A stretch of 64,000 nt of DNA from positions 4,712,001 to 4,776,000 of the forward strand of contig NC_013235.1 of NCBI RefSeq assembly GCF_000024365.1, given 5' to 3'. Shown here one piece after another: positions 1 through 64,000 of the stretch. The DNA comes from Nakamurella multipartita DSM 44233. GTDB lineage: Bacteria; Actinomycetota; Actinomycetes; Mycobacteriales; Nakamurellaceae. The position numbers and the translations under genes are program-made. Each line of letters starts with the position of its first letter. Position 1 is the stretch's first letter. Below the pieces are notes generated by a model that had not been told where the DNA came from, searched no databases, and worked only from the letters and a program-made list of their open reading frames with translations.

Positions 1-306
1 GATCAGGGCCAGCAGCTGCGCGGTGTCGGTGGCCGGGACCACGCTGGGCGGCACCCCGAAGGCGATCGGATCCAGATCGACCGGGTCCAGGAAGCCGCCC
101 CGGCGGCCATAGGTCTTGTCGATCGCCGCCGGGTCGGCGTCGAAGTAGTCGTCGACCAGCCAGTGGGTCGGCGGGACCGGCGTCATCCGATCGGTCCCGG
201 CCAGGATGTCCCGCCAGAAACCGGTGACGTCGGACGAGCCCGGGAACAGCGCCGACACCCCGACCACGGCGATCGGCGGTCTGGTGGTGGTGCCCGGTTG
301 ACTCAT
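1..306 (-). CDS. PfaA-like polyunsaturated fatty acid/polyketide synthase, N-terminal fragment
   Basis: Partial gene: the first 102 codons are inside the window and the rest lies beyond the left edge. The start ATG follows an AAGGA ribosome binding site with an 8-base spacer. After a short tail the protein enters a beta-ketoacyl synthase domain (PIAVVGVSALFPGS, then GFWRDILAG and PPTHWLVDDYFDADP). That last block, with a following KTYGRRGGF, resembles the KS domain of PfaA-type PUFA synthases more than modular polyketide synthases, which is a judgement from memory of the family. It starts 67 bases downstream of the PfaD-family gene on the same strand, and PfaD acts as the enoyl reductase partner of such synthases. 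Expected role: iterative chain extension with malonyl units to a long polyunsaturated acyl chain. The later domains (acyltransferase, ACP repeats, ketoreductase) cannot be seen. Confidence 0.8.
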   Translation of the reverse strand, partial: MSQPGTTTRPPIAVVGVSALFPGSSDVTGFWRDILAGTDRMTPVPPTHWLVDDYFDADPAAIDKTYGRRGGFLDPVDLDPIAFGVPPSVVPATDTAQLLALI

Positions 307-373
307 CGTCGACGTCCTTGTGAAGTAGCTGCGGATGGCCCTGGCTGCCGGCCCGGTCCGGGCCGCCGGGCGG

Positions 374-1993
374 TCACCGCAAGAGCCGGGGACGGTAGGT
401 GAAGGCCTCGGGCGGCACTGCCACCCCGAAGGTGCGCAGCTGCTGGGCCCGGGTCAGCACCGCCGCCCCTTCCATCAGGTTATGCGCGACCTGGCTAACG
501 GTCCGGTTCCCCGGTTCGGCCAGGAACGATCCGGCCGTCCACGCGTTGAACGCACCCATCGCCGGGCCGCACCAGATCTGGTAGTCCAGCCGGCGCTCGG
601 CGCGGCCCTCGATCGACCAGCGGCTGGACAGGCCCAGGTAGCTGCGGAACACCAGCGCCATCCGGTGCCGCGGGTCGGCCTCGGCCCGGCTGACCTGCTC
701 GGGGTCCCGCTCCAGCCAGAACGCGCGGGTCTGCGTCCAGCAGTCGGCGACGGACTGGCCCAGGATCTGCTTCTCCAGGGCGGCCAGCTCCGCCGGGGCG
801 ATCGCCTCCAGGCTGGGATGCGCGCGATAGAGCGCGGAGAGCTTGCGGGCGCGGCTCGCGAACATGGTCCCCCGCCGCAGCACCTGCAGGGACACCCCGA
901 GCTCGAACATGTCGGCGGCCGGTGCCATCGTGACGTCGGCGATGTCCGCGGCGGCCAGCATGGCTTTGGCGTCGGCCGCGATCCCGGCCTCGACGCAGGC
1001 CTGGTTGACCGACCCGGTCAGCACGTAGGACGCGCCCAGGGCGAAGGCCGCGGCCACCGCCTGCGGGGTGCCGATCCCGCCGGCGGCGCCCAACCGAACC
1101 GGACGCCGGTACCCGCGGGCCGCCACCACCTCGTCGCGGACGGCGGCGATGGCGGCGAACAGCGGCGCCAGCGGCCGGTTGTCGGTGTGGCCGCCACTGT
1201 CGCTCTCCACGGTGATGTCCTCGGCGACCGGCAGCCCGGCGGCCAGCCGCGCCTCGTCCGGGGTGAGCCGGCCGGCGTCGACCAGCCCGGCCAGCATCGC
1301 CGCCGGTGCCGGTTCCAGGAATTGCCGGGCCACCTCGGGCCGGGACACCTTGGCGAAGACCATGTTCGGCCGGTGGATGGTGCCGGAAGCGTCGACCCGG
1401 ACGCCGGTGTAGGCGTACCGCACGATCGCCGGGGTGAGCGACATGTACGCGCTGGCCGATACTTTGCGCACCCCACGGGTCAGATACAGCTCGGCCACGG
1501 CCTCTTCGAGGGCCGGTTCGTTCGGCGAGTGGATCAGGTTGCTCCCCCACGCCGTGGACTCGCGGCCCAGGGCGGCGTGCAACTCGTCGATCGCGGCGCC
1601 GACCCGGCCGGCGTCCAACCCGGCCGCCCCGAAGAAGCCCAGGTAGCCGTGGCGGGCCATCTCGATGACCATCGTCGTGGTGGCGATGCCGTTGGCCATC
1701 TCCCCGGCGACGTAGGGGAAACGGACCCCGTGGGTCTGGGTGAAGTTCCGGTCACCGAGCCACTCCGGGTACAGCGGCGGCAGCACCCCGACCAGTCGCA
1801 GCGCACCCGGCGTCTCCGCCGGCACCGCAGCACCCTGCGTGACGACGCCGTGCGCGCCGGTCGCCGGGTTGACGACGACGAACGCGGTGTCCCGGATACG
1901 GTGCGTGAGCGCGGCGACCTCGTTCGGCCCAAAAGCCGGCGTTATCGGCCCGGTCCAGCCGCCCAGTGGCACGGCCGGAGCCTTGTCGAGCAC
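374..1993 (-). CDS. pfaD: PfaD-family enoyl reductase of a PUFA/polyketide synthase
   Basis: The 539-residue protein matches the length and architecture of PfaD, an FMN-dependent TIM-barrel enzyme of the nitronate monooxygenase superfamily that supplies enoyl reduction in trans to PUFA synthases and trans-AT polyketide synthases. Visible landmarks are the barrel start VGVLPPLYPEW, the glycine-rich flavin segment GAAGGIGTPQAVAAAFALGA followed by YVLTGSVNQA, and the conserved C-terminal region around WCGPAMGAFN that is special to PfaD. The GTG start has no ribosome binding site. A TAGGGT -10-like box lies six bases upstream, so translation is probably leaderless. It heads a minus-strand unit with the PfaA-like gene and is divergent from oleA across only 70 bases. 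Confidence 0.9.
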   Translation of the reverse strand: MLDKAPAVPLGGWTGPITPAFGPNEVAALTHRIRDTAFVVVNPATGAHGVVTQGAAVPAETPGALRLVGVLPPLYPEWLGDRNFTQTHGVRFPYVAGEMANGIATTTMVIEMARHGYLGFFGAAGLDAGRVGAAIDELHAALGRESTAWGSNLIHSPNEPALEEAVAELYLTRGVRKVSASAYMSLTPAIVRYAYTGVRVDASGTIHRPNMVFAKVSRPEVARQFLEPAPAAMLAGLVDAGRLTPDEARLAAGLPVAEDITVESDSGGHTDNRPLAPLFAAIAAVRDEVVAARGYRRPVRLGAAGGIGTPQAVAAAFALGASYVLTGSVNQACVEAGIAADAKAMLAAADIADVTMAPAADMFELGVSLQVLRRGTMFASRARKLSALYRAHPSLEAIAPAELAALEKQILGQSVADCWTQTRAFWLERDPEQVSRAEADPRHRMALVFRSYLGLSSRWSIEGRAERRLDYQIWCGPAMGAFNAWTAGSFLAEPGNRTVSQVAHNLMEGAAVLTRAQQLRTFGVAVPPEAFTYRPRLLR

Positions 1994-1999
1994 TCAGTT

Positions 2000-2005
2000 A
2001 CCCTA
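2000..2005 (-). promoter_or_regulatory. -10 box of leaderless pfaD promoter
   Basis: TAGGGT on the minus strand, followed by six bases and the GTG start of pfaD. The spacing fits transcription starting at the start codon. No -35 box is obvious. The same 70-base gap must also hold the oleA promoter on the other strand. Confidence 0.45.
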
Positions 2006-2063
2006 AACCAATGGTTGCGCGGACCCACGATGGCGCGGTTGCCCTCACCGAGCGCAGCCGGGG

Positions 2064-3086
2064 ATGACGGGGAATTCCGACTTCCGCTTTCATGACGTCG
2101 CGATCCTGTCCCTCGACGCCGGTCCGGCCCCGCTGGTGGTCACCTCGGCCGATGTCGACCGGCGGCTGGCCCCGTTCTACGCCCGCACCCGCAGCATGTC
2201 CGGCCTGGTCACCTCGCTGGCCGGCGACTTCGAGCGGCGGCAGTGGCCGGCCGAGGTGTCCTTCATCCAGGCGGCCGCCCGGGCCGGCGAGGCCGCGATC
2301 GCGGCGGCCGGCATCGACCGCGCCCGGATCGGCGTCGTCATCGACACCAGCGTCTCCCGGGCCCGGCTGGAGCCCTCCAGCGCGGTGAGCGTGCACCACC
2401 TGCTCGATCTGCCCCCGAACTGCCTGAACTTCGACGTGTCCAACGCCTGCCTGGGCTTCGTCACCGGGCTGCACCTGGCCGGCGCGCTGATCGACTCCGG
2501 GCAGATCGACTACGCGCTGATCGTCGACGGCGAGGGCACCCGCGAGATCTACGACCGCACCATCGACCGGCTCAACGAACGCGGCGAGGGCCTGCCCGAT
2601 CTGCTGGCCAACTTCGCCACCTTCACCCTCGGCTCGGGTGCGGCCGCGATGGTGCTCGGTCGCCACTCGGCCCATCCGGAGGGACACCAGCTGCTCGACG
2701 GCTTCTTCCGCGCCGAGACCCGCCACCACGAGCTGTGCATCGGCACCATCGACGGGGGCGTCACCGACTCCCGGGCGCTGCTGGAGGCCGGCATCGAGCT
2801 GGCCGGCGCGGCCTGGGCGCAGGCCGGGGCGACCGCCGCGTGGGGCAGCCGGGACCGGTACATCTTTCATCAGGTCTCCGAGGTGCACACCAAGGCGATG
2901 ATCCGCACCCTGGGCGTCGATCCGGCCAAGGTGCCGACGACGTTCGCCCGGTACGGCAACATCGGTCCGGCGGCCATCCCGATCACGCTGGCCACCGTGG
3001 CCGACGAGCTGAGCCCGGGCGATATCGTCCTGTGCATGGGGATCGGCTCGGGCCTGAACGTCGGGGTCATCGAACTCCGGTGGTAG
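2064..3086 (+). CDS. oleA: OleA, thiolase-fold enzyme for head-to-head acyl-CoA condensation
   Basis: The 340-residue protein has the FabH/thiolase fold of OleA, which joins two fatty acyl-CoA molecules by non-decarboxylative Claisen condensation to a 2-alkyl-3-ketoacid, the first step of long-chain olefin synthesis. Seen in the sequence: the nucleophile in SNACLGF (Cys129), a catalytic histidine in IFHQVSEVH (His269) and an asparagine in RYGNIG (Asn299), together the Cys-His-Asn triad. The sequence context (ALIVDGEGTREIYDRTI) resembles OleA more than fatty-acid FabH. It is the first gene of an oleA-oleBC-oleD operon, and its stop codon overlaps the GTG of oleBC. The upstream partner on the other strand is pfaD, so polyunsaturated acyl chains are a likely substrate (inference). 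Confidence 0.92.
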   Translation: MTGNSDFRFHDVAILSLDAGPAPLVVTSADVDRRLAPFYARTRSMSGLVTSLAGDFERRQWPAEVSFIQAAARAGEAAIAAAGIDRARIGVVIDTSVSRARLEPSSAVSVHHLLDLPPNCLNFDVSNACLGFVTGLHLAGALIDSGQIDYALIVDGEGTREIYDRTIDRLNERGEGLPDLLANFATFTLGSGAAAMVLGRHSAHPEGHQLLDGFFRAETRHHELCIGTIDGGVTDSRALLEAGIELAGAAWAQAGATAAWGSRDRYIFHQVSEVHTKAMIRTLGVDPAKVPTTFARYGNIGPAAIPITLATVADELSPGDIVLCMGIGSGLNVGVIELRW

Positions 3087-5707
3087 CCCCCACCGTCCCC
3101 CCGGCCCCCGCCCGTCGGCCGCCGGCCGATCTCGACGGCCTCGATCCGGCCTGGTCCCGGCTGGTCCGGGTGCCGGGCACCGACGGCGTCGGCCGCACCT
3201 GGCACCTGCTGGACAACCGGACGGCGGATCCGGCGCTGACCCTGCTGTGCGTGCACGGCAACCCGTCCTGGTCCTACCTGTTCCGCTCGCTGCTGCGGCA
3301 GGCCCCGCCGCGGGTCCGGGTGATCGCGGTCGACCAGCTGGACATGGGCTTTTCCGAGCGCACCGGCCGGTTGCGGCGGGCCGGCGATCGGATCGACGAG
3401 CTGACCGAACTGACCGACGAGCTGCGCCTGACCGGCCCGGTGGTCACCGTCGGGCACGACTGGGGCGGCGCGATCTCGCTCGGCTGGGCGTTGCGGCACC
3501 GGGACCGGCTGGCCGGCGTGGTGCTGACCAACACCGCGGTCAGCGGCACCCGGGGGCCCGCGGTCATCCGGCTGGTCCGGTCCCGCTGGCTGCTGCCGAC
3601 CCTGACCGTGCGCTCGACCGCGTTCATCGACGGCGCGCTGGCCATGTCGCACCCGCGGCTGCGCGGCCCGGTCCGGCGGGCGTTCCGCGCCCCCTACCGG
3701 TCGGCCGACCGGCGGGCCGCGATCGAGGACTTCGTCGCCGACATCCCGATCGAGACCGACCATCCCAGCGCGGCCGTGCTCGACGGCATCGCCGGCGGCC
3801 TGGACGCCCTGAGCCGGGTGCCGGTGCTGATGATGTGGGGCGCGGCCGACCCGGTGTTCTCCGACACCTACCTGCACGACCTGGAGCGGCGGCTGCCGCA
3901 CGCCGACGTGCACCGGTACGCCCGGGCCGGGCACCTGCTGCCCGAGGACGCCGACGTGGCCGGCGTGGTCGTGGACTGGATCTCCACCCTGGGCCGGCGG
4001 CGGCCGGACCGGGCCGCCGCCGAACCGGTCCACGCGGCGGTCACCCACGAACCGGCTACCGACGAACTGATCACCGACGAACCGTCCACCCTGCCCGACC
4101 CGCACGGCGAGCTGGGCGACCGGCCGGCGATCCTCGAGCTGGGGGCGCCGGGCCGGCCGGCCGGCGCCCGCTCCGTGACCTTCGGCGAATTCGCCGACCT
4201 GGTCGGGCGGACCGCGGCCGGCCTGGGGCACACCGGGGTGCGCCCCGGCGATCGGGTCGCGCTGATGATCCCGCCGGGCATCGATCTGGCCGTGACCCTG
4301 TACGCGTGCTGGCGGATCGGTGCGGTCGCCGTGCTGATCGATTCCGGTCTCGGCCCGGCCGGCATGAGCGCGGCGATCCGGGCCGCCGCCCCGGCGTATC
4401 TGGTCGGCATCCCGAAGGCGCTGGTCGCGGCGCGCGCGCTGCGCTGGCCCGGCCGCCGGATCAGCACCCGCACCCTGCGGGCCCCCGGGCTGCTCGACGT
4501 CGTCGGCGACCTGCCGACCCTGCGGACCGCGACCGCCCCGCTGCCCCCGCCCCCGACCACCGCGGACGAGGCCGCCGTCGTCTTCACCTCCGGGGCCACC
4601 GGACCGTCCAAGGGCGTGCGGTACACCCACGGCCGGCTGACCGCGCAGCGCGACGTGCTCGCCGGCCTGTACGACGTGACCCCCGACGACCGGCTGGTCG
4701 CCGCGTTCGCGCCGTTCGCGCTCTACGGCCCGGCGGCCGGCATCCCGTCGGTGGTACCCGACATGGACGTCGCCCGGCCGGGCACGCTGACCGCCACCGC
4801 CCTGGGCGACGCCGCAGTCGCGGTCGACGCGACGCTGGTGTTCGCCTCCCCCGCCGCGCTGGCGAACGTGGTGGCCACCCGCGACGCGCTGACCGAGGCG
4901 CACCGGGCCGCCTTCGCCCGGGTGCGGCTGCTGCTGTCGGCCGGGGCCCCGGTCCGCCCGTCCCTGCTGGCCGCCGCGGCCGAGCTGTTTCCCAACGCGG
5001 CCGCGCACACGCCGTACGGGATGACCGAGTGCCTGCCGGTGGCCACCATCAGCCTGGCCGAGATCCGGGCGGCGACCGGCGGCGACGGGGTGTGCGTCGG
5101 CTCGCCCGCGCCCGGGGTCGCCGTGCGGATCCGTCGGCTGGACGAGCGAGGCCGGCCCACCGGGGACCTGCTCGAGCAGCCCGACGTGCTCGGCGAGGTG
5201 GTGGTGCGGGCCGCGCACGCCCGCGCCGGGTACGACCGGCTCTGGCACACCGAGTTCCTCGCCTCGCAGCCGGCCGGCTGGCACGCCACCGGCGACGTCG
5301 GCCGGCTCGACCGGGCCGGGCGGCTGTGGATCGGCGGCCGGCTGGGGCACGTCATCACCACCCCGGACGGCCCGGTCGCGCCGGTCGGGCTGGAGCAGGC
5401 CGTCGAGGACCTGCCCGGCGTCCGGGCCGCGGCCGTGGTCGGGGTCGGGCCGGTCGGCGCCCAGCAGCTCGTGGTGCTGCTCACCGTGGACCCCGATGGC
5501 CGGTTCGATCCGCCGAGCCGGCCCCGGTTGGCCGGGCTGGACCGGCTCGACCAGGTCCGCGCGGTGGCCGGCGACCGGGACGTCGTTGCCGTGTTCGAGC
5601 TGCCCCGGCTGCCGGTCGATCGGCGGCACAACTCCAAGATCGACCGCACCCGGCTGGCCGGCTGGGCCGCGCGCGCCCTGCAGGGCCGCCGGCCCCGCAC
5701 GCCGTGA
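3080..5707 (+). CDS. oleBC: OleBC fusion: beta-lactone decarboxylase plus beta-lactone synthetase
   Basis: Natural two-domain fusion of about 875 residues, a form known from actinobacteria such as Micrococcus. Residues about 25-300 are an alpha/beta-hydrolase of the haloalkane-dehalogenase type. The nucleophile elbow is GHDWGG with an aspartate (Asp127), as expected for OleB, which decarboxylates a beta-lactone to a cis-olefin. After a Pro/Thr/Glu-rich linker (about 305-350), the C-terminal part is an AMP-binding OleC enzyme with the loop FTSGATGPSKGV (about 500-511) and a HTPYGMTE motif. OleC makes the beta-lactone from the beta-hydroxy acid with ATP. The GTG start at 3080 overlaps the oleA stop (GTGGTAG), which indicates translational coupling. 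The stop overlaps the oleD start by three bases. Confidence 0.92.
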   Translation: MVAPTVPPAPARRPPADLDGLDPAWSRLVRVPGTDGVGRTWHLLDNRTADPALTLLCVHGNPSWSYLFRSLLRQAPPRVRVIAVDQLDMGFSERTGRLRRAGDRIDELTELTDELRLTGPVVTVGHDWGGAISLGWALRHRDRLAGVVLTNTAVSGTRGPAVIRLVRSRWLLPTLTVRSTAFIDGALAMSHPRLRGPVRRAFRAPYRSADRRAAIEDFVADIPIETDHPSAAVLDGIAGGLDALSRVPVLMMWGAADPVFSDTYLHDLERRLPHADVHRYARAGHLLPEDADVAGVVVDWISTLGRRRPDRAAAEPVHAAVTHEPATDELITDEPSTLPDPHGELGDRPAILELGAPGRPAGARSVTFGEFADLVGRTAAGLGHTGVRPGDRVALMIPPGIDLAVTLYACWRIGAVAVLIDSGLGPAGMSAAIRAAAPAYLVGIPKALVAARALRWPGRRISTRTLRAPGLLDVVGDLPTLRTATAPLPPPPTTADEAAVVFTSGATGPSKGVRYTHGRLTAQRDVLAGLYDVTPDDRLVAAFAPFALYGPAAGIPSVVPDMDVARPGTLTATALGDAAVAVDATLVFASPAALANVVATRDALTEAHRAAFARVRLLLSAGAPVRPSLLAAAAELFPNAAAHTPYGMTECLPVATISLAEIRAATGGDGVCVGSPAPGVAVRIRRLDERGRPTGDLLEQPDVLGEVVVRAAHARAGYDRLWHTEFLASQPAGWHATGDVGRLDRAGRLWIGGRLGHVITTPDGPVAPVGLEQAVEDLPGVRAAAVVGVGPVGAQQLVVLLTVDPDGRFDPPSRPRLAGLDRLDQVRAVAGDRDVVAVFELPRLPVDRRHNSKIDRTRLAGWAARALQGRRPRTP

Positions 5708-6678
5708 AGGTCCTGGTCACCGGGGCCACCAGCCTGGTCGGGCGGGTGACCGTCCGGCGCCTGGTGGACCGGGGCGACGAGGTCACCACCCTGCAGCGCG
5801 GGACCACCGACCTGCCCGGACGCGCGCTCCGCGGCTCGCTCACCGACCCGGATGCCGTGGAACGGGCCTGCGCCGGGCAGGACGCCGTCATTCACCTGGC
5901 CGCCCGGGTCGGCGCGGCCGGCCCGTGGTCCGAGTTCGAACGGGTCAACGTCACCGGCACCGCCAATCTGCTGGCCGCCGCCCGCCGGGCCGGGGCCGGG
6001 GCGTTCGTGCACGTCTCGTCGCCGTCGGTGGCCCATGCCGGGCGCTCCCTGGTCGGCGCCGAGGCCGATCCGGCGAACCCGGCGACCGCCCGCGGCGCCT
6101 ACGCCCGGAGCAAGGCGCTGGGCGAGCGGGCCGCCCTGGCGGCCTCGTCGCCGGCGATGCCGGTGGTGGTGCTGCGTCCGCACCTGATCTGGGGACCGGG
6201 CGACACCCAGCTGGTCGGCCGGGTGGTGGACCGGGCCCGGCGCGGCCGCCTGGCCCTCGTCGGCCCCGGCACCGCCCTGGTCGACACCCTGTACGTGGAC
6301 AACGCCGCGGACGCGCTGGTGGCCGCGCTGGATCAGGCCCCCCGGCTGGGTGGGCGGGTGTTCGTCCTGTCCAACGGGCAGCCGCGCACGGCGGCCGAAC
6401 TGACCGCCCGGGTGCTGGCCGCGGCCGGCCTGACCGTGACCCCCCGGCACGTCCCGAGGTGGCTGGCCGTCGCGGGCGGGTCGCTGGTCGAGCAGGTCTG
6501 GGCGCGCACCGGCCGCACCGACGATCCGCCGATGACCCGGTTCCTGGCCGAGCAGCTGGCCACCGCGCACTGGTTCCGCCAGGCCCCCGCCCAGGCCGCC
6601 CTGCACTGGCGGCCGGCGGTCGGCCTGGACGAGGGCTTCGCCCGGTTGGCCGACTGGTTCCGGTCCGGACGGGTCTGA
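5704..6678 (+). CDS. oleD: OleD, NADPH-dependent 2-alkyl-3-ketoacid reductase
   Basis: A 324-residue extended short-chain dehydrogenase. The N terminus VKVLVTGATSLVGRV is the NAD(P)-binding Rossmann motif, and YARSKALGE supplies the YxxxK catalytic pair. OleD reduces the OleA product to the 2-alkyl-3-hydroxy acid that OleC closes to a beta-lactone. The chosen GTG overlaps the oleBC stop (GTGA), so the three genes are one translationally coupled operon. The family also contains 3-beta-hydroxysteroid dehydrogenases and sugar epimerases; the position directly after oleA and oleBC decides the assignment. A GC-rich hairpin 55 bases after the stop probably ends the transcript. Confidence 0.9.
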   Translation: MKVLVTGATSLVGRVTVRRLVDRGDEVTTLQRGTTDLPGRALRGSLTDPDAVERACAGQDAVIHLAARVGAAGPWSEFERVNVTGTANLLAAARRAGAGAFVHVSSPSVAHAGRSLVGAEADPANPATARGAYARSKALGERAALAASSPAMPVVVLRPHLIWGPGDTQLVGRVVDRARRGRLALVGPGTALVDTLYVDNAADALVAALDQAPRLGGRVFVLSNGQPRTAAELTARVLAAAGLTVTPRHVPRWLAVAGGSLVEQVWARTGRTDDPPMTRFLAEQLATAHWFRQAPAQAALHWRPAVGLDEGFARLADWFRSGRV

Positions 6679-6732
6679 GCCCACCCGAGCCCACCCGAGC
6701 CGGCCCGACCCGCCTGAACCCGACCCGATCCC

Positions 6733-6756
6733 GGCCGGCGCCCTCAGCCGCCGGCC
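6733..6756. terminator. Bidirectional hairpin between oleD and the HxlR gene
   Basis: Eight-base arms GGCCGGCG and CGCCGGCC enclose an eight-base loop that contains the stop codon of the convergent HxlR gene. There is no U-tract, which is usual in this GC range. It could end transcripts from both directions. Confidence 0.5.
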
Positions 6757-7172
6757 CGGGCCCGGGCGGCCAGCACCTGCGCAACGTTGCGCTCGGCCCA
6801 GGCCCGGACGGCGTTGATCGGTTCGAGCAACGACAGGCCGAGCGGGGTGAGCCGGTACTCCACCCGGGGCGGCATCTCGGCGAAGGCCCGGCGCGCGACC
6901 AGTCCGTCGGTCTCCAATGCCCGCAGGGTCTCGGTGAGCACCTTCGGGGTGATACCGCCGATGTGGTTCTTGAGTTGGGTGAACCGCAGCGGACGCGCGC
7001 TCAGGGCGGCGATCACGAACATCGACCAGCGGTCGCCGATCCGCTGCAGGATGACCCGGCTCGGGCAGTCGACGGCGAACACGTCGAAGCTCGCATCGGT
7101 GGTCGGGTCCATGGTTGATTCGGACGTGGTCGGTCCGGGCGTGGTCGATTCGGGCGTGATGACCTCGCGCAT
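6744..7172 (-). CDS. HxlR-family winged-helix regulator
   Basis: HxlR/MarR-like dimeric DNA-binding protein of 142 residues. The core starts with the conserved cysteine in VDCPSRVILQRIGDRW, followed by the winged-helix FTQLKNHIGGITPKVLTETLRALETDGLV and the wing PPRVEYRLTPLG. That Cys is often used by family members to sense electrophiles or redox change. Start choice: the ATG at 7172 is preceded by GAGG with a 5-base spacer, while the shorter start at 7112 has none. The N-terminal tail (about 30 residues) is rich in Thr, Ser and Pro and of unknown use. It is divergent from an epimerase-like gene, the usual arrangement for HxlR regulators that control their neighbour. Confidence 0.88.
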   Translation of the reverse strand: MREVITPESTTPGPTTSESTMDPTTDASFDVFAVDCPSRVILQRIGDRWSMFVIAALSARPLRFTQLKNHIGGITPKVLTETLRALETDGLVARRAFAEMPPRVEYRLTPLGLSLLEPINAVRAWAERNVAQVLAARARAGG

Positions 7173-7207
7173 GGTTACCTCGGGGTGATCGGGTTCCGTT
7201 GAAGTAA

Positions 7208-7228
7208 TTGGTATCCAATTCATACCAT
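7208..7228. promoter_or_regulatory. Inverted repeats and -10 box between HxlR and reductase genes
   Basis: The divergent gap holds two overlapping inverted repeats: ATTGG-TAT-CCAAT and TGGTAT-N7-ATACCA. Both are AT-rich against the background and are good candidates for the HxlR operator. The distal arm includes TACCAT (7223-7228), eight bases before the ATG at 7237, which looks like the -10 box of a leaderless promoter. A bound regulator would block that promoter. Confidence 0.5.
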
Positions 7229-7236
7229 CAGGTTCC

Positions 7237-8100
7237 ATGAAGATCATCATCACCGGCGGGACCGGTTTCATCGGCAGTGCTGTGCTGGATCGTCTCCTCG
7301 CCCGCGACCACGACGTCATCGCCCTCGTCCGCAGCGATCAGGCGGCCGCCGCCGTGGCCGGCCGCGGGGCCACTGCGGTCATCGGCGACCTCACCGACCC
7401 GGATTGGCTGACCGGGCACCTCGCGCACGGCGACGGGGCCATCCATGCCGCCGCGGCCGGCGACGGCACCGACGCCGACCTCGACGCCGGCGTCGTCAAG
7501 GCGGTCGGCCATGCGTTCGGCGGCACCGGCCGCCCCTACCTGCACACCGGCGGCATCTGGCTCTACGGCGCCAACCGGCACATCACCGAGCAGTCCCCGG
7601 TCGACCCGCCGGCCATCGTGGCCTGGCGGGTGCCGGTCGAGCAGTCCCTGCTCGGCGCGGACGTGGCTGCCACGGTGGTCGTCCCCGGGATCGTCTACGG
7701 CCACGGCCGCGGCATCCCGGCCCTGGTCGCCGGCGGTCCGCGCACTGAGGACGGCGCCCTGACCCTGATCGGCGACGGCCGGCAGCACTGGGTGACCGTG
7801 CACGTCGACGACCTGGCCGAGCTGTATGTGCAGCTGCTTGAGCAGGGCTCGGGCTTCGGTCACGTCGTCGCCGCCGCGCCGGGCAATCCGACCGTGCGTG
7901 AGCTGGCCGCGGCGGTGGCCGGCCCGGCCGGGGTGGCGGCCCAGGACGTCGCCGGCACCCGGGCCCGGTTGGGCGCTTCGTTCGCCGACGCGTTGCTGAT
8001 CGACCAGGGCGCGGACGCGGCCCGGGCCCGGGCGCTGGGCTGGGCGCCGCGACGACCCAGCCTGCTGGACGAGTTCACCCGGGGGTCCTACGCCGGGTGA
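7237..8100 (+). CDS. NAD(P)-dependent epimerase/reductase-like protein (atypical SDR)
   Basis: The 287-residue Rossmann protein opens with MKIIITGGTGFIGSAVLDRL, the extended/atypical SDR nucleotide-binding motif. I do not see a YxxxK active site at the usual position: the region after HTGGIWLYGAN reads through to VPVEQSLL. It therefore belongs with atypical SDRs of the NmrA or nucleoside-diphosphate-sugar-epimerase-like group, which reduce small carbonyls or only bind NADPH. It is divergent from and probably regulated by the HxlR protein, a common pairing in which the reductase detoxifies the electrophile sensed by the regulator. The substrate is unknown. Confidence 0.75.
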   Translation: MKIIITGGTGFIGSAVLDRLLARDHDVIALVRSDQAAAAVAGRGATAVIGDLTDPDWLTGHLAHGDGAIHAAAAGDGTDADLDAGVVKAVGHAFGGTGRPYLHTGGIWLYGANRHITEQSPVDPPAIVAWRVPVEQSLLGADVAATVVVPGIVYGHGRGIPALVAGGPRTEDGALTLIGDGRQHWVTVHVDDLAELYVQLLEQGSGFGHVVAAAPGNPTVRELAAAVAGPAGVAAQDVAGTRARLGASFADALLIDQGADAARARALGWAPRRPSLLDEFTRGSYAG

Positions 8101-8134
8101 TCGGGTTCGGCGGCGGCCCGGTCGCCGGTGCGCC

Positions 8135-8140
8135 TAGAGT
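8135..8140 (+). promoter_or_regulatory. -10 box of leaderless promoter for the DUF1707 gene
   Basis: TAGAGT, seven bases before the GTG at 8148. It supports the internal GTG over the GTG at 8097 that overlaps the previous stop codon. Confidence 0.45.
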
Positions 8141-8147
8141 CGACGAC

Positions 8148-8600
8148 GTGAGCGCGCCATCATCGGGACCCGATCCGTCGCAGATCCGGATCGGCGACGC
8201 CGAACGCAACTCGGCCCTGGACGCGCTCAGCGAGCACCTGGGCAAGGGCCGGATCGACCTGGACGAGTTCGGCACCCGCAGCGCGCAGGTCACCCAGGCC
8301 CGCACGGTGGCCGACCTGCGGGCGCTGTTCACCGACCTGCCGCTGCCGCACCCCACCCTGCCGGGTCCGGCCACGGTGAGCGCGCCGCCGCCGGCGATGC
8401 GTCCGGCCGCGTCCCCGGCCCGGCCGGACGATGCGCGGACGCCGGCGCAACGCGGCGCGGCGGTGCTGCTGGCCGCCTCCGGCATCCTGAGCCTGGTGCT
8501 GTTCTTCGTCACCAAGACCTGGCTGGTGTTCCTGATCCCGGCGCTGATCGCCGTCGTGACCAGCGCCATGTGGGGCGGCGACTGGCGCAACCGGAGCTGA
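8148..8600 (+). CDS. DUF1707 (SHOCT-like) domain membrane protein
   Basis: Small actinobacterial protein of 150 residues. The N-terminal part (IRIGDAERNSALDALSEHLG, then GRIDLDEFGTRS and ARTVADLRALFTDLP) is the DUF1707 domain, related to SHOCT and thought to mediate oligomerisation. A proline-rich linker follows, and a C-terminal hydrophobic segment (AAVLLAASGILSLVLFFV and LVFLIPALIAVVTSA) should form one hairpin of two membrane helices. The domain is normally cytoplasmic and the function is not established. The GTG is chosen because a TAGAGT box sits at leaderless distance; the alternative start at 8097 would add 17 residues unlike the family. Confidence 0.75.
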   Translation: MSAPSSGPDPSQIRIGDAERNSALDALSEHLGKGRIDLDEFGTRSAQVTQARTVADLRALFTDLPLPHPTLPGPATVSAPPPAMRPAASPARPDDARTPAQRGAAVLLAASGILSLVLFFVTKTWLVFLIPALIAVVTSAMWGGDWRNRS

Positions 8601-8622
8601 GCGGCCCGTCCGGCCCGCTCAG
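8597..8622. terminator. Convergent hairpin at the two stop codons
   Basis: CTGAGCGG-CC and GG-CCCGCTCAG form a stem with a short CGTCC loop and a one-base bulge. It spans both the stop of the DUF1707 gene and the stop of the convergent gene, so it can serve both strands. Confidence 0.55.
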
Positions 8623-9029
8623 TCGGTGGCCCGGCGGATCAGCTCGAGCAGCGCGGCCCCGTAGGCCTGCGCCGGGTCGGCCGCGCCGTGCTCGGTGGCG
8701 GGCGCGCCCGGCAATGCGGTGCGCACCACGTACCGCTCGTCCTGCCGGATCAGCGTCCGGAACGCCCCGCCCAGCAGCTCACGGAGCTGGTCCTCCCGCG
8801 GCAGCCACAGCGCGTCGTCGGCCGAGGTTGAGTCCAACGCCCACTCGGTCGTCCCGTTGAAGGCCAGCACCGCGCCGCTGGCCGCCTCGTGCGCCTGCAC
8901 CACCATGTCCGACAGGGTGAACACCTCCCCGTCGAAGGTGCCACGGGTCAGCACGAACCGGTCACCGGACTGCGGGTGCCAGACCAGGCCCGCGGCGCGC
9001 AGGGCGGTGGCGAGTTCGACCGAGATCAC
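8619..9029 (-). CDS. Conserved actinobacterial protein of unknown function
   Basis: 136 residues with no transmembrane segment or signal peptide. The core pattern (GLVWHPQSGDRFVL, VFTLSDMVVQAHE, FNGTTEWALDS and LWLPREDQLRELLG) is well conserved in actinobacteria as I remember the family. Relatives are sometimes labelled pilus assembly protein CpaE, but I see no P-loop or receiver domain to support that. The GTG start has a CACAAT -10-like box six bases upstream and no ribosome binding site, so leaderless translation is likely. It lies just downstream of lpqB on the same strand but probably has its own promoter. No function can be assigned. Confidence 0.7.
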   Translation of the reverse strand: MISVELATALRAAGLVWHPQSGDRFVLTRGTFDGEVFTLSDMVVQAHEAASGAVLAFNGTTEWALDSTSADDALWLPREDQLRELLGGAFRTLIRQDERYVVRTALPGAPATEHGAADPAQAYGAALLELIRRATD

Positions 9030-9035
9030 CGCTGC

Positions 9036-9041
9036 ATTGTG
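9036..9041 (-). promoter_or_regulatory. -10 box for the conserved hypothetical at 8619-9029
   Basis: CACAAT on the minus strand, six bases before the GTG start at 9029. Leaderless spacing. Confidence 0.35.
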
Positions 9042-9087
9042 CCCGCCCGGCCCGCATCACCACCGCTCACTCCGGGACCGGCCCGGC

Positions 9088-10932
9088 TCAGCTCGGGTAG
9101 AACGGCGAGGACCCGTTGAGGAAGGGTTGGCCGGACACCGGTGACTGCCACTTGCCGTCGGCCTGGCTTCCCTCCAGCTGCCACACCCGGCCACCGAAGG
9201 TGATCAGCATCGGCTCGCTGGCCGCGGCGGCCAGCCCGTCGATGTTGCCGAAGATGCCGTTGTCGCTGATCTTGCGCGCGTCGTAGCCGTCGATGCTGAC
9301 GTTCCACAGGCTGCGGAAGCCGTCCGCGGTGGTCGCGGCGGCCACCACCAGCTCCAGCGAGTTGACGAAGGTGACCGGCCCGACGTCCTGCAGCGAGGTC
9401 CGCAGCGGGGTCAGGCCGGAGATCTCCAGGGGCGTCTGCCCGCTCGACTCGTTGCGGCCGGCCGCCGGGGTCGTGGTCGGCGCCGTGGCCCCCTCGGCCG
9501 GGGCCGGGGTCAGCACCCCGACGTAGAGCTGTCCGCCGGCCACGATCGCGATCCGCACCCCGTCCGGGGACAGAGCCAACGCGGTCACCGATCCCTTGCC
9601 GGTGAGCTCGTCGGCCCGCACCCGTTCCCGGCTCGGCGTGCCGGAGGTCGACACCCGGTACACCTCGGGCTTGCTCGCCCCGTTCTGGACCACCCACGCC
9701 TCATCCCCGGCCCGGGTCAGGCTGGGCTGGGTGAGCGTGTCCGCCTTGAGCGCCGGATCGGCCCGCCCGACCTGGTCGGGCGAGCTGAGCAGCAGTTGCT
9801 CCCCGCCGGCCGGGTCGATGGCCACCGCGGCGGTCACCCCGGTGGTCGCCGAGGCCGCCGCCGAGATCACCGTCGGGCTGCCGGTGCCCAGCGGACCGGC
9901 CACCGCCTTGCCGTCCAGCAGCCCGGTGATCGCCCCGGCGGGGCTGACGTAGAACGGATCGGAGGCCACCTGTCCGGTGCCGGGCAGCCGGTCCGGGTCG
10001 AACGAGGACACCGAGTTGATCGTGTACACCGGCTGCGCCGGGTCCAGCGGTATCCCGTCCACGCTGATCGAGATCCGCGGCGTGGTCGGCGACAGGGTCC
10101 ACACCACCTGCGCGGCCAGGGCCCGCCGGGCCTCGGTGGTCGAGGTGTCCACGCCGGTGAAGTCGACCTGCAGCACCCCGTCCGGGTCGACCGACGGGTT
10201 CGAGCGCAGGCCGGAGCGGGCGGTGAAGCTGCTGGTCACCGCATTGTTGATGGCATCGGCCGGGCCGTCCAGCAGCATCGCCAGCAGCCGGCTGGCCCGG
10301 TTGGCGGTGGTCTGACCGATCACGATGTGCCGGATGTCGGGGACGACCACCGACCCCGACTGGTCCAGGAAGTACAGCACCCGCTGGCGGTAGGCGGTCG
10401 GGAAGTCCGCGCTGGTCAGCAGCAGGTCCGGTGGCGGATCGCTGATCCGCCACTGGTCGTCGACCTTGACCAGGTGCAGGGCCCGCGCGTAAGCACTCGA
10501 GGCCGAGTGGAACGAGCGCTGGGCATCCAGGCCGCCGGGCGAGTTGCCGGCCACGGTGACCACCCCGGACGCGGCCTGGTCCACCTCGGTGCGGTAGTTG
10601 TCGTCCAGGATCACCACCGGCTGGGTGCTGGGCTGCCAGGCCGCCTGCGCCTCCGGGGTGAGGTACTGGCGGGCGGCGGCGAAACTCGACCCGGTGCCGC
10701 CGTCGGCGTCCGGCCGGGCGCTGGCCGCGATGAAGCCACGGACCACCTGATCGGGTTGGGCCCCCGGGGTGGGCGCGTCCGGCACCACCGGATCCACCTG
10801 GTCGGCGATCCGGGTGACGTCGACGGCCGCGCTCGATCCGGGGATCGCCGTGCAGCCGGCGACCAGGACACCGCAGAGCAGCAGGAGCAGAACGGCGAGC
10901 CGGCGACGACGGTCCGGCGACGGGCCGATCAC
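9088..10932 (-). CDS. lpqB: LpqB, lipoprotein partner of the MtrAB two-component system
   Basis: Lipoprotein of 614 residues. A basic n-region (RRRR at 8-11), a hydrophobic core and the lipobox VAGC with the lipidated cysteine at residue 27 mark it for export and anchoring on the outer face of the membrane. The mature protein contains a GerMN domain (roughly residues 190-320) and a C-terminal beta-propeller-like region, as in mycobacterial LpqB, which binds the extracellular part of MtrB and modulates MtrA phosphorylation. The GTG start overlaps the mtrB stop (GTGA), so it is translationally coupled as the third gene of mtrA-mtrB-lpqB. Confidence 0.93.
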   Translation of the reverse strand: MIGPSPDRRRRLAVLLLLLCGVLVAGCTAIPGSSAAVDVTRIADQVDPVVPDAPTPGAQPDQVVRGFIAASARPDADGGTGSSFAAARQYLTPEAQAAWQPSTQPVVILDDNYRTEVDQAASGVVTVAGNSPGGLDAQRSFHSASSAYARALHLVKVDDQWRISDPPPDLLLTSADFPTAYRQRVLYFLDQSGSVVVPDIRHIVIGQTTANRASRLLAMLLDGPADAINNAVTSSFTARSGLRSNPSVDPDGVLQVDFTGVDTSTTEARRALAAQVVWTLSPTTPRISISVDGIPLDPAQPVYTINSVSSFDPDRLPGTGQVASDPFYVSPAGAITGLLDGKAVAGPLGTGSPTVISAAASATTGVTAAVAIDPAGGEQLLLSSPDQVGRADPALKADTLTQPSLTRAGDEAWVVQNGASKPEVYRVSTSGTPSRERVRADELTGKGSVTALALSPDGVRIAIVAGGQLYVGVLTPAPAEGATAPTTTPAAGRNESSGQTPLEISGLTPLRTSLQDVGPVTFVNSLELVVAAATTADGFRSLWNVSIDGYDARKISDNGIFGNIDGLAAAASEPMLITFGGRVWQLEGSQADGKWQSPVSGQPFLNGSSPFYPS

Positions 10933-12875
10933 CGGGCCACCGGGCTGGCCGCGTCGGTGCTGGCCGCGCCCGCTCCCCCAGCGGGGCCGGGGGCGCCGGG
11001 TGCGGCCGGCTGGTCCTCGGCCGCGGCGACCTCGGGGCTGATCAACGCGGCGGTGGCCCCGCCGACCGGGACCGAGGCCGGGTGCAGTTCGTCCTCGCGC
11101 GGGGCCGGCTTGAGCGCTCCGTCGTCGACCATCATCCGCACCGGAGCGGCCTCGTCCGGGGTGGCGCCGGAGCCGGCCGCCGACCCGTCCGCGCGCAGGG
11201 CCAACGGCGAGTGGGTGATCAGGCCGCCGTGCTGGCGGGGCAGCGTGAGCCGGAAGCGGGCCCCCTCCCCGGGCGTGCCGGAGGCCTGCAGCCAGCCGCC
11301 GTGCAGCCGGGCGTCCTCCAGCGAGATGGCCAGCCCCAGGCCGGTGCCGCCGGTGTGTCGTTGCCGGGACGGGTCGGCCCGCCAGAACCGGTTGAACACC
11401 AGCCCGGCCTCGCCCGGCCGCAGCCCGACGCCGTGGTCGGTCACGGTGATGGCCAGCACGTCCGGGTCGGCGGCCAGCTCGACCTCGACCGGCTTGCCGT
11501 CGGCGTGGTCGATGGCGTTGTTGAGCAGGTTGCGCAGGATCCGGTCGACCCGTCGGGTGTCGAGCTCGGCGACCACCGCGTGCTCGGGCAACACGGTGAC
11601 GATCTGGACGTCGAACTGGTCGGCCAGCGGCGCGGCCGCGGCGATGCTCGCGTGGATGCAGGACCGGATGTCGATCGTCTCCGCGCTCAGCTCGGCCATC
11701 CCGGCGTCGTACCGGCTGATCTCCAGCAGGTCGGTGAGCAGCGACTCGAACCGGTCCAGCTCGTCGACCAGCAGCTCGGTGGACCGGCCCAGGTACTCGG
11801 GGAAGTCCGACCGCCCGTCGTAGAGCATGTCGGCGGCCATCCGGACGGTGGTCAGCGGCGTGCGCAGCTCGTGCGAGACGTCGGAGGTGAACCGCCGCTG
11901 CAGCTTGCCGAACTCCTCCAGTTGCCGGATCTGCACCCGGATCGCCTCGGCCATGCCGTTGAACGAGCTGGCCAGGGTCTCCAGCTCGATCGGTCCCTTG
12001 ACCGGCATCCGCTCGGCCAGGTCGCCGGCCGCCAGCTTGCGCGCGCTCGCCGCGGCCCGGCGCACCGGTCGCACCACCTGCATGGCGACCAGGGCGGAGA
12101 TGCCGGTCAGCGCGATGGCCAGGGCGACGCCGCCGACCAGCAGCGTCCGCTGCACCACCTGCACGGTGCCCTGTTCGCCGGCCAGCGGGAAGATCAGGTA
12201 GACCTCGAACGAATCGGTGCTGGTCCGGGCGGGACTGCCGACCACCAGGGCAGGGATGGCCTGACCGTCCCGGCGGATCGTCGTGTACTGGTAGGAGACG
12301 TTGCCCTGGGAGACCCGGGCCCGCAGTTCGGCCGGCACGTCGGCGAGCGGCTGGGCCACCGCCAGGTCCGCGTCCGAGCCGATCCGGCTAGGCACGATGA
12401 CGGGCTCGAACACCCCGGCGGTCGAGTTCTGCGCCCCGGAGGAGCCGTCGACCCGGCCGATCTCGGTCAGCGCCAGCTGCAGTTGCTCGCGCAGTGAATT
12501 CGGGTCCGAATCCGCGCCGGAGAGGCTGTTCTGCACGGTCTGCCGGGCGTTGTCGATCTCCACGGTGGCCGCGTCGATCTTGGACTGCAGCAGCCCGGCG
12601 GTGATCTGCTGCTGCAGGATCAGGCCCAGGGTGATCATCACGACCGCCGACAGGCTCAGGGTCAGCACCACCACCCGGACCAGCAGCGACCGGCTCCAGA
12701 AGGCGATCCGGGAGCGGGCGGCGGTCAGGCCGCGGCGCGCCTGCCCGCGCAGCCGGGTCAGCCGGGAGTCCACCGACCGGTGCGTCTGCGGCGCCGTGGG
12801 GTCGGCCGGCGCCTGCGCCGACCCGGCGGCCGCCGCATCGGGCGACGGGGTCGCCGCAGCCGGCTCAGTGCTCAC
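10929..12875 (-). CDS. mtrB: MtrB, membrane histidine kinase
   Basis: Sensor kinase of 648 residues that phosphorylates MtrA to control cell-wall turnover, division and osmotic response. An acidic, Ala/Pro-rich N-terminal tail is followed by the first membrane helix (LLVRVVVLTLSLSAVVMITL). An extracellular sensor domain of about 160 residues and the second helix (LLVGGVALAIALTGISALVA) come next. The cytoplasmic part has HAMP, the H-box DVSHELRTPLTTVRM, N-box NLLNNAIDHA, G1 VTDHGVGL and G2 GGTGLGLAI. The last 90 residues are a disordered Ala/Pro-rich tail. The GTG start lies 16 bases after the mtrA stop; longer readings upstream run inside mtrA and are not used. Confidence 0.94.
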   Translation of the reverse strand: MSTEPAAATPSPDAAAAGSAQAPADPTAPQTHRSVDSRLTRLRGQARRGLTAARSRIAFWSRSLLVRVVVLTLSLSAVVMITLGLILQQQITAGLLQSKIDAATVEIDNARQTVQNSLSGADSDPNSLREQLQLALTEIGRVDGSSGAQNSTAGVFEPVIVPSRIGSDADLAVAQPLADVPAELRARVSQGNVSYQYTTIRRDGQAIPALVVGSPARTSTDSFEVYLIFPLAGEQGTVQVVQRTLLVGGVALAIALTGISALVAMQVVRPVRRAAASARKLAAGDLAERMPVKGPIELETLASSFNGMAEAIRVQIRQLEEFGKLQRRFTSDVSHELRTPLTTVRMAADMLYDGRSDFPEYLGRSTELLVDELDRFESLLTDLLEISRYDAGMAELSAETIDIRSCIHASIAAAAPLADQFDVQIVTVLPEHAVVAELDTRRVDRILRNLLNNAIDHADGKPVEVELAADPDVLAITVTDHGVGLRPGEAGLVFNRFWRADPSRQRHTGGTGLGLAISLEDARLHGGWLQASGTPGEGARFRLTLPRQHGGLITHSPLALRADGSAAGSGATPDEAAPVRMMVDDGALKPAPREDELHPASVPVGGATAALISPEVAAAEDQPAAPGAPGPAGGAGAASTDAASPVAR

Positions 12876-12891
12876 CGCTGCCTGCTCTCCG

Positions 12892-13569
12892 CTACGCCGC
12901 ACCCGCCCGGTAACCGACGCCGCGGACGGTGACGACCACCTCCGGGTGCTCGGGATCCTTTTCGATCTTGGACCGCAGCCGCTGCACGTGCACGTTGACC
13001 AGCCGGGTGTCCGCGGCGTGCCGGTACCCCCAGACCTTCTCCAGCAGCACCTCACGGGTGAACACCTGGCGCGGCTTGCGGGCCAGCGCGACCAGCAGGT
13101 CGAACTCCAGCGGGGTCAGCGAGATCGGTTCGCCGTCCCGGGTGACCTGATGGCCGGGCACATCGATGTCCACGTCGGCCACCCGCAGCCGTTCGGCCGA
13201 GCCGACGTCGGCGCGCCGGAGCCGGGCCCGGATCCGGGCGGTCAGCTCCTTGGGCTTGAACGGCTTCATCACGTAGTCGTCGGCGCCCGACTCCAGCCCG
13301 AGCACGACGTCGACCGTGTCGGTCTTGGCCGTCAACATGATGATCGGGATGCCGGACTCGGCCCGGATCTCCTTGCAGACGTCGAGCCCGGACACCCCGG
13401 GCAGCATCAGGTCCAGCAGCACCAGGTCGGGGTGCACGTCCCGGAAGGCGTCCACCGCCTTCGACCCGTCCCGCACGACGGCCGTGTCGAAGCCCTCCCC
13501 CCGCAGCACGATGGTCAACATCTCGGCCAGGGCGGGGTCATCGTCGACCACCAGCACGCGCGCTTTCAT
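12892..13569 (-). CDS. mtrA: MtrA, OmpR-type response regulator
   Basis: Response regulator of 225 residues. The receiver domain has acidic residues in VVDDDP (9-11), the phosphoacceptor Asp53 in LVLLDLMLPG, Thr80 in MLTAK and Lys102 in YVMKPF. The C-terminal winged helix (SLTPLEFDLLVALA, VFTREVLLEKVWGY, then DTRLVNVHVQRLRSKIE) is of the OmpR/PhoB type. MtrA is essential or growth-important in many actinobacteria and controls cell-wall hydrolases and, in streptomycetes, development. The start ATG (MKARVLVVDDD) gives the normal family length. First gene of the mtrA-mtrB-lpqB operon. Confidence 0.95.
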   Translation of the reverse strand: MKARVLVVDDDPALAEMLTIVLRGEGFDTAVVRDGSKAVDAFRDVHPDLVLLDLMLPGVSGLDVCKEIRAESGIPIIMLTAKTDTVDVVLGLESGADDYVMKPFKPKELTARIRARLRRADVGSAERLRVADVDIDVPGHQVTRDGEPISLTPLEFDLLVALARKPRQVFTREVLLEKVWGYRHAADTRLVNVHVQRLRSKIEKDPEHPEVVVTVRGVGYRAGAA

Positions 13570-13690
13570 GCCCCCATGGTGACACCCTTCACAGATCGAC
13601 CGGGGTGGGCGCGCTCGACGGAACCGCCCCGGACGCCCGGACGGCGCCCCGGACGCCCCGAGACCGCCCGGGACCGTGCGGCGCCCATGG

Positions 13691-13696
13691 GACGAT
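13691..13696 (+). promoter_or_regulatory. -10 box of leaderless promoter for the membrane protein at 13703
   Basis: GACGAT, six bases before the GTG at 13703. The same layout (GACAAT, six bases, start) occurs before 21085 and 37856. Confidence 0.4.
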
Positions 13697-13702
13697 GGGC
13701 CG

Positions 13703-14683
13703 GTGAGCTTTCCTGGATACCCCCGACCCGAGTCCGGCCGCCCCGGCGGCTGGCCCGCGGACCAGCCGGGACCGATCCCGCTCCGCCCGTTGGGCGTCGG
13801 GGATCTGCTGGGGGTGGCCGTCACCGTGGTCCGCCGCTGCGCGGTCCCGCTGTGCCTGGCCGCGTTCCTGGCCGCGCTGCTGTCCAACGGCACCACCCTG
13901 GCCGTGCTGGCCCTGGCCGGCAGCCTGCGCACCTACGCCGAGGCCACCTGGCTGCAGGACATCATCGACGGCGGCTCCAGCATCCCGCCGGCCATCATCG
14001 TCTCCGCCCTGTCCGGGCTGGTCGTCTCCACCGTGGGCGGGGTGCTCGTGGCCGGGATGGCCGCGGCCGGGGCCGGTTCGCTCGCCCAGGGCCGCGACGG
14101 CCGGGGCGCGGTGGCCCAGCGGATGGCCGGCCGGTGGGGCGCCCTGCTGGGGGTCGCCGTCGTCGTCGGCGTGCTCTGCTCGCTCGGGCTGATGCTGCTG
14201 GTGGTGCCGGGGGTGATCGCCTACCTGATCCTGGTGCTGGCCGCGCCGGCCGCAGTGATGGAGCGGGCCGGCATCGGCGAGTCGATGCGTCGCAGCGCCC
14301 AGCTCAGCCGGGGCCACCGCGGCCGGATCCTGGGCGTGACCCTGCTCGCCGGCATCATCTCCGGCTTCACCAGCACGGTCATCACCACCGTGCTCAGTTC
14401 CGTGGTCAGCCAGTCCGATCCGGTCAGCGCGCTGCTGATCACCCAGTTGATCGGCACCGTGGTCGCCGCGTTCACCGGCGCCTGGACCGGCGCGGTCATC
14501 GCGCTGATCTACATCGACATCCGGATCCGCACCGAGCACCTGGACTACGCCCTGCGCATCGCGGCCGAGTCCGACCGCCGGGCCCGCTTGCAGGACCGCG
14601 CGCCGGGTCCCGACCAGCGCCCCGGCCAGCGGCCCGATCAGCCCCCGGACGGGCTCATCCCACCACCGCCGCCGGCAGGCTGA
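13703..14683 (+). CDS. Polytopic membrane protein, glycerophosphodiester phosphodiesterase membrane-domain type
   Basis: Protein of 326 residues with a Pro/Gly-rich N-terminal tail, the motif IPLRPLGVGDLLG that opens many actinobacterial members of this family, and about six membrane helices (CAVPLCLAAFLAALL, VSTVGGVLVAGMAAAG, LLGVAVVVGVLCSLGLMLL, VIAYLILVLAAPAAV and two more near the end). The segment PGVIAYLILVLAAPAAVMERAG followed by RRSAQLSRGHR is typical of the GDPD membrane-domain family. No phosphodiesterase domain is attached, so an enzymatic role is not supported. The C terminus is a Pro/Gln/Asp-rich tail. Divergent from mtrA, and its 3' end overlaps that of tmk by 29 bases. Confidence 0.75.
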   Translation: MSFPGYPRPESGRPGGWPADQPGPIPLRPLGVGDLLGVAVTVVRRCAVPLCLAAFLAALLSNGTTLAVLALAGSLRTYAEATWLQDIIDGGSSIPPAIIVSALSGLVVSTVGGVLVAGMAAAGAGSLAQGRDGRGAVAQRMAGRWGALLGVAVVVGVLCSLGLMLLVVPGVIAYLILVLAAPAAVMERAGIGESMRRSAQLSRGHRGRILGVTLLAGIISGFTSTVITTVLSSVVSQSDPVSALLITQLIGTVVAAFTGAWTGAVIALIYIDIRIRTEHLDYALRIAAESDRRARLQDRAPGPDQRPGQRPDQPPDGLIPPPPPAG

Positions 14684-15296
14684 ACGACCCGTCGGAGTCC
14701 GGGGTGAGCACCGTCCACGGCGACAGATAGTCCTGCTCGGCCAGCCGCCGGTACATCGCGGCGGTCCGCCGCTGCAGGCCGTCGTCGGCCTCGAACCGGT
14801 CCAGGGCGCGGTCCTGATCCTGATCGGCCCGGTTCCGGGCGCGTTGCCCGGCCAGCTCGACCGAGGTGGCCAGCAGGATCTGATGGTCGGGCGCCGGCAC
14901 GCCGAACCGATCGATCTCCAGGGCCCGCACCCAGGCCGGGAAGTCGGTCGGCCGGTCCGGACCGCCCAGCCGGGCGCTGCCGTAGGCGGCGTTGGAGGTG
15001 ACGTAGCGGTCCAGCAGCAGCACGTCGTGCGCCTGCCGCAGGTCCCGGATCTGCCCGGCCGCGGCCCGCCGGTCCAGGGCGAACAACACGGCCGGTCCGT
15101 AGATGCTGTCGGACAGATCGCCCAGGCGCCCGTACAACGCGTCCTGGACCAGGTCGGCGTGCACGTCGAGCCCGTACCGGGGAAACGCCAGGGTCGCCAC
15201 CGTCCGGCCGTCGGCCTGCCACCGGGCGGCCAGCGCCTGGGTGAGCGTGCGCTTGCCCGAACCGTCCAGTCCCTCGATGACGATCAGTCGTCCCAC
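14655..15296 (-). CDS. tmk: Thymidylate kinase
   Basis: dTMP kinase of 213 residues, making dTDP from dTMP with ATP for DNA synthesis. The P-loop is EGLDGSGKRTL; Arg in place of the usual Ser after Lys is also seen in mycobacterial enzymes. The DRY-like motif LLDRYVTSNAAYGSAR binds the nucleotide phosphates, and the LID region is around ARNRADQDQDRALDRFE. The GTG at 15296 gives the normal length. In mycobacteria the order is sahH-tmk-mtrA-mtrB-lpqB; here tmk remains near mtrA but a divergent membrane protein sits between, and ahcY is 4 kb away. Confidence 0.92.
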   Translation of the reverse strand: MGRLIVIEGLDGSGKRTLTQALAARWQADGRTVATLAFPRYGLDVHADLVQDALYGRLGDLSDSIYGPAVLFALDRRAAAGQIRDLRQAHDVLLLDRYVTSNAAYGSARLGGPDRPTDFPAWVRALEIDRFGVPAPDHQILLATSVELAGQRARNRADQDQDRALDRFEADDGLQRRTAAMYRRLAEQDYLSPWTVLTPDSDGSFSLPAAVVG

Positions 15297-15370
15297 GAGC
15301 GAGCACCCTACGGGCCGAGCCGCCCGCGAGTCTCGATGCGCTCCGTTGCCGCAGGTGGGACGCTGTCGCC

Positions 15371-16831
15371 ATGACCACCGCCACACCGAAGCCGGCGGAT
15401 AGCCGGACGTTCCTGGGCCAGCCTCGTCAGCTGGCCACCCTGTTCTCGGTCGAGATGTGGGAACGCTTCTCGTTCTACGGGATGCAGATCATCCTGGTCT
15501 ATTACTTGTACTACTCGACGGCCGACGGCGGACTGGGCATCGACCAGGGCGTCGCGACCGGCATCGTCGGCGCCTACGGCGGCATGGTCTACCTGTCCAC
15601 CATCCTGGGTGCCTGGCTGGCCGACCGGGTCATGGGCGCCGAACGCACCCTGTTCTACGCGGCGATTCTGGTGATGTCGGGCCACATCGCGCTGTCCGCG
15701 CTGCCCGGCCTGCTGGGGGTCGGCGTCGGGCTGGTGTTGATCGCCTTCGGTTCGGGCGGGGTCAAGGCCAACTGCACCTCGCTGGTCGGCACCCTGTACG
15801 AGCCGAGCGACCCGCGGCGGGACGCGGGCTTCTCCATCTACTACTTCGGCATCAACCTGGGGGCCTTCGCCGGCCCGCTGCTGACCGGCCTGGTGCAGGT
15901 CGACTTCGGCTTCCACTGGGCGTTCCTGGTCGCGGCCATCGGCATGGCCATCGGGCTGGCCATCTACGCCGTCGGCCGCCGGAAACTGCCGGCCAGCGCC
16001 AACAACGTGCCCAATCCGTTGCCGCCGGAGCGCCGGATCCGCTACATCGTGGCCGCGGTGGCTGCGGTGGCCCTGGTCGTGCTCGCCGTGCTCACCGGGG
16101 TGCTGACCGCGGACCGCCTCTCCAGCGCGGTGGTGGCGATCACCATCGTCGCCGCCGTCGCGTACTTCGTGGTCATCCTGGGCAGCAAGCAGGTGAGCAC
16201 CGTCGAGCGCCGGCGGGTGATCGCCTTCATCCCGCTGTTCCTGGTCAGTGCCGTGTTCTGGTCGCTCTACCAGCAGCAGTTCACCGTGCTCGCGGTCTAC
16301 AGCGACCAGCAGCTGAACCGGGACCTGTTCGGGTGGGAGATGCCGGCGAGCTGGGTGCAGTCGATCAACCCGGTGTTCATCATGATCCTGTCGCTGGTCT
16401 ACGCGGGGGTCTGGACCAAGCTGGGCAACCGGCAACCGTCCAGCCCGGTCAAGTTCGCGCTGGGCACCATCATCATGGGCATCGCGTTCCTGCTGTTCAT
16501 CCCGATGGCCAGCACCGTTCCGAACAGTGCCCCCCTGCTCGGGCTGGTCGGCGTCATCTTCGTCTTCACCAACGCCGAGCTGCTGATCTCCCCGATCAGC
16601 CTGTCGCTGTCCACCAAGCTGGCGCCGAAGGTCTTCGAGACGCAGATGGTGGCCCTGCTGTTCCTGTCGATCGCGCTGGGCACGGCCATGTCCGGCGTGC
16701 TGTCGCAGTACTACACGATCGAGGACCAGGTCCCCTACTTCGGCATCCTGGGCTGCATCGCGATCGTCGTCGGCGCGGTGCTGTGGGTGTTCACCAAGCC
16801 GATCCTGCGGCTGATGGGCGGGGTGCGCTGA
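15371..16831 (+). CDS. POT/PTR family proton-coupled di- and tripeptide transporter
   Basis: Transporter of 486 residues with 12-14 membrane helices. The N-terminal block VEMWERFSFYGMQIILVYYL contains the ExxERFxYY-type proton-coupling motif of the POT family. GAWLADRVMGAERTLFYA and FSIYYFGINLGAFAGPLLTG are the two PTR2 signatures. It should import short peptides with protons across the cytoplasmic membrane. The gene is divergent from tmk, with an ATG after a GACGCT box at leaderless distance but no clear ribosome binding site. The nitric oxide synthase gene follows after 92 bases; whether peptide-derived arginine links the two is only a thought. Confidence 0.92.
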   Translation: MTTATPKPADSRTFLGQPRQLATLFSVEMWERFSFYGMQIILVYYLYYSTADGGLGIDQGVATGIVGAYGGMVYLSTILGAWLADRVMGAERTLFYAAILVMSGHIALSALPGLLGVGVGLVLIAFGSGGVKANCTSLVGTLYEPSDPRRDAGFSIYYFGINLGAFAGPLLTGLVQVDFGFHWAFLVAAIGMAIGLAIYAVGRRKLPASANNVPNPLPPERRIRYIVAAVAAVALVVLAVLTGVLTADRLSSAVVAITIVAAVAYFVVILGSKQVSTVERRRVIAFIPLFLVSAVFWSLYQQQFTVLAVYSDQQLNRDLFGWEMPASWVQSINPVFIMILSLVYAGVWTKLGNRQPSSPVKFALGTIIMGIAFLLFIPMASTVPNSAPLLGLVGVIFVFTNAELLISPISLSLSTKLAPKVFETQMVALLFLSIALGTAMSGVLSQYYTIEDQVPYFGILGCIAIVVGAVLWVFTKPILRLMGGVR

Positions 16832-16884
16832 CCCCGAACCGCCCGAACCGGCGAACCGTTGTCCGGATCCGGCCGTAGGAACGC

Positions 16885-16910
16885 TCTGGACAGCAGGATC
16901 AGCGTCCAGA
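16885..16910 (+). promoter_or_regulatory. Inverted repeat upstream of the nitric oxide synthase gene
   Basis: TCTGGAC-N12-GTCCAGA, a 7-base inverted repeat that ends 13 bases before the start codon, next to the AGGGGG ribosome binding site. It could be an operator or a translation-affecting hairpin. There is no direct evidence for either. Confidence 0.35.
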
Positions 16911-16923
16911 CCAGGGGGTTCCG

Positions 16924-18075
16924 ATGCAGGCAGCACGCTGGATCGAGGCGGCCGAGTTCCAGGGGCTGCTGCTGCGGGAGGGGCTGATCGACCAGGTCGC
17001 GCACGGCCGCCGGCTGCGGCAGATCAACACCGAGCTGGCCGCGACCGGCCGCTACGAGCACACCGCGAGCGAGCTGGAGCAGGCCGGCCGGATCGGCTGG
17101 CGGGCCACCCCGCGCTGCATCGGCCGGCTGCCCTGGCAGACCCTGCAGGTGCTGGACCGCCGGCACCTGCAGACGCCGGAAGAGGTCTTCCAGGCCTGCG
17201 TGGAGCATCTGCGGTGGGCGACCAACGGCGGCCGGATCCGTCCGGTGATGACGGTCTTCGCGGCGGCCGAGACCGGACGGGCGGCGCGGATCTGGAATCC
17301 GCAGCTGATCCGCTACGCCGGCTGGCGCCGTCCGGACGGGACGGTGCTCGGCGATCCGGCCCAGCTGGAGCTGACCGACCGGCTGCACGAGCTGGGCTGG
17401 CGGCCGGCGCAGCGCACCGCGTTCACCGTCCTGCCGGTGGTCATCCAGGTCGGGCACCACCGATCCCAGCTGTTCGAGCTGCCGGCCGACGCCGTCCTGG
17501 AAGTGCCGATCACCCACCCGGAGTTCTCCTGGTTCGCCGAGCTGGGCCTGCGCTGGCACGCCCTGCCGATGGTGTGCAACCTGGGCCTGCGGGCCGGTGG
17601 CCTGTTCTACCCGGCCGCCCCGTTCAACGGCTGGTACATGAGCACGGAGATCGCCGCCCGCAACCTGGCCGACGTCGACCGGTACGACCAGTTGCCGGCG
17701 ATCGCCCGCCGGATGGGCCTGAACACCCGCAGCAGCATCAGCCTGTGGCGCGACCGGGCCCTGGTCGAGCTGAACGTGGCGGTGCTGCACTCGTTCAAGG
17801 CGGCCGGTGTGCGGATGGTCGATCACCACAGCGCGTCCGCCCAGTTCATGACGCACCTGGACCGCGAACGCGACCAGGGCCGGTCGACCCCCGGGGACTG
17901 GAGCTGGCTGGTACCACCGGTCTCGGGGTCGACCAGCCCGGTGTTCCACCGGTACTACGCCGCCGACGCCGACCCCGGCACGCCGCGGTTCCAGGCCCAA
18001 CCCGAAGCCTGGCGAGCGGTGGCGGCCGGCCCGCACCCGGCCACGCCCGGCTGCCCGGTGCACCGGGTGGCCTAG
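16924..18075 (+). CDS. nos: Bacterial nitric oxide synthase oxygenase
   Basis: The 383-residue protein matches bacterial NOS, which oxidises L-arginine to citrulline and NO using heme and a reduced pterin. The heme-thiolate ligand is Cys65 in TPRCIGRLPW, the same number as in Bacillus subtilis NOS. The substrate glutamate is Glu242 in FNGWYMSTEIAARN. There is no flavodoxin/ferredoxin reductase domain, so electrons must come from general cellular reductases, as in Bacillus. An AGGGGG ribosome binding site precedes the ATG. Upstream is a peptide transporter, downstream an FKBP gene that seems to have its own start signals. Known roles of bacterial NOS include oxidative-stress protection and, in Streptomyces turgidiscabies, nitration of a secondary metabolite; no such cluster is visible here. 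Confidence 0.95.
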   Translation: MQAARWIEAAEFQGLLLREGLIDQVAHGRRLRQINTELAATGRYEHTASELEQAGRIGWRATPRCIGRLPWQTLQVLDRRHLQTPEEVFQACVEHLRWATNGGRIRPVMTVFAAAETGRAARIWNPQLIRYAGWRRPDGTVLGDPAQLELTDRLHELGWRPAQRTAFTVLPVVIQVGHHRSQLFELPADAVLEVPITHPEFSWFAELGLRWHALPMVCNLGLRAGGLFYPAAPFNGWYMSTEIAARNLADVDRYDQLPAIARRMGLNTRSSISLWRDRALVELNVAVLHSFKAAGVRMVDHHSASAQFMTHLDRERDQGRSTPGDWSWLVPPVSGSTSPVFHRYYAADADPGTPRFQAQPEAWRAVAAGPHPATPGCPVHRVA

Positions 18076-18095
18076 CTTCGTGTTGGATGGTTGTC

Positions 18096-18470
18096 ATGTC
18101 TGGAACTGATGCCACCAAGCCCGAGGTCGAGTTTCCCGAAGGACCGCCTCCCACCGAACTTGTCATCGCCGATCTGACCGTCGGCGACGGCGCGCAGGCC
18201 AACCCCGGCGACACCGTCCGGGTGCACTACCTCGGAGTCGACTACGAGTCCGGTAGCGAGTTCGACTCGTCCTGGAACCGGGGCGAGTCCATCGAGTTCC
18301 CGCTGCGCGGCCTGATCAAGGGCTGGCAGGACGGCATCCCGGGGATGAAGGTCGGCGGCCGCCGGCAGCTGACCATCCCGCCGGAGCTGGCCTACGGTCC
18401 CGCTGGTGGCGGGCACCGGCTGTCCGGGCGCACGCTGATCTTCGTCATCGACCTGCTCGGCGTGCGTTGA
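18096..18470 (+). CDS. FKBP-type peptidyl-prolyl cis-trans isomerase
   Basis: Single-domain FKBP of about 124 residues, cytoplasmic (no signal peptide). The family motifs are VRVHYLGVDYESGSEFDSSW, SIEFPLRGLIKGWQDGIPGMKVGGRR and the final LIFVIDLLGV. It isomerises Xaa-Pro bonds during folding. The ATG at 18096 is chosen with GGATGG as a weak ribosome binding site. The ATG at 18087, three codons upstream, lies eight bases after a TAGCTT box and could be the start of a leaderless message. The last base triplet overlaps the TTG start of the next gene. Confidence 0.92.
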   Translation: MSGTDATKPEVEFPEGPPPTELVIADLTVGDGAQANPGDTVRVHYLGVDYESGSEFDSSWNRGESIEFPLRGLIKGWQDGIPGMKVGGRRQLTIPPELAYGPAGGGHRLSGRTLIFVIDLLGVR

Positions 18471-18922
18471 GCGCGACCGAGGTGGATGTGCTCGGCCCGG
18501 TCGAGTTCGCAGTCGTCGAGTTCCCCGCCGGGGTGGTCAGCGGGAGCGGATTTGCCCAGTTGCTCGAGCTGGCCGACTCCGGCGTCATTCGCATCCTCGA
18601 TCTGGAGTTCGTCCGGCGGACCGCGGACGGCGCCGTCGTGCCGGTCGAGGTCGCTGACCTCACGGTCGGTCCCGGGGTCGACCTGTCACCGTTCGTCGGC
18701 GCCTCCAGCGGCCTGGTCGACACCACCGATCTGGCCACTCTGGGCGACTCGATCGGCGTGGGCAGCGTCGCCGCGGTGCTGGTCTACGAGGAGCAGGTGC
18801 TGATCCCGGTGGTGGCCGCGTGGCACGCCGCCGGCGGCCGGTTGGCGCTGGTCGGGCATCTGGAACCGACCGATCTGGACGAGGCCCTGGACGCCACCGA
18901 ACCCGCGAAGGCCGGTGTGTGA
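18467..18922 (+). CDS. DUF6325 family protein
   Basis: Protein of 151 residues starting from a TTG that overlaps the FKBP stop (TTGA), so it is translationally coupled. The sequence VEFAVVEFPAG, then GVIRILDLEFVRRTADGAVVPVEVADL and GSVAAVLVYEEQ, is typical of DUF6325 as I remember it. No catalytic motif, membrane helix or signal peptide is visible, and the function is unknown. In actinobacteria the family is often encoded next to a SHOCT-domain protein, as here. The Glu/Asp-rich C terminus ends within the TGATG junction with the next gene. Confidence 0.7.
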   Translation: MSATEVDVLGPVEFAVVEFPAGVVSGSGFAQLLELADSGVIRILDLEFVRRTADGAVVPVEVADLTVGPGVDLSPFVGASSGLVDTTDLATLGDSIGVGSVAAVLVYEEQVLIPVVAAWHAAGGRLALVGHLEPTDLDEALDATEPAKAGV

Positions 18923-19293
18923 TGGGCCTGTTCAAGACCGCCGCCAAGGTGGCCGTGGCCAGCTCGGTGCACGGTCGGGTGCAACGCCGCCAGCAGCAGA
19001 AGTGGGCCGCGCAGAATGCGGTGCCCCAGGCGCCGCCACCCCCGCCGCCCCCGGTTGCCGCTGCGCCGGCGCCGGCACCGCCCGCGGAGTACGGCCGGCC
19101 GCAGTTCGCCACCGAGCACACCGCCAGCGGGTATCCGGCCCCCGGGCAGGCCCCGGCCGCGCGACCGCCGGCCGCCCGGGTGGACATGGCCACCAAGCTC
19201 GCCCAGCTCCAGCAGCTGGGCGATCTGCGGGCCGCCGGGGTGCTCACCGACGCCGAGTTCGACGGCCAGAAGGCCGCCATCCTGGCCCAGTAG
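18922..19293 (+). CDS. SHOCT-domain protein
   Basis: Protein of 123 residues. It has a basic amphipathic N terminus (MGLFKTAAKVAVASSVHGRVQ), a long low-complexity Pro/Ala linker (about residues 35-85) and a C-terminal SHOCT domain (LAQLQQLGDLRAAGVLTDAEF, then DGQKAAIL), a short helical module found at the ends of many membrane or secreted proteins. The ATG overlaps the DUF6325 stop (TGATG). The two proteins are therefore made together and may bind each other (inference). Function unknown. Confidence 0.75.
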   Translation: MGLFKTAAKVAVASSVHGRVQRRQQQKWAAQNAVPQAPPPPPPPVAAAPAPAPPAEYGRPQFATEHTASGYPAPGQAPAARPPAARVDMATKLAQLQQLGDLRAAGVLTDAEFDGQKAAILAQ

Positions 19294-19321
19294 GCCGCAC
19301 GTCACCGCCCGAACCAGCCCG

Positions 19322-19371
19322 ACTTGCCCCACGCACCGCCACGATTCTGTCGGCGGTGCGTGGGGGCAAGT
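19322..19371. terminator. Strong bidirectional terminator between the SHOCT gene and ahcY
   Basis: A 19-base arm beginning ACTTGCCCCACGC is followed by an 11-base loop and its complement with a single extra G. This is one of the longest stems in the window and lies exactly between two convergent genes. Confidence 0.75.
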
Positions 19372-19390
19372 GGACGGGCGGGCGCGACGA

Positions 19391-20887
<1,497 letters not shown>

Positions 20888-21072
20888 AGCATTGCTCCTT
20901 CGCGGGGCTCGGGGTGGCACCGTGCTGATCACGGCGCGACGGGCCGGACTCGGGTCTGCCCCTGCACCGGACGCCCGAACAGGGCGTGCATGTCACCGGT
21001 CAGGATAGCCGCGCGCTCCCCCCGGCCGGGTGGTCCGCCGCGACCTGGCGCGGCGCTCACGCGTGGGGACGC

Positions 21073-21078
21073 GACAAT
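21073..21078 (+). promoter_or_regulatory. -10 box of leaderless promoter for the membrane protein at 21085
   Basis: GACAAT, six bases before the GTG at 21085, with no ribosome binding site in between. It decides the start; the upstream start at 20986 would add 33 residues with no helix. Confidence 0.45.
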
Positions 21079-21084
21079 GGAGCG

Positions 21085-21684
21085 GTGACGCCTTCGACCC
21101 CGGACGGTCCCGCGGACCGGCGAACCACCCCTCAGACCACCGACCCGGCGGCGGCCCCGCCCGAAGCGCTGATCATGTCGGCGGTGCAACCGGGGGCGGC
21201 CCGGCGCCCCGCGGGCCCGGGCCGGCGGCGGCAGGCCGACTTCACCTCCGCCGTCTACGGCTCGGTGGTGGCCGGCACGGTGATCGTCAGCGCCGGCCCG
21301 ATGCCGGCGATCGGGCTGTCGGTGCTGCTGGTGGTCAGCGGTGTCGTGTTCTGGCTGGCCCACGTGTACGCGATCACCGTGGCCAACGTGCACGGCGGCT
21401 GGGAGCTGGGCGCGATCCGCAAGGGCCTGCGCAAGGAATGGCCGGTGGCCTTCGCGGCGATCCCGCCGGCGCTGGCCGCGCTCACCGCGGCCTTTTTCCC
21501 GGACATCACCACCACCGACGGCGCCTGGATCGCGCTGGTGGTGGCCATCGTCGAGCAGCAGATCTGGGGCTACGCGGCAGTCCGCCGGTCCAGCCTGTCC
21601 GGGATGGCCGTGGTCCGCACCATCACCCTGAACGTGGTCATCGGGATCGTGGTCGTCGGCCTGAAGTTCGCAGTCGGTCACTGA
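21085..21684 (+). CDS. Small polytopic membrane protein of unknown function
   Basis: Protein of 199 residues. A disordered Pro/Thr/Ala N terminus of about 50 residues is followed by four or five membrane helices (SAVYGSVVAGTVIVSAG, IGLSVLLVVSGVVFWLAHVY, AFAAIPPALAALTAAFF, AWIALVVAIVEQQIWGY and VVIGIVVVGLKFAVG). The VYAITVANVHGG segment between helices 2 and 3 looks conserved in actinobacterial membrane proteins, but I cannot name the family. Divergent from ahcY and convergent with the antitoxin-like gene. Probably its own transcription unit. Confidence 0.6.
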   Translation: MTPSTPDGPADRRTTPQTTDPAAAPPEALIMSAVQPGAARRPAGPGRRRQADFTSAVYGSVVAGTVIVSAGPMPAIGLSVLLVVSGVVFWLAHVYAITVANVHGGWELGAIRKGLRKEWPVAFAAIPPALAALTAAFFPDITTTDGAWIALVVAIVEQQIWGYAAVRRSSLSGMAVVRTITLNVVIGIVVVGLKFAVGH

Positions 21685-21708
21685 CCGGGAGAACCCGGCA
21701 GATCAGTG
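21679..21708. terminator. Convergent hairpin
   Basis: CACTGA-CCGGG-AGAA-CCCGG-CAGA-TCAGTG: an inner stem with an AGAA tetraloop, and an outer stem separated from it by a four-base bulge. It spans the stop codons of the two convergent genes. Confidence 0.55.
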
Positions 21709-21960
21709 GCCGCCGGTCGGCCCGCCCAAGCCCTCGAAGAGGTAGCTGTCGAACACTTCCTGCATCCGCCCGTACGGCCGGCGAGCGGCCGTCGGGTCGA
21801 GCGCCGACCGGTCGTCGGGCTCGTTCGCCCGGATCAGCCGCTCCCGGATCAGGTTGCGCAGGGCCTGCTCGACGACCGACGGCACCGACGTCCCGTCGGC
21901 GGCCGCGGCGCGGCGCACCGCGTCCAGCAACGGGCCGGGGATCTCGATCGTCGTGGTCAC
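21703..21960 (-). CDS. VapB-like ribbon-helix-helix antitoxin, without an adjacent toxin
   Basis: Protein of 85 residues. The N terminus VTTTIEIPGPLLDAVRRAAA, then GTSVPSVVEQALRNLIRER, is a ribbon-helix-helix DNA-binding domain of the VapB type. The C-terminal tail (PYGRMQEVFDSYLFEGLGG) is where such proteins bind a toxin. No PIN-domain VapC or other toxin gene is next to it: the downstream neighbour is convergent and the upstream one is a small membrane protein. It may be a solitary regulator or a remnant. The GTG start is seven bases after TACCAT, so it is probably leaderless. Confidence 0.7.
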   Translation of the reverse strand: MTTTIEIPGPLLDAVRRAAAADGTSVPSVVEQALRNLIRERLIRANEPDDRSALDPTAARRPYGRMQEVFDSYLFEGLGGPTGGH

Positions 21961-21967
21961 GGCCGCG

Positions 21968-21973
21968 ATGGTA
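21968..21973 (-). promoter_or_regulatory. -10 box for the antitoxin-like gene
   Basis: TACCAT on the minus strand, seven bases before the GTG at 21960. Confidence 0.45.
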
Positions 21974-22036
21974 CGGGAACACCTTGCCGCCCAAGGACAT
22001 TTCGGTGAACGGACGGGGTGTCCGGGGCGGGCCGGC

Positions 22037-22228
22037 TCACTCGTCGGGCAGGTGCATCTTCCGGGTGGTGAACAGGCCGAAGAGCAGGCCAAGACCGGTG
22101 CCCACGACGACCGGCAGCAGGAACGAGCCGAACAGGATGCCGCCGGCCACGCCGACCAGGACTCCGAACAGGGTCCAGACGGCCACCGCCGGGGCCCGCG
22201 GTTCCCGCCGGGTGGGGTCGTTGCGCAT
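22037..22228 (-). CDS. Small membrane protein
   Basis: A 63-residue protein with a charged N terminus (MRNDPTRREPRAPAV) and two membrane helices (WTLFGVLVGVAGGILFGSFL and VVVGTGLGLLFGLF) that end in a short cytoplasmic tail (TTRKMHLPDE). The glycine-zipper spacing in both helices suggests tight packing or oligomers. The ATG at 22228 has TACCGT six bases upstream. A longer reading from 22261 would add 11 residues without support. Unknown function. Confidence 0.6.
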   Translation of the reverse strand: MRNDPTRREPRAPAVAVWTLFGVLVGVAGGILFGSFLLPVVVGTGLGLLFGLFTTRKMHLPDE

Positions 22229-22234
22229 CGGACC

Positions 22235-22240
22235 ACGGTA
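22235..22240 (-). promoter_or_regulatory. -10 box for the small membrane protein gene
   Basis: TACCGT on the minus strand, six bases before the ATG at 22228. Confidence 0.4.
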
Positions 22241-22301
22241 GCCCGGACCGGCGCCACCCACGGGACGACCCGGCGGGCGGCCGGGCGCCCGGTCCGGCCC
22301 G

Positions 22302-23585
22302 TCAGGTCGCGGGGCGGTCGGCGCCCTTCTCGGACCGGGCGAGCACCGCGGCCGGTCGCCGCGGCTCCCGGGCGGCCGGCGAGACGATGCCGGCGACCGC
22401 GATCAGGGCGAGCACGATCAGCAGGGCGTTGAGCAGTCCGACCTGCTGGCCGACGAAACCGACCAGCGGGGGCCCGACCAGGAAGGCCAGGTAACCGATG
22501 GTGGCCACGGCGCTGACCCGGGCGGCGGCCGTCTTCGGGTCGTCGGCGGCCGCGGACATGCCGACCGGGAAGCCGAGCGCGGAACCCAGGCCCCAGGAGA
22601 CGACGCCCGCGGCGGCCAACCAGGGATTGGGCGCGAAGATCATGGTGGCCAGGCCGACGCCGGCCAGCACGGCCGAGACCCGCAGCACCGGCACCCGACC
22701 GAACCGGTCGAGCACCAGCACGCCGCCGACCCGGCCGATGGTCATCGCGGTGACGAAGATGCCGAACACCAGGGCGCCGGTGGCGTTGTCCACGCCGTGG
22801 CCGTCGACCATGGCCAGGGCCAGCCAGTCGTTGGCCGACCCCTCGGCGAAGGCCATGCCCAGCACGATCAGCCCGATCAGCAGGGTGCGGCGGTCGCGCC
22901 ACACGGTCAGCCGGGACCGCCAGTCCCCCTTCTCCTGGGCCTGGTCGGTCTCCTGCGCGGCGGACAGGGCCGGGTCGGGCTGCAGGAAGCGCACGGCCAC
23001 CAGCACCGCGCCGATCATCAGCCCGGCGACCACCGACAGGTGCGCGACGACGGGCACGCCGAGGTGCTCGGCCAGCGCGCCGCCGGCCGCGCCGACGATG
23101 GTGCCGGCGCTGAACATGGCGTGGTAGATGGGCATGACGGTGCGGCCCAGCGCCCGCTCGTTGGCCGCGCCGTCGACGTTCATCGACACGTCGCAGGTGC
23201 TGGTGCCGAGCCCGAAGACGACCAGGCCGGCGGTGACCACCGGAATGGAGGCCAGGCTGCCGCCGATGCCGGCGATGACGATGCCGACCGCGGACACGAT
23301 CATGGTGGCCCGGATGGTGGCGATCGGCCCGAACCGGGCCAGGATGTGGCTGGACAGGACCAGGCCGACCATGGACCCGCCGGCCAGCCCGAAGACGATC
23401 AGGCCCATCTGCCAGGTCGAGGCGCCGACGGCATCCCGGATCGCCGGGGTACGGGCGACCCAGCTGGCCAGCGCGACCCCGCACAGCGCGAAGATCACGA
23501 ACAGCGCGTTGCGCCAGGCGACCACCTGCTGGCGGGTCAGTGCGGGGGCGGCCCCGGCGACGGCCGGAGCACTCGGATCGGACAT
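22302..23585 (-). CDS. Major facilitator superfamily transporter
   Basis: MFS protein of 427 residues with 12 membrane helices. Helix 1 is NALFVIFALCGVALASWVAR, followed by TPAIRDAVGASTWQMGLIVFG. The shape of the N-terminal half (ALCGVALASWVARTPAIRD) is like the FucP/YbjJ-type sugar-related or drug-related MFS group. The substrate cannot be told. The ATG at 23585 has AGGGAA upstream. A 32-bp palindrome 57 bases further upstream carries two LacI-type operator copies, one of them identical to a site in front of a lacI-family gene at 38.9 kb, so sugar-dependent repression by that protein is plausible. It lies downstream of fbiC but with its own control region. Confidence 0.85.
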   Translation of the reverse strand: MSDPSAPAVAGAAPALTRQQVVAWRNALFVIFALCGVALASWVARTPAIRDAVGASTWQMGLIVFGLAGGSMVGLVLSSHILARFGPIATIRATMIVSAVGIVIAGIGGSLASIPVVTAGLVVFGLGTSTCDVSMNVDGAANERALGRTVMPIYHAMFSAGTIVGAAGGALAEHLGVPVVAHLSVVAGLMIGAVLVAVRFLQPDPALSAAQETDQAQEKGDWRSRLTVWRDRRTLLIGLIVLGMAFAEGSANDWLALAMVDGHGVDNATGALVFGIFVTAMTIGRVGGVLVLDRFGRVPVLRVSAVLAGVGLATMIFAPNPWLAAAGVVSWGLGSALGFPVGMSAAADDPKTAAARVSAVATIGYLAFLVGPPLVGFVGQQVGLLNALLIVLALIAVAGIVSPAAREPRRPAAVLARSEKGADRPAT

Positions 23586-23642
23586 GGTTCCCTGCGTCTC
23601 ACGGGTGGTGTCGGGCCGGGCGGCGACGCGCGCGGACCCATC

Positions 23643-23674
23643 GGTCGAAACGATTCGATCGAATCGTTTCGACC
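23643..23674. promoter_or_regulatory. Double LacI-type operator (32-bp perfect palindrome)
   Basis: Two abutting, inverted copies of TCGAANCGNTTCGA with the central CG usual for LacI-family operators: TCGAAACGATTCGA at 23645-23658 and TCGAATCGTTTCGA at 23659-23672. The whole 32 bases form a perfect palindrome. The second copy plus the next C is identical over 15 bases to the sequence at 38845-38859. Confidence 0.7.
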
Positions 23675-23753
23675 AGGCTACGGGCCGCCCCGACACACGG
23701 TCAAGACCCGCGCCACCGGGTGATCGAGACCACCCGGCGGCTCCCCGGTCCGC

Positions 23754-26234
23754 TCAGGCCGAGACCGGCGCCGAGTCCTGCGGCGCGGCGGTCACCGATC
23801 CGGCGGCAGTGGCCAGGCCGGCGGGGACGCGCCCGTACAAGGTGGTCCGTTGCACGGCCGGCCGGCCCTCGGCCGCGGCCAGCGCGCGCAGCCCGGCGGC
23901 GTCCAGGCCCTGGCCGTGGCTGGCCCCGGCGGCCCGGGAGATGTTCTCCTCCATCAGCGTGCCGCCCAGGTCGTTCACGCCGGCCCGCAGCAACTGGCGG
24001 GCGCCGATCGGACCCTGCTTGACCCAGGACGCCTGGATGTTGTCGATGGTGCCGGCGTAGACGATGCGGCCGACCGCGTGCATCAGGACCGCCTCGCGCC
24101 AGGTCGGCCCGCGCCGGGCCCCCCGCTTGAGGTAGATCGGGGCGGCCATGTGCACGAACGGCAGCGGCACGAACTCGGTGAACCCGCCGGTCTCCCGCTG
24201 CAGCGCCCGGGTCCGCAGCAGGTGCCGGGCCCAGTGCTGCGGCTGCTCGACCGAGCCGAACATGATGGTGACGTTGCTGCGCAGGCCGACCGAGTGCGCG
24301 GCCCGGTGCACCTCGAGCCACTCGTCGGTGGTGATCTTGTCCGGGCAGATGACCCGCCGGATCTCGTCGTCCAGGATCTCCGCGGCGGTGCCCGGCAGGG
24401 TTTTCAGGCCGGCGGCCTGCAGCCGGCGCAGGTAGTCGGTCAGCGGCTCGCCCAGCCGCTTGGCCCCCTCGTGCACCTCCAGCGCGGTGAAGCCGTGGAT
24501 GTGCAGGTCGGGCACCGCGTCGTGCACTGCCTGGGCGACGTCGACGTAGAAGTTGCCGTCGAAGTGCGGGTGGATGCCGCCCTGCAGGCAGACCTCGGTG
24601 GCCCCGAGGTCGACCGCCTCCCGGGAGCGCTGCGCGATGTCCTCCAGCGAGAGCAGGTACGGCTTGCCCCGCAGGTTGAGCGAGAGCGGCCCCTTGGAGA
24701 ACCCGCAGAACGTGCACCGGAACGTGCACACGTTGGTGTAGTTGATGTTCCGGTTGATCACGTAGGTGACCTCGTCGCCGACCAGCTCGCGGCGCAGCTC
24801 GTCGGCCAGCTCGGCGACCGCGGCGACCTCCGGGCCCCGGGCCCCGAACAGGGCGACGATCTCGGCCTCGCCCAGCTCCTGCCCGGCCCGGGCCCCGTCG
24901 AGCACCTCGGCGACCCGGCCGCGGGCGAACGCCGGCCCCGGGATCAGCACCGGCGGCGCCACGTCCGCCCCCGAGTACCAGGCGGTGGACCGGCGGCCGA
25001 TCTGAATCACCTCGGCACCGGTGCCGACGTTGGCCGCGGCGCCGTGCTTCTCCGGCCACACCGCGCCCGGGTCGTCCCGGCCCAGGCCCTGCGCGTCGGA
25101 CCGGTCGAGCACCGGGAACCGGGTCGCCGGGTCCAGCCACCGTTGCGGATCGAGCGCGAACTCCGGGTAGATCGTCATCCGCGGGGCCAGCGTGTGGCCG
25201 GCGTCCTCGGTCGCCGACCGCAGGGTGTGCAGGGCCGGCCACGGGCGTTCGGGATTGACGTGGTCGGCGGTCACCGGGGACACCCCGCCCCAGTCGTCGA
25301 GGCCGGCGGCCAGCAGCTCGCCCAGCTGCTCGGTGTCGGTCAGGTTCGGCGGGGCCTGCAGATGCACATCCGGCGGCAGGATCAGCCGGGCCAGCGCGAT
25401 CGCCCGCAGGTGCTCCAGCGGCGGGCACGGCGGCTCGTCCCGCATCGCCGTGCCCGGTTTGGGCAGGAAGTTCTGCACGATCACTTCCTGGATGTGCCCG
25501 AACTCGCGATGCACGTCGGCGATGGCCAGCAGGGCCTCGATCCGGTCGGCCTCGGTCTCCCCGATGCCGACCAGGATGCCGGTGGTGAACGGGATGGCCA
25601 GCTCGCCGGCGGCCCGCAGGGTGGCCAGCCGACGTTCCGGGGTCTTGTCCGGAGCGCCGCGGTGGGCGGCCAGGTCGGGCCGCAGCGATTCGATCATCAT
25701 CCCCTGGCTGGGGGCGACCGTCCGCAGCCGAGCCAGCTCCGGCGCCGAGATGGCGCCGGCGTTGGCGTGCGGCAACAGGCCGGTCTCGCCCAGCACCCGG
25801 CCGGCCATCGCCACCAGGTAGTCCACCGTCGAGGTGTAGCCGTGCTCGTCGAGCCACTCCCGGGCCTGCGGGTACCGGCGCTCGGGCCCCTCCCCCAGGG
25901 TGAACAGGGCCTCGGCGCAGCCGTGGGTGGCACCCTGCCCGGCGACGGCCAGCACCTCGTCCGGGGTGAGGTAGGCGTGCGGCAGGTGGCGCGGCGCGGT
26001 GGCGAACGTGCAGTACCCGCAGCGATCCGCGCACAGCCTGGTCAGCGGCAGGAACACCTTGGGCGAGAACGTGATCCGGGTGCCGAACGACGCGTCCCGG
26101 ATCTCGCGCGCGCGGGCGGTCAGCTGATCCGTGGGCAGGGTGGCCAGCGCCCGCGCGGCCACCCCGGTGAGCCCGACCGAGTCGAGGGCAGCTGAGCCGA
26201 GTGCAGCGGACGAGTGGGTCGACCAGACAGTCAC
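23754..26234 (-). CDS. fbiC: FbiC, bifunctional FO synthase (CofG and CofH fused)
   Basis: Protein of 826 residues with two radical SAM halves that join 5-amino-6-ribitylaminouracil and tyrosine into FO, the deazaflavin chromophore of coenzyme F420. The N-terminal CofG-type half has its [4Fe-4S] cysteines in CADRCGYC (Cys68, 72, 75). The C-terminal CofH-type half has CTFRCTFCGF at about residues 502-511. Both are CX3CX2C as known for FbiC. The short low-complexity C terminus is not conserved. The GTG at 26234 is chosen; longer readings run into the divergent promoter region. Its presence fits the F420-dependent oxidoreductase at 40.9-41.9 kb and supports an F420-using organism. Confidence 0.95.
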   Translation of the reverse strand: MTVWSTHSSAALGSAALDSVGLTGVAARALATLPTDQLTARAREIRDASFGTRITFSPKVFLPLTRLCADRCGYCTFATAPRHLPHAYLTPDEVLAVAGQGATHGCAEALFTLGEGPERRYPQAREWLDEHGYTSTVDYLVAMAGRVLGETGLLPHANAGAISAPELARLRTVAPSQGMMIESLRPDLAAHRGAPDKTPERRLATLRAAGELAIPFTTGILVGIGETEADRIEALLAIADVHREFGHIQEVIVQNFLPKPGTAMRDEPPCPPLEHLRAIALARLILPPDVHLQAPPNLTDTEQLGELLAAGLDDWGGVSPVTADHVNPERPWPALHTLRSATEDAGHTLAPRMTIYPEFALDPQRWLDPATRFPVLDRSDAQGLGRDDPGAVWPEKHGAAANVGTGAEVIQIGRRSTAWYSGADVAPPVLIPGPAFARGRVAEVLDGARAGQELGEAEIVALFGARGPEVAAVAELADELRRELVGDEVTYVINRNINYTNVCTFRCTFCGFSKGPLSLNLRGKPYLLSLEDIAQRSREAVDLGATEVCLQGGIHPHFDGNFYVDVAQAVHDAVPDLHIHGFTALEVHEGAKRLGEPLTDYLRRLQAAGLKTLPGTAAEILDDEIRRVICPDKITTDEWLEVHRAAHSVGLRSNVTIMFGSVEQPQHWARHLLRTRALQRETGGFTEFVPLPFVHMAAPIYLKRGARRGPTWREAVLMHAVGRIVYAGTIDNIQASWVKQGPIGARQLLRAGVNDLGGTLMEENISRAAGASHGQGLDAAGLRALAAAEGRPAVQRTTLYGRVPAGLATAAGSVTAAPQDSAPVSA

Positions 26235-26470
26235 TGACGGTGCTCGCTTTCGACGTGTCCCCGCCCGTCGGCCGGTGGGCCGACCCGGCGGCAGACAGAC
26301 CGGGTGGGACAACGGACACGGTACGGATCCGCGGACCCGCCCGGGACCGCAGGGCCGGCCAACATCGGCGGCGGGGACTTTCGCCCCTGCCACCTGATCC
26401 CGGCACCGCCTTGACTGGGGGTCGGGCGGAGGGCGGCCCCACGCCCGGCGCCGGGAAGGGACGGCCGACG

Positions 26471-28846
26471 GTGAACTGGTGGCGGCGCAACCATGAACAG
26501 GCCCTGTTCGTCGCGGCCACTGCGCTGCTGGCGGCGGGCGGCGCCGCCGCTCTGGCCGGGGCCGATGCGGCGGCCAGGGCCCTGTGGGTGGCCGGCACCC
26601 TGCTCGGCCTGGTCGCCGCGGTGGCCCAGCTGGTGGTGGCCATCCGCGGCGGCCGGTTGAGCGTCGACGTGATCGCCGTGCTGGCCCTGGCCGGCGCGCT
26701 GGCCGTCGGCGAACCGTTCGCCGGCGCCATGATCAGCGTGATGCTGGCCAGCGGTCAGTTGTTGGAGGCCCGGGCCGCCGCGCGGGCCCGCCGCGAGCTG
26801 AGCCTGCTCATCGAGCGGGCGCCGCGAACCGCGCGGCGCGACGTCGGCGGGCAGATCGACCAGATCCCGGTGGACGAGGTGGCCGTGGGCGATCGGCTGC
26901 TGGTCGGCACCGGGGAGATCGTCGCGGTCGATGGCCGGCTGCTGTCCGCCGGGGTGTTCGACGAGTCGGCCCTGACCGGGGAGCCGCTGCCGGTGCACCG
27001 GGCCGCCGGCGAGGACATCCGCAGCGGTGTGGTCAACGTGGGTGCGCCGGCGGACGTGCTGACCACCGAGACGGCCGCGCACTCGACCTACGCGGGCGTC
27101 GTCCGGCTGGTCGAGCAGGCCAAGGCGTCCTCGGCGCCGTTCGTCCGGGTAGCCGACCGGTTCGCCATCCTGTTCGTGCCGCTGACCCTGCTCCTGGCCG
27201 GCGCGGCCTGGCTGGTCAGTGGCGATCCGGTGCTGGCCGTCGCCGTGCTCGTGGTCGCCACCCCGTGCCCGCTGCTGCTGGCCGCGCCGATCGCGTTCAT
27301 GTCCGGCCTGTCCCGGGCGGCCCGGCTGGGCGTGATCATCAAGGGCGGCGGGGCACTCGAACGGCTGGCCAAGGGCACCGTGCTGCTGTTCGACAAGACC
27401 GGCACCCTGACCCGTGGCCGGCCGCAGGTCACCGATCTCGTGCTGGCCGGGCCGGAGTGGGACGCCGACGAGGTGCTCCGGCTGGCCGCCTCGCTGGACC
27501 AGGTCTCGCCGCACGTCCTGGCCAGCGCCATCGTCACGGCCGGCACCGGCCGCGGGCTGGCCCTGGAGCTGCCGACGCAGGTTCGGGAGGAGCACGGCTA
27601 CGGCCTGCAGGGCCGGGTGGACGGCCGCCTGGTCGCGCTGGGCAAGGCGTCCTGGGTGGTCGGCGACGCGGACCCGGCCTGGGTTCGTCAGCTGCGCCGC
27701 CGCGCCGACCTGGACGGTTCGCTGACCGTCTTCGTCGCGATCGACGGCCGGCCGGCCGGGGCCTTCCTGCTGCAGGACGAGGTGCGGCCGGACGCACCGC
27801 GGATGATCCGCGGGCTGCGCCGGGCCGGGATCACCCGGGTGATGCTGGTGACCGGCGACCGGGCCGACGTCGCCGAGATGATCGGGCGCATCGTCGGGGT
27901 CGACGAGGTGCTGGCCGACCGCGACCCGGCCGCCAAACTCGGCATCGTCGAACAGGAGTCGGCCGGCGGGGCGACGATCATGGTCGGTGACGGGATCAAC
28001 GACGCGCCGGCGCTGGCCGCGGCCGGAGTCGGCGTCGCCCTGGCCGCCCGCGGCGCCTCGGCCTCGTCGGAGACGGCCGATGTGGTGCTGACCGTGGACC
28101 GGGTCGGCGTGCTCGCCGACGCCATCCTGATCGCCCGGCGGAGCCGGCGCATCGCCCTGCTGGCCGTGCTGGTCGGGATGGGGCTCTCGCTGGTGGCCAT
28201 GGTGATCGCGGCGATCGGCCTGCTGCCGCCGGCCGCGGGCGCCATCACCCAGGAGGTGATCGACCTGCTGGCCATCGGCATCGCCCTGCTCGCGGTGCTG
28301 CCCGGTCGCCGGCACACGGTGCCGATGCCGGACGCCGACGTGGCCACCGCGGCCCGGCTGCGCACCGAGCACGACGCGGTCAAGCCGGTCGTCGAGCAGA
28401 TCCGCACGGTGGCCGACGCCCTGTCCACCCAGCACCCGGACCTGGACCCGGTGCGGACCCTGGCCGGGCAGCTGGAGGACGAGGTGCTCCCGCACGAGCG
28501 GGCCGACGAGGACCTGCTGGTCCCGCTGGTCGGTCGGGCCCTGGGTCCGGATGCGACGGCGTCGCTGAGCCGCACGCACGCCGAGATCGAGCACCAGGTG
28601 TCGCGCCTGCGCCGCCTGCTGGACGGCCTGCCCGGCGGCCCGTCCGGTGACCCGACTCTGGAGGACGCCACCGCGGTACCGCCGGAGGACGTCATCGAGC
28701 TCCGGCGCCTGCTGTACGGGCTCTACGCCGTCCTGCGGTTGCACAACACCCAGGAGGAGGAGGGCGCGTTCAGCCTGGTGCCCGAGGGCGAATCGTCCTC
28801 CTCCGCGGACCGGTTCCGGCCGTTCGCCGGCACCGGGAAGGGCTGA
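26471..28846 (+). CDS. P1B-5-type metal-transporting ATPase with C-terminal hemerythrin domain
   Basis: Protein of 791 residues. P-type ATPase motifs in order: ESALTGEPLP (actuator domain), the metal-site TPCP at about 264-267, phosphorylation motif DKTGTLT (Asp308), GDGINDAPAL (about 506) and QEVIDLLAI in a late helix. There is no N-terminal heavy-metal-binding domain. The C-terminal 155 residues form a hemerythrin-like four-helix domain with a diiron-type ligand set: His634, His675, His703-xxx-Glu707 and His758-xxx-Glu762. TPCP plus a C-terminal hemerythrin is the hallmark of the P1B-5 subgroup, known from Acidothermus and linked to nickel and iron. It probably exports a transition metal and the diiron domain may sense metal or oxygen. 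Divergent from fbiC. Confidence 0.88.
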   Translation: MNWWRRNHEQALFVAATALLAAGGAAALAGADAAARALWVAGTLLGLVAAVAQLVVAIRGGRLSVDVIAVLALAGALAVGEPFAGAMISVMLASGQLLEARAAARARRELSLLIERAPRTARRDVGGQIDQIPVDEVAVGDRLLVGTGEIVAVDGRLLSAGVFDESALTGEPLPVHRAAGEDIRSGVVNVGAPADVLTTETAAHSTYAGVVRLVEQAKASSAPFVRVADRFAILFVPLTLLLAGAAWLVSGDPVLAVAVLVVATPCPLLLAAPIAFMSGLSRAARLGVIIKGGGALERLAKGTVLLFDKTGTLTRGRPQVTDLVLAGPEWDADEVLRLAASLDQVSPHVLASAIVTAGTGRGLALELPTQVREEHGYGLQGRVDGRLVALGKASWVVGDADPAWVRQLRRRADLDGSLTVFVAIDGRPAGAFLLQDEVRPDAPRMIRGLRRAGITRVMLVTGDRADVAEMIGRIVGVDEVLADRDPAAKLGIVEQESAGGATIMVGDGINDAPALAAAGVGVALAARGASASSETADVVLTVDRVGVLADAILIARRSRRIALLAVLVGMGLSLVAMVIAAIGLLPPAAGAITQEVIDLLAIGIALLAVLPGRRHTVPMPDADVATAARLRTEHDAVKPVVEQIRTVADALSTQHPDLDPVRTLAGQLEDEVLPHERADEDLLVPLVGRALGPDATASLSRTHAEIEHQVSRLRRLLDGLPGGPSGDPTLEDATAVPPEDVIELRRLLYGLYAVLRLHNTQEEEGAFSLVPEGESSSSADRFRPFAGTGKG

Positions 28847-28872
28847 TACCGGCCCCGGGATCCGGGCTCGGG

Positions 28873-31800
28873 TCAGTGGCCCAGCGCGCTGACCGCGGAG
28901 CCGGTCGGGAAGGACAGCCGGCCGACCGGCACGATCCACGGCTGCCAGACCGCCAGCCGCTCGGGCAGCGGGAGGCCGGCCTCCCGGGCCCGGGCCCGGG
29001 CCTGCTGCAGCGCCTGGACCAGCCGGCGCCACTGGTCGGCGCGATCGGCGTCGAGGCCGGACTCGACCGCATTGCGCCACCTGCCGTCGCGCTCGACCGG
29101 GACGAGCCCGGCCAGGACCTCGCTCCAGCGGTCGAGCGGGTTCTTCGCGGCCATGGAATGCAGGTGCACGCTCCAGCCGGGCCGAGCATCGGAAACGCGA
29201 TCACCGTGGCCAGCAGCGTCATGGCTGCGCGGTAGCCGTAGGAGCGGCCATCCGGGGAGTCCGCGTCGGACACCGGTTGCAGGCTGGTCCGCGCGTTGCC
29301 CTGGGCGGCCGCCGTCTCCAGCGCGACCAGCAGCCCGTAGCTGTTGGCGAACCGTTTGACCGCCCGCGGCGAGCCGATCAGCGGCGGGCCGAACAGGCCG
29401 ATCAGCCGGAACTCGTCCGCGGTCAGGGCGAGCGGGTCGATGCGCTGGACCACGCTGAGCTGGGGCCGGCGGAACGTCTCGGCCGCCGGGTGCCACCAGG
29501 TGGGCGGCGGCGCGGGCAGGTTCGGATTGATGCCCTCGGCCGGCCCGGTCGCCCGCACCTCGAGCGAATCGGTGATACCGAGGGTGTCGGTCACGGTGGC
29601 GGTGACCGGCGCGCCCCGCACGCCGACCAGGTCGTCCATCAGCTGGCGGTAGCCGGTGGTGGTCATCGACGGCAGGGTCAGCACGATCTGGAAGATCTTC
29701 TCCAGGTACTGGGCCGGGGTGCTGGACCAGGGGTCGCGGTCCAGGTCACCGGGCTCGCCGTCGTCGGTCAGCAGGTCCCGGTAGTGCGATTCCAGCGAGC
29801 GCAGCAGCCAGCGCGGGTCCACCGCCACGACCACCACGAACAGCGGCACCGCCAGCAGCAGGTGGATCGCCTCCAGCACGCTGACCACCCGGTCGGGCGG
29901 GCACCGGTCGAGGTCGTCGATGTAGACCACGATGCGGTCGATGGCCGGCAGCTCGTCGCCGACCGCGTCGGTGTCCGGCCCGGCCGCCCCGTCGAGCTGG
30001 GCCCGCTGCAGCAGCTCGGCCATGTGCTCGAAGTCCCGGCGGATCTCGGTCATCACGCCCAGCCGTTCCCGGTAGCTGCCGTGGCCGGCCCGGTCGGTGG
30101 CGAATCCGGACAGTTGGCCGGCCGCGGTCAGGCTCTGCAACTGCCCGGTCAGCTGCTCGACCTCGGCCTGGGCGACCGCCTCGGAGGTGGCCAGCCCGGC
30201 CCCCTGCCGGTCGAGCCAGTCCTTGGCCTGGTCCCAGGTCGTCACCAGCTTCGTGCGGATCGGCTCCGAGCGGCGCCAGGCGGCCCCCAGTCCGGCGAGC
30301 AGGGTGCCGACGGCCACGACCAGGGGCACCGTGCTCGCCCATTCGACCAGGTCGGGCAGCCACAGCAGCGCGGCGACGAAGGCGACCACCCCGACGGCCG
30401 CGACCAGCCAGGCCCAGGCGGGCACCTGGCCGATCCAGGCCCGGGCCAGCAACCACTGCCGCCGAGCCCCGCCGGCCACGCCGGCGAAATCGGCGGACAG
30501 GTCGGCCGGGCCCTTGCCGAACTGAGCCTGCGCCTTGGCCCGGGTCCCGTCGGGCAGCCGGTCCCAGACCGCCGCCACGGTGGCCTGCCGGATCCGCCGG
30601 ATCTCCGCCAGCCGGGCCTGCGCCGCCGCGAGCTGCACCTGCAGACCTCGGGCATCGATCAGTTCGCTGGTCAGCCGGGATCGCTGACGCTGCTCCTGCT
30701 CCGAGGTCGGATCCGCCAGCTGGCCGAACAGCTCCGCGACCAGGCTGGCCCACAGGTCGGTCTCCGCGTAGTGCCAGGCGTTGAAGCTGACCTGGCGGAC
30801 CGCCCCGTGCGAGATGGGGTCGGTGCGGCCGGCCAACCGGGCCCGCTGGGCGACCTCGTCCCGGATCATGGCCAGGAACTTGCTCTTGCCCTCGCCCCAT
30901 CGTCCGAAGATGCCGATCGCCAGCGGCGGCGCGGCCGAGCGGGCGGTGATGATGTCGGCCAGGGCGAGGGCCTCCCGCTGCCGATCGAGCTGGTCGCCGG
31001 CCCCGTGCGCGTCCGAGCGGTACCCGGGCACCCGCGGGACGGGCTCGCGCCGGGTGAGTTCCCACAGGCGCACGCTGCCGTCGGCCGACCACGTGGCCAC
31101 GGTGGGCCGGCCGTCCACCGTGCCCCAACGGCCCCCGTGCACGCTCCCCCGATGACCGGTCACCACGGCCAGCGCGGATCCGTCCCCGGCCGGATCCCAG
31201 AGCCGAACGCTGTGGTCGTCGCCGCCGGTGGCCAGCACCGGGTGGCCGTCGACGACGCCGAACGCGCCCCACCGCACGGGGCCGGTGTGCCCGGTCAGCC
31301 GGGTCAGGCGATCGTCCTGGGGGTCCCACACCCAGACCGCGCCGTCCCCGCCGACCCCCGTGGCCAGGACGGATCGATCGCCGGCCACGGACCAGCCCGC
31401 CCAGCTGACCGCGCCGAGATGGCCGGCCAGCACGCTCATCCGGCCGCCGGAGCCGGGGTCCCACAGCCGCACGCCCTGCTCCGCGCCGCCGCCGACGGCC
31501 AGCACCGCCGTCCCGGCCAGCACGCCCCAGCATCCCCAGCCGGCCGGTCGCGACGCCCCCGGGTCCGCCGGTTCCCGGTCGGCCCGGGCCGCCGAGGTCG
31601 CCCCGGTCGCCACGGTCGCAGCCGACGCGGGGGTCGCGGGTCCCGGAGCGGCGGGATCCGCGACCGGGCCGGCGGGCGGCCCGGTGAGTTCACCCCGGCC
31701 CTGCCCGGTCATCGGGTCCCAGAGCTGCACCCCGCCGTCGGGGCGGCCGATGGCCAGCACGCTCACCCCGTCCAGCACCGACCAGGCCACCCACGCCGTT

Positions 31801-32270
31801 CGGGCGGCCGGCAGCTCGGCCACCTGGACGCCGGTTTCCGGCGCCCACACCCGGACGGTGGTATGCGAGCGGCCGCCGGTAGCCAGGACCGCGGCGCCGT
31901 TGAGGAAACCCGGTGCGCCCCACTCGGGCGGCTGGCGGTGACCGTGCAGCTCGGTGATGCGCTCGCCCGAGCGCGCGTCCCACAGCGCCACGGCCCCGCC
32001 GGGGCCGGCGGTGGCCAGCACGGTGGCGTCGCGGGTCACGGTCCACGGACCGGCGCCCAGGTAGGCCCCGGCCAACCGGACCGGCGGGTCCGGGGACAGG
32101 GGGTCCCACAGCCGGGTGATGTCGTCGGAGCCGTCGACGACCAGCCGGGGCCGGCCGGCGACGTCGATCCACTCGGCCTGGCGCGGCCGAACGTCACCGC
32201 CCAGGTCCAACCGCCGGCCGGACGCCCGCAGGCCCAGGTCGGCGACGACCGGTTCGACCTGCTCGACCAT
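28873..32270 (-). CDS. WD40-repeat/KAP P-loop NTPase protein, apparent C-terminal frameshift
   Basis: Very large protein, about 1130 residues if one missing base is restored. Residues about 30-440 are WD40 repeats (units such as GVRLWDPGS and SVRLWELT) forming a beta-propeller. A KAP-family NTPase follows: Walker A GIFGRWGEGKS (about 452-463), KAP-typical FNAWHYAETDLWASLVAEL, two membrane helices (WAWLVAAVGVVAFVAALLWL and VPLVVAVGTLLAGLGAAW) inserted in the NTPase, and Walker B VVYIDDLDRC (about 780). The reading breaks near 29177: the current frame leaves the family pattern after AFPMLGPA. The next frame continues naturally as WSVHLHSMAAKNPLDRW and stops at 28873. Without the shift the frame runs to 28770 and overlaps the ATPase gene. 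GAGG precedes the ATG. KAP proteins are membrane-bound and some exclude phages. Confidence 0.8.
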
Positions 32271-32316
32271 CCGGGCATCCTCGCACCGATCGCCCGGTTC
32301 GGACGGATGGCCGGGA

Positions 32317-32964
32317 TCATCGGCCCGCGAGCAGGTAGGCCTGCGGCGTTGTCTCCGGCTCGATCGGGCCACGCACCTGCCGGGTCAGCACGGTGAAGCC
32401 GGCGGCCCGAAGCAGCTGCTCGATGTGGTCCGGGTCGAGCCGGTAGGCCGTCGCCGACACCCGGTGGCCGTAGGCCTGTTCGATCTCGACCGGGCCGTCG
32501 CCGACCTGGAAGGCAAACTGCAGCCGGCCACCGGGCCGCAGGACCCGGCCGAATTCGGCGAAGGCAGCCGGCCGCTCGCCCGGCGGCAGGTGGATGATCG
32601 AGTACCAGGCGACCAGCCCGGCCACCGAGGCGTCGGGCAGGTCCAGTTCGGTCAGGCAGCCGACCTGGAAGTCCAGGTGCGGGTACCGCCGGCGGGCCTC
32701 GGCGACCATGGCCGGCGACAGGTCGATGCCCCGCACCGGCAGCCCGAGCTCGTGCAGGTGGATGGTGATCCGCCCGGGTCCGCAGCCGACGTCCACCACC
32801 TGACCACTGACCTGAGCCTGCCCGTCGGAGCGGACCGCCGCGGCGAAGTCGGCGAGCACGGCCTGGTCGGCCGGGCTGTCGGCCATCAATCCCTCGAGCG
32901 TCCGCGCGTAGTCGACGGCGACGGTGTCGTAGGCGGTCCGGGTGCGTTCCAGGTGGGCGAGCAT
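32317..32964 (-). CDS. SAM-dependent class I methyltransferase
   Basis: Protein of 215 residues with the Rossmann-type methyltransferase fold: motif I VVDVGCGPGRIT, an acidic residue in VRGIDLSPAMV and motif post-III VLRPGGRLQFAFQ. It resembles the UbiE/ubiquinone-type small-molecule methyltransferases; the substrate is unknown. The ATG at 32964 lies seven bases after TAGCGT, a leaderless layout. A GTG at 32982 would add six residues. The WD40-KAP gene follows 46 bases downstream on the same strand with its own ribosome binding site, so the two may be cotranscribed. Confidence 0.85.
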   Translation of the reverse strand: MLAHLERTRTAYDTVAVDYARTLEGLMADSPADQAVLADFAAAVRSDGQAQVSGQVVDVGCGPGRITIHLHELGLPVRGIDLSPAMVAEARRRYPHLDFQVGCLTELDLPDASVAGLVAWYSIIHLPPGERPAAFAEFGRVLRPGGRLQFAFQVGDGPVEIEQAYGHRVSATAYRLDPDHIEQLLRAAGFTVLTRQVRGPIEPETTPQAYLLAGR

Positions 32965-32971
32965 GGCGGTG

Positions 32972-32977
32972 ACGCTA
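32972..32977 (-). promoter_or_regulatory. -10 box for the methyltransferase gene
   Basis: TAGCGT on the minus strand, seven bases before the ATG at 32964. Confidence 0.45.
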
Positions 32978-33002
32978 GCCACCCCGTCCGACAGTGCCCG
33001 CC

Positions 33003-33956
33003 TCAGCGATCGTCGGCCGGCGCCGGCCGCGGCCGGTTGCGCCCGCCGGCCCGGAACAGGTTGCTCTCCAACGGATGTCCGACCAGCTCCCGGGCCACCG
33101 CGGCGGCGGCCAGCACCGCGTCCAGGTCCACCCCGGTGCTGATGCCCGCGTCGTCGAGCAGGTACACCAGCTCTTCGGTGGCGATGTTGCCGCTGGCCCC
33201 GGGCGCGAACGGGCAGCCGCCCAGCCCGCCGACCGAGGCGTCGAGCTGCCTGATCCCGGCCTGCACCGCGGCGAACGCGCTGGCGATGCCGGTGCCCCGG
33301 GTGTTGTGGAAATGGGCGCCCAGCGCCACCGGGTCGGCGCCCCCGTCACCCGGGCCACCGATGGCCGCCCGGACGGCGTCGAGCAACCGCCGCACCCGCG
33401 CCGGAGTGGCGGTGCCGATGGTGTCGCCGAAGCACAGCTGGTCGGCGCCCAGCTCCAGGGCCCGCGCGGCGATGCCCGCGGTGCGCTGCGGGTCGGTCGG
33501 CCCGTCGAACGGGCAGTCCCAGGCGGTCGCGATGATCACCTCCAGCCGGCCCCCGGCGTCGTGCACGATCCGGGCCACCTCGGCGACCGCGTCCACCGCG
33601 TCCTGTGTGGAGCGCCGGGCGTTGGCCCAACTGTGCCCGTCGGCCGCGGACACCACGTACTCGATCGTGCGCAGCCCGCTGCCGATCGCCCGCGTCGCCC
33701 CGTTCGGGGAGGCGACCAGGCCGGACCAGTCGACGCCGGGGACGGTGCCGACGTACTCGGCGATCCGCTCGGCGTCGGCCATGGCCGGGACGGCCCGCGG
33801 TGAGACGAAGGCGGTCGCCTCGATCCGCCGTACCCCGGTGGCGACCAGCGCCTGCAGCAGCCGGATCTTGCCCGCGGTGCTGATCGGGGCCTCGATCTGC
33901 AGGCCGTCGCGCGGTCCGACCTCGCGGATGTCGACGTGGCTGGGCAGCTGGGTCAC
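33003..33956 (-). CDS. Hydroxymethylglutaryl-CoA lyase family protein
   Basis: TIM-barrel lyase of 317 residues. The N-terminal DIREVGPRDGLQ holds the catalytic Arg-Asp pair, HFHNTRG the metal-binding histidines, and GLGGCPFAPGASGN the lyase signature with the active-site cysteine. It should cleave HMG-CoA to acetyl-CoA and acetoacetate, the last step of leucine breakdown, or a related 3-hydroxyacyl-CoA. Other leucine catabolic genes are not nearby, so a related substrate is possible. The GTG start has an excellent GAGGAGGAG ribosome binding site; the longer reading from 33989 overlaps the upstream transporter. It begins ten bases after the transporter stop and is cotranscribed with it. Confidence 0.88.
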   Translation of the reverse strand: MTQLPSHVDIREVGPRDGLQIEAPISTAGKIRLLQALVATGVRRIEATAFVSPRAVPAMADAERIAEYVGTVPGVDWSGLVASPNGATRAIGSGLRTIEYVVSAADGHSWANARRSTQDAVDAVAEVARIVHDAGGRLEVIIATAWDCPFDGPTDPQRTAGIAARALELGADQLCFGDTIGTATPARVRRLLDAVRAAIGGPGDGGADPVALGAHFHNTRGTGIASAFAAVQAGIRQLDASVGGLGGCPFAPGASGNIATEELVYLLDDAGISTGVDLDAVLAAAAVARELVGHPLESNLFRAGGRNRPRPAPADDR

Positions 33957-33966
33957 GATCTCCTCC

Positions 33967-34950
33967 TCAGGGGGCCAGTGTGCCTGCACTGTCCGCCGGA
34001 CCGCCCGGCCCGCCCAGGGCCGGTGGGGATAACGCGGGGGCCGGCGCCTCCTCCGGCCAGGACTCCGGCTGGGAATCCGGTGGGGAATCCGGCTGGTTGA
34101 CGGGAGCCGGGCGCGCGCCGCTGCGTTCGGCGCCGATGCCCGCGATCACCACGCAGAGAAGCCCGAGGACCGGCCACGCGCCGGGCACCTGGTGCAGCAC
34201 GACGAGCCCGATGATCAGCGCGATCGCCGGCTCCAGGCTCATCAGCGTGCCGAAAGCGGCCGCCGACAACCGGCGCAGGGCCAGCATCTCCAGCGCGAAC
34301 GGAACGACCGGAACCAGCAGGGCCAGCCCGAGCCCGACCAGGACCAGCTCCCAGGTCAACGCGCCGATGGCGGCCGGCCCGGCGATCGCGGTCGCGGTCA
34401 ACGCGGCCACCGGCATCGACACGGCCAGGCCCCGGATGCCGGACAGCTCATCACCGACCTGCTGGGTGAGCAGGATGTAGGCAGCCCAGCACCCGGCCGC
34501 CCCCAGCGCGTAGGCCACCCCCACCGGATCGACCGTGCCGTGCCAGGGTTCGGTCAGCAGCAGCACCCCGACGGCCGCCGGCAGCACCCACAGCCGGGCC
34601 AGCCCGCGCCCCCGCCAGGCGGCCACCGACAGCGGTCCGAGGAACTCCAGCGCACTGGCGGTGCCGAGCGGGAGCCGGGCCGCGGCGGCCATGAACAGCA
34701 TGGTCAGCCCGGCGGTGACGATCCCCAACGCGATGCCGGCGACCAGGCTCGACCGGGTGAACCAGCTCCGGCGCGGCCGCACGATGACCAGCAGCAGCAC
34801 CCCGGCCCAGGCCAGCCGGAGCCAGGCGGCGCCTTCCGGACCCAACCGGTCGAACAGCCCGATCGAGGCGGCCAGTCCGAGTTGGACGAACAGCATCGCC
34901 GCGACGGCCATGCCGGCCCCGGTGCGGGTGGAGGTGCGCATGTCGACCAT
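33967..34950 (-). CDS. EamA/DMT-family exporter (RhtA-like)
   Basis: Protein of 327 residues with ten membrane helices in two EamA repeats (first helix [31 protein letters not shown] in the first repeat and [16 protein letters not shown] in the second). The EFLGPL and LEPA motifs are typical of the RhtA/YdcZ-like branch of the drug/metabolite transporter superfamily, whose members export threonine, homoserine and other metabolites. The C-terminal 45 residues are a Pro/Ser-rich disordered tail. The substrate is unknown. First gene of a two-gene unit with the HMG-CoA lyase-like gene. Confidence 0.87.
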
Positions 34951-35047
34951 CAGAGCAGCCGACTACCGTTCGCGTCCACGTCACGATCGTGAAGGAACCG
35001 TTCATGGATCACGAAAGGTGGGCCGCCGCCGGCACCGGTGCCGACCG

Positions 35048-36898
35048 TCAGCGGCGTTCGTCCGGGACCGCCCGGACGGCGCCCCGGTCGGCCGACTGGG
35101 CGAACGCGGCATAGGCCCGCAGGGCGGTCGAGACGGCCCGCTGCCGCGCGGCCGGCCGGTATCCCCCGGTCGCTTCCCGCAGCGCACGCCGGCGGCCCAA
35201 CTCGGCCTCGTCGACGACCAGGGTGACGCTACGCGCGGGGATGTCGATGCTGATCAGGTCGCCGTCGCGGACCAGTGCGATCGTCCCGCCGGCGGCGGCC
35301 TCCGGCGAGACGTGCCCGATCGACAGGCCGGATGTGCCGCCGGAGAACCGGCCGTCGGTGATCAACGCACAGGCGGCGCCCAACCCACGACCCTTGAGGA
35401 ACGACGTCGGATACAGCATCTCCTGCATCCCCGGGCCGCCGCGCGGGCCCTCGTAACGGATGACGACGACGTCCCCGGCCTGCACCCGCCGGCCCAGGAT
35501 CGCTGCGACGGCGTCCTCCTGCGATTCGAGGACCACGGCCGGCCCGTTGAACCGCAGGATCGACTCGTCGACCCCGGCGGTCTTGACCACGCAGCCATCC
35601 GGGGCCAGGTTGCCGCGCAGCACCGCCAGCCCGCCATCGGTGCTGTAGGCGTGCGAAACCGCGCGGATGCACCCGTTCTCGCTGTCGAGGTCGAGCGCTT
35701 CCCAGCGCTCGGATTGGGAGAACGCGGTCGCCGAGCGACGGCCGCCGGGGGCGGCGTGGAACAACTCGACCGCGGCGGCCGTGGCTCGGCCGCCCCGAAC
35801 ATCCCAGTCGTCGAGCCAGCCGCGCAGGTCGGGGCTGTGGATCGACCGGACGTCGCGGTGTAGCAGCCCGGCCCGGTCCAGCTCGCCCAGGATGGCCGGG
35901 ATGCCACCGGCCCGGTGCACGTCCTGCACCAGGTACGCCCCGTTCGGTGCGACCTTGGCCAGACACGGGGTGTTTCGGGAGATCCGGTCGATGTCGGCCA
36001 GGGTGAAGTCGAGCTCGGCCTCGTGCGCGGCGGCCAGCAGATGCAGGATCGTGTTGGTCGACCCGCCCATCGCGATGTCCATGGCCATGGCGTTGGTGAA
36101 CGCCGCCCGGCCGGCGATCGCGCGCGGCCGCACCCCATCGTCGCCGAGCTCGTAGCAGGACCGAACCAGGTCCATCACCGTGGCACCGGCCGCCTCGTAC
36201 AGGGCCCGCCGGGCGGTGTGGGTGGCCAGAGTGGTGCCGTTGCCGGGCAGGGCCAGCCCGAGCGCCTCGGTCAGGCAGTTCATCGAGTTGGCCGTGAACA
36301 TCCCCGAGCAGGATCCGCAGGTGGGGCAGGCGTTTTCCTCGATGCGGTCGAGATCCTCGTCGGACACCGAGGCGCTGGCCGAGTCGGCGATGGCCGTGAT
36401 CAGGTTCAACCCGGTGCGGACAGTGCCGTCGACCAGGACCGCTCGGCCGCCCTCCATCGGCCCGCCGGAGACGAAGACCGTGGGGATGTTCAGCCGGAGC
36501 GCCGCCATCAGCATCCCGGGGGTGATCTTGTCGCAGTTGGAGATGCAGACCAGCGCGTCGGCGCAGTGCGCGTTGACCATGTACTCCACGGAATCGGCGA
36601 TCAGATCCCGGGACGGCAGCGAGTACAGCATGCCGCCGTGGCCCATCGCGATCCCGTCGTCGACGGCGATGGTGTTGAACTCCCGGGGCACGCCGCCGGC
36701 CGCGGTGATCGCCTCAGCCACGATCCGGCCGACCGGCTGCAGGTGGGTGTGGCCGGGGACGAACTCGGTGAAGCTGTTGGCCACGGCGACGATCGGCTTG
36801 CCGATGTCGGACCCGGCGACGCCGGCCGCCCGCAGCAGGGCCCGGGCGCCGGCCATGTTCCGTCCGTGGGTCACCGTTCGGGAGCGCAGGTTCCTCAT
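35048..36898 (-). CDS. ilvD: Dihydroxy-acid dehydratase
   Basis: Enzyme of 616 residues that dehydrates 2,3-dihydroxy-isovalerate and 2,3-dihydroxy-3-methylvalerate to the 2-keto acids of valine and isoleucine biosynthesis. The iron-sulfur cysteines lie in [11 protein letters not shown] and in [20 protein letters not shown]. The metal-binding region is [16 protein letters not shown] and the C-terminal signature is [18 protein letters not shown]. The length is that of the E. coli-type enzyme. It stands alone here, without other ilv genes. Divergent from an MmyB-type regulator. Confidence 0.96.
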
Positions 36899-36940
36899 GC
36901 CCCCCAGTCAGCCAGCCGGGCGGGCCGGCGGGAAGACGCT

Positions 36941-36969
36941 CCTACTACTAGTACTGCCACTACTAGGCT
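36941..36969 (+). promoter_or_regulatory. Direct repeats and -10 box in front of the MmyB-type regulator
   Basis: CTACTACTAG (36942-36951) and CCACTACTAG (36957-36966) are near-identical repeats with a 15-base period, AT-richer than the surroundings. The second overlaps TAGGCT (36964-36969), which is six bases before the GTG start. This looks like an autoregulatory operator over a leaderless promoter. It may also affect the divergent ilvD, whose start is 43 bases away. Confidence 0.5.
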
Positions 36970-36975
36970 CGCGCG

Positions 36976-37815
36976 GTGACCGTGGACGCCCGTCGCCGGC
37001 AGCTCGGTGATTTTCTGCGCAGCCGCCGCGGGGCGCTGTCCCGGGCCGATTTCGGGCTGCCCACCCCGGCCCGGCAACGCAGCGCCGGCCTGCGCCGGGA
37101 GGAGGTCGCGGCGCTGGCCGGGGTGAGCGTCACCTGGTACACCTGGCTCGAACAGGGCCGGGACATCAATGCCTCCCGGCAGGTGCTGCAGGCCCTGGGC
37201 CGGGTGCCACGGCTGACCGCGACGGAGTCGGCGTACCTGCTCTCCCTCGGTGGCTACACGCCGAGCGAGCCGGACCGGCCCGGGTCGGGCGAGCCGGCCC
37301 CGCCCCACCTGGCCCGGCTGCTGGACAGCCTGTGGTTCCCCGCCTTCGCGCTGTCCATGGATTGGACGATCACCGGCTGGAACGCCGCCTACGCGGCGCT
37401 GTACTCGCGGATCGAGTCGCTGCCGGCCAGCGAGCGGAACCTGCTGTGGCTGGTCTTCACCGATCCGCACCTGCGCGACATGCTCCCGCACTGGGAGCAG
37501 GACAGCCGGCACTTCGTGGCCGAATTCCGCGGTGAATCCGGAGCCCAGCTCGCCTCCGGCGCCCACTCGGCCCTCATCGCGCGACTGTCGCAGGCCAGCG
37601 GTGAGTTTCGGGAGCAGTGGGCCGATCTCACGGTCGAACGATTCGCCTCCCGTCGCCGCCAGTTCCGCCATCCCGAGGCCGGACTGCTGGAGTTCGAGCA
37701 CCATCGGCTGGTGCCCTCCGACCATCCCGACCTGCATCTGATCGCGTACCTGACCGACCCGGACAGCGCGACGGCGGCGTGGTTCCGGCGCGCGGATCGC
37801 CCGGAACCGCCCTGA
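36976..37815 (+). CDS. XRE-type regulator with MmyB-like ligand-binding domain
   Basis: Protein of 279 residues. The N-terminal helix-turn-helix (LGDFLRSRRGALSRADFGL, then RRSAGLRREEVAALAGVSVTWYTWLEQGRD) is the actinobacterial XRE variant with the LRREEVA and YxWLEQGR hallmarks. Residues about 110-270 form a PAS-like MmyB domain (WTITGWNAAYAALY). MmyB-like domains bind fatty-acid-like ligands in a streptomycete homologue, and these regulators often control an adjacent reductase gene. Here the neighbours are ilvD (divergent) and a LysR gene, so the target is not obvious. Repeats in its promoter suggest autoregulation. Confidence 0.88.
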   Translation: MTVDARRRQLGDFLRSRRGALSRADFGLPTPARQRSAGLRREEVAALAGVSVTWYTWLEQGRDINASRQVLQALGRVPRLTATESAYLLSLGGYTPSEPDRPGSGEPAPPHLARLLDSLWFPAFALSMDWTITGWNAAYAALYSRIESLPASERNLLWLVFTDPHLRDMLPHWEQDSRHFVAEFRGESGAQLASGAHSALIARLSQASGEFREQWADLTVERFASRRRQFRHPEAGLLEFEHHRLVPSDHPDLHLIAYLTDPDSATAAWFRRADRPEPP

Positions 37816-37843
37816 TCGCCGGCCCCCTGATCCCGGCGACAGC

Positions 37844-37849
37844 GACAAT
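37844..37849 (+). promoter_or_regulatory. -10 box for the LysR-type regulator
   Basis: GACAAT, six bases before the ATG at 37856. Confidence 0.4.
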
Positions 37850-37855
37850 CACCGG

Positions 37856-38821
37856 ATGGATCCCCGCCGATTGCTGTTCCTGTCCGAGCTGGCCCGGCTC
37901 GGATCCATGCAGCGGGTGGCCGACGAGCTGGACGTGACGACCTCCACCGTCTCCCAGCAGATCGCGGCGCTCGGCCGGGAGCTGCGGGTACGCCTGATCG
38001 AACCGGACGGCCGCCGGGTGCGCCTGACCCCGGCCGGGCGCCGGCTGGCCGAACACGCCGCCACCATCCTGGCCGGGATCGACGCCGCCCGGCGCGATCT
38101 CGGCTCGGACGAGCCCGGGGGCACGGTCACCGTGGCCGGCTTCGCCACCGGCATCCGGCAGGCATTGATCCCGGTGATCCGCCGGCTGGCCGCCGACCGG
38201 CCGCGAATCACCCTGCACGTCCACGAACACGAGCCACCGGAGGCGATGGCCGCGCTGGCCGCCGGCGCGATCGATCTGGCCCTGGTCTACGACTACTCGC
38301 TGGCCCCGCTGCGGGTCGAACCGAGCGTCGAGGTGACCCGGCTCTGGACGGCCGCCTGGGCACTGGGCGTCCCGGCGGCGGCCGGGCCGCAAGCGATCGA
38401 GCCGGTGCCCGAACCGGCTGCGGCGGCGGACTCCCCCGCCACGCTCCGGCAATTCCGGGACCATCAGTGGATCGTCAACTCCCGCAACACCGCCGACGAG
38501 GACGCGCTGCGCATCATCGCCTCGATGGCCGACTTCGAACCCGAGATCGCCCACCGGGCCGACAGTCTGGACCTGGTCCAGGACCTGATCACGGCCGGCC
38601 ACGGGGTCGGGCTGCTGCCGGCGGACGGCGCCGTCGCGCCCGGCATCCGACTGCTGCCGCTGACCAACCCGCCGGCGCTGCTGCGCGCGTTCGCGGTCAC
38701 CCGGCGCGGGCACACGCAATGGGCGCCGTTGGCCCTGGTGCGCCGGATGCTCGTCGAGCACGCCTCGCGCATGACGGAGGGCAAGACAGCGGTCAGGACA
38801 GCGGGCCCGACAGCGGGCTGA
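37856..38821 (+). CDS. LysR-family transcriptional regulator
   Basis: Protein of 321 residues. The winged helix-turn-helix is at the N terminus (LLFLSELARLGSMQRVADEL, then TTSTVSQQIAALGRELRVRL). The effector domain has the two alpha/beta subdomains of periplasmic-binding type (GTVTVAGFATGIRQALIPVI in the first). A Pro/Ala-rich insertion occurs near residues 175-195. The usual divergent LysR target is absent, because all three regulators in this stretch point the same way. It may act elsewhere. Leaderless ATG after GACAAT. Confidence 0.88.
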   Translation: MDPRRLLFLSELARLGSMQRVADELDVTTSTVSQQIAALGRELRVRLIEPDGRRVRLTPAGRRLAEHAATILAGIDAARRDLGSDEPGGTVTVAGFATGIRQALIPVIRRLAADRPRITLHVHEHEPPEAMAALAAGAIDLALVYDYSLAPLRVEPSVEVTRLWTAAWALGVPAAAGPQAIEPVPEPAAAADSPATLRQFRDHQWIVNSRNTADEDALRIIASMADFEPEIAHRADSLDLVQDLITAGHGVGLLPADGAVAPGIRLLPLTNPPALLRAFAVTRRGHTQWAPLALVRRMLVEHASRMTEGKTAVRTAGPTAG

Positions 38822-38844
38822 TCCGCCGGCCGCCGGCCACCCGC

Positions 38845-38865
38845 TCGAATCGTTTCGACTACGGT
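38845..38865 (+). promoter_or_regulatory. LacI-type operator and -10 box in front of lacI
   Basis: TCGAATCGTTTCGAC (38845-38859) has the LacI central CG and is identical over 15 bases to half of the operator at 23643-23674. TACGGT (38860-38865) follows directly and is six bases before the ATG, a leaderless promoter. A repressor bound here would cover the promoter. Confidence 0.65.
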
Positions 38866-38871
38866 GTCGGT

Positions 38872-39921
38872 ATGTCTGGCTCCCGGGCGACCCTGGCCCA
38901 GGTCGCGGCCCGCGCCGGCGTCTCGGTCTCGACCGCCTCGCTGGCCTTCAGCGGGTCCGGCCCGGTGTCGGCGGCGACCCGCGAGCGGGTGCTCGCCGCG
39001 GCCGAGCAACTGCGCTACGCCGGTCCCGACCCGCGGGGCCGCTCCCTGCGGCAGGGCCGCTCCGGGATCATCGCGGTGGTCATGGAGGACCGGGTGCTGG
39101 CCGCCTTCCGCGATCCGGTGCGCATCGCCGTGCTCGACGGGATCGCCCAGGAGACCTCGGCCCAGGGCCAGGGGCTGCTGCTGCTCTCCGACGTCGGGGA
39201 GAGCGCGGACGCCATCGGCACCGCCACCATGGACGCGGCCATCCTGCTGGCCTTCAGCTACCGCAGCGACCCCACGGTCGAACTGCTGCGCCGCCGGGTG
39301 GTCCCGCTGGTCGCCCTGGGCGGCCCCGACCACGGCCTGCTGACCATCTCCATCGACGACGAAGCGGCCAGCGCGGCGGCGGCCGCCCACCTGGCCGGCC
39401 TGGGCCACACCGACGTCGCGATCGTGACGCTGCCGCTGGTCAACGTGGATTCGCCGGCGGCCCGCGGGCCACTCACCGCCGACGCGATGCGCGCCGCCTC
39501 AGTGACGGTCTCGCTCACCCGGCTGCGCGGCGCCCGGTCGGTCTTCCCGGCCGCCGCGGGCTGGGTCAGCGCGGCCAGTTCGGTCGACGAGGGCATGATC
39601 GCCGGGCAGGCGCTGCTGGCCGATCCCGCGCGCCGGCCCACGGCGGTGATCGCGCAGAGCGACCTGCTGGCCGCCGGCGTCATCCGGGCCGCACACGAGC
39701 TCGGCCTGTCCGTGCCGGGCGAGCTGTCGGTGATCGGGTTCGACGGGATCCCGCTGGACCGGATCATCCCGCAGGACCTGACCACGATGGTGCAACCGGC
39801 CGCCGCCGAGGGCCGGGCCGCCGGTCGCGCCGTGCTGGACCTGCTGGCTGGGGAACACCCCCGGTCCACCAGCTTCCAGTGCACGTTCCACCCGGGCGCC
39901 ACCACCGCCCGCCCCGCCTGA
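38872..39921 (+). CDS. LacI-family transcriptional regulator (probably controls the MFS gene at 22.3-23.6 kb)
   Basis: Protein of 349 residues. The DNA-binding head (ATLAQVAARAGVSVSTASLAF, then RVLAAAEQLRYAGPDPRGRSL) is followed by a sugar-binding periplasmic-type core (GIIAVVMEDRVLAAF near its start) and the characteristic VIGFDGIPLDRIIPQDLTTM near the end. No transport or catabolic genes sit next to it; its downstream neighbour pyrF is convergent. The operator in front of it recurs, in doubled form, before the MFS transporter 15 kb away, so that gene is the best candidate target along with autoregulation (inference). The ligand is unknown, probably a sugar. Confidence 0.88.
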   Translation: MSGSRATLAQVAARAGVSVSTASLAFSGSGPVSAATRERVLAAAEQLRYAGPDPRGRSLRQGRSGIIAVVMEDRVLAAFRDPVRIAVLDGIAQETSAQGQGLLLLSDVGESADAIGTATMDAAILLAFSYRSDPTVELLRRRVVPLVALGGPDHGLLTISIDDEAASAAAAAHLAGLGHTDVAIVTLPLVNVDSPAARGPLTADAMRAASVTVSLTRLRGARSVFPAAAGWVSAASSVDEGMIAGQALLADPARRPTAVIAQSDLLAAGVIRAAHELGLSVPGELSVIGFDGIPLDRIIPQDLTTMVQPAAAEGRAAGRAVLDLLAGEHPRSTSFQCTFHPGATTARPA

Positions 39922-39963
39922 CCCCACCCCCGCCGTCCAGCAGGCGCGGCCCAAGCCTTGGGT

Positions 39964-40024
39964 GTTGATCATGGGAAGGGTGCGGTTTTCGCGGCGCGAA
40001 AACCGCACCCTTCCCATGATCAAC
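39964..40024. repeat. 61-bp perfect palindrome between convergent lacI and pyrF
   Basis: Two 30-base arms, beginning GTTGATCATGGGAAGG and ending as its exact complement, flank a single central G at 39994. All 30 pairs match. The transcript would fold into an extremely stable hairpin, so it could be the terminator for both genes. Its length and perfection are beyond an ordinary terminator, and it may be a copy of a dispersed palindromic element. Confidence 0.85.
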
Positions 40025-40074
40025 TTCAGCGGTTGGGGGCGCGCCGGCACACCCCCGCGGGGTCGCGGACGCGG

Positions 40075-40914
40075 TCAGGCCAGGGCGGTACGCAGCTCGT
40101 CCACGGTCCGGGCGGCGGCGTCGCGCAGCTTGCGCACCGAGGGCCCGGCGCCGAGCACCTGGCGGGAGGTGCTGGGCAGCAGCGCCCCGTGCGCATCGGC
40201 GAAAATGCGGCGCAGATCCTGCGCGGTCGCGCCCTGCGCACCCAGGCCCGGGGCCAGCATCGGGCCGTTCACCCCGGACAGGTCGACGCCGGTCCGGCCG
40301 ATCGTCGCGCCCACCACCAGGCCGATGGAGCCGATCGGGTCGTCGCCGGCGTTGAGCGCGCCGACCTGGTCGATGATCGACTGGGCGACGGTCTTCTCGT
40401 CCTGGCCCAGCGCGTGCTGCACCTGCTGGCCCTCCGGATTGGAGGTCAGGGCCAGCACGAACAGGCCGCGGCCCTCGGCCAGCGCGACGTCCACGGTGGG
40501 CAGCAGCGAACCGAACCCCAGGTACGGCGAGACGGTCAACGCGTCGGCGGCCAGCGGCGCTTCGTGGGTGAGGTACGCGGCGGCGTAGGCGGCCATGGTG
40601 GAACCGATGTCGCCGCGCTTGCCGTCCAAGATGCTCAGCGCGCCGGCCTCGCGGCAGGAGGTGAGCACCTCCTCCAGCACGGCGATGCCGGCCGCACCGT
40701 GCGCCTCGAAGAACGCCGACTGCGGCTTGAGCACGGCCACCGTCGGGCCGAGGGCCTCCACGACTGTCATCGCGAACCGCTCCAGACCGCCGGCGTCGTC
40801 CGGCAGGTCCCAGGCCTGCAGCAGGCCGGGGTGCGGGTCGATGCCCACGCACAGGGGGCCGCGGGCGTCGATCGCGGCAACCAGGCGGTGGCCGAACGGC
40901 TCGGTGATCGTCAT
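40075..40914 (-). CDS. pyrF: Orotidine-5'-phosphate decarboxylase, type 2
   Basis: Enzyme of 279 residues that makes UMP from OMP, the last step of pyrimidine synthesis. It is of the actinobacterial type 2 (longer than the 230-residue type 1), with CVGIDPHPGLLQAW near the N terminus, the catalytic Lys/Asp cluster in ILDGKRGDIGSTM and TVSPYLGFGSL. It is the last gene of the pyr cluster, 24 bases after the F420-dependent oxidoreductase gene. The long palindrome at 39964-40024 lies 50 bases downstream. Confidence 0.94.
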   Translation of the reverse strand: MTITEPFGHRLVAAIDARGPLCVGIDPHPGLLQAWDLPDDAGGLERFAMTVVEALGPTVAVLKPQSAFFEAHGAAGIAVLEEVLTSCREAGALSILDGKRGDIGSTMAAYAAAYLTHEAPLAADALTVSPYLGFGSLLPTVDVALAEGRGLFVLALTSNPEGQQVQHALGQDEKTVAQSIIDQVGALNAGDDPIGSIGLVVGATIGRTGVDLSGVNGPMLAPGLGAQGATAQDLRRIFADAHGALLPSTSRQVLGAGPSVRKLRDAAARTVDELRTALA

Positions 40915-40938
40915 GCTGGCGATCTTCTCATCGCGACC

Positions 40939-41868
40939 TCACGCCCGCGCCCCGCCGGTGGCCGACCGGGCCGCGAGGAAGTCGATGGTCGGCGCGAGCT
41001 GGTCCCGCGCCCCGAACGGGACGGCCAGGAACTCGGTGACGCCGGCGGCCGCGAGCCGGTCGAGGCCGGCCGCCAGCACGTCCTCGTCGCCGACGATCGC
41101 CAGGTCGGCCGGACCGTCGGCCCCCTCCCGGTCGAGCATGGCGCGGTAGTTGGGCAGCTGCCCGTAGACGGCGAACTGGCGGGCGGCCCGCTCCCGGGCC
41201 GCCGCGGGGTCGTCGGTCAGGCAGATCGGCAGGCCGGCCACCACCCGGGGCGCCGGCCGGCCGGCCTCCGCGGCGGCCTCGGTCAGCACCGGAACCGTAT
41301 GCCGGGCCAGGGTTTCCGGGCCGGTCATCCAGGTGACGGTGCCGTCGGTCAGCCGCCCGGCCAAGCGCAGCATCACCGGTCCGAGGGCCGCCACCAGCAC
41401 GGACGGCGGCTCCGACCCGGGGATGGTCAGCCGGGCGTTCACCCGCATCGTCTCGCCGGTGAAGTCGACCCGCTCACCCCGCAGCAGCCCGCCGAGCACG
41501 GTCAGGTACTCGCGCATGTGCCGGGCCGGCTTGGTGTAGTCCAGGCCGAACATGTCCTCGATCACCGAGCGGTGGCTGGGCCCGACCCCCAGGGTCAACC
41601 GGCCGCCAGTCAGCGCCTGCACGGTCAACGCCTGCGCCGCCAGCGCGGTGGGATGGCGCGGGTAGGTGGGCACGACGGCGGTCCCGAACTCGATGCCCGG
41701 CAGCTGGGCGCCGGCGACCGCCAGCATGGTCAGCGCGTCGGCACCGAAGATCTGGGCCAGCCAGACACTGCCCGCGCCGCGCTCGGCCAGCGACCGGATC
41801 TGCTCGATCTGGTCGCCCGGGGCACTGCCTCGGCCGGCGATGTCCCCGACCCCGATGCCGATTCTCAT
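40939..41868 (-). CDS. F420-dependent LLM-class oxidoreductase
   Basis: Protein of 309 residues with the luciferase-like TIM barrel (MRIGIGVGD at the N terminus, LAQIFGADALTMLAVAG, GTAVVPTYPRHPTALAAQAL and LTLGVGPSHRSVIEDMFGLDY). These features fit F420-dependent members rather than FMN-dependent ones, and the window also carries fbiC. The substrate is unknown. It sits inside the pyrimidine cluster between pyrD and pyrF, but TACCGT eight bases before the ATG suggests that it also has its own leaderless promoter, which would drive pyrF too. Confidence 0.85.
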   Translation of the reverse strand: MRIGIGVGDIAGRGSAPGDQIEQIRSLAERGAGSVWLAQIFGADALTMLAVAGAQLPGIEFGTAVVPTYPRHPTALAAQALTVQALTGGRLTLGVGPSHRSVIEDMFGLDYTKPARHMREYLTVLGGLLRGERVDFTGETMRVNARLTIPGSEPPSVLVAALGPVMLRLAGRLTDGTVTWMTGPETLARHTVPVLTEAAAEAGRPAPRVVAGLPICLTDDPAAARERAARQFAVYGQLPNYRAMLDREGADGPADLAIVGDEDVLAAGLDRLAAAGVTEFLAVPFGARDQLAPTIDFLAARSATGGARA

Positions 41869-41876
41869 GGTGGACG

Positions 41877-41882
41877 ACGGTA
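41877..41882 (-). promoter_or_regulatory. -10 box for the F420-dependent oxidoreductase gene
   Basis: TACCGT on the minus strand, eight bases before the ATG at 41868, in the 39-base gap after pyrD. It may give pyrF a PyrR-independent supply. Confidence 0.4.
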
Positions 41883-41907
41883 GTCCGATCCGATCGCGCC
41901 GGGCGGC

Positions 41908-42975
41908 TCAGCGGGCGGCGATGGCCTTGTTCAACGAGGTCACCAGCGGCGGCCCGCCGAAGATGAACCCGGTGTAGAGCTGCAGCAGGCTGGCCCCGGC
42001 GTCGAGCATGCGCAGCCCGTCGTCGACCGTGCCGATGCCGCCGACGCCGATCACCGGCAGGTCGCAGTGGGCGGTGACGAAGCGGACCACTTCCAGCGAT
42101 CGGGGGGCCAGCGGCCGCCCGGACAGCCCACCGGCTTCCGCGGCGGTGGCCGCGTCGCCGGCAGCCAGGCCCGGCCGGGTCAAGGTGGTGTTGGTGGCGA
42201 TCAGCCCGGCGATGCCGCGGTCCACGCAGACCTCCAGCAGGTCGGCGATGGCCTGATCGGTCAGGTCGGGGGCGATCTTGACCAGCACCGGGACCGGCGT
42301 GCGCCGCTGCCCCAGCGACCAGGCCAGGCTGCCCGCCTCGGTGGTCAGCGCGGCCAGCAGCTCGTCCAGCGGGGCCCGATCCTGCAGGGTGCGCAGGCCC
42401 GGGGTGTTCGGGCTGGAGACGTTGACCGCGATGTAGTCCGCGAACGGGTAGACGGCGCGCAGCGAGGTCAGGTAGTCGCCGACGGCTTCGTCCACCGGAG
42501 TGATCTTGGACTTGCCCAGCGAGATGCCCAGCGGCACGCCGATCCGGCCGGTGGTGGCCAGCCGGGCGGCCAGCGCCTGCGCCCCGGAGTTGTTGAACCC
42601 CATCCGGTTGATGATCGCGCCGGAGGCGGGCAGCCGGAACAGCCGCGGCCGCGGGTTGCCCGGCTGCGGGTGCGCGGTGACGGTGCCGACCTCGACGTGA
42701 CCGAAACCCAGGGCCGGCCAGGCCTTCAGGGCCACGCCGTCCTTGTCCATGCCCGCCGCCAACCCGACGGCGGACGGGAAGTCCACCCCGAAGACGGTGC
42801 GCGGGCTGGGGTGTCGACGGCGCAGGCCGCCCAGCAGGCGCAGCGCCGGGGCCGACCGGGACACCCGGGCCAGCGCGGACAGGGTCCGGTGGTGGACCAC
42901 CTCCGGGTCACCCTTGCCCATCCGGAACAGCACCGGCCGGGCCACCCGCCGGTAGGCCACGCCGCCGACGCTCAT
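41908..42975 (-). CDS. pyrD: Dihydroorotate dehydrogenase (quinone), class 2
   Basis: Membrane-associated FMN enzyme of 355 residues that oxidises dihydroorotate to orotate with a quinone. The N-terminal extension ([22 protein letters not shown]) is the membrane/quinone-binding part of class 2 enzymes. The barrel shows [30 protein letters not shown], the active-site serine region in [11 protein letters not shown], and GVGGI and GAS near the C terminus for FMN phosphate. GGGGGAG precedes the ATG. 25 bases after carB, in the same operon. Confidence 0.95.
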
Positions 42976-43000
42976 CGCACTCCCCCGACCGGCATCACGC

Positions 43001-46374
<3,374 letters not shown>

Positions 46375-46375
<1 letters not shown>

Positions 46376-47589
46376 CAGGCAGAAACCTTCCCAGTGGCGG
46401 ACTTCGTGCTCGCGGCTGGGCCGGCCGCCGCTCCGGTGGCCATCAGCTCGACGAACCGGTCGAACAGGTAGCCGGCGTCGTGCGGGCCGGCTGCCGCCTC
46501 CGGATGGAACTGCACCGAGAAGGCCTGCCGATCAAGGCATTCCAACCCCTCGACGACGCCGTCGTTCAGGCAGCTGAAGGCGACCTGGACCCGGCCGAAC
46601 TCGGTGTCGCTGACCCGGTCGATCGGCGCGTCCACCGCGAAGCCGTGGTTGTGCGCGGTGACCAGCACCCGGCCGGTCGCGTGGTCGCGCACCGGCTGGT
46701 TGATGCCGCGGTGCCCGAACTTGAGCTTGAACGTGCCGAAACCCAGGGCCCGGCCCAGGATCTGGTTGCCGAAGCAGATGCCGAACAGCGGGATCCCGGC
46801 GGTCAGGACGTCCCGGGTCAGCGCGACCATGGCGTCGGCGGTGGCCGGGTCGCCCGGGCCGTTGGACAGGAACACCCCGTCCACGCCGAGCGCGCGGATC
46901 TGCTCGATGGTGGTGGTCGCGGGCAGCACGTGCGTGCGGATGCCGCGCGCGGCCAGCATTCTCGGCGTGTTCGCCTTGATGCCCAGGTCGATCGCGGCGA
47001 CCGCGAAGCGCTCGGTCCCGTCGGCCGGGATGACGTGGCCCGCCTCGGTGCTGACCTCGCCGGTCAGGTCGGCGCCGGCCATCGACGGCTGGGCCCGCAC
47101 CTGCTCGAGCATGGCCGCCACCGTCAGCTCCGGGGTGCCGACCTGGTCACCGGCGAAGATGCCGCAGCGCATGGCGCCCGCGGTGCGCAGCCGGCGGGTG
47201 AGCGCCCGGGTGTCCACCCCGGCGATGCCGACGATGCCCTGCCGGGCCATCTCTTCCGGCAGCGAGGAGGTCGCGCGCCAGTTCGACGGCCGCGGGGCCA
47301 GGTCGCGGACCACGAACCCGGCCACCCAGATGGCGCCGGACTCGTCGTCGGACACCCCGTACCCGGCGCCGTCGGCCGATCCGGAGCCGGCCACCCAGCC
47401 GGTGTTGCCGATCTGCGGTGCGGTGGCCACCACGACCTGGCGGCGGTAGGACGGGTCGGTCAGCGTCTCCTGGTAGCCGGTCATCCCGGTGGTGAACACC
47501 GCCTCGCCGAAGGCGGTCCCCGACGCGCCGAAACCCTCGCCGTGGTAGACGGTGCCGTCTTCCAGGACCAGTACGGCCGGTGCGCTCAT
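46375..47589 (-). CDS. carA: Carbamoyl-phosphate synthase small subunit
   Basis: Glutaminase subunit of 404 residues. The N-terminal domain starts with [18 protein letters not shown]. The C-terminal class I amidotransferase has the nucleophile in [14 protein letters not shown], with catalytic His and Glu in [12 protein letters not shown]. It feeds ammonia to CarB. The ATG follows an AGGAGG ribosome binding site, and the start overlaps the stop of the upstream membrane protein gene by four bases (ATGA). Confidence 0.96.
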
Positions 47590-48110
47590 GTGGTCGCCTC
47601 CTCGCTCTTGCCGGGGTTGCCGGCCAGCAGATCCTTGGCCGCGACCAGGAACTCGGCCTGGCTGTCGCGGTCGTCGGCCCGCAGGCCGCTGTCCAGTTCG
47701 CTGGACCCGAGCCGCCAGCGGATGATCAGGATGCCGTCGGCCTGGGCCATCACCTTGCCGGCGATGCCGGGCGCGGTGGTGACCTCGATCAGGTCCTGGA
47801 CGGGCACGAAGATCGGGTCGGCGCCGTCCCGGTCGATCAGGATGCCGTCGTCGGTCAGCCGGACCAGGGCGTCGGCCCGCACGCCCAGCCCGCGGGCGAC
47901 GATCCGGTCCTGCCAGTGGCCGGCGGTCGTGGTCGAGACGTACAGCCCGGTCAGCGGCGGGGTCCGCACCTCGCCGAGCGTGTTGGGCACGGTCGGCAGC
48001 TCGGGCAGGCTGGACTGCCGCCCGCCGCGGTGCCGCCAGCCGACCCACATGCCCCAGGCGGCCAGCACGCAGACCAGGGCCAGACCCACGACCCACAGGG
48101 TGCGTTCCAT
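47586..48110 (-). CDS. Membrane-anchored protein of the pyrimidine operon, unknown function
   Basis: Protein of 174 residues with one N-terminal membrane helix ([21 protein letters not shown]) and a PH-like beta-rich cytoplasmic domain ([20 protein letters not shown], then [23 protein letters not shown]). It is locked between pyrC and carA by a TGATG overlap at its start and an ATGA overlap at its end, so it must be translated with them. Homologues occupy this slot in many actinobacteria as I recall. It might tether or modulate pyrimidine enzymes, but nothing in the sequence proves it. Confidence 0.75.
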
Positions 48111-49417
48111 CAGCTCTCCGCTCCCAGGGCCACGCCGGCCGACGCGGTCCGCCGGCCCCGCAGGTAGGTGGCGACGACCCGGCCGGGCAGCTCCATCCCC
48201 TCGAAGGGGGTGTTGCGGGACAGCGAGGCGAAGTCCGCGCCGCGCACCGTCCAGCTCGCCTGCGGGTCCAGGAGCACCAGGTTGGCCGGCTCGCCGGCGG
48301 CGATCGGCCGGCCCTGGTCGGTCAGGCCGCCGATCCGGGCCGGCGCCTCGGCCATCACCCGGGCCACCCCGCGCCAGTCCAGCAGGCCGGTGCGGACCAT
48401 CGTGGCGATGACCACCGAGAGCGCGGTCTGCAGCCCGAGCATGCCGGGACTGGCGTTGTCCCACTCGGTTTCCTTGTCCTGGCTGGCGTGCGGGGCGTGG
48501 TCGGTGGCCACGATGTCGATCACGCCGGTGGCCAGCCCCGTCCGCAGAGCGCGCACGTCGGCCTCGGTCCGCAGCGGCGGGTTCACCTTGAACACCGGGT
48601 CGTAGCCCTGCGCCCGCTCGTCGGTGAGCAGCAGGTGGTGCGGGGTCACCTCGGCGGTGACGTTCGTGCCGCGCTTCTTGGCCGCGGCCACCACCTCCAC
48701 ACTGCCCGCGGTGGACAGGTGGCACACGTGCAGCCGGGAGCCGACGTGGTCGGTGAGCAGGCAGTCGCGGGCGATGATCGCCTCTTCGGCCACCGCCGGC
48801 CAGCCGGTCAGACCGAGCCGGGCGGACACCTCCCCCTCGTGCATCTGCGCGCCCTGGGTCAGACGCGGTTCCTGCGCGTGCTGGGCGATCACCCCGCCGA
48901 ACGCCTTGACGTACTCCAGGGCCCGGCGCATCAGCAGCGGGTCGGAGACGCAGTCACCGTCGTCGGAGAACACCCGCACCCGCGCCGCCGAGGTGGCCAT
49001 CGCGGCCAGCTCGGCCAGCTTCTGGCCCTTGCGGCCGACGGTGACCGCGCCGATCGGGTGCACGTCGACCAGTCCGGTCTGCTCGCCGAGCCGCAGCACC
49101 TGCTCGACGACCCCGGCGGTGTCCGCGGTCGGGTCGGTGTTGGGCATGGCGAACACCGCGGTGTAGCCGCCGAGCGCGGCCGCGGCCGACCCGGTGGCCA
49201 CCGTCTCGGCGTCCTCCCGGCCCGGCTCGCGCAGGTGGGTGTGCAGGTCGACCAGGCCGGGCAGCACGACCAGCCCGGCCGCGTCCACCACCTCGGCGTC
49301 CCGGGCCCGCGGGTCGGCGGCGGCGTCGGCCCCGACGGCGGCGATCACCCCGTCCACCACCAGGATGTCGGCGGGCTGTTCCCCGTACGGGGCCCCACCG
49401 GTGATCAACACGCTCAC
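48110..49417 (-). CDS. pyrC: Dihydroorotase
   Basis: Amidohydrolase of 435 residues closing carbamoyl aspartate to dihydroorotate. The metal-binding motif is [10 protein letters not shown]. Further metal ligands are in IAQHAQEP and [13 protein letters not shown], and the catalytic aspartate in [10 protein letters not shown]. This is the type I (bacterial/CAD-like) family. The GTG at 49417 follows GGGAGGGC at good distance; the alternative seven codons upstream is less likely. The 85-base gap to pyrB holds no gene. Confidence 0.94.
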
Positions 49418-49502
49418 AGCGCCGCCCTCCCGGGGCACCTCGCAGGCTCGGTCGCCCCGAGGGCGCCGCTCCTGTGCCTATGGTTCGCTCGGCCAGCCTC
49501 GC

Positions 49503-50552
49503 TCACAATCCACCATCCATCTCGCCGGAGAGCAGCAGATACAGCACGGCCATCCGCACGGTCACCCCGTTGGCGACCTGCTCGACGATCACCGAGTTGA
49601 CCCCGTCGGCCACGCCCGGGGTGATCTCCATGCCCCGGTTCATCGGGCCGGGGTGCATGACGATTGCGTCGTCGGCCAGCAGCGCGCGGCGCCGTTCGTC
49701 CAGCCCGTACCCGCGGCTGTACTCGCGCTCGGTCGGGAAGAACGCGCCGCTCATCCGCTCCCGCTGCACCCGCAGCATCATCACGGCATCGGCCCCGGTC
49801 AGCGCGCCGTCCAGGTCGTAGGACACCTGCGCGGGCCAGGCGTCCACCCCGACCGGGACCAGGGTGGGCGGCGCAACCAGGGTGACCTGCGCGCCCAGGG
49901 TGGACAGCAGCAGCACGTTGGACCGGGCCACCCGCGAGTGCAGCACGTCGCCGACCACCACGATCCGCCGGCCGTCCAGCCGGCCCAGGTGCCGGCGCAG
50001 GGTGAAGGCGTCCAGCAACGCCTGGGTGGGGTGCTCGTGGGTGCCGTCGCCGGCGTTGATCACGTGCCCGTCCACCCAGCCGGAGAGCTGCTGCGGCGCC
50101 CCGGAGGCCGAGTGCCGGCAGACGACGGCGTCGGCGCCCATGGCCTGCAGGGTCCAGGCGGTGTCCTTGAGCGACTCGCCCTTGGACACCGACGAACCCT
50201 TGGCCGAGAAGTTGATGACGTCGGCGGACAGGCGCTTGGCGGCCAGCTCGAACGAGATCCGGGTCCGGGTGGAGTCCTCGAAGAACAGGTTGACCACGGT
50301 GCGCCCGCGCAGGGTGGGCAGCTTGCGCACCTCCCGGCCGGCCATCGCCTGGTCGATCCGCTCGGCGGTGTCCAGGATCAGCTCGGCCGAGCCGCGGGTC
50401 AGGTCGCCGGCCGAGAGCAGGTGCCGCGGCATGGTCGGCACGACGGGCTCGTTCGACCCGGTCGGGGCGGCCGCCGCGCCCGGCGCCCCGGTCGGGGCGG
50501 TCGAGGTCGGGGTCGGGCGAGCGGTGGGCACGTGCGCAGCGGTCGTCGTCAT
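49503..50552 (-). CDS. pyrB: Aspartate carbamoyltransferase catalytic subunit
   Basis: Enzyme of 349 residues joining carbamoyl phosphate and aspartate. The carbamoyl-phosphate motif is [13 protein letters not shown], with [12 protein letters not shown] and the C-terminal MHPGPMNRG. The first 40 residues are an Ala/Pro/Thr-rich extension absent from most homologues. The ATG overlaps the pyrR stop by four bases (ATGA); an ATG at [11 protein letters not shown] (codon 41) would give the usual length and cannot be excluded. No pyrI regulatory subunit is present. Confidence 0.94.
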
Positions 50553-51211
50553 GACGTCCCTTCCCCGGGCAGTCCGGTGATCTCCTCGCGGGTGGGCACG
50601 GCGCGGGCCAGCTCGACGCTGTCCAGCCCGTCGATCTCGACCAGGTGCACAGCAACGTCGTCGCCGAAGGCGGTCGGGATGTTCTTGCCCACGTAGTCGG
50701 CCCGGATCGGCAGCTGCCGGTGGCCGCGGTCGACCAGGACGGCGAGCTGCACGACCGCCGGCCGGCCGTGATCGCGCAGCGCGTCCAGGGCGGCCCGGAT
50801 GGTGCGCCCGGAGTACAGGACGTCGTCGACCAGGACGACGGTGGCGTTGTCCAGCCCGCCGGCCGGGATCCGCGTCTCCTCCAGCGCCCGGGGCGGGCGG
50901 CGGCGCAGGTCGTCGCGGTAGAGAGTGATGTCCAGGGAACCGACCGGGATCGGGCGGCCGGTGAAGGCGGTGAGCCGGTCGGCCAGGCGCTTGGCCAGGT
51001 GGACCCCGCGGGTCGGGATGCCGAGCAGGACGATGGGCTGCTCGCCGTTGCGTTCGAGGATCTGGTGGGCGATCCGGTCGATGGTCCGGGCGATCTGGGC
51101 GCCGCCCAGAATCTCGGTGAGGATCTCGGGTGCGCCGGCCACGGGCTGGGCCACCGACTGGGCCACGGACCGAGCGCTGGACGTGCTGGCCTGAGCAGGA
51201 CGCGCGTGCAC
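50549..51211 (-). CDS. pyrR: PyrR, uracil-sensing RNA-binding regulator/UPRTase
   Basis: Protein of 220 residues with a phosphoribosyltransferase fold. The PRPP loop is [21 protein letters not shown], and the RNA-binding face includes [11 protein letters not shown]. PyrR bound to UMP represses pyr genes by binding a leader RNA hairpin; many also have weak uracil phosphoribosyltransferase activity. The first 25 residues are a Ser/Ala/Gln-rich extension. The GTG is preceded by AAAGGAGGT at 51221-51229, which is the sequence its own leader hairpin is predicted to hide. First gene of the pyr operon. Confidence 0.94.
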
Positions 51212-51220
51212 CTGGTGCAG

Positions 51221-51260
51221 ACCTCCTTTCCCGCCTCACTGGACGGTCCTTAAAGGGTGG
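51221..51260 (-). promoter_or_regulatory. PyrR-binding RNA element covering the pyrR ribosome binding site
   Basis: On the minus strand the leader reads ACCACCCTTTAAGG, then GACCGTCCAGTGAGGCGGG, then AAAGGAGGT. The middle matches the conserved PyrR loop (GTCCAG-GAGGC) known from Bacillus and mycobacteria. The outer CCCTTT can pair with the AAAGG of the ribosome binding site, extended by ACC with GGT. Stabilised by PyrR-UMP, this stem would block translation of pyrR and the coupled genes, as shown for Mycobacterium smegmatis. No terminator/antiterminator pair of the Bacillus kind is visible. Confidence 0.75.
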
Positions 51261-51353
51261 TCGACGGGCAATGCTACCAACGGATTCCGGGGCGCCCGAG
51301 CCATCGCGCAACGGTGCCGAGGAATCCGGACGAACGGGATGTCACTGGCATGC

Positions 51354-51384
51354 TGGACGTGAGTGCGACTACTCTGCGTATACA
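51354..51384 (+). promoter_or_regulatory. Candidate bldD promoter
   Basis: TGGACG (51354-51359) and TATACA (51379-51384) with a 19-base spacer, about 50 bases before the bldD start. This is one of the few clear vegetative-like -10 boxes followed by a leader with a ribosome binding site (AGGGAG). A BldD box may overlap it, but I could not identify one with confidence. Confidence 0.35.
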
Positions 51385-51435
51385 CTTCCAAGTTGCGTCA
51401 CCGTACTCGCACCATCCAGCTTCAGGGAGCCGTCA

Positions 51436-51921
51436 ATGACCCAGGACTACGCCCACGCCCTGGGCGCCCGTTTGCGCGCGATCCGGGCCCAGCAGGGCCT
51501 GAGCCTGCACGGGGTCGAGGAGAAGTCAGAGGGTCGTTGGAAGGCCGTCGTGGTCGGCTCCTACGAGCGGGGCGACCGGGCCGTCACCGTGGCCAAGTTG
51601 GCCGAACTGGCGGAGTTCTACGGGGTGCCGGTGGCCGAACTGCTGCCCGACGCGCGGGCCACCCGGCGCGGCGCGCCGAGCCCCAAGCTGGTCATCGACC
51701 TGCAGCGGCTGGCCGAACTGCCCACCCATCAGGCGGGCCCGCTGGCCCGGTACGCGGCCGCCATCCAGTCCCAGCGCGGCGACTACAACGGCAAGGTGCT
51801 GACCATCAGGTCCGAGGATTTGCGATCACTGGCCGTGATCTATGACATGACCGCGGAGGACCTGACCGACCAGTTGGTCTCCTGGGGCGTGCTGCCGGCC
51901 GGCACCGAGCTGAGCGACTGA
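51436..51921 (+). CDS. bldD: BldD, cyclic-di-GMP-responsive global regulator
   Basis: Protein of 161 residues. The N-terminal XRE helix-turn-helix is LGARLRAIRAQQGLSLHGVEEK, with GRWKAVVVGSYERGDRAVTV. The C-terminal domain carries the c-di-GMP signature RxD-X8-RxxD as RGDYNGKVLTIRSED. The residues are Arg114, Asp116, Arg125 and Asp128, the same numbering as in Streptomyces BldD. There, a c-di-GMP tetramer holds two BldD units together on DNA to repress development genes. All four ligand residues are intact, so the organism very likely uses c-di-GMP through BldD. Divergent from pyrR and convergent with nusB. Confidence 0.94.
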   Translation: MTQDYAHALGARLRAIRAQQGLSLHGVEEKSEGRWKAVVVGSYERGDRAVTVAKLAELAEFYGVPVAELLPDARATRRGAPSPKLVIDLQRLAELPTHQAGPLARYAAAIQSQRGDYNGKVLTIRSEDLRSLAVIYDMTAEDLTDQLVSWGVLPAGTELSD

Positions 51922-51935
51922 GTCCGGCCGTCGGA

Positions 51936-51968
51936 CCTGACCCGGCCGCGTGGCCCGGCCGGGTCAGG
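51936..51968. terminator. Bidirectional terminator between bldD and nusB
   Basis: Twelve-base perfect arms CCTGACCCGGCC and GGCCGGGTCAGG with a nine-base loop. The right arm includes the nusB stop codon. Confidence 0.7.
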
Positions 51969-52398
51969 CGCCGCGCAGCTGCGGCGTGATCGCCGCGATC
52001 TGCCCGAGCACCCCGTTGACGAAGCGCGGCGAATCGTCGGTGGACAGGATCTTGGCCGAGTCCACCGCCTCGTTGACCACGACCGCCGGCGGCACCTCGG
52101 TGGAGTAGAGCAACTCGTAGACCGCGATCCGCAGGATCGCCCGGTCCACCGCCGGCATCCGATCGACGGTCCAGCCGCGGGAATGTTCGGCCAGCAGCGT
52201 GTCCACCCGGTCCTGGTGCTCGACGAAGCCGCGCACCAGGCCCTCGGCGTAGTCGCCGATCGGCGTCCAGGAATGCCGGTCCGGGCCGGTCGGCTCCTCC
52301 ATCCGCTCGCTCAGGACGACCAGCGGGTCGACTCCACGGGCCTCGGCGGCGAACAGCACGTCGAGGGCGCGCTTGCGGGACTTGCTGCGGGCTGACAT
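51964..52398 (-). CDS. nusB: Transcription antitermination factor NusB
   Basis: All-helical RNA-binding protein of 144 residues. The N-terminal motif SKSRKRALDVLFAAEARG binds boxA RNA, and the C-terminal half (VDRAILRIAVYELLY, PPAVVVNEAVDSAKIL and RFVNGVLGQIA) is the S10/NusE-binding part. It is needed for rRNA antitermination. Third gene in pepQ-efp-nusB, 14 bases after efp, with no strong ribosome binding site of its own. Confidence 0.94.
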   Translation of the reverse strand: MSARSKSRKRALDVLFAAEARGVDPLVVLSERMEEPTGPDRHSWTPIGDYAEGLVRGFVEHQDRVDTLLAEHSRGWTVDRMPAVDRAILRIAVYELLYSTEVPPAVVVNEAVDSAKILSTDDSPRFVNGVLGQIAAITPQLRGA

Positions 52399-52412
52399 CA
52401 GGCGATCAGATC

Positions 52413-52976
52413 TCAGCTGTTGACGCGGCCGAGGTACCGGCCGTCGCGGGTGTCGACCTTGATCTTGTCGCCGGTGTTGAGGAACAGCGGCACCGCGATC
52501 TCCGCCCCGGTCTCCAGAGTGGCCGGCTTGGTACCGCCGGTCGACCGGTCGCCCTGCAGGCCCGGGTCGGTGTGCGAGACGACGAGCTCGACCGAGGCCG
52601 GCAGCTCGACGTAGAGCACCACGCCCTCGTTCTGCGCGATCAGCGCTTCCTGGTTCTCCAGCAGGTAGTCGGCGGCGGAGCCCACCGTCGCGGCCGGGAT
52701 GTGGATCTGGTCGTAGGTGTCGCCGTCCATGAAGACGTACTCGGAGCCGTCCTTGTACAGGTAGGTCATGTCCCGCTTGTCCACGGTCGCGGTCTCGACC
52801 TTGACGCCGGCGTTGAAAGTCTTGTCCACGACCTTGCCGGAGAGCACGTTCTTCAGGGTGGTCCGCACGAACGCCGGCCCCTTGCCCGGCTTGACGTGCT
52901 GGAACTCGGTGATGGTCCACAGCTGGCCCTCGAGGTTGAGGACGAGCCCGTTCTTGAAATCACTGGTGCTGGCCAT
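52413..52976 (-). CDS. efp: Elongation factor P
   Basis: Three-domain protein of 187 residues that relieves ribosome stalling at polyproline. The tip of domain I has [11 protein letters not shown]; the lysine that many bacteria modify lies between two prolines (PGKGP). That loop type is known in actinobacteria and acts without modification, and I see no epmA or epmB in the window. The C-terminal signature ([19 protein letters not shown]) is intact. 69 bases after pepQ, probably cotranscribed. Useful in this proteome, which is rich in proline runs. Confidence 0.95.
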
Positions 52977-53045
52977 AGTGCGGGTGCTGCGCCTTTCGCT
53001 GTTCGACCGATCCTCGGCAGACCGGGCCGGGCCCGGTTCGGCGGC

Positions 53046-54194
53046 TCAGAGCACGCCGAGATCCTTGGAGGTCTGGGTGAGGACGTGATACCCGTCGGGG
53101 CGGATCACGCCACTGTCCTCGATGCGCACCCCGCCCCGCCCCGGCAGGTACACCCCGGGCTCGACGGTCACGCACATGTCGGAGGCCATGATACTGGCCG
53201 CACCGCGAGCCAGAGCCGGTGCTTCGTGGATCTGCAGGCCGACCCCGTGCCCCAGGCCGTGGGCGAACTGCGGTCCGTACCCGGCGTCCTCGATGACGCC
53301 GCGGGACGCCGCGTCCACCGCGTCGCCGCTGGCCCCGATCACGCAGGCCGCGCGGCCGGCCGCCTGGGCCGCGTGCACCAGGTCGTAGATCTCCCGCTGC
53401 CAGGCCTGCGGCTCGCCCAGCACGAAGGTGCGGGTCATGTCCGAGTGGTAGCAGTCGACCTCGGCGCCGAAATCCAGCTTGACGAAGTCGCCGCGCTGCA
53501 GGACCGCGGTGGTGGGCCGGTGGTGCGGGATGGCGCTGTGCGGGCCGGCGGCCACGATCGTCTCGAAGGCCGGGTCCTGCGCCCCGAGCTCGCGCATCCG
53601 CTGGTCCAGCTCCAGGCCGACCGCCCGTTCGGTGCGGCCCGGGCGCAGGCCGCCGGCCGCGATCAGGTCGGCCAGGGCCTGGTCGGCGACCTGGCAGGCC
53701 CGGCTCAGGGCGTCGATCTCGGTCGGGTCCTTGATCACCCGGGCCGCCTCGACCACGTCCAGCGTGGTGCGCAGGCTGACCGGCCGGGGCCGCTCGCGGG
53801 CCACCGCCGCGAGCACGTCGTAGGCCGCGACCGGGAGCGAGCGGGCCTCGAAACCGACGCTGCCGGCCGGCGCGCCCCGCAGCAGGGCCACGTCACAGGG
53901 CCGGGCGATCAGCCGGGGCAGGTCGGGCACCTGCTCCTGCGATTGCAGGGTGTACCGGCCGTCGGTGCAGAACCGGGTGCGCGGATCGGCCTCATCGGTG
54001 GTCCGTTCCGTGTGGCCGTGCGCCTGCTCGGGCTCCTCGTCGTCCGCCGCGACCAGCAGCAGCGCGGCGTTGGAGCCGGTGAAGCCGGTCAGGTAGCGCA
54101 CGTTGATCAGGTCGGTGACCAGCAGGGCGTCGATGCCGTCGGCGACGAGCGCGGCGCGGACGGTGGACCGGCGGGTGCGGTGCAAGGACGTCAC
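53046..54194 (-). CDS. pepQ: M24-family aminopeptidase (PepQ/PepP type)
   Basis: Metallopeptidase of 382 residues cleaving Xaa-Pro bonds. The creatinase-like N-terminal domain (GIDALLVTDLINVRYLTGFTGSN) precedes the pita-bread domain with the metal ligands in VKLDFGAEVDCYHSDMTRTF, HGLGHGVGLQIHEAP and TVEPGVYLPGRGGVRIED. Relative to homologues it has an acidic insertion (EPEQAHGHTERTTDEAD) near residue 75. Start: the GTG at 54194 lies eight bases after TACCAT, a leaderless layout; the longer reading to 54284 enters the LacI operator region and is rejected. Confidence 0.92.
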   Translation of the reverse strand: MTSLHRTRRSTVRAALVADGIDALLVTDLINVRYLTGFTGSNAALLLVAADDEEPEQAHGHTERTTDEADPRTRFCTDGRYTLQSQEQVPDLPRLIARPCDVALLRGAPAGSVGFEARSLPVAAYDVLAAVARERPRPVSLRTTLDVVEAARVIKDPTEIDALSRACQVADQALADLIAAGGLRPGRTERAVGLELDQRMRELGAQDPAFETIVAAGPHSAIPHHRPTTAVLQRGDFVKLDFGAEVDCYHSDMTRTFVLGEPQAWQREIYDLVHAAQAAGRAACVIGASGDAVDAASRGVIEDAGYGPQFAHGLGHGVGLQIHEAPALARGAASIMASDMCVTVEPGVYLPGRGGVRIEDSGVIRPDGYHVLTQTSKDLGVL

Positions 54195-54202
54195 GAGCGT
54201 CG

Positions 54203-54208
54203 ATGGTA
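54203..54208 (-). promoter_or_regulatory. -10 box for pepQ
   Basis: TACCAT on the minus strand, eight bases before the GTG at 54194. It would drive pepQ-efp-nusB. Confidence 0.4.
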
Positions 54209-54258
54209 GGCCGACCGCGGCCGGCACGGCCCGGCCCGGGCCGCTCTTCTGGCAACTC

Positions 54259-54287
54259 TTGACAAGCTTGCGCAAGCTTGTCATTGT
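54259..54287 (+). promoter_or_regulatory. Promoter and LacI operator of the sugar-acid operon
   Basis: TTGACA (-35, 54259-54264) and CATTGT (-10, 54282-54287) have a 17-base spacer. A perfect 24-bp palindrome (54260-54283) fills the spacer and touches both boxes, with half-site TGACAAGCTTGC and the central GC/CG step usual for LacI operators. Binding of the LacI protein made by the first gene would shut off the whole operon. Confidence 0.8.
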
Positions 54288-54338
54288 TTGTCAGTCACCG
54301 CACTGCGGCGGTGACCGCGAACTCCAGGAGGTGGCCCC

Positions 54339-55355
54339 ATGGCGGCAACCCTCACCGATGTGGCGAAGCGGGCCGGCGTGGCCCTGTCCACCGCGTCCCG
54401 CGCCTTTTCCGACCCCGATCGGCTCGGGCCGGCAACGTTGCGCAAGATTCTGGCCGTCGCCCAGGACCTCGGTTACCAGGCCCCGGCCGCCCGGCTGGTC
54501 GACCCCGCCACCGACGACGACACCACCACCGTGGCCGTGGTCGTGCCCGACATCGGCAACCCGGTGTTCGCCGCGTTCGTCAAGGCGGCCCAGTCGCAGG
54601 GCTGGTTCCGCCGGCAGACCGTCGTGCTGGCCGACACCGACCTGAACCCCGACCGCGAGCGGGACGTGCTCAGCCACCTGCGGGACAAGGTCGACGGCAT
54701 CATCATCAGCTCGCCGCGGCTGGAGGCCGAGCAGATCCTGGCCCTGTGCCCGCGCATCCCGGTGGTGCTGGTGAACCGGCAGACCCCGGGCACCGACTGC
54801 GTCATCGCCGATGCGACCGACGGCCTGCGGCAGACCATCGACTACCTGCGCGCACTGGGCCACCACCGCATCGCCTACGTGCAGGGCTCGCCACAGTCCT
54901 GGTCCAACGACCATCGCGTCACCCTGGTCCGCGAGTTGACCGCCGAGGCCGGGATGGACCTGCAGGTCCTGGGCTGGCAGGCGGAGACCGTGGCCGGCGG
55001 CACGGCCGCCGCGGCCAGCGTGGTGGCCACCGGAGCCTCCGCCGTCATCACCCACAACGACCTGATGGCCCTGGGCGTGATGGCCGGCGCCCGCGCCCTG
55101 GGCGTGCGGGTGCCGGAGGACCTGAGCGTGGTGGGCATCGACGACATCCCGGTGGCCGCGATCACCCACCCCAGCCTGACCAGCGTGTCGGTGCCGATGG
55201 CCCGCATGGGGGTGGCGGCGATGGAATCGCTCGAGCGCAATCTCGTCGAGCGGCAGACCCCGCGCCTGGTGCGGATGCCCACCCAGCTCGTCGTCCGCCA
55301 GTCCACCGGTCCGGCCGCCACCGCCGCGGCCACCAGCACGGGAGCCTCCGCATGA
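54339..55355 (+). CDS. LacI-family repressor of the sugar-acid operon
   Basis: Protein of 338 residues. The DNA-binding head ([21 protein letters not shown], then [16 protein letters not shown]) and a periplasmic-binding-type core with [20 protein letters not shown] near the end are typical. It is the first gene of the eight-gene unit and its operator lies directly upstream, so it autoregulates together with the catabolic genes. The inducer is probably a pathway intermediate such as D-mannonate, D-fructuronate or KDG (inference). The ATG has CAGGAGG upstream. The stop overlaps the next start (ATGA). Confidence 0.92.
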
Positions 55356-56338
55356 ACCCCGACCTGAACGTGGTCGTCCTGGACGACAACATCGCCCGCT
55401 TCCGCGACGATTTCGAGTCCCGGCTGCCGGCCGGCGCCCACGCGAGCTTCCCCGACCGGACCGACGAGACGGCCGTGCAGGATTCGCTGCGCGACGCGCA
55501 CGTGCTGGTCAGCGCGGCCTTCACCGCCGACACCGCGGCCATGGCCAAGGATTTGCTGCTGCTGCTGGTGCCCGGGGCCGGCCTGAACGGGGTCGACCGG
55601 GCCGCGCTGCCGGCGGATGTGCCGGTCTGCAACACCTTCCACCACGAGGATTCGATCGCCGAGTACGTGGTGGCGGCCAGCGTGCTGCTGCGCCGCGGCT
55701 TCCTGACCCAGGACGCCGCGCTGCGCACCGGCCGGTGGCACAGCCCGGTGTACCGGCCCGAGCTGCCGTACTCCCGCGCCCTGGTCGGCGCGACCGTCGG
55801 CTTCGTCGGCTTCGGCCACATCGGGCAACGCACCTGGGAGCTGTTCCGGGCATTCCGGGCGCGCGGGGTGGCCGTCACCCGGCGCGGCGACATCGACGCG
55901 GCCGCCGCCGGTCTGGAGTGGTCGGGCACCATCGCCGACCTGGACGACCTGCTCGCCGCCGCCGACGTGGTCGTGCTGTCCGCCCCGCTCACCCCGCAGA
56001 CCACCGGCCTGATCGGCGCGGCCCAGCTGGCCGCGATGAAGACCGACGCGATCCTGGTCAACGTCGGCCGCGGCCCGCTGGTCGATGCCGCGTCCCTGGC
56101 GAACGCGTTGCGGGACAACGCCATCGGTGGCGCCGCGATCGACGTGTGGTGGACCTACCCGACCTCGGGCGACACCGCCGCGCCCACCGAATACCCGTTG
56201 CCGGAGTCGGCCAACGTGCTGATGACGCCGCATTCGTCCGGCCTGTCCGAGCAGACCTTCGCCGGCCGGATCGCCGACATGACCGACAACATCGCACGGC
56301 TGGCCGTCGGCCGGCCCCTGCTGAACGTGGTCGGCTGA
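55352..56338 (+). CDS. D-isomer-specific 2-hydroxyacid dehydrogenase family protein
   Basis: Protein of 328 residues. The NAD-binding domain has [20 protein letters not shown], then [18 protein letters not shown] and [17 protein letters not shown]. The catalytic Arg (NVGRG) is clear. The usual Glu and His positions are represented by the WWTYPTSGD and LMTPHSSGL regions, where the Trp-rich stretch is less typical. It could reduce or oxidise a 2-keto or 2-hydroxy sugar acid, for example 2-keto-gulonate/idonate or hydroxypyruvate-like compounds. The canonical mannonate route does not need it, so it suggests a side entry point. Overlaps with both neighbours show tight coupling. Confidence 0.82.
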
Positions 56339-57555
56339 TGGCCGACAAGATCATCGCCGCGGACGTCGTCGTCACCAGTCCGGGTCGCAACTTCGTCACC
56401 CTGAAGATCACCACCGCGGACGGCGTCGTCGGCTACGGCGACGCCACCCTCAACGGCCGCGAACTGTCGGTGGCCAGCTACCTGCGCGACCACGTCGCCC
56501 CGCTGCTGGTCGGCCGCGACCCGGCCCGCATCGAGGACGCCTGGCAGTACCTGTACCGCGGCGTGTACTGGCGCCGCGGACCGGTCACCATGGCCGCGAT
56601 CGGCGCGGTCGACGTGGCCCTGTGGGACATCAAGGGCCAGGTCACCGGAGTGCCGGTGTACCAGCTGCTGGGCGGCTCGGTCCGCGACCGCATCCTGTCC
56701 TACACCCACGCCACCGGCTGGGACGTCCCGGCCCTGCTGGAGAGCATCGATGCCCAGCTGGCCCGTGGGTTTCAGGCCGTCCGGGCACAGACGGGGGTGC
56801 CCGGACTCGACATCGTGTACGGGGTGACCCGCAGCGGGGCGGCTTACGAGCCGGCCGGCCGCGGGGCCGCCCCGACCGAGGAGATCTGGGACACCGACGC
56901 GTACCTGCGGTACGCCCCCACCGCCCTGGCCGCCGCCCGCGACCACGTCGGCCCGGACGTCAAGCTGCTGCACGACGCGCACCACCGGCTCACCCCGAAC
57001 CAGGCCGCCCGGTTGGGCCGGGCCCTGGAGCCGGTCGACCTGTTCTGGCTGGAGGACGTCACGCCGGCGGAGAACCAGGAGGTGCTGCGCCGGGTCCGGG
57101 CGGCGACCACCGTGCCGCTGGCCATCGGCGAGGTGTTCACCACGGTGTGGGAGTTCCAGACGCTGATCACCGAGCAACTCATCGACTTCGTCCGGGCGGC
57201 GGTCTCGCACGCCGGCGGGATCAGCCCGCTGCGCCGCATCGCCGCGCTGGCCGACGTGTGGCAGATCCGGCTGGCCCCGCACGGCCCGTCGGACGTCTCG
57301 CCGATCAGCCTGGGCGCCAGCACCCATCTGGGCCTGGCCACGCCGAACTTCGCGATCCAGGAGTACATGGGCTATTCGGACCTGGTGCACGAGGTGTTCC
57401 CGCACGCCTGGACCTACGCCGACGGGCACCTGCACCCGGGCGAGCAGCCCGGCATCGGCGTCCGGCTCGACGAGAAGCTCGCCGCGCGTTTCCCCTACCA
57501 ACCTGCCTACCTGCCGGTCGCCCGCCGGCGGGACGGCTCGATGACGGACTGGTGA
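56338..57555 (+). CDS. manD: D-mannonate dehydratase, enolase superfamily (ManD/RspA type)
   Basis: Protein of 405 residues, the normal ManD length. The N-terminal capping domain ([21 protein letters not shown]) and barrel show the metal ligands in [12 protein letters not shown] (Asp), [14 protein letters not shown] (Glu) and [12 protein letters not shown] (Glu), with the catalytic His in HHRLTP. These match the ManD subgroup that removes water from D-mannonate to give 2-keto-3-deoxygluconate. Some subgroup members act weakly or on D-gluconate; the presence of the next pathway genes here argues for real D-mannonate use. The start overlaps the previous stop (TGATG). Confidence 0.9.
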
Positions 57556-57560
57556 GGACC

Positions 57561-59060
57561 ATGACGCTCCCCCGGCTGACCGCCGCCAGCACACCCCCGG
57601 CCGCGCTGATGCACCACCGCGGCCCGCTCGAGACCGGCATCGTGCACCTGGGTCTGGGCAACTTCCACCGCGCCCACCAGGCCGTCTACACCGCCGCCGC
57701 GCTGGCCGCCCAGGACGGGCCCTGGGGCATCGCCGGCGTGGCCAGCCGCTCGGCGCGCATCGCGGATTCGTTGCGCGAGCAGGACTTCCGTTACGGCACC
57801 GTGCAGATCTCGCCGGCCGGAACCACCGTCGAGGTCCCCGCCGTGCACACCGCCGCACTCGTGGCGGCGACCCAGCCCGACGCGGTGCTGGACGCGATCG
57901 CCGCCCCCGGCACCAGGATCGTCACCCTGACCGTCACCGAGCACGGCTACACCTACTCCCCGGTCACCCACCGCCTCGACCTGGACCACCCCGGCGTGCG
58001 CGGCGACCTGGCCGGGGCCCCGCCGAGCACCACCATCGGGCAGATCGCCCGCGGCCTGCAGCGCCGGGTGCGCGCCGGCGGCGCGCCCATCACCGTGCTG
58101 TCCTGCGACAACCTGACCGCCAACGGCGAGCACACCGGCCGGCTGGTCCGGGAGTTCGTCGCCGCCCTGCCGGCCGCCGAAAGTGCCGAGCTGAGCTCCT
58201 ACCTCGACACCGCCGTGCGGTTCCCGAACTGCATGGTCGATCGGATCGTGCCGGCGACCACCGACCGGTACCGCCAGGACGTCGCCCGCGCCCTGGGCGT
58301 GCGCGACGAGATCCCGGTCCCGGCCGAGCCGTTCACCATGTGGGTGCTGGAGGACGACTTCATCGCCGGCCGGCCCGCCTGGGAGCACGGGGGCGCCGTC
58401 TTCAGCGACGACGTCGAGGCCTACGAGCTGCTCAAGCTGCGCCTGCTGAACGGAACCCATTCCCTGATCGCCTATCTCGGCGCCCTGGACGAGCGCGCGA
58501 TCATCCCCGACGCGGTCGCCCAGCCGTTCGTCGAGCAGGCCGCCCGCAGCGTGCTGGTCGAGGACTACCTGCCCTCGGTCCGGGTCCCGGCCGACGTCGA
58601 CCTGGACGGCTACGTCGCCCAGCTGTTCCAGCGGTGGTCGAACACCGCGCTGGGCCACGGCACCCACCAGGTCGGCTCCGACGGTTCGGTCAAACTCGCC
58701 CAGCGGATCCCGGAACCGGCCCGGCTGCACCTGGACCGGGGCCGGATGCCGCACCACCTGGCCCTGACCGTGGCCGCCTACCTGCAGTGCATCGCCCCGC
58801 CGGCCGGGTTCGAGCCGGGCCGCTACGCCGCCGCGATGAGCGATCCGGCCCGCCCCGCACTGGCCGACCTGGCCGCGGCCCAGCCGGCGCCGCAGCCGTT
58901 CGTGCAGGCGGTACTGGACACCGGCCTGCTCGGCACCGACCTGGCCGGCCACCGGGAATTCGTCGACCGGGTCGCCGAGTTCCGCACGATCCTGACCACC
59001 CACGGGTCGTCCGCCGCGGCGGCCGAGGCCGCGTCGGCCGGGCTGGCCGTCTCCGCCTGA
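57561..59060 (+). CDS. uxuB: Mannitol dehydrogenase family protein, likely D-fructuronate (mannonate) reductase
   Basis: Polyol-specific long-chain dehydrogenase of 499 residues. The N-terminal nucleotide site is IVHLGLGNFHRAHQAVY. The catalytic K-X4-N-X2-H is KLRLLNGTH, followed by SLIAYLG, and SCDNLTANG is a family motif. Members act on mannitol/fructose, D-mannonate/D-fructuronate (UxuB) or D-altronate/tagaturonate. The next-door ManD, KDG kinase and KDPG aldolase make D-fructuronate to D-mannonate the most likely step. GAGGA precedes the ATG. Confidence 0.87.
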   Translation: MTLPRLTAASTPPAALMHHRGPLETGIVHLGLGNFHRAHQAVYTAAALAAQDGPWGIAGVASRSARIADSLREQDFRYGTVQISPAGTTVEVPAVHTAALVAATQPDAVLDAIAAPGTRIVTLTVTEHGYTYSPVTHRLDLDHPGVRGDLAGAPPSTTIGQIARGLQRRVRAGGAPITVLSCDNLTANGEHTGRLVREFVAALPAAESAELSSYLDTAVRFPNCMVDRIVPATTDRYRQDVARALGVRDEIPVPAEPFTMWVLEDDFIAGRPAWEHGGAVFSDDVEAYELLKLRLLNGTHSLIAYLGALDERAIIPDAVAQPFVEQAARSVLVEDYLPSVRVPADVDLDGYVAQLFQRWSNTALGHGTHQVGSDGSVKLAQRIPEPARLHLDRGRMPHHLALTVAAYLQCIAPPAGFEPGRYAAAMSDPARPALADLAAAQPAPQPFVQAVLDTGLLGTDLAGHREFVDRVAEFRTILTTHGSSAAAAEAASAGLAVSA

Positions 59061-59088
59061 CCGGCCACGAAACAAAGGGGTTTCCGCC

Positions 59089-60171
59089 ATGACCAGCACC
59101 ACCCTGCCGACCAGCACGCCCACCGGACCGGTTTCCGCCCCGGCTCCCCGGCCGACCACCACCCGGGCCGCCGTGCTGCACGGCGCCGGTGACCTGCGCA
59201 CCACCGAGCTGCCGATCCCCGCTCTGGGACCGGACGACGTCCTGATCCAGGTGGCCGCGGTCGGGGTGTGCGGATCGGACATGCACTACTTCGCGCACGG
59301 CCGCAACGGCACCAATGTGTTGCGCCAGCCGACCGTGCTGGGGCACGAGGCCGCCGGCACCGTGGTCGCCGCCGGCGCCGCCGCCCCGGTCGCGGTCGGC
59401 ACGGCGGTGGCGGTCGAGCCTGCCGTCGGCTGCGGCACCTGCCGCACCTGCCGGGAGGGCGACTACAACGTGTGCCCGACCGGACGGTGCTTCGGCTCCC
59501 CGCCCACCCACGGGGTGATGACCCAGTACCTGCTGGCCCCGGCCCGGGCCGTGCACCCGCTGCCCGACCAGATCGACCTGGTCACCGGCGCCCTGATCGA
59601 ACCCCTGGCCGTCGCGGTCTGGGCCGTGCGGCGGGCCCAGGTGGGCCTGGGCCACCGGGTGCTGGTCACCGGAGCCGGCCCGATCGGCCTGCTGGTCGCC
59701 CAGGTGGCCCGGGCCGCCGGCGCCGCTGAGGTCACCGTGACCGACGTCAACGACGACCGGCTGGCCGTCGCCGCCGCCCTGGGCGCCACCCACACCCGCA
59801 ACACCCGCACCGCCCCGCTGGTCGAGGAACCCACCTACGACCGGGTGCTGGACTGCACCGGGGTGCCGGCGGTGGTGTGGTCGGCCATCCGCACGGTGCG
59901 GCCGCACGGCCGGGTCACCGTCGTCGGTCAGGCGGCGCCCACCGTCGACGGCCTGCCGCTGGGCTACCTGCAGCGCTACGAGATCGACCTGGTCACCGCC
60001 TTCCGCTACGCCCACGCCTTCCCCACCGCGATCGCCCTGGCCGCCTCCGGCGCGGTCGACATCACCCGCCTGATCACCGGCCGCTTCCCGCTCGACCAGG
60101 CCGCTCTGGCCGTGCAGGCCCCCGGCACCGATCCCCGGCACCTCAAGGTCCTGGTCCTGCCCCAGTCCTGA
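59089..60171 (+). CDS. Zinc-dependent dehydrogenase, likely L-gulonate or L-idonate 5-dehydrogenase
   Basis: Medium-chain dehydrogenase of 360 residues. Catalytic zinc ligands are in GVCGSDMHYF (Cys) and VLGHEAAG (His-Glu). The structural zinc loop CGTCRTCREGDYNVC has all four cysteines, and the cofactor site is VLVTGAGPIGLL. It resembles sorbitol/L-idonate dehydrogenases and RspB. RspB-like enzymes pair with RspA/ManD proteins and oxidise L-gulonate to D-fructuronate, which would feed the neighbouring UxuB and ManD enzymes. The first 26 residues are a Thr/Pro-rich extension. A hairpin (GCCGGC-CTCC-GCCGGC) in the following 120-base gap may trim transcripts. Confidence 0.85.
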   Translation: MTSTTLPTSTPTGPVSAPAPRPTTTRAAVLHGAGDLRTTELPIPALGPDDVLIQVAAVGVCGSDMHYFAHGRNGTNVLRQPTVLGHEAAGTVVAAGAAAPVAVGTAVAVEPAVGCGTCRTCREGDYNVCPTGRCFGSPPTHGVMTQYLLAPARAVHPLPDQIDLVTGALIEPLAVAVWAVRRAQVGLGHRVLVTGAGPIGLLVAQVARAAGAAEVTVTDVNDDRLAVAAALGATHTRNTRTAPLVEEPTYDRVLDCTGVPAVVWSAIRTVRPHGRVTVVGQAAPTVDGLPLGYLQRYEIDLVTAFRYAHAFPTAIALAASGAVDITRLITGRFPLDQAALAVQAPGTDPRHLKVLVLPQS

Positions 60172-60291
60172 ACAGCGAGTCCTGAACCGCCCGTCCTGAC
60201 GGCCCCGCACCGCCCGCCGGCCTCCGCCGGCTCCCCGCACTCCCATCCCGGCCTCTGCGCATCCGAATGCGCCTGTCCCCGAAGGATTCCC

Positions 60292-61698
60292 ATGACCGAG
60301 ATCGCACCCCGGGTCGGCAAGCCCGGCGAAGTGGCGCACGCCGATCCCAAGAACGTCCGGCGGGCCGCCTGGGCCGGCCTGGTCGGCACCGCCCTGGAGC
60401 AGTACGACTTCATCATCTACGGCACCGCCTCCGCGCTGATCTTCAGCAAGCTGTTCTTCCCGAGCATCTCGCCGGTCGCCGGGATGATCGCCGCGTTCTC
60501 GGCCTACGCGATCGGCTTCCTGGCCCGCCCGCTGGGCGGCCTGTTCTTCTCCCACTTCGGGGAGCGGTACGGCCGCAAGTGGGTGCTGGTCAGCACCCTG
60601 TTCCTGATGGGCGCGGCCACCTTCCTGATCGGCTGCCTGCCCACCTACGAGACGGCCGGGGTGCTGGCCCCGATCCTGCTGGTGCTGCTGCGCTTCCTGC
60701 AGGGCTTCGGCGCCGGCGCCGAGCAGGCCGGTGGCGCCACCCTGCTCACCGAGACCGCACCGCTGGGCAAGCGCGGCCGGCTGGCCTCGTTCGTCATGGT
60801 CGGCGCCGCATTCGGCACCGTGCTGGGCGCCCTGGCCTGGGTGCTCGCGCAGCTGCTGCCGGACGACGTCCTGCTGTCCTGGGGCTGGCGAATGATCTTC
60901 TGGGCCAGCCTGTTCGTCACCGTGGGCGCCTGGATCATCCGGATGAAGATGGCCGAGAGCCCGATCTTCGTCGAGCTGAAGAAGTCGGTCGACGTCGAGC
61001 ACGCGGCCCCGCTGAAGGAGGTCGCCAAGCACGGCACCAAGAACGTGCTCAAGGTCATCTTCATGAACTGGGGCATCAGCACGCAGTCCTACACCTACCA
61101 GGTCTTCATGGCCTCCTACCTGATCACCTTCGTCGGGGTGGACAAGCATTTCGTGCCCAACGTGCTGCTCTACGGCGCGCTGTTCGGCTCGGCCGCGGCC
61201 TACCTGATGGGTCTGCTGTCGGACCGGTTCGGCCGCCGGCGGATGTTCCTGGTGCTGGCCGGCGCGGCCATCCTGATCCAGTTCCCGGCGTTCATGGCGG
61301 TCAACACCGGCTCGCACTTCTGGATCATCGTGGTGATGGCGCTGGGCTTCATCACGGCCGCCCAGGGCATCACCGCGGTCACCATGAGCTTCTTCCCGGA
61401 GATGTTCGGCGCCCGCTACCGCTACGCCGGGGTCACCCTGGGCCGCGAGTTCTCCTCGATCATCGGCGGCGGCATCGCCCCGTTGGTCGCCGCCGGCCTG
61501 ATGGCCTGGTTCTTCAACTCCTGGATCCCGGTCGCCGGCTACATGGTGCTGACCATGGTGGTCAGCTTCCTGGTCGCCCGCACCGTCCCCGAGACGGTCA
61601 ACCGCGACCTGCAGATCCTGACCGACGCCCGGCCCGGCGAGGCCCGCCCGGGCCTGACCGCGGCGAACGACGCGGCCGCCAGCCGGGTCGCCGCCTGA
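60292..61698 (+). CDS. MFS metabolite:H+ symporter for the sugar acid
   Basis: Transporter of 468 residues with 12 membrane helices. Helix 1 contains GTALEQYDFIIYG (the LEWYDFxxYG-type motif of the metabolite:H+ symporter family). It is followed by RPLGGLFFSHFGERYGRKW, a clear MFS loop 2-3 motif, and RFLQGFGAGAEQAGG. Related proteins carry organic acids such as shikimate, citrate and ketoglutarate. Its position inside the operon points to uptake of the sugar acid. GAAGGA precedes the ATG. Confidence 0.9.
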   Translation: MTEIAPRVGKPGEVAHADPKNVRRAAWAGLVGTALEQYDFIIYGTASALIFSKLFFPSISPVAGMIAAFSAYAIGFLARPLGGLFFSHFGERYGRKWVLVSTLFLMGAATFLIGCLPTYETAGVLAPILLVLLRFLQGFGAGAEQAGGATLLTETAPLGKRGRLASFVMVGAAFGTVLGALAWVLAQLLPDDVLLSWGWRMIFWASLFVTVGAWIIRMKMAESPIFVELKKSVDVEHAAPLKEVAKHGTKNVLKVIFMNWGISTQSYTYQVFMASYLITFVGVDKHFVPNVLLYGALFGSAAAYLMGLLSDRFGRRRMFLVLAGAAILIQFPAFMAVNTGSHFWIIVVMALGFITAAQGITAVTMSFFPEMFGARYRYAGVTLGREFSSIIGGGIAPLVAAGLMAWFFNSWIPVAGYMVLTMVVSFLVARTVPETVNRDLQILTDARPGEARPGLTAANDAAASRVAA

Positions 61699-61736
61699 AC
61701 CACACCCGTCCGGATCCGAAACATCAAGGAGGAAAA

Positions 61737-62765
61737 ATGGTCTCGTCGTCGAACCCGTCGGTGGTGACCTTCGGCGAGACCATGGTCCGCCTGTCGTTGC
61801 CCGGCCACGCCCACCCCGCCCTGGGGGCGCCCGCGCTGGGCATCGGCGGCGCCGAATCGAACGTGGCCATCGCCGCCGCCCGCCTCGGGGTGGACAGCAC
61901 CTGGCTCAGCGTGCTCGGGGATGACGACTTCGGCGACCTGGTCGAGCGCGAGATCCGCGGCCAGGGTGTGCGTGTCCTCGCCCGCCGGGACCCGGTCGCC
62001 CCGACCGGCCTGCTGGTCAAGGAGTTTCGGGGCGGGTGGCCGTCCCGGGTGCGCTATTACCGGGCCGGTAGCGCGGCCGCCGGGATGACCGCGGCCGACG
62101 TCGACGACACGGCCGCCGCGGCGATCGCGGCCGCCGGGGTGCTGCACCTGACCGGGATCACCCCGGCCTTGGGTCCCGGGCCGACCGCCGCCGCCCATCG
62201 GGCGATCGAGATCGCCCGCGCGGCCGGCGTTCTGGTCTCCGTCGACGTCAACTACCGGTCGTCGCTGTGGTCCGCCGACCGGGCCCGCCCGGCCCTGCTG
62301 GCGCTCATCCGGCGGGCCGACGTGCTGTTCGCTGGGTCCGACGAGGCCGCCCTGATCCTGGACCGGCCCGAACCGGTCGACGACATCTTCCGCGCGGCAG
62401 CCGATCTCGCCGCCGAGCTGACCCGGCTCGGCCCCGGCCAGGTGGTGCTCAAGCTCGGCCGGCACGGCGCGCTGGCCCGGCGGGACGGTGCCATCGACGA
62501 GGTGCCGGCCTACCCAGTGACCGTCGTCGACACCGTCGGCGCCGGCGACGCCTTCGTCGGGGCCTACCTGGCCACGCTGGTCCGCGGGCAGGACGTCAAG
62601 GCGTGTCTGGACGCCGGGGCCCGGATGGGCGCGCTGGTCTGTGCGGCCCCCGGTGACTGGGAGGGCGTCCTGGACTGGCCCGGCTCGTTCGGCCCCCCTC
62701 CCGACCCCGACCGGCCCGACCTCGGCCGCGCCGCCCATCCCCACGCCGACGACGTGCGGCGCTGA
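61737..62765 (+). CDS. kdgK: PfkB-family 2-keto-3-deoxygluconate kinase
   Basis: Ribokinase-fold kinase of 342 residues. The N-terminal GETMVRLS and GGAESNVAIAAARLG are PfkB motif 1 with the substrate site of KDG kinases. The C-terminal DTVGAGDAFVGAYLATL is motif 2 with the catalytic base Asp. Sugar-binding residues around RVRYYRAGSAA also fit KDG kinase. It phosphorylates KDG to KDPG, the substrate of the next enzyme. A near-perfect AAGGAGG ribosome binding site precedes the ATG. The extra C-terminal tail (PPPDPDRPDLG) is not conserved. Confidence 0.9.
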   Translation: MVSSSNPSVVTFGETMVRLSLPGHAHPALGAPALGIGGAESNVAIAAARLGVDSTWLSVLGDDDFGDLVEREIRGQGVRVLARRDPVAPTGLLVKEFRGGWPSRVRYYRAGSAAAGMTAADVDDTAAAAIAAAGVLHLTGITPALGPGPTAAAHRAIEIARAAGVLVSVDVNYRSSLWSADRARPALLALIRRADVLFAGSDEAALILDRPEPVDDIFRAAADLAAELTRLGPGQVVLKLGRHGALARRDGAIDEVPAYPVTVVDTVGAGDAFVGAYLATLVRGQDVKACLDAGARMGALVCAAPGDWEGVLDWPGSFGPPPDPDRPDLGRAAHPHADDVRR

Positions 62766-62781
62766 CCCGAGAGGGACCCTG

Positions 62782-63426
62782 ATGAGCACTCTCACCGAGC
62801 CGGCGGCCACCCGGCCGTCGCTGCTGACCCGGTGCCCGGTGGTGCCGGTCGTCGTGCTGGACACCGCCGACCAGGCCCGCCCGCTGGCCGCGGCGCTGCT
62901 GGCCGGCGGCATCGACGTCATCGAGGTGACGCTGCGCACCCCGGCCGGGCTGGCCGGCATCACGGCGATCGCCGACCTCCCCGGCCTGCACGTCGGCGCC
63001 GGATCGGTCCTCACGGCCACCCAGGTGGATCAGGTCGTGGACGCCGGCGCCCGGTTCGTGGTCAGCCCGGGCCTGTCCGCGGCCGTCGTCGAGCGGGCCC
63101 ATGAGCGGGGCGTGCCCGCGCTGCCCGGGATCGCCACCGCCTCGGACCTGATGGCCGCGGTCGCTCTCGGCCTGGACGAGGTCAAGATCTTCCCGGCCGG
63201 GTTGCTGGGCGGCCCGGCCATGATCACGGCGCTGGCCGCCCCGTTCCCGCAGCTGCGGTTCATGCCCTCGGGCGGAGTGTCGGCGGCCACGATGACCGAT
63301 TACCTGTCCCTGCCGATGGTGCCGGCGGTCAGCGGCAGCTGGATGGTCGATCGGGAACTGCTGCGCCGCAACCGGTTCGACGAGGTCACCCGGCTGTCGG
63401 CGGCCGCGATCAGCCAGGCTCGGTGA
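62782..63426 (+). CDS. eda: KDPG aldolase (2-dehydro-3-deoxy-phosphogluconate aldolase)
   Basis: Class I aldolase of 214 residues splitting KDPG into pyruvate and glyceraldehyde-3-phosphate. VIEVTLRTPAGLAGI holds the catalytic Glu and Arg, HVGAGSVLTATQVDQVVDAG is conserved, and VKIFPAGLLGG holds the Schiff-base Lys. FMPSGGV binds phosphate. It is the last gene of the operon and starts 17 bases after kdgK. Its 3' end overlaps the convergent wax-ester-synthase gene by 17 bases. Confidence 0.93.
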   Translation: MSTLTEPAATRPSLLTRCPVVPVVVLDTADQARPLAAALLAGGIDVIEVTLRTPAGLAGITAIADLPGLHVGAGSVLTATQVDQVVDAGARFVVSPGLSAAVVERAHERGVPALPGIATASDLMAAVALGLDEVKIFPAGLLGGPAMITALAAPFPQLRFMPSGGVSAATMTDYLSLPMVPAVSGSWMVDRELLRRNRFDEVTRLSAAAISQAR

Positions 63427-64000
63427 GCGCGGCCAGCTGGCCCTGCAACAGCTGCGCCACCCGCGGCCCGTCCGGGCACCGGGTGGCGTCGGCCACGACC
63501 GTGATGGTCAGCCGGCCGGCGTAGCTCAGCACCGAGAACGCGACCCCGACGTTGCCGCTGATCGGCGCCACCGGGATCAACTCGAGCACCCGAAGCGAGC
63601 CGATCGTCAGCGGCCGGCTCGGGCCGCGGACGTTGGTGACGAACGTGTTCACCAGCCGTTGGTGCTCGATGAACGGCCCGAAGGCACCGACGGCGGCCAG
63701 CAGCCGGACGAACGGGCTCCACAGCACGGTGGAGGCGCCCGGCATCGCGGTCTTGCGCGCCCGGGTCACCGCGACCACCACCGGCAGCCGGTCGCCCGGC
63801 GCCCCGGCCAGCGGCACGCTCACCGGCAGCACTCCGACCCGGTTACCCAGCTCACCGGTGCCGGCGCGGACCCGGGCGGAGATCGGTACCGATACGACCA
63901 GCCGGTCCAGCACCTCCCCGCGCTCGGCCAGCGCGGCGCCCAGCGCCCCGGTCACCGCGGTGAGCACCACGTCGTTGACAGTGCCGCCGGCCGCCCGGGC
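63410..64000 (-). CDS. Wax ester synthase/diacylglycerol acyltransferase, C-terminal fragment
   Basis: Partial: 196 C-terminal residues, open at the right edge. The fragment begins inside GGTVNDVVLTAVTGALG, a conserved block of the WS/DGAT family after the active site, and continues with the C-terminal domain (LVVSVPISARVR, GNRVGVLPVSVPL, NTFVTNVRGPSRPL and the PISGNVGVAFSVLSYAG block). The catalytic HHxxxDG lies beyond the window. The enzyme esterifies fatty acyl-CoA to diacylglycerol or wax alcohol for storage lipid, common in actinobacteria. Convergent with eda, with a 17-base overlap. Confidence 0.88.
   Translation of the reverse strand, partial: ARAAGGTVNDVVLTAVTGALGAALAERGEVLDRLVVSVPISARVRAGTGELGNRVGVLPVSVPLAGAPGDRLPVVVAVTRARKTAMPGASTVLWSPFVRLLAAVGAFGPFIEHQRLVNTFVTNVRGPSRPLTIGSLRVLELIPVAPISGNVGVAFSVLSYAGRLTITVVADATRCPDGPRVAQLLQGQLAALTEPG

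Follow-up and report, generated by a model that had tools for sequence, protein, structure and literature searches.

At the left end of a 64,000-base stretch of the genome of Nakamurella multipartita Y-104T (DSM 44233), the genes of a putative Type L polyunsaturated fatty acid (PUFA) synthase and those of a putative olefin (ole) operon lie back to back. This stretch, termed the window, covers positions 4712001-4776000 of a genome that is a single contig of 6,060,298 bases. N. multipartita is an aerobic Gram-positive bacterium of activated sludge. There is about an even chance that polyunsaturated chains made by the synthase are passed to OleA, OleB, OleC and OleD and end in a long polyunsaturated olefin, another share leaving through an acyltransferase (AGPAT) domain of the synthase itself. 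If OleA does draw on the synthase, an aerobic Gram-positive would join the makers of polyunsaturated hydrocarbons. The locus would then be a compact test case, with one type strain of complete genome sequence and one short control region, and would illustrate the division of a product between a second pathway and the acyltransferase that the synthase itself carries.

A sequence-only reading of the window had proposed that pfaD and the start of PfaA stand 70 bases from a divergent oleA-oleBC-oleD set, and this is borne out by profile matches and by the ends of the open reading frames (Table 1). By gene position, the pfa and ole genes occupy one locus, as in a linked pfa-ole hydrocarbon locus. 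The pfa genes run leftwards and the ole genes rightwards, an arrangement that is divergent and not the co-directional tandem of the Geobacter type.

Table 1. Features of the pfa-ole locus of N. multipartita. Coordinates are those of the window; left of it they are the genome position minus 4,712,000, 0 being the base just left of base 1.
Feature	Coordinates	Strand	Properties
pfaBC fusion	-13876..-5228	-	2882 aa; 4-base overlap with pfaA; KS, CLF, AT, FabA-type DHs, AGPAT, C-terminal PS-DH
pfaA start	1..306	-	whole gene -5231..306, same contig; 1845 aa; KS-AT-2xACP-KR
pfaD, enoyl reductase	374..1993	-	539 aa; TIGR02814, 618.4 bits (cut-off 449.25)
divergent intergenic region common to pfa and ole genes	1994..2063	.	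70 bases, from ORF ends
oleA, head-to-head acyl condensing thiolase	2064..3086	+	340 aa; NF006720, 411.4 bits (cut-off 285)
oleBC fusion, beta-lactone decarboxylase and beta-lactone synthetase	3083..5707	+	874 aa; PF00561 and PF00501 in one protein
oleD, 2-alkyl-3-oxoalkanoate reductase	5704..6678	+	324 aa; best NCBIfam match NF042422 (OleD) across full length, 297.8 bits, under the curated cut-off of 580

The length of the pfaD-oleA gap presumes that pfaD starts at its first GTG; another GTG follows in frame at codon 8. A sigma-70 promoter scan of 1994-2063 gave no consensus-like site, although such a scan covers actinobacterial promoters poorly. The hexamer TAGGGT is present on the minus strand at 2000-2005, 6 bases before the pfaD GTG, and TACCCT at 1999-2004 forms a similar box towards oleA. 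Possibly these represent a common -10 box for both directions with a leaderless pfaD, but motifs this short are expected by chance.

The sequence-only reading had asked whether the remaining pfa functions lie left of the window. The rest of pfaA and a pfaBC fusion are indeed found there; a phosphopantetheinyl transferase (PPTase) is not, as none is present in the locus and none of four PF01648 matches genome-wide lies within 280 kb. The alternative raised in the sequence-only reading, an unrelated modular polyketide pathway in the left flank, is ruled out, since the genes of this flank supply the remaining Pfa synthase domains. In a profile search, whole PfaA matches TIGR02813 with 1339.2 bits (cut-off 1010.1), and its Pfam domains are KS, AT, two PP-binding stretches (tandem ACPs) and KR, with two DSIK carrier motifs. 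PfaBC has matches to PF00109 (two stretches), PF02801, PF00698, PF07977 (three stretches), PF01553, PF14765 and PF21089. The second KS-like unit is read as a CLF, there are three FabA stretches, and a PS-DH is at the C-terminal end. The score of PfaBC with the NCBIfam PfaB model, 42.2, is under the cut-off of 144.3. The AGPAT match (PF01553, residues 2324-2458) is weak, at 24.1 bits versus a cut-off of 23. The domain displays two motifs, EGTR and one of NHQVxxES type; the latter is also found in myxobacterial relatives, and Paenibacillus has it as NHQTAVES. AGPAT domain matches are present as well near PfaD in Paenibacillus (L048, L055) and Mycobacterium intermedium (L066). No match to a PfaT-like thioesterase was found among the 17 protein entries scanned, in which the biotin carboxylase and a P450-like protein are entered twice.

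With pfaD at the 5' end of the cluster, a PfaA of the form KS-AT-tandem ACP-KR, and a fused pfaBC carrying KS-CLF, DH and AT, the synthase is classed from its domains as a polyunsaturated fatty acid synthase of Type L (PfaD-PfaA-PfaBC), complete save for the carrier-activating enzyme and with a predicted product. Likewise, oleA-oleBC-oleD reads as a complete ole operon, with a 4-base overlap of frames at both the oleA/oleBC and the oleBC/oleD junctions. OleA belongs to the actinobacterial type found together with oleBC fusions. It aligns over its full length with chain 3row_A (E 2.4e-73), and LEPS, NAC, HQVS and GNIG (the Cys, His, Asn and Glu set) align with 3row; we take these residues to be the catalytic set. 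A motif check found the motifs of KS, AT, ACP, AGPAT, OleA, OleB, OleC and OleD in the proteins of the locus, where their residues presumably have the usual catalytic roles.

The principle of a pfa-ole hydrocarbon pathway is already in print, in the Geobacter tandem and in Shewanella co-expression (PMC4882568; PMC6463001, as far as their available text goes). Geobacter bemidjiensis has a pfaDABC-oleABCD-pfaE tandem and makes C31:9 (PMC4882568). It resembles the window in holding Pfa and Ole genes in one locus, but the tandem includes pfaE, whereas the window pair is divergent and has no PPTase. When Shewanella pealeana pfaA-E and oleA are expressed together in Escherichia coli, a 31:8 ketone is formed; its authors make the case that OleA acts on the Pfa carrier domains (PMC6463001). 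In the Shewanella hentriacontanonaene system OleA is thus reported to act on Pfa-bound chains, as is proposed for the window. The Shewanella synthase is of Type A, with separate pfaB, pfaC and pfaE, unlike the Type L synthase of the window with its fused pfaBC, and in Shewanella the two gene sets lie apart.

Nor is the idea new for this strain. Shulse and Allen (2011) name N. multipartita DSM 44233 as having Type L and ole genes, and suggest that Type L may contribute to olefins; the pfaD-first order and fused pfaBC are the same as in the window, but the divergent 70-base arrangement does not appear in the text available (PMC3098273). The pfa1-pfa2-pfa3 clusters of Aetherobacter and Minicystis are like the window in gene order, in an AGPAT in the PfaC homologue and in a PPTase located elsewhere. 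They differ in that Pfa2 ends in a PS-DH, which the window PfaA lacks and which closes PfaBC instead (PMC8436480, PMC6731297). In the available text of a 2016 review, AGPAT is confined to myxobacterial Type L clusters (PMC4882568), in contrast to the actinobacterial PfaBC described here. No description of the divergent pfaD/oleA arrangement of N. multipartita was found in open literature text. No hydrocarbon data for the strain were found in the literature, and Nakamurella is not mentioned in the main text of PMC7158056, on olefins in Gram-positives, or of PMC7064751. The locus is real and complete, and plausible as one for polyunsaturated hydrocarbons, but it adds another example to an idea already published, in a strain already named for it.

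Linkage of pfa and ole genes was surveyed with the best 80 of 561 PfaD relatives, which come from 79 genomes (L025 and L060 are one genome). OleA (E 1e-60) is found in 24 of the 79, as 18 of 40 plus 6 of 40, and in nine of these 24 pfa genes are near ole genes on the same contig. In G650, G684 and G663 the linked pfa set is the one found by the PfaD search, and probably likewise in G672. In the other five (G656, G636, G632, G630, G665) the linked synthase is another pfa set than that by which the genome entered the survey, and its PfaC is 34-40% identical to that of the window. The remaining 15 genomes show no pfa gene in the fetched stretch around ole, some of the contigs being very short (3.4 and 5 kb). 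Compared with a guessed frequency of 1%, 9 of 24 gives a crude binomial value of 1.1e-12, which assumes independent rows, and these are not independent. The survey agrees with Shulse and Allen, who report that 44 of 80 genomes carrying synthases of this kind have ole genes and describe the two as often linked (PMC3098273, available text). When the linked cases, the window among them, are placed on a 33-row OleA tree, they form four separate groups, and the window OleA is outside the clade that holds five of the nine.

Several single records deserve mention. In Myxococcota MAG.430 (L034:5133-14734) the ole genes immediately precede pfaD-pfaA and run in the same direction, which is a closer pairing than that of the window. 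A Vicinamibacteria MAG (L043:3529-4512 and L259) has an OleD gene beside pfaD; its oleA, oleB and oleC are on another contig, in which no oleD turned up. Genes for Pfa proteins also occur in two MAG records under the title Klebsiella pneumoniae (L069, L044); for L069 this title looks wrong, as its PfaD clusters with a Myxococcales MAG.

Whether the pairing itself recurs had also been at issue: linkage does, as above, but neither the 16 genus-mates, none of which has PfaD over cut-off, nor 150 genomes of family f43, which is taken to be Ilumatobacteraceae, showed the divergent pfaD/oleA pair. OleA is over cut-off in 8 of the 16 genus-mates, and around it only ole genes match the window neighbourhood, plus a weak mtrA match in one. 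In a set of 101 genomes, the strain's own and 100 relatives, PfaD is over cut-off in 12 and OleA in 19. Three have both (G000, G023, G075); in G023 and G075 the two are on different contigs, those of G023 too short to judge linkage. Across 396 genomes of the phylum, PfaD (E 1e-60) is found in 10 and OleA (E 1e-40) in 24, with both in G000 and G209. In f43, OleA is present in 59 genomes, PfaD in six, and both in four (G209, G512, G526, G538), either on different contigs or, in the closed genome G209, 1.15 Mb apart. G209 is taken to be Ilumatobacter coccineum YM16-304T, whose PfaD is 69% identical to that of the window and whose gene order, pfaD-pfaA-pfaBC, is the same (PMC3910706, available text). 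Unlike the window, it has a PfaBC of 2399 aa without AGPAT, and its ole operon is at the distance given. Both Ilumatobacteraceae PfaBC proteins with the end covered lack AGPAT, thus the window synthase differs from these near relatives by its own acyltransferase.

The nearest OleA sequences, 66-69% identical, are those of six genomes of genus g81; genus-mates show only 51-54%. In the OleA tree the window joins the six at full support, apart from a clade of eight Nakamurella OleAs, and vertical descent of oleA within Nakamurella is rejected (window forced with genus-mates, AU p 3.7e-66). The window PfaD shares 67-71% identity with PfaD of the Ilumatobacter type, and it clusters at support 99 with eight rows, namely six Ilumatobacteraceae, one Acidimicrobiales MAG and one MAG labelled Granulosicoccaceae. 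Since both proteins group with Ilumatobacteraceae-type sequences, both gene sets appear to have been acquired from Ilumatobacteraceae-like sources, an affinity foreign to the genus. Of the six genomes whose OleA is closest, five gave no PfaD match, and two of these five are single-contig; among 10 g81 genomes, one has PfaD. Special acceleration of OleA, which would have hinted at a new substrate, was considered and rejected, since the mean tree distance to genus-mates is 1.333 for the window against 1.302 for g81. Between/within distance ratios, window versus g81, are 2.6 for OleA, 1.05 for OleBC and 1.58 for OleD, and the OleA and OleBC trees disagree on the depth of the split.

In the proposed pathway, a PPTase encoded elsewhere in the genome would activate the two PfaA carrier domains, and the synthase would build a polyunsaturated chain. 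OleA would join two such chains, or one of them and an ordinary chain, after which OleD, OleC and OleB would convert the condensation product to a long polyunsaturated olefin. The AGPAT of PfaBC would probably divert another share to lysophosphatidate. With this exit beside OleA, output would be split between membrane lipid and hydrocarbon. By analogy with the S. pealeana co-expression, the window ole operon could use the Pfa product. Judged from gene position, the hand-over from synthase to OleA may be direct. The complete genes and domains, the motifs, the linkage in other genomes, the common Ilumatobacteraceae-type affinity and the published Shewanella and Geobacter cases count for the proposed pathway. 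Counted against it are the synthase's own AGPAT, the published fatty acid profile and the PfaD-less genomes among those with the nearest OleA, all three of which also speak against direct hand-over. The lack of the pair in genus-mates, the position of the window outside the main linked OleA clade and the lack of a special OleA rate change count against the pathway too. That profile, in its available text, names iso-C16:0, iso-C15:0, C18:1, C16:0, anteiso-C15:0, iso-C17:0 and anteiso-C17:0, which sum to 82.6%, and no PUFA (PMC3035273); this argues against large PUFA incorporation in that culture and is silent on neutral hydrocarbons. A more specific form, in which one Type L synthase, in a locus put together from Ilumatobacteraceae-like operons, feeds both AGPAT and a divergently expressed OleA and the 70-base region sets the balance between them, is rather unlikely.

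An appreciable chance, well short of even, is given to two independent pathways. Here the Pfa product would go to glycerolipids via AGPAT, OleA would make branched olefins from the iso chains of the host, and the neighbourhood would be a by-product of acquisition. The AGPAT motifs are consistent with this, as are the mostly PfaD-less nearest OleA relatives, an OleA of the type that accompanies oleBC fusions, and host fatty acids that are mainly iso-C16:0 and iso-C15:0 (PMC3035273, available text). It is at odds with a pfa-ole linkage that recurs far above the guessed 1% (P about 1e-12, on an assumption of row independence that does not hold) and with the same taxonomic affinity of the two sets here. 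It is improbable that the locus is silent, or expressed only under special conditions such as cold or starvation, with neither product seen in standard culture. The profile without a named PUFA would fit, and so would a gap without a consensus promoter, given a scan poorly suited to actinobacteria, but the large genes have intact open frames and motifs, which argues for selection. Least credible, with a very small chance, is a synthase product other than a PUFA, such as a polyene or a special glycerolipid chain, with OleA unrelated or using that chain. One paper counts Type L with those synthase types whose products are uncharacterized (PMC3098273, available text), and the PS-DH ends PfaBC rather than PfaA; yet myxobacterial clusters placed in Type L by a review make EPA and DHA (PMC4882568, available text).

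Other genes adjoin the locus. At 6744-8100 an HxlR-type regulator faces the oleD end, and an SDR gene on the other strand overlaps the regulator start. A few kb past pfaBC, at -23058..-17748, are acyl-CoA carboxylase genes (carboxyltransferase, Maf, biotin carboxylase), which might provide malonyl-CoA. Further left, -30448..-23261 encodes a large protein, 2395 aa by frame, with 13 DUF5979 stretches in the scanned 2246-aa part.
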